Shown here: piece after piece, positions 1 to 20,000 of the stretch
How positions within the stretch are numbered: the stretch's first letter is position 1
Layout of the letters: each line of letters opens with the position of its first letter
Assembly (NCBI GenBank): GCA_025201365.1
Contig: JAIXMF010000258.1
Coordinates: forward strand, 1-20,000
Origin: Syncephalis plumigaleata
Taxonomy: Eukaryota; Zoopagomycota; Zoopagomycetes; Zoopagales; Piptocephalidaceae
Length of the DNA stretch: 20,000 bases
Direction of reading: 5' to 3'
Notes under the pieces: generated by a model
Told to the model about the DNA's origin: nothing
The model's database searches: none
What the model saw: only the letters and a program-made list of their open reading frames with translations
Translations under genes and position numbers: made by a program

Positions 1-140
1 GCGTGAAAAGGCCTATCTCCTCTCGTTTCCTGCTCGCTTCTAGTCGTCTACGCTACGTGCAATAGTGCTTACTCGTTTATCTTTATTTTTTTCTGTCTAT
101 TTATTATTAGTATATCACCAACAATAGCAACAACAACACC
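1..140 (+). promoter_or_regulatory. Upstream/5' UTR region of the desaturase gene
   Basis: AT- and pyrimidine-rich leader, with T-runs around 79-92 and a CAA-rich stretch directly before the ATG. No convincing TATA box or other site is seen; the start of transcription probably lies in or left of this segment. Confidence 0.35.
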
Positions 141-1564
141 ATGCCACCATTACCTCCTGATGCAGGCGTTAATGCCAATGCCCTCGCCGCTGAACGATTA
201 AACAACAACGACGTCAGTGTGGATGCCATCACTCAGGCTAAATTGGATAAATATCGTAATAACTCGGCGGCCTTCCGTACCGCACGCGATGCCGAGTCCA
301 CTTTTGTACCGCCCACCTTCACTGTCAAGGAGTTGCGTGACGCAATACCGAGTCATTGTTTCGAGCGTAATGCGTGGTATTCATCACGTTACGTGCTCGA
401 GGATTTTGTGCTTATCGCCATTTTCTCCACCGCCATCTGTCTAGTGGACAACTGGCTCGACGCTCAGGCGGCACCACTTTGGACGAAGATCGTGGCGTGG
501 GGAGTCTACGCTTTCCTTCAGGGTGTGGCGGGTACCGGTCTTTGGGTAATCGCTCATGAATGGTAAGTCGTATTAACTTTTTCTTTTTTAACCAGCAAGA
601 ACACGCACATACTTATAAAAATATCCTATATGTATGTATGTATGTATGCGTATATAGTGGGCATCAAGCTTACGCCGAATCAACCACCATTAATTTCGGC
701 GTTGGCTACGTACTTCACACTCTCCTATTGGTACCATTCCATAGCTGGCGTATCAGTCATGCCACTCATCATGCCCATACCAATCATATGACGAAGGATC
801 AAGTATTTGTACCGAAAACACGCGCTCAAATGGGATTGCAATCAGTGTCCACAGACAATGATGACTCTACCCAGGAGGGTGAACATCACGAGTCCATCCT
901 GAAAGAAACGCCCATCTACTCGTGTCTAAGTGTACTCGTTATGTTACTCTTGGGCTGGCCACTCTATCTATTCTTCAATGTATCGGGTCAGAAGTACGGT
1001 CGTTGGACTTCACACTTTAATCCACGCGCGGCTATCTTCAAACCGGAGCAAATGAACCAGGTGAATGCGTCCACTTTGGGTGTTCTCGCGATGCTCGCTA
1101 CCCTAGTATGGTCCGGTATGCAATGGGGCTGGCAAGTGCCCATTCTCTACTACGGATTGCCCTATCTATGGGTCAACTTCTGGCTTATTACCATCACCTT
1201 TTTACAACACACGGATCCAACCCTGCCACACTACCGTGCACCAGAGTGGGACTTTGTACGTGGTGCACTCTGTACCGTTGACCGTGATTTCGGCTGGTTC
1301 TTGAACGTGCGTCTGCATCACATCCATGACACGCATGTCGCTCATCATTTATTCTCGCGTATGCCGCATTATCACGCCGAGGAGGCTACCCGTCATCTAC
1401 GCGAGAAACTCGGCCCACAGTACTATATCTACGATCGTACACCCATTTGGAAGGCACTCTACCGATCATGGCGTCAATGTCGTTACGTGGAAGACACGGG
1501 CGATGTTCTCTTCTTCCGTGGCGTAAACGAGAATATTCCTGCCACTGCTAGAAAACAAGAGTAA
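141..1564 (+). CDS. FAD2: Delta12-type membrane fatty acid desaturase (oleate to linoleate), two exons
   Basis: Exons 141-562 and 658-1564 give 442 residues; the intron (563-657, GTAAGT...ATAG) splits a Cys codon. Splicing restores the first histidine box HECGH (about residues 139-143), followed by HATHH (about 175-179) and HVAHH (about 367-371). These are the three iron-binding boxes of the membrane acyl desaturase family. Hydrophobic segments lie before box 1 and between boxes 2 and 3. The third-box context, with MPHYHAEEAT after the histidines, is typical of fungal Delta12 enzymes, which desaturate oleoyl chains on phospholipid in the ER. An omega-3 or bifunctional specificity cannot be excluded from sequence. 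Length fits the family. The start at 141 is the first ATG after a pyrimidine/AT-rich leader and gives a polar N-terminal tail. The intron contains a TATG tandem repeat (about 630-648). An AATAAA-like signal lies just after the stop (about 1572). Confidence 0.93.
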
Positions 1565-2251
1565 TATCACGAATAAATCACATACATAAGGTGTTATTGT
1601 CGATTCAATCTAATTCTATATCGTATAACGTAGTTATTTACTTTGAAAAAAAGATAGGATAAATCTATTATTATTGTATGTGCAAGGGCATTGTTCAATA
1701 TCCCAACCACATTGACTAATAGAATACAATTAGATACTGAGATAGTATCATCCTAATTCATGCATGTTCAACAATATAAGAATAAAAGGGCAAAAGTAAG
1801 CTTTATTCCTATTGATCAACAAATAATCCATGTATTAAGCAGAATTCAACGGCTTGACTGCCTTTCCTAGCTTGCTAAGTGCATATGCTATTTTAGTGGA
1901 ATGTCGAGAAAGGAATGAATGATCTAGAATAAATCGTTAATATACTTCGTATTATACGCTATACTATTGCAATTGCTTACCTAGTTTCTTATCATCGCGC
2001 GATATCGCAACAATTGTACGTGTATTAGTGCTGCTCTTTGCATTTCGAGCACCATCTATCGTAAATGGCATTAGCTAGTACGAATTAATCAATAGACCGA
2101 TTGACCATTCATACTTGTCCAATCCTCGTATGTCATCAGTCAATACAATGATGATTAAGGATTGATGTTGATACTAGTGTATACAATAATAAAGGAATCA
2201 ATATTTTGACACTAGTCACTAGTCACTAGTATTAATAATCTAAAGCAACTG
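1565..2251. other. Intergenic, AT-rich, convergent 3' ends
   Basis: Lies between the 3' ends of the desaturase (+) and the secreted protein (-). No coding potential recognised. It holds short direct repeats of CACTAGT/ACTAGT (about 2208-2231) and scattered AATAAA-like signals. No RNA gene recognised. Confidence 0.5.
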
Positions 2252-2257
2252 TTTATT
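2252..2257 (-). terminator. Poly(A) signal AATAAA of the 2341-3039 gene
   Basis: The plus-strand tttatt reads AATAAA on the minus strand, about 84 nt past the stop codon at 2341-2343. This is a normal distance for a 3' UTR. Confidence 0.45.
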
Positions 2258-2340
2258 GCGTATTCTATTGTAACTAGCAGAATCAATCAGCTAATTAATA
2301 CGAGCATACGATGTTGAAGTAACCAAGCAGTTATCGAGCA

Positions 2341-3039
2341 CTAGTTTAATATGCTCTTTATCCGCGATTCAATATATTCTGTCGCAGTTAAAACATCTAT
2401 AGCTGGATTCACCATCCGAAACAAATCTACCAATATTACTGTGGATTTGTCCTTTAAGGATAGTAGGTATTGTGTCTTTTTCTTCACTTGAAGTTTACCT
2501 TTACCCACAACCCTAAACATCAAGCGATTTTTAGCATCGAAGCATAGATCTATTGGACATTGATGTTAGCATTAACTAGTGTGATTTGCAGTATACTTAC
2601 TTTTGGGGACAGGGTCAATTCGGTAATGGTTTGTATGTGCAAATTGCAATCCTAGATAACAGCGTTAGTATGACATATCTACAATCATTGCTTAATACTT
2701 ACCTGCATAAAATTCCGATTGTGCAAGGATGATCTGTACCCTTCGTTGACTTTTATCAGGACTAGCACGAACGAGGTTTAAGTAATCCTCATACGTATGC
2801 GCACATGGTGCCGTAGTTGTTTTACATTGATACGATTGACCATTGTTAGTGAGTGCACTGCCAGATATATATGCATCTTCGCAAACAATATAGCCGAGCT
2901 TGTTACGTCTGCTTAGTGTATGTCCTTGACGAGAATTTGATAGGGAACTGTCCGTTGTCGTAATGGCTGCATTGGTGGTCGATGCTAGTAGAAGCATGGT
3001 AGTTGCGATAACGCCGGTCAAGCCTAGATTGAAGCGCAT
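2341..3039 (-). CDS. Secreted protein of unknown family, three exons
   Basis: Exons 3039-2703, 2651-2601 and 2549-2341 join in one frame to 198 residues. Both introns start with GTAAGT, end in TAG/ATAG and contain CTAAC/CTAGT-type branch regions. Residues 1-24 are a clear signal peptide (Arg near the start, a hydrophobic run, then small residues up to about Ala24). The mature part has four cysteines spread through its middle, at about residues 53, 72, 79 and 131, and is otherwise hydrophilic with a Lys-rich stretch (about 147-155). I do not recognise a domain. The start is the first ATG after a TATA box about 105 nt upstream. It lies about 2.1 kb from the micro-exon peptide gene on the same strand. 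Secretion is inferred; function is unknown. Confidence 0.75.
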
Positions 3040-3143
3040 GGTGAACTATGTGTTCCGATAGATTCGTAGTGAGTTGTAGGACGAGTGTATAGAAAGTGTA
3101 GTAATATGGTTATCCATCTTTGCATCACGAATAATGGCGCCCA

Positions 3144-3149
3144 TTTATA
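3144..3149 (-). promoter_or_regulatory. TATA box of the 2341-3039 gene
   Basis: The minus strand reads CTATAAATGG, about 105 nt before the ATG at 3039. Just downstream (relative to +) there is an AGCAGT-type triplet run at about 3158-3178. Confidence 0.5.
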
Positions 3150-3361
3150 GGAGTAACAGCAGTAGCAGTAGCAGTAGTTGACCAGTCGGGTATGCATTGT
3201 AAATGAGCCATTTGAACTGTAAGGTATTTGTCTTTTTTCATTTATGTCACTATACTATCGTGCTTATTTTTTCTTTATTGCATTGATAAGGCAATGGTTG
3301 TTGCTGTGATTGGATCGTGTAGTGAATATTACTCATTTGTTGGATAGAATGGCGAGAATCC

Positions 3362-3656
3362 ATGATAGAGGTTGTATTAGTTCCAGATGGCATTACCTCC
3401 TTAGTCAAGCACGAGGACAAATCATATAACCGGTCAGGTTACTTATCATCTAATTTGCTTCTGATTTAGCTTGCCAAAGATTCGGAATAACTACAAATGT
3501 GCAATTATACCCGACGAGGAGATGCCATGGAACGTGGTGATGTACTCGACAAAGATTGATGTCATTTGTCTATTCAGTAATACGTGTAGCCGTGAACTAT
3601 ATGGATGGTCATTATTGCTACAAGCACCTATCGACATGATTGATGATACTCGATAG
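3362..3656 (+). CDS. Possible small two-exon gene of unknown function
   Basis: Exons 3362-3432 and 3470-3656 would give 85 residues with the frame kept across a 37-nt intron. That intron has a branch-like CTAAT and a TTTAG acceptor, but its donor, GTCAGG, is poor. The product has four Cys and a Trp-rich C-terminal half and matches no family I know. Composition is not clearly different from the surroundings. It is divergent from the secreted-protein gene. It could be noise or an exon of a longer gene. Confidence 0.22.
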
Positions 3657-3986
3657 TGATATCGCTCATATTACTGCTCCATTGTTAATCATATTGACTG
3701 GATTGCCATATACATATTGATTTGGACTAGCGGTGTCAACTATGGAACACGGCATTCTAATGCTCATCTACGCATGTTTCAGCACAAGTACTCGTTTGCC
3801 ATAGCGGTACATACTCGGATGCATTAAACTGACACCGCCATTATGTATCTAAACAGTTTGTAATGAAGATGAACGAGAATTGAATATTAATGCTAAAACT
3901 AGCCTATTATCATTGTCATTTGCGTCAGAATGTCATGGTATATTGCCAAAGAAAAAAGAATAATGAGAATAATGAATATTTGTTAC
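3657..3986. other. Intergenic, nothing recognised
   Basis: AT-rich stretch with no continuous coding frame and no RNA gene recognised. It lies downstream of the GH20 remnant. Confidence 0.4.
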
Positions 3987-3987
3987 T

Positions 3988-4462
3988 TTATTCGAATTTG
4001 TATCTATCGCAACTTCCTGGATGCAACTCGCACCAAGGCATACTAATGGGATCGGCACGTATGCCTCGTTGTAACAATCGGTGTCGTAGCTTGTAGATAC
4101 GCGACAGAGCATCTCGCGAGCTATACACCTGTCCATTAGCATCCCTGTGACCACTCCATAGTTTCTCGCCTACAGCACCGGCACGAGGCCAGACTCGCAT
4201 GTCAAGCACGTAGGCATCGCTTTTCTCGGACCATAAGGCCACTTCACCGCCAAGTATATCGGGATGCGATCTATCCACATTACCGGTCGACTCAAGTCCC
4301 TCGATTATGTTGTGCGCGTACATGTGCTGCCATGATCTGTAGGAATTGCACTCTGGATCCTTATCGCCTACCGACCACATCCAATCACCTTGACCACGAT
4401 CGAGATACCAATGATTGGTGATGGATACAATGACGCGCAATCCCACTACAATCATCCGTGTA
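3988..4462 (-). pseudogene. C-terminal part of GH20 beta-N-acetylhexosaminidase, catalytic half missing
   Basis: One open frame of about 157 codons after an acceptor-like TTGCAG ends at a TAA (3988-3990) that overlaps an AATAAA. It shows hallmarks of the last third of the GH20 barrel: a VIVS...WYLD segment, an ILGGEVALWSE segment, RVWPRAGAVGEKLWS, and a Cys-rich C-terminal tail ending in HPGSC. GH20 enzymes cleave terminal GlcNAc from chitin oligomers. The HxGGDE motif with the catalytic Asp-Glu pair and the N-terminal domain should precede this. No such coding was found upstream to 5160, where the peptide gene's 3' end begins, nor in 7900-9860. It is therefore most likely a 5'-truncated remnant. 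A C-terminal exon after a very long intron is a weaker option. Confidence 0.62.
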
Positions 4463-5190
4463 CTGCAATCATAGTAGCGTATACCGAATGATCACGGATA
4501 TCATATGTGGTGCTAGGCTGTGTCATGCTATCAACGAGATACAATAATGATAAAATTGACAATCATTGAGCAGATGATATGTACTTGTGCATAATAAATA
4601 AACTGCTATCAATAATGCTGATTAGTTGTGTCTACACAATTATTCAAACACTAGTGTACACCAATGCGGTAGATGCATGCGATGTGCAGCAGAACGTCTA
4701 GATCCAATTGTTAATGGTGTCACGATGTGCTATTGAAGAATACGTATCCATTGCAATTACCTCTTTCTCTTTCTCTTTCTCTCTCCTTTCCTTTTTCACA
4801 TTTGACTACGTCCTCCGTAATCACTTGTATGTGTATCGAATCGTGTTTTCACCACTCTCATTGCTCGCTGTTGTCATCACTCACTTCCATGCTGTTGTAT
4901 CGTTTAAGCATTAAAGTATAGAAACGTAGACGTTGTCTTTGTTCCTAGCATTACAGCAACACTAGACATAGTTATGACATGTGGTAATCCAAGTGTAATG
5001 ACAATATGTAGGAAGCATAGTTCTAAGGATACTGACATATGTGATGAAATAGCAGTCGTGTAAGCAATACTCGATGACCTCACTCAATATACAATGCTCA
5101 TTCATGGCACACGATAAGTAATAAGCATAGCTGGAGTAGAAGAAAGAATCGAACGATGAATAGAGTAGAAGAATGCCCTATAGCATTACA
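4463..5190. other. Intergenic between GH20 remnant and peptide gene
   Basis: No GH20 N-terminal coding and no other gene seen on either strand. A CTTTCT/CTCTTT pyrimidine tract lies at 4761-4798 (+). Confidence 0.45.
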
Positions 5191-5192
5191 TA

Positions 5193-5198
5193 TTTATT
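5193..5198 (-). terminator. Poly(A) signal AATAAA of the micro-exon peptide gene
   Basis: The minus strand reads TTGAATAAATATG about 200 nt beyond the last inferred splice acceptor (5400). Confidence 0.4.
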
Positions 5199-5399
5199 CA
5201 ATCAATGAACCAGCCATTAGTTGATATTTATGTAATAGGGCCATGGATGAATAGACGTAAGGGACTTGTAGATATACTTGTTGTTGTTGTACCAAGGAAT
5301 AATGACTTGAATGACATGGACACTAAATGAGGGTCTTGCACCAATACATTCTTGGCTTGAATACCTATAATATCTACTTGATGATATCCTTGTCTTGTC

Positions 5400-5451
5400 C
5401 TGTAATCATAATGGATTAGTATGAGTATGCTTATTGTGGATTATTACTTAC
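5400..5451 (-). other. 3' UTR intron of the micro-exon peptide gene
   Basis: 52 nt with a GTAAGT donor, a TACTAAT branch and a TTACAG acceptor. It starts 3 nt after the stop codon and unlike the upstream introns is not a member of the repeated intron family. The junction is close enough to the stop that a 50-nt decay rule would not be triggered. Confidence 0.6.
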
Positions 5452-5454
5452 TGC

Positions 5455-7728
5455 TTAATTTCGTGGCTATTCAATCAATTAATATAGATTGTATTGTGAT
5501 TAGTGTAGAGTAGGTGATGATTGAAATGATAACTTACATCCTATCATAAAGGACATACATGGATCATGCGCCATACTGTAGTTAGTACTCATTCATACAT
5601 TAGAGTCAGCAATATTTACTTACCCACTATCATACATGAGTATAAGTAGATCATGTGCCGTATTAATATCAATACACCTATACGTTATCATCGGGAATAG
5701 TAACTTACGCACTGTTATCCACAAATTTATGGAAATCATGTGCCATGTTTATCATTAATACGTTGTATATTATCATCGTGCATATTGACTTACTTCCTAT
5801 TATACGAAAACGTATGTGGATTGTGTGACACATTAGAATTAGTACTCATTCATTATGATTGAAATGTCAACTTACTTTCTATTATACAGGAGCATGCAGG
5901 ATCATGTGCCATACTATGATTAGTACCCCCCTCATTACAATCAGAATGATAACTTACGCGCTATCATACAAGAAATCATGTGCCATGTTATAATTAGTAC
6001 CTCATTCTCCACAGTCAGAATCATTACTTACGTCCTATCATACAAGAATGTAGGTGGATAATGTGCCGTATTGCAATTAGTATGTTATACATTACGGTCA
6101 GAACGATTACTTACGCTCTATCATACACGGACATGTGTTAATTGTGTGCCATACTGTAGTTAGTACATCAACACATTGTAGCCAGAATAATGACAACTTA
6201 CTCCCTATTAGACATAGACATATGTAAATCATATACAATACTATGATTAGTGCCTTATACATTACGGTAAGAATAATGACTTACGACCTATCATACAGAA
6301 ATATACGCGGATCATGCGTCATAGCGTGATTAGCACTCATTCACGCATTGCAATTAGAATGGTAACTTACGACCTAGCATACAGGAACGTATGCGGTAGT
6401 GGGCCACATTGGTATTAGTACACTTGATATTATGATCAGAATGATCACTTACATGCTGTAATACATGGGCGTATGTGGACCATGGGCGATATCATAGTTA
6501 GTACATTCATTCATTACGACCATAATGGTAACCTACACACTGTTATGGGCAGATATACGTATGGATCGAGTGTCACATCATCATTAGTACGCCATAGTTT
6601 ATAACTGGAATGATAACTTACACACTGTCATACCGGGACGATCGCGTGTCATACTACAGTTAATGTCTTATACGTTGTAGTCAGAATGATAACTTACAAG
6701 CTACCGTATACAAACATATGTGGGTCATGTGCCATAACGTGATTAGTACTCATCCATAGATTACAATTAGAATGATAACTTACTCCCTGTTTATACACAA
6801 ACACAGATGAAGCGTGTGCCATACTGCAATTAGTACCACATTCATCATAATCAACATGATTACTTACGTTCTATCATACAGGAACATACGTAAGTCGTGT
6901 GTCATACTGTGGTTAGTGCAGTGTACAGCATCATCAGAACAATAACTTACCTCCTATCATAGAGGAGCATGCATAGATAATGTGTCATATCGTAGTTAGT
7001 ATCCATTCATTCATTGTAACCAGGATGATTACTTACATACTATCATACAGGAAAATATGTGGATCATGTGTCATACTATAGTTAGTGTGTCATAGATTGT
7101 AATCGAAATGTTTACTTGCCCACTAGCATACACAGACATATGTTAATCGTATGCCATAAGGTGATCAGTACAGCGTAGATGGCAATCGTAATGGTAACTT
7201 ACTTCCTATTATACAGTAATATATGTGGATCATGTGCCATATTAGAATTAGTACGTCATTCATTGCCATCATACTGATAACCTACGCACTGTGATAGACA
7301 AGCGTATGAATTGTGTAACAGATTATGATTAGTATTTGTGATTAGTATACCATTCATTACAATCATAATGGTAACTTACAGCTTTTTCGAAGATGGTAGT
7401 CACATATGATTTTGGTTTATATTACTATTAGCATAGTACTCGTTATGATCAATAAACTAACTTACGAATTTGTGCTAACAGATTGATAGGAAGAATAAAC
7501 ATTATGATGTGATTAGCATGTCAAAACAACCATTTAATACACATGAACTTACGAGCTATCGGCAATCATCGGTGGACAATGAAACAATAGACTACGATTA
7601 GTACATCAATTGATAGGGTCACGGCCAGACATACCACGACGAATCAATGTGGGCTTGACTTCAGCGGCGACCAGGCTGGCGACAGCGACGACGGCGACGG
7701 CAATAGCGATAATGGCAGAGAACTTCAT
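5455..7728 (-). CDS. Secreted cysteine-rich peptide encoded by a ladder of codon-sized exons
   Basis: Inferred 61-residue preproprotein from 27 coding exons. Exon 1 (7728-7635, phase 1) encodes a signal peptide (about residues 1-22) and a propeptide ending in Arg30-Arg31, a Kex2-type site. After it come micro-exons of 3, 9 and 2 nt (7553-7555, 7466-7474, 7380-7381), so 1+3+9+2 = 15 restores phase 0. Then follow 22 exons of 3 nt, and a final exon (5452-5466) with three codons and TAA at 5457-5455. Coding length is 186 nt, exactly 62 codons. The presumed mature peptide (32-61) has cysteines at 37, 45, 46 and 56, that is C-x7-CC-x9-C, which suggests two disulfides. ATG 7728 is preferred to the in-frame ATG at 7842 because the latter precedes a CTCTACT-repeat leader and lacks a signal peptide at its N-terminus. 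Role unknown; effector, antimicrobial or signalling peptide are guesses. Splicing is inferred from sequence only. Confidence 0.8.
5538..6373 (-). CDS. Single-codon exons 12-22 of the ladder
   Basis: All have a GTAAGT donor after the triplet: 6371-6373 GTC Val; 6285-6287 GTC Val; 6202-6204 GGA Gly; 6115-6117 AGC Ser; 6032-6034 GAC Asp; 5958-5960 CGC Arg; 5876-5878 AAA Lys; 5794-5796 GAA Glu; 5709-5711 TGC Cys; 5624-5626 TGG Trp; 5538-5540 GAT Asp. The intron after the last one (5537-5467) leads to the terminal exon with three codons (Pro, Arg, Asn) and the stop. Confidence 0.75.
6453..7288 (-). CDS. Single-codon exons 1-11 of the ladder
   Basis: Each lies between an acceptor AG and a donor GTAAGT unless noted: 7286-7288 TGC Cys (donor GTAGGT); 7203-7205 GAA Glu; 7120-7122 TGG Trp (donor GCAAGT); 7037-7039 TAT Tyr; 6951-6953 GAG Glu; 6868-6870 AAC Asn; 6784-6786 GGA Gly; 6698-6700 CTT Leu; 6622-6624 TGT Cys; 6537-6539 TGT Cys (donor GTAGGT); 6453-6455 CAT His. 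All are phase 0, so loss of one removes one residue without a frameshift. Confidence 0.75.
7380..7555 (-). CDS. Leader micro-exons (3, 9 and 2 nt) that reset the reading phase
   Basis: Exon 7553-7555 (CTC) follows a 79-nt intron with a GTATGT donor and a CCGATAG acceptor. Exon 7466-7474 (CACAAATTC) follows a 78-nt intron ending CTGTTAG. Exon 7380-7381 (CT) follows an 84-nt intron ending AAAAAG. With the single G left from exon 1 they make five codons (Ala, Pro, Gln, Ile, Pro) and bring the frame to phase 0, where the single-codon exons begin. These three introns share donor and branch (TGCTAAT/TACTAAT) with the array but are more diverged, as if older. The 2-nt exon is the least certain; the alternative 45-nt exon is closed by stops in all frames. 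Confidence 0.62.
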
Positions 7729-7867
7729 GTTGATGTTGGCCTGGTGGAATGGATAGCTCAGCTGACTAGAACGAGAGTAGAAAGTAGAGTAGAAGAGAGT
7801 AGAGTAGAGCAGAGTAGAGAAGAGAGAATATGAAGACGACAAGTCGAGTGTGTCAAAAAGTGCTCGA

Positions 7868-7873
7868 TTTATA
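7868..7873 (-). promoter_or_regulatory. TATA box of the micro-exon peptide gene
   Basis: The minus strand reads GGCTATAAATCG 140 nt before the ATG at 7728. The transcribed leader then carries a CTCTACT-type repeat (7775-7830). The arrangement resembles that of the secreted-protein gene at 2341-3039, which also has a TATA box about 100 nt before a signal-peptide ATG. Confidence 0.6.
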
Positions 7874-7879
7874 GCCGAG

Positions 7880-9870
7880 ATGATGCTAAATATTCAGGTG
7901 GAAAGTATGATGATGGCTATCGTGGCGTCATTCATCATACACGCGAGTAATTCCCCTAAGCATCTACTCCACATGCCGACACGGCATAACGGGATGGAAT
8001 GAGAATGTAACGCTCCATTACGCATTTCATTAGATTGTTTTAGCTCAAAGGCCTTCTCTCCTTATTTCCTTTATCTGGGATATTTTTCATGGGACCTTGT
8101 AACCCAATCCTATGCTGCTATCCACTATTTCCTCCATACTCGCCACTCCCATTTCTCTTTTTACCTGCTAGTTCTAGGGAGAAACATTCGCATTGAGATT
8201 ACTTTGGTGGTGGTGGTGTGATAAAAGTCGTCATTGTCCAAAAGTAGCAGGACTGGTATTCGGATAGGCCAACCTTGGTAAGAGGAGAGATGAAAGGCCC
8301 TAGCACCATGGACTTTTGTCCATACGTTTTGCCAACCTGATATGAGGGAACTGCATGACCATTTGCTGGTCGAGGGTTATACAGCCAACCTCAGTTCGAG
8401 TAAAACAGGTCAGTTCAACAGAGCGTGTTACAGCCATTCCATTTTCGAATAGAAGCCTGTGCTAAATCATTAGAATAGCCAATCATTTAACGAGGAATGA
8501 AGTAATTGTCATCTGCGATACAATGACACAAATACAAGCATACAACAATGTACGAGTATTTCATGATATCCGTTGCTTTCAAAGTGATCGGATTGGTCAG
8601 TCCAATGTAAGCAAGCTGGGGAATATGAGCATTTGTCGAAGGAGGGAGTGTTTACTTGCTTGGAATTATCGAATGCAACTATCATTAGTCTGGGAACTGA
8701 TGTAGCTCGTTTACATCCACCTATTTGTTCGACATCATTCTTCCCTGTCAATAAAAGTACTCATTTCCATCATCCCTTGTTTTAACTCCTTAGTCTCGCA
8801 TTTCACTAACACTAGACATTATGCTATGCTCGGATTGTTATGCGTATTACATGCATGTGTGGTGAGGATAGTCGGCTGGTCAATGAAGTCGATTAAGAAG
8901 TGGCTAGGTAAGAATAGGAAGCATGCCTGCCTAGTTGGACAGTGATGGCAAATTAGGATGAGTAGCCGATATTGTGCTCATGTAGCATAGAAATACGTGC
9001 GAATTACGAACAATACACGATAGCTCCCAATAATAGAGCGTGCATGTAATTATTATTCTGACTTGATTGTCACATTCATACAAATGTCATTCATTATCAT
9101 GACATCTACATGACATGTTCATTTGTATGTCATTTATCATTGCTCATTCCATTATCAACTGACGTGATCGATACTGATTGTAATGCATCATGACATGTCA
9201 TCGAATGATCCCACAATCATATGGACATGAACATACTTGATGGTATCTATAATGCGATACGACATTCATCCGATCAATATGATCAATTATCATTATTGAT
9301 TACGCTGTATAAACCAACATACTTATGATCTAATCAATCCATTCATTCATTTACGTACACATGCAGTTTACTCTACCAACAGTTTCCCCAATTGCTCATA
9401 GACTTGTGTAGCACATACTGAATCCTACTAGTACACTTATTAGCAATGCTCAACATTATACCACCATTCTTTGTCACTTTATCTATTTGTTGCTGAGCTA
9501 TATGCGGCATTATACCATTGCAGCAAAGTCACCAATGGTATTAAATGATACGAAGTTTACATTGCCGTATTCACGATACATACTCGAATAAACACAGATA
9601 TTAAGCAATACAATACATGTTAATAATCATCATCATATTGCTACTATTATTGAGTAGTTGTCATGACACTAGCAGTTGAGGATCATCGCTTCCACACATA
9701 AAATACGTAAGTTTTATTAGCATAGCTATTATTTATTCGTAAAAAAAGGATAACTGCGCAAATTGGATGGAAAAAGTCTGTACCAATTATGATCATACTT
9801 TGACTTGAATCGCACCAATATTCAAATCGATAACTTGCTTCTCATTTCCTTCCTTTACTACCATATCGAC
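7880..9870. other. About 2 kb without a recognisable gene
   Basis: Includes the promoter of the peptide gene at its left end. The overlapping frames around 8509-8751 on both strands show no domain, splice context or signal peptide. Features seen: a GGT run at 8202-8218; a (T)GACAT/ATGTCA-rich stretch at about 9066-9200 with an imperfect inverted repeat (ATACAAATG near 9078 against CATTTGTAT near 9121). No tRNA, rRNA or snRNA motif was recognised. The plus strand near 9705-9715 has an isolated GTAAGT without a partner exon. Confidence 0.45.
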
Positions 9871-9874
9871 TGTT

Positions 9875-10585
9875 ATGTATCTACTCATCTACACCACCGC
9901 TGCCTTTTACTTTCTACTAGTCTACGGACTTACCCTTACCTCGCTGTTTGACCTGCGCTGGTTGGTTGTATCGGGACCGGCACCGTTTAGTTACGAGGTA
10001 ACCTACGGTCTAGGTGTTCGTTGCAGTGCCTTCGGTCAGTGTCGTGCATTCCCGCAGGAATCCGAAGGGGATTGCTCCGAGGATGACCCGCTCCAAATTG
10101 GTAGCATTAGTAGCGGCCCCGTCCTCGGCTACCAGTTCAACTTTTGCGGTAGTTGGCGGGCAGCGCGCTTTGCCGCTATGGCGGGGGCCGCCCTCGGAGT
10201 GGTCATACTAGCCGAGATATTCGGTGTGTTGTGTGCTGGCTCCTTAGCACGCCAACAGCGTGCTTGGAAATCAATTACCGCTTTGTTCGCGGCACATGGT
10301 ACGTGCAACAGCAATAATAACAATAATATAGTTAACACTGCCACACTTGCTCATATATACACATAATTAACGTAATATTCGTTGCTAGCTTTATGTTACA
10401 TGTTTGCCACAGGGATCATACACTATTTGCGTGAAATGTCCGATCGCTTTTATTTCGGTACTAGTTTTGGATCAGGATTCTACATGGCACTAATAGGATG
10501 GATTCTGGACTGGTTTGCGGTAGTTGCCCTTTGCGCGTATGGGCTAGTCAAGTCACAACATGATTATTATGTAATTATAGCTTGA
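9875..10585 (+). CDS. Four-pass membrane protein, SUR7/claudin-like topology
   Basis: Exons 9875-10298 and 10413-10585 give 198 residues; the intron (10299-10412, GTACGT...CCACAG) keeps the frame through a Gly codon. A first hydrophobic helix (about 7-25) is followed by a long extracytoplasmic loop with several Cys (a Cys-x5-Cys pair near residue 50 and more by 70 and 90). A second helix lies at about 102-126, a weaker third near 132-148, and a fourth at about 160-187 in exon 2. This layout fits fungal SUR7/PalI-like tetraspan proteins of the plasma membrane cortex. No signature motif was strong enough to name a subfamily. The short polar C-tail is normal. The ATG follows a pyrimidine-rich leader. 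Confidence 0.7.
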
Positions 10586-11111
10586 ATATGCGAATATTAG
10601 TAGTAGTTTTTTGTTTTTCAACGGAACAGACAAGTTTTTATTTGCATAGTTAAATTTTTTTGGTAAATATAGTGTCGCCATTAAGTATATATATATGTAG
10701 ATATATAAATTGTTAGGTATAATGTCATGTGCAAAGGGAAAGAAAAATACTACATTGTCACCGCTTAGCGTAAATATAAACAAATAATCACCTAGTAATT
10801 GGTGTGAGGAGGAATGCCACGCTTATATGGCGTAGAACGAAGCTATAAAGACACAAAATGATAAAAGAATAGTGTAGAGTGGAAAACTAATAAAGTGTAA
10901 ATGTAAAGATAGATGATAATTACTATGAAAGAGATCAAAATGAAAGGCAGAAAAAGAAAGAAGGGAAGACAGGAATAGTGGTAGAGGTAACGGCAGATGA
11001 ATGAATAAATGAACAAGTAGCGAAGGGAAGCGACGTAGAGGAAGAAGAGTGATTAGAATAAATGGCGATGGCGCAGAATATTTACAACAATGCAGTATTT
11101 TTTAAAGTTAC
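10586..11111. other. Convergent 3' UTR region
   Basis: AT-rich 3' flanks of the tetraspan gene (+) and the ankyrin gene (-). It contains TA repeats (10685-10706) and a purine-rich stretch (10920-11060). AATAAA-like signals occur on both strands (near 10889 on + and near 10637 on -). Confidence 0.45.
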
Positions 11112-13191
11112 TTAATGACGACGAAAGAGTAGCGACGGTAGTAGTGAGGAGCGCTGAGATTCCGATGAATCTGTCACAACTCCTTGACGACTTTGCACCG
11201 TTGCCGTACTAGGACGACGACGATGACGACGCCAACCGAGTGAGGATCTTGTACTGGAAGTGCAGGATGAAGCATCTGACGCTATCATTTCAATATGCGT
11301 AACATCTGATGTCATAGTGGCATCGCTAGCCACCGTTTTTACCTCCATATTAGCGTCGATAGATGATGCTAGCATGGAATTGGACAATTTTGAAGGGATA
11401 CATCTTGGAGTTAATGGTCTATTGGGTGTAGGATCGGTGTCGGATCGATGCTCTAGCGCTGATACCGGCACACAAGCGTTTATGGGCGATGATGGCGATG
11501 ATTGAGTGATAATACTGTAACCCTTCGTCGAGGTGTCCATCATCATCATGCAGGCCGCACTTGAATCCCAACTAGCCACGGCTGAATCCACATTTCGTGT
11601 CATGTTTAATGAGCCATCATGATGTGAACCCCAATGCGACAAGTGTCGTTGCGAGAAACTAGGCGATGGTGCTGTACTGGCCATGGTGCTATCGGTTGAT
11701 GTAGGACTTGGTGATGCAACGCCTACTTCGCTATCGGCTACCGACCAGCGTCGTATTGTTTTACCAAGACTAGCCGCTATCGGGCCTAGAAGGAAACGTG
11801 CTGCAAAACTAGACGATTTACCACCATTGCTGTTGCTGCTGTTGCTGTTGCTATTTTGTGATGTCGCGCGTTTATTGGTAGATGATGCACATGCATCCGA
11901 CGGTGCCAAGTGTTGACTCTCTGCGGTAGTGAATGTCGATAGCGAATGTTGAACAGGAGCATTGGCCGTATCATCGCTTGTATTCTCATGAATAGGTGAG
12001 CATTTACCACTTATCTCTAATGCCTCATGCTCGCCAATAGAAACAGTACCGCTACGTAGTGACATAGTATCGCCACGATAACTACTCGTTGATCGTGATG
12101 GAACACGAATAACCGGTATTTTTACATGACTACTATTGCTGTAGTTATCAGATAATGCATCACTGCCTAATTGCTCGAATATTTGAATCAATCTAACAAT
12201 ATGCGGATGACCACGCAATAGAGCAGCGGTTAATGGGGTCTGTCCAGAATCATCTCGCAATGTCCAGTCGGCATTTCTGCTGAGTAACAATTTAACAATG
12301 TCTAGATTACCGTTGGCTGCGGCAAAATGAAGCGGCGTACTACCTCGTGCATTTACTTTGGATGATAGAATCACCACATTACCGCTGTATTTACGTGGAT
12401 ATCTGAATAATCAGACGTATGCATATATAAGTTAATTGTTACTAATCAAATGATGCCTAGATGTTATTATCCTACCTGCGAGCATTGACATCGGCACCGT
12501 GATCTAGAAGCATTTGAACAGTTTGCACGGAACCACTACAACACGCCACGTGAATGGGGAGCACACCATTGAGTACAGAGTTAACGGGTTGGCCTAGATC
12601 TAGTGCAAATTTTACTAGACCAATATTGCCCGTTGCCGCTCCCTGATGTAGACCTAGATTGCGTAGTGGAACAATACCCGATTGTCGTTGATTAGGTCCT
12701 TGCACATGAGTCGTATTTACTACCATTCCAATTGGACCGCATGGTAGCGAGGATGGCATATGGTTAGTGGAGGTGAATAGCGTCTTTAGTATGGATCGAC
12801 GACGAATCCGACCATTAGGTGTGGTGGGTTCACTCGATGATGTCGCGGTAGATGGTACCGACAAATAGTCTGTATCTAATACGGTGCTCCTATCCATCAT
12901 ACCAGATGATGAAAAGGCCGAATTATGTGATGGTGAGCGTTGAAATGACGCCTTCCATGCCTTAGACGAGGGTGCACCTTCACCATGGCTATATGAGAAT
13001 CGCTTAGGTGTAACTGACTCCTGTAACAATGCATCTTTTGCCTTTAACTGAGGAGATGCCGGTAAAGAGGTCGATGAGGATGCCGGAGCCATTACGGTGT
13101 CAGAACCATTTCTCCTATGTGTCCTATGGCGATAATTCCAATAGAATGATGGTGTCGGAAGACCCTGATCCAACTCTGATGTACTCGCCAT
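11112..13191 (-). CDS. Ankyrin-repeat protein with long Ser/Thr-rich tails, two exons
   Basis: Exons 13191-12476 and 12384-11112 give 662 residues. The 91-nt intron (donor GTAGGA, acceptor TACAG) interrupts the ankyrin block and splits a Ser codon. About four ankyrin repeats lie at residues 175-315: one degenerate repeat beginning LHQGAATGNIGLVKFAL, one with LPIHVACCSGSVQTVQMLLDHGADVNAR, one with TPLHFAAANGNLDIVKLLL, and one with TPLTAALLRGHPHIVRLI. Both flanks are Ser/Thr/Pro-rich, low-complexity and probably disordered, with basic patches such as RRHRRR near the C-terminus. Ankyrin repeats bind proteins; no catalytic domain is visible, so a scaffold or regulatory adaptor role is inferred. 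The start follows a TG-repeat leader. Confidence 0.85.
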
Positions 13192-13199
13192 ATTGATAA

Positions 13200-15180
13200 G
13201 AATATGTGTGTGTGTGTGCGTGTGTGTGTTGAAATAATCGATTATAGTGTTGGTTATAATGGTTAATATAATAATAATAATGGTGGTGGTGGTGATGGTA
13301 ATAATAAATGGCGATTTTGCTGATATTTCCCGTAGTAAAGAGTGATATCGACTGGAATATAATAAAGAAAATGCTTGTTACGCTATTTTAAATGCAAATA
13401 CTAAGGAAATAAGGGATATAGAGGGGAAAAATACACAAGCAGGTCGTGTGCCAACAGACATACGTTTATATAAATGTATGGAGAAGTAGGTGAGAATGAA
13501 AATGTAAGTGAACGCAAACGAGTATGAGCGATCAAGGCGATTACACCCGTAAAGCAAAGGTATTCCGAGGGAGTCCGGTTACAGAAATGAACTTGAATCG
13601 CCTAGATGGATAGGATGCCAATGAAGTATCGCGATATACACGCACATAGATTAGCATATATAGTTTGTTTGTACGCATACATACACGAGTAGTGTTGTAC
13701 ACGAAGGGGCTATAGTAAAAGGGTTGTACGTAGTTCTAACCGGTCCTATGCAGAACAAGCAATAGGCCATAACAATAATGGCGAGGGATAGACGGTGGTG
13801 GTGGTGGTGGTATACAATAGTTTCAGTATTGTGTACGTACGTGTACACACACACACAAAAGATATACAAGTCTACCGCACGATAGAGATGACAGAATAGA
13901 GAAATGAAGAAACAACTGTAACAATACTAGTAGTAACAGTAGCAGTAGCAGTAATAGAGATGACAACAGTACTAGCACTAATAGTGGTACGGTTAGAATA
14001 GTATTAGAGTTATTAGTATTCGATCCCTATTATTATACAATATAGCCTAGATAGCTTGTATATTCAAAAAGTATAACGCAACGCTAATAGAATGAGAAAC
14101 GATGACGGCACACGGAACAGCAATGATCCCGTTGCTACTATTATAGCAATAGTAACAGTGACAACAACGCCACTACCACTTCCAGAAGAGTACTGTCCGT
14201 TCTACTGTAACGAAAAAAAGGGAAGGAGAAATCAGCTCCGTTTCCCATCCCGATTATTCGTGATACTGTATCATCTTAGTATTTAGAACGGTAATAACAG
14301 TAGCCCTGAACATGTCAACAATGTACGAAACAGCCATCATGTACTACGCAAAGTTTTCGATAGACTGTCACTTTTTGTATCTCTCTTGTATCTCTCGCTC
14401 TTTCGCTCTCTCTCTCTCTCCCTTCCTCCCATTTCTGTTTGTTCAATTTCACTATGACTACTTTACTCGTATTTCTGTTCTATTGATACTAATAGTAGCA
14501 GACTATCATCCTATAGCAATGCCACATTGTACACGAATACTTGTTTGCTGCTATCCCGATAACAAATAGCCAAATGGAATCAACCACCCTTCTCCTATTT
14601 ACTTACCTATAGGTAACTGGAAGAGATAGCATAGGATGAAATGAACAACCGCTATTGCAGTTGTAGTAGTTGTAGTAGTAGTTGTAGCGATATAAGTAGT
14701 AGTAGTAGTTGCAGTGGTTACTACTACTGCAAACACGGCAATAATCGCCTTAATCGAAATAACAATAACAGTATAGTCTACAAGGACGGGCGAATATGGA
14801 GATCAAAAAGGAATAACCTATGCTAAGCTGATGTAAAAAGATACGCACATGTTTGTGTGTGTGTGTGTGTGTGTGCGTTCAAAGGCGTACTCATGTGCGA
14901 TGAACACGCGTGTCCGCGTGAACGTTTATTCTCTGACCCCAACCCACAACTGCAAGAATCGTGACCATTTCAACCCATTATCATCGTTATCATCAGCATC
15001 AATCGGATATAGTAGGGTAAGCCGCTATGGTCAATGGAAAGTACACACATACACGCACGCACACGCACACGCATATACATCCATAGCCATATACATAGCC
15101 ATGCATACAAGCACACCCGCTCTCTTTCTCTCCTTTATGCACTTGCAGTATTCGCCTGCTTTATGATAGATAAACCGATG
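13200..15180. other. Simple-repeat-rich intergenic region
   Basis: Between the ankyrin promoter and the IPI3 3' end. Simple repeats: (TG)n 13205-13230; GGT run 13281-13294; GGT 13796-13812; (AC)n 13845-13857; AGT/AGC triplets 13930-13955; (CT)n 14404-14420; AGT triplets 14660-14712; (GT)n 14853-14876; CA-rich 15043-15070. Open frames on the plus strand here are low-complexity translations of these repeats with no domain, so I do not call genes. No RNA gene was recognised. Confidence 0.5.
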
Positions 15181-15269
15181 TATACTATAAATAGATGTAT
15201 AGGTATTTATTGAGTCAATATGTCAATCATTAGTGTAAAATAGACATGTATATTCTTCTACGATTACTG

Positions 15270-16437
15270 CTATTGCTGTTGAGTAGCACGTTGACGTCGT
15301 GTGCGCACGGTCGATCCTGTCTTATCCTTCTGATCATGGGATGCAGATGATACAGGCGTGGTGGTTGCATCTATCGTCGTATCAGCTTCTGACATGGTCT
15401 GATCTGAATCCATTGTGTCCGGTTTAGCATCACTAATGTCAGATGCTTGATTCGTGCTTAATGCTTCCGCTTGCATTTTACGATTGTTCAAAAAGGTGGA
15501 CACCGCTCCTTGATACAATTCATCTTGCAATTGTCGTACTCGTGTATGATGTTGTTGTATACGGTGTAGTTCACGTTGTAGTTGCTCGGCACGATCTCGT
15601 AGTTGTTGTTGTGCATCAGGTGCTTGCTATTGAGTAGCACGCATTCATAAAACATTGCCAAGCATTAACCATAATAATCATTATAGCAGGAGTAGTTGAT
15701 AGAGAAAAGAAGAAAAAAGAAAGCATTGGTTAGTAAAATGGAATCACTGTGTATGTAGCTAATATCACAGAGAAAACCATTCACATCTAGAATCATCATC
15801 ATCATCTTCATTATCATCATAAAGGCCAAGCAAATCACGTGATATGTGCTATGCCTAGCCTAAATGGCCTAGTGCAGATGGTATGGTGTAAGGCATGGCT
15901 ACTTACTTGGCGTCTAGTTAACCATTCATCCCGTAGATCGGCATAGTCGACACCTGCCCAGCCAATATCGGTTGTTTAAGAAACATGAATACGTAATGTT
16001 AATAAATTGTATATAAAGACGCGAATATTCAACATGAGTCATCGCCACTGATGACGCGCAAGTAGCGCAATGTATCTGGCCGTGCTATCATTCGCGCAAA
16101 ACACGAATGTCTCCACAAGCCTCAGACCAGAGGAACATAATCACCAATAGGATGATTCCCGCCATTAATGGTCACTTTGTGTAAATCTATATAAACGTAT
16201 ACACTAGGTCACTTACATTCCATTTCTAATTCTTTATCAAAATCATCAAAATCCTATTGTCATTTAAGATATGAAGTGTTACCATGTTATCGTGTTATTA
16301 CCGTGTATAGATTGATATAGATCATGCTTGATGCTAATTACCTCTTTACAATCACCGAGATAGGTCCATATACTTGATGCCTGCGTATGAATGGCATCTA
16401 TCGACGACATTGTCGTAGCTTGTCCATTTTGATCATA

Positions 16438-16470
<33 letters not shown>

Positions 16471-18159
16471 ACCCTGATGACTGTATTGTGTCGTATTACG
16501 AACGAGTTGTGTACGCTTAAATGCTCGAATGGGCGGGCTAGTCAATTTCTGATGAGATACAACCGATTGATTCATTAATGTGCCTACACGATCAGGTTTA
16601 AGTAGAATTTGTACATTGGTCACTGGACCTAATAATATCCAACAATTAGTATAATGAGTGCATTAGATATATATGTATGTATATGTATATATATTATTCA
16701 ATGTTTACAATGTGTATACCTTTATGTTGTGTAAATGTGCGTAATAATTGTCTACTAGCCACATCCCATACTTTAACAGTGGTGTCCTCTGAACTAGAAA
16801 TTAAAAGTGATCCATCCATAGATATCGCTAACCCGGTGATAGTACCACTAATAAAGACATATTAGTCTGTGAGATACTACCATCTATCATGTTGTACTAT
16901 TATGATTACTACTCGTATAGATCTATCTAATTACCTATGTCCTTGGAATAGTTTGCCGGTTTGTCCGCTTTTCGCACCGGGTAATGCAACACCCTCGACG
17001 CCACCACCACTCTTGCTGCCCGTTATACTATCCTGTCCTACCGGTTCCCAGTCTAGTTCTTGTACATTCTCTGCATTCGCCTCATCTCGTTGTCGATAGA
17101 GATCCGCCTGATAGATGAGCCCCTGCTGACTACCCACCAATACAATAGTTTCACTTGGATGAACGCAACAAGCATGCAATGCCACAGGGAACAGCAAGGT
17201 CAATAGCAATTGTCCACTACTCAATGACCATATCTACATAGAAGACACATGACCATGATGACCATGACCATGATGATTGTTACAATGGTGTGTATGTATA
17301 TACTTGCACCACTCAACTTACCTTGCCGGTGTGATCTTGCGAAACGGTAAACACGCGTGCCTGTGCAAATCCACCACTCGTACAATATATATCGGTGATA
17401 GGAAGCGCGTGATCAGACCAAGCGTGACATGGTACGGGCGCCTCCTCTCGATCTTTGGCCACCACACTTTTACGACAATCCACGTTAATAAACTAGCTAG
17501 TTCATACTACTGCCTGCATTGGTTATACGCCATTCTTACCTGCCCATAAGCCATACTTTAGCGGTAGCATCGGCACTACCCGAGATTAACACTGTGTCAT
17601 CATCAATAAATCGTAGTACATTGACAGTTTTGAAGTGTGCATCTATTACGCGTAATAATGTACCAGAGGTCACCTATATATACATGTATTCATATATATA
17701 TTACAAAAGATATTTTCTTGATACCAACTAGCTAGTAGAGTACCTACCTCCCAAACATAAATACGTCCTGCTGCGGTGCCCATAGCACAATAGATACCGG
17801 AATGAGATACGGCAACTGCAGTGCCCACTTCAGGTAGTGTGAATTTAAGAAACGCTTGATCCTTTATAGAATGCAATAGAATTATTATTATTATTATCTA
17901 TATAATATGTATATACTATCTCCTATAAACACGCTACCTTTTCAAACTGATAAACGTGCATCATTGCTTTGTCCGCTTGAGCTACGTAAATTGCACCGGC
18001 TTTCGAGTCGCCTCCCTTTACTGAAGTATTACCAATGAATAATGCATGAGGGTGACAGTCGCCTCCAGTTAGCTTGTAGCTGGAGAACACGGTACCAGTA
18101 CGTGGATCCCATAGCTGTAATCCACCAGTACTGGCAGTCAACACGGTTTCCGTAAGCAT
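15270..18159 (-). CDS. IPI3: Ipi3/WDR18-like WD40 protein of the Rix1 pre-60S complex, ten exons
   Basis: Exons: 18159-17938, 17861-17748, 17673-17540, 17466-17322, 17233-16935, 16847-16720, 16628-16342, 16253-16217, 15953-15907, 15626-15270. They join in frame to 589 residues. WD40 repeats fill about residues 1-350 (for example ISGSADATAKVW and ISSSEDTTVKVWDV). The GGDCHPHAL segment in the N-terminal quarter and the WSDH-LPITDIYC segment are characteristic of Ipi3/WDR18. In the Rix1-Ipi1-Ipi3 complex this protein acts on late pre-60S particles in the nucleus. A linker follows with a ten-Gln tract (about 401-410, from a CTG repeat at 16441-16470). An acidic-to-coiled segment (about 440-515) and a polar Thr/Asp-rich tail complete it. 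It is longer than the usual 430-555 residues because of the Gln tract and tail. Introns are short except the last (15906-15627, 280 nt). Confidence 0.87.
16441..16470 (-). repeat. CAG repeat coding for a ten-Gln tract in the IPI3-like gene
   Basis: Ten uninterrupted CTG units on + (CAG on -), in frame as Gln. Pure codon repetition suggests a length-variable microsatellite. Confidence 0.9.
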
Positions 18160-18392
18160 TGTAGGTAGTAAATAGGAGGGAAGAGAGAGAGAGAGAAAAA
18201 GATAGGAGGAGAATAGTGTAGCGTATTTTATTTTTCTTTTTTTTGTAAACACAATCAATCAATAAACTCATTCTAACAATAATGACACCTTTAGAATATG
18301 AAAAGTACAGCTCATTTATTAAGATTAGATTCACACTTGTTTTTATACGAAGCTAGCTTGTAAACAGGTGAAATCATCGATCTGAATGTTAA
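18160..18392. other. IPI3 5' leader and UBE2C-type gene 3' flank
   Basis: Both genes are on the minus strand. The segment carries a (GA)n tract at 18183-18200 (CT-rich in the transcript) and T-runs at 18228-18244. No further gene is seen. Confidence 0.4.
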
Positions 18393-19304
18393 TTAGATAT
18401 CTGGTGCTTGATAATTCTCCATAAGTTTAGTACGGAATGCTATCCCATCATTGTTGCGCGTTAGAATATAGTGAGATCATTAATAATTGATCATCTGCTT
18501 ACCAGATGGATTATCCCACAACGCAGCTGCTTCCAAGTTTAATGGACTGTCATTATTAGGTTCTAGTATAACAATGTAAGTAATGATTAATAACGGTTAT
18601 ATTAGATTTGATTACGAATACTTGCCATCCAAGAGACTTTGCAAGGAGATTAAGATAGATTGCGCATTATAGATGGCTGACCATTTCTCCTATTGTGTAT
18701 ACACATATACATAGATGCACGAGTTAGTGCTACTGTTAATATGAATGATAGTGTAGCTAGTTACCTTGAGAATATCAAGACATATGTTGCCGTGGACATC
18801 GACATTCGGATGATAGCATGGTGATTCGAATCGGACTACCGGTGCTGAGAATGGATAGTCAGCGGGGAATGTCATAGAGATCTTGAATACAAGTCCTTCG
18901 TACACCTGGAGTAGAAGATGTGCATTAGATATATGTATATAGTCACAATAAAGAATGTTACATACCGTGCCAGCAGGACCAGTAATAGTACCAGCCCATG
19001 TGAGTAGACTATCACCAACGGGGAATGCTGTCACTCCATCAATATTGGCCATCTACGAGATAGTCATCATAGACTAGTTAGTTAGTTATATTGATAGTAT
19101 GAGTGAATGATAGACATGATATACATACCATTAATTGCATTAGTTCACTTTGTAATCTATTATATTCATAGTAAATAAACTATTAGTATGAAAGTTGGAA
19201 AAGTATACCGATTAAACACATTACCGCTTAGTGACAGAGGCAGAAGCAGCTTGAGTGTCTTTGCCATTAGACACGGATCGTCCACCATTGCTAATAGTTG
19301 CCAT
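18393..19304 (-). CDS. Ubiquitin-conjugating enzyme E2 of the UBE2C/UbcH10 (Ubc11) type, seven exons
   Basis: Exons 19304-19225, 19156-19129, 19052-18966, 18905-18765, 18689-18626, 18562-18503 and 18439-18393 join in frame to 168 residues. A Ser/Ala-rich N-terminal extension (about 1-26) precedes the UBC fold. The fold shows LQSELMQLM, PYHPN-type CYHPNVD, GNICLDILKEKWSA (catalytic Cys about residue 107) and EPNNDSPLN. The extension, the PCYHPNVD and DILKEKWSA motifs, and the C-terminal FRTKLMENY match UBE2C (UbcH10; S. pombe Ubc11). That E2 primes ubiquitin on mitotic cyclins and securin with the anaphase-promoting complex. The intron between exons 5 and 6 starts with GC (GCAAGT), a GC-AG intron. 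A GTAAGT at 19431-19426 suggests a 5' UTR intron ending near 19343. Confidence 0.9.
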
Positions 19305-20000
19305 AGTTGAATAAAAAACACGAAAATAACAAAATATGGATCTAAAGCAATGCTATTAGTAATGGTCATACACACGCTTATATATATGTATATATACTAC
19401 GTGTACAGATAGGTTGACACGGTATACTTACAATAAAGAAGGTGAGCACTAGGAATAGATTGAAATTGGATACGTTCCTACTGTGATAACTATTGTCGCC
19501 AAGGTAAATCACGGGTTGATAAGCAACTAGAGACAGATACACAAAGCGATAGTTGCGAACGCACTATAGAAAGCAGCAATAGTAACAAGAAGAAGAAGAA
19601 CAAGGCAAGATGCTACTGTGAAGAGAAGCGAGTATGCAAAAGAGAAAGAAAAAGAGAGAGAGAGAGAGGAAGCAAGTGCGACGCGATCAAGCAACAATGA
19701 AAAAAAGAAACGCGCAGGTTACACGTCCATCATCAAATCATAAACAATAAATCGCCATTCATCCTTTATTAAGCCATTCTATTTTCAGTAAACTTTGCAC
19801 TAATGCTAGCTATTTCATATATTCTTTGTCTTAGCCTGACAAGCAAGCATGGTGCATGGTACTTGAACTAGCATTCTATGCATATCAATGATTAATCGCT
19901 ATCAATATTATCCTTGTCTGTACTAGATTCAATCCAGTTACAGGTGCACATGTATCAGTAAAACGACTGTTATACTAGAGCCTAAGTTGCTTCAGAATTA
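19305..20000. promoter_or_regulatory. 5' leader and promoter region of the UBE2C-type gene
   Basis: The minus strand shows a likely UTR donor (GTAAGT, 19431-19426) and a CT-rich transcript segment opposite (GA)n at 19650-19670. Beyond about 19740 it is AT-rich with no coding frame recognised to the window end. Confidence 0.4.

Follow-up and report, generated by a model that had tools for sequence, protein, structure and literature searches.

Probable consecutive exons of a single codon in a putative secreted-peptide gene family of Syncephalis plumigaleata

The window, as we call the whole stretch of 20,000 nucleotides analysed here, is contig C177 of the 32.6-Mb assembly of Syncephalis plumigaleata (Zoopagomycota, Zoopagales, Piptocephalidaceae), a member of a genus of ubiquitous mycoparasites (according to the title of a reference cited in PMC10386755). 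On its minus strand lies what is very probably a gene for a small secreted peptide, most of which is encoded one codon to an exon; the peptide would be one member of a large, diversifying repertoire of this mycoparasite. The central claim of the initial annotation, a gene with consecutive one-codon exons, is supported by a large family of paralogues with the same architecture, by the lack of stop codons among their triplets, by the retention of splice sites, by selection specific to the triplets, and by the homology of a second array to an unbroken open reading frame (ORF). Its wording that a whole mature peptide is built in this way went too far: 22 of the 30 residues that follow RR in the window precursor come from one-codon exons, and the rest do not. 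The 28 exons of the window model, and the region ahead of them, are as follows.

7729..9230, minus strand: upstream region, a CT-rich stretch ahead of the ATG
7635..7728, minus strand: exon 1, coding part, 94 nt; MKFSAIIAIAVAVVAVASLVAAEVKPTLIRR plus the first base of the next codon; donor GTATGT
7553..7555, minus strand: exon 2, CTC, 3 nt, split between two codons
7466..7474, minus strand: exon 3, CACAAATTC, 9 nt
7380..7381, minus strand: exon 4, CT, 2 nt
5538..7288, minus strand: exons 5–26, the one-codon array, 22 exons reading CEWYENGLCCHVVGSDRKECWD
5452..5466, minus strand: exon 27, CCACGAAATTAAGCA, 15 nt; last codons PRN, then the stop TAA (5457–5455)
5200..5399, minus strand: terminal exon, 3' UTR; start placed at the first AG after the branch-site-like motif TACTAATCC, end at 5200 arbitrary

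The hydrophobic signal sequence encoded by exon 1 ends in RR, by its residues probably a Kex2 site. This exon is covered by 147 of the 148 matches listed from a protein search of the genome (best 150 of 169 candidates), and the upstream region is 81–90% identical to at least about 30 loci (best 40 of 295 candidates scored). Because the first four exons sum to 94+3+9+2 = 108 nt, the window triplets that follow stand in phase 0, as whole codons. Where the window, L015 and L030 have a 2-nt exon 4, the remaining 15 of the 18 complete family models (described below) have one of 5 nt, and it is this 2- or 5-nt exon ahead of the array that brings the window and the complete models into phase 0; a phase-1 reading of the triplets, as the 94-nt exon 1 alone would give, was rejected on meeting a TGA in the window (across TAT and GAG). 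Up to the stop, exon 1 is followed by 26 exons, of which 23 are 3 nt long and the others 9, 2 and 15 nt. The stop codon falls within the 15-nt exon 27, not in the terminal exon, and is followed by a 3' UTR intron; a counterpart of exon 27 (..TAAGCR or ..TAAACA) closes the other 17 complete models. For the start of the terminal exon the model script chose a later AG, which puts the exon start at 5364.

All 22 consecutive units of the type AG/NNN/GTAAGT lie on the minus strand, from 7288 to 5538, just where the initial annotation had placed them, with the donors it had counted (GTAAGT 19, GTAGGT 2, GCAAGT 1). The acceptor octamer that it called usual, TATGATAG, is indeed the commonest, but is exact in only 9 of the 22, all of which end in TAG or CAG. 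In order, the triplets are TGC GAA TGG TAT GAG AAC GGA CTT TGT TGT CAT GTC GTC GGA AGC GAC CGC AAA GAA TGC TGG GAT, separated by introns of 71–84 nt. Such an array is not a product of chance, since the strict pair pattern ATAGNNNGTAAGTN{60,89}AGNNNGTAAGT is matched 1059 times across the 32.6 Mb and its reversed counterpart 0 times. Across 742 units in 25 chains, drawn from the window and 20 fetched loci, the triplet columns carry 0.03–0.13 bits. The search pattern itself dictates the AG and the larger part of the donor, but information reaches 1.3 bits in flanking columns that it leaves free. Of 660 introns, 655 contain a YTRAY-type branch motif, the A of which mostly lies 42–43 nt ahead of the exon. 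The introns are also related to one another, with a mean score per nucleotide of 0.263 within the window and 0.256 between the window and L011, against about -0.01 for shuffled sequence, when donor and acceptor letters are excluded and the branch motif is included; an alignment of the introns has a mean column identity of 67%.

When the genome was searched with the window array, at least 105 matches were found at the DNA level (40 of 125 candidates scored), and the protein search gave at least 148, haplotype copies included. The fetched arrays of the family are tiled with three-base units, and the loci fetched and modelled are part of the matches, mostly those closest to the window. Extrapolating roughly from the 405 strict pairs and 937 strict triplets fetched and from the genome-wide pair count, the assembly would contain about 2450 one-codon exons, both haplotypes being counted. 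Gene models were built with a script that scores splice signals and the lengths of introns and exons and is blind to stop codons and amino acids; its length preferences (3 nt free; 2, 5, 6, 9, 12 and 15 nt cheap) were chosen once the first exons were known. Models without an exon-1 anchor, or with any hydrophobic ATG as the start, placed their starts in introns and were discarded; those anchored on the exon 1 that the family shares did not, and all 30 of them have, by construction, a 94-nt exon 1 with a hydrophobic N terminus. Eighteen of the 30 reach a stop (TAA) in the penultimate exon, and 14 of these 18 peptides contain CC; in the four that lack it, the same exon 1 is followed by sequences such as GLGGKGGK, KAKAKAKL or HHHGHHGGHH. 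The 12 models without a clean end (L014b, L018, L019b, L020, L021, L022, L025, L026, L027, L032, L035 and L037) reflect AGs that are ambiguous around the 5-nt exon, the ends of loci, or perhaps real damage in possible pseudogenes; earlier settings gave a clean stop in 15 of 23 models, L019b and L027 among them. In an alignment of 12 precursors chosen among the Cys-type members, MKFSA, RR, one C and CC form invariant columns.

Fragments of one-codon genes are carried by this fungus's public gene models P0001, P0003 and P0006, and long runs of P0001 and P0006 equal the joined triplets, for example NPINGSMDYVYWKPIVPGYWGPIN of L028. These two models omit several codons, some of them flanked by a weaker donor (GTAGGT or GTAAGC), and hence resemble ab initio predictions; for the same reason P0001 was set aside as transcript evidence. 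No contiguous (retro-)copy of the L028 peptide was found, none of 143 genome matches to its precursor passing residue 56 of 81. ORFs on short contigs from JGI and ENA with a similar first exon suggest the presence of the family in at least one more species.

Seven pairs of arrays, each pair paralogous or allelic, were compared, and in all of them the splice units are intact more often than 8-letter control windows in the introns are identical: 21 of 22 units between the window and L009 (controls 29%), 20 of 22 between the window and L010 (27%), 29 of 30 for L014b/L019b (38%), 29 of 30 for L014b/L027 (24%), 34 of 36 for L021/L023 (61%), 41 of 42 for L014a/L019a (62%) and 28 of 34 for L011/L015 (62%), a contrast that is somewhat flattering because the splice-unit pattern tolerates a few letter changes and the control none. 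Codon use inside the triplets is skewed relative to six ORF segments of the window: in the non-redundant arrays glutamine is written CAA 15 times and CAG 0 times, against 33 and 16 in the ORFs (p=0.014), and AAG makes up 7 of 48 lysine codons against 15 of 38 (p=0.012). With CAG or AAG as its triplet, an exon would end in a second usable acceptor, and an exon of length zero would arise. GAG serves poorly as an acceptor, and its deficit among glutamate codons (17 of 33 against 30 of 45) is not significant (p=0.24). Further skews (TAT 21, TAC 0; CCT 38, CCA 1) go beyond what avoidance of AG explains.

These patterns bear on a reading compatible with the architecture proposed here, in which the exons are real and the mRNA is mostly a mixture, neighbouring one-codon exons being often skipped to yield in-frame variants that differ by whole residues, with the full-length peptide just one among many. 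The exons of the window array are symmetric and in phase 0, so that skipping keeps the frame, and the products of schistosome micro-exon genes (MEGs) have been proposed to vary by alternative splicing (PMC4671649). Set against this, the retention of splice sites in nearly every unit and the avoidance of CAG triplets suggest that inclusion matters, and C and CC do not vary among the 12 Cys-type precursors; we regard a predominantly mixed mRNA as rather unlikely, though a serious contender.

That the triplets are translated is indicated by their content. Among 903 strict triplets from 33 arrays there is no stop in phase 0, where about 32 would be expected from column composition, against 10 of 870 codons in the +1 frame and 95 of 870 in the +2 frame; a questionable chain, L024-143, whose 15 triplets hold no stop either, had been excluded from this count beforehand. 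A non-redundant subset of 23 arrays likewise has 0 stops in 627 triplets, with 22 expected (P about 2e-10). The triplets also diverge at a pace of their own. In 12 pairs of arrays, some with members in common and hence not fully independent of one another, they differ significantly faster than the introns in seven, slower in one and without significant difference in four. Between L011 and L015, 28 of 87 triplet nucleotides differ (32%) against 230 of 2378 in introns (10%; p=1.6e-8), about three times faster; the triplets are also significantly faster between the window and L010 (27 of 63 against 290 of 1593; p=1e-5) and between the window and L009 (24 of 66 against 290 of 1596). For L021/L023 the relation is reversed, with 2 of 102 (2%) against 262 of 2825 (9%; p=0.007), about four times slower, and for L016/L017 the difference (0 of 69 against 60 of 1687) is not significant. 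Much faster divergence in some pairs and much slower in another indicates that selection acts on exactly those three bases. A non-functional minisatellite was rejected as an account of the array, as the triplets diverge unlike the rest of the repeat in 8 of the 12 pairs and hold no stops. Across the arrays compared, then, the units keep a donor, a branch-site-like motif and an acceptor, and their triplets are in phase 0, free of stops and under selection of their own.

A second array links such triplets to a contiguous coding sequence in the same genome.

C1:1411200-1419000, minus strand: array L042, outside the window gene's family

The family's exon 1 is absent both from the stretch fetched for L042 and, at this locus, from the 148 protein-search matches listed. 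The array spells WIHDYIYRIEKDSA and LEKANQHLDLFGTIAFEKQKD, within a reading of W-I-H-D-Y-I-Y-R-I-E-KD-S-A, a 21-nt exon LEKANQH, and L-D-L-F-G-T-I-A-F-E-K-Q-K-D. An annotated protein, P0010, contains WIQDYIVRVRKKSA and LQAANQHLDLFGAAAFEKRQKD in the same order as the L042 stretches, and its first 102 amino acids are written in contiguous codons, as an uninterrupted ORF, at C318:1455923-1456228. In one BLASTP comparison, which takes in the two stretches and the better-resolved part between them, 33 of 83 residues are identical (E 6e-11), and none of 20,000 shuffles reached the L042/P0010 scores. The L042 model, tentative in its middle part, places the two P0010-homologous stretches in different frames, across two predicted 2-nt exons. 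The homology of the array to an unbroken ORF may reflect either a gain of introns or the origin of the ORF from a processed copy. Our search returned no relatives of P0010 outside S. plumigaleata. The introns of L042 resemble those of the window more than shuffled sequences do, a similarity that comes partly from the splice signals.

One could instead see in the array a tandem repeat contained in a single large intron, its splice motifs leftover and its triplets filler, with exon 1 joined to the 3' part. The introns are indeed repeats of one another, as this would have it, but filler would contain stops, would not diverge three times faster (L011/L015) or four times slower (L021/L023) than the repeat around it at the triplets alone, and would not spell stretches of a known protein, as L042 does; we therefore consider this account highly improbable. 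Equally remote is the idea that the loci are decaying or non-coding, with splicing merely removing repeats or the transcript acting as RNA (for instance as a host of intronic RNA), for although some members have no clean model and Pfam searches of eight precursors gave sub-threshold matches only and none above the cut-off, the triplets are stop-free, constrained and diversified, the signal/RR exon is shared, and the window has no Rfam match at the gathering thresholds.

If each codon is indeed an exon of its own, the spliceosome would remove 27 short introns, about 80 nt each and with strong sites, by intron definition. It would probably do so one neighbour after another, because two splice complexes do not fit on a 3-nt exon at the same time; each such exon would join its upstream neighbour first and then provide the last bases ahead of the next donor. 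The mRNA would encode MKFSAIIAIAVAVVAVASLVAAEVKPTLIRR/APQIPCEWYENGLCCHVVGSDRKECWDPRN, whose product would enter the secretory path and be cut after RR, and whose four cysteines could form two disulfides; in-frame exon skipping would be possible anywhere along the array. The peptide is likely to serve as a diversifying secreted effector or antagonist, against host fungi or rivals or in dealings with them. The order of splicing, secretion, cutting by Kex2 and the effector role are all inferred from the DNA.

Arrays would grow and change by copying of the unit of codon plus intron, together with selection on the triplets, and the comparison of related loci gives some view of this. The window and L010 (C329:1250368-1258206) look like two haplotypes, their flanks being 92–97% identical, with identity dropping to 86% over the last 600 bp ahead of the ATG and to 81% in the array; their peptides read CEWYENGLCCHVVGSDRKECWD and CQFDINGMCCHSTPDGNFSCWD, respectively. 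In intron divergence L010 is nearer to L009, which lies about 50 kb away on the same contig (0.078), than to the window (0.182), and this closeness points to conversion between loci. The window and C329:653023, whose array (L037) differs, match at 100% over 144 nt of exon 1 and the start of intron 1. In many arrays the flanks of the second Cys in CC are alike, and this codon is probably an anchor retained from the family's ancestor.

Similar flanks also accompany equal codons at non-homologous positions. In unrelated arrays from 18 groups, with Cys codons excluded and shuffled codons as the control, the flanks upstream of equal codons resemble one another beyond the shuffled level (z 6.2), and the nearest neighbour by upstream flank had the same codon in 48 of 599 cases against 21.3 expected (sd 5.0); for downstream flanks the effect is weaker (z 3.4; same codon in 37 of 599 cases against 21.8, sd 5.2). 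The sharing persists in the distal 30 nt (z 4.6 upstream, 3.1 downstream). The rare GCAAGT donor accompanies a TGCTAG/TGG unit in 5 of 10 listed units, at differing sites in the window, L011, L021, L022 and L026. This sharing of flanks suggests that codon and intron move together as a cassette. On that basis we offer, as a tentative proposal that falls somewhat short of probable, that the peptides are built from movable codon cassettes, a codon and its flanking half-introns being copied between positions or genes and residues being inserted, deleted and swapped in frame by intron recombination. In-frame skipping may add further variants to peptides built in this way.

Introner elements are families of near-identical introns that have multiplied within a genome and, in the known cases, are scattered in ordinary long exons. 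The window introns are like them in being related beyond the splice signals, and unlike them in being tiled three bases apart. Precursors of the conotoxin type combine a conserved signal and pro part with a hypervariable, Cys-rich mature part, and their gene architecture is unlike that of the window; the best Pfam Conotoxin score, in one of eight precursors, was 17.7 bits, below the cut-off of 25.1.

In schistosome MEGs the signal peptide lies mostly or wholly in a long 5' exon, the centre consists mostly of micro-exons, many of them symmetric, and the products are secreted at the host interface; the micro-exons are shorter than 36 bp and symmetric in 26 of the 33 in MEGs 26–32 (PMC4671649). 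The window gene resembles them in carrying its signal peptide in a long 5' exon and in having central coding exons mostly below 36 bp, and differs in its run of 22 exons of exactly 3 nt (longer in relatives), its repeat introns of about 80 nt and its occurrence in a fungus. As to descent from these genes, protein searches, whose reach is set by shared short exact words, gave named relatives only from S. plumigaleata, along with seven further entries. Aphid bicycle genes form large families of putative effectors that evolve fast and have many small exons in a single phase; they average about 17 exons, the internal ones almost all in phase 2; their description, in the part accessible, makes no mention of single-codon runs (PMC9168663). 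The array exons of the window, by contrast, are in phase 0 and of 3 nt, within a model of 28 exons. No sequence link of the window family to MEGs or bicycle genes was found. Single 3-nt micro-exons are known from Drosophila homothorax, troponin T and NCAM, and a 1-bp exon from Arabidopsis APC-11; they show that exons of such size can be spliced, but they stand alone amid ordinary exons and are not tiled (PMC7392893). Human RPS24 has a short run of micro-exons, as the window does, but of three neighbours only, one of them 3 bp, and not a tiling of single codons (PMC12686416, PMC11162997). Among the matches listed for the micro-exon, 3-nt-exon, Syncephalis/Zoopagales and MEG/bicycle literature, as represented by accessible text with few subscription papers and no bioRxiv, none described a gene composed of tiled one-codon exons. 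What sets the architecture apart is that its coding unit is a single codon and that the arrays are systematic; more loosely defined, it would count as an extreme micro-exon gene.

Should transcripts confirm this structure, exon size in these genes would stand at the coding floor of one codon, in long tiled runs and, by extrapolation, some two thousand times in this assembly. They would then offer a natural test of how a spliceosome copes with exons that have no room for two complexes, and of the idea that introns let a peptide evolve residue by residue, free of frameshifts. As ordinary annotation breaks or misses genes with one-codon exons, similar peptide repertoires may lie hidden in other genomes.

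Four further features, in the window and elsewhere in the assembly (C1 and C329 are other contigs):

Window ~9014-9612, upstream of the window gene: dispersed repeat, with matches at dozens of sites
Window 2434-10343: compared for identity with its colinear, apparent haplotype copy, L010 (C329:1250368-1258206)
C1:1742000-1744400: L029, an array in which AAG units alternate with GCC units (KAKAKAK)
C1:1411200-1419000, minus strand: L042, a second one-codon-exon array (gene model with 69 exons, mostly 3 nt)

The long region upstream of the window gene (7729-9230) is common to about 30 loci among those listed, at 81-90% identity, so that genes of this family seem to have been copied along with it. 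The dispersed repeat, with matches of 587 bp and 313 bp at ~89-94% identity, is probably a transposable element. Between the haplotypes, identity is 92-97% in the flanks, 86% immediately upstream of the ATG and only 81% in the array, where codon changes are numerous. A minus-strand open frame at window 2692-3039, with three cysteines and a start resembling a signal peptide, had no match in a Pfam search. At L029 the introns of the AAG and GCC units are strongly alike, and the array looks like two codon-plus-intron units recently copied in tandem.

The L042 array, whose donors are GTAAGC or GTAAGT, is no relation of the window-gene family. Sequence comparison finds it homologous to P0010, an annotated protein whose open frame runs without interruption (C318:1455923-1456228). 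Coding sequences for related proteins are thus of two kinds, one split codon by codon and the other held in a single exon.

Signal/RR-like sequence, resembling the family's first exon, also occurs on short contigs in six JGI and ENA entries, presumably from metagenomes (P0018, P0019, P0020, P0022, P0023 and P0025), followed in four of the six by an intron-1-like stretch. In P0022 and P0025 it leads into a long uninterrupted ORF, which suggests that another species may have family members whose codons are not split.
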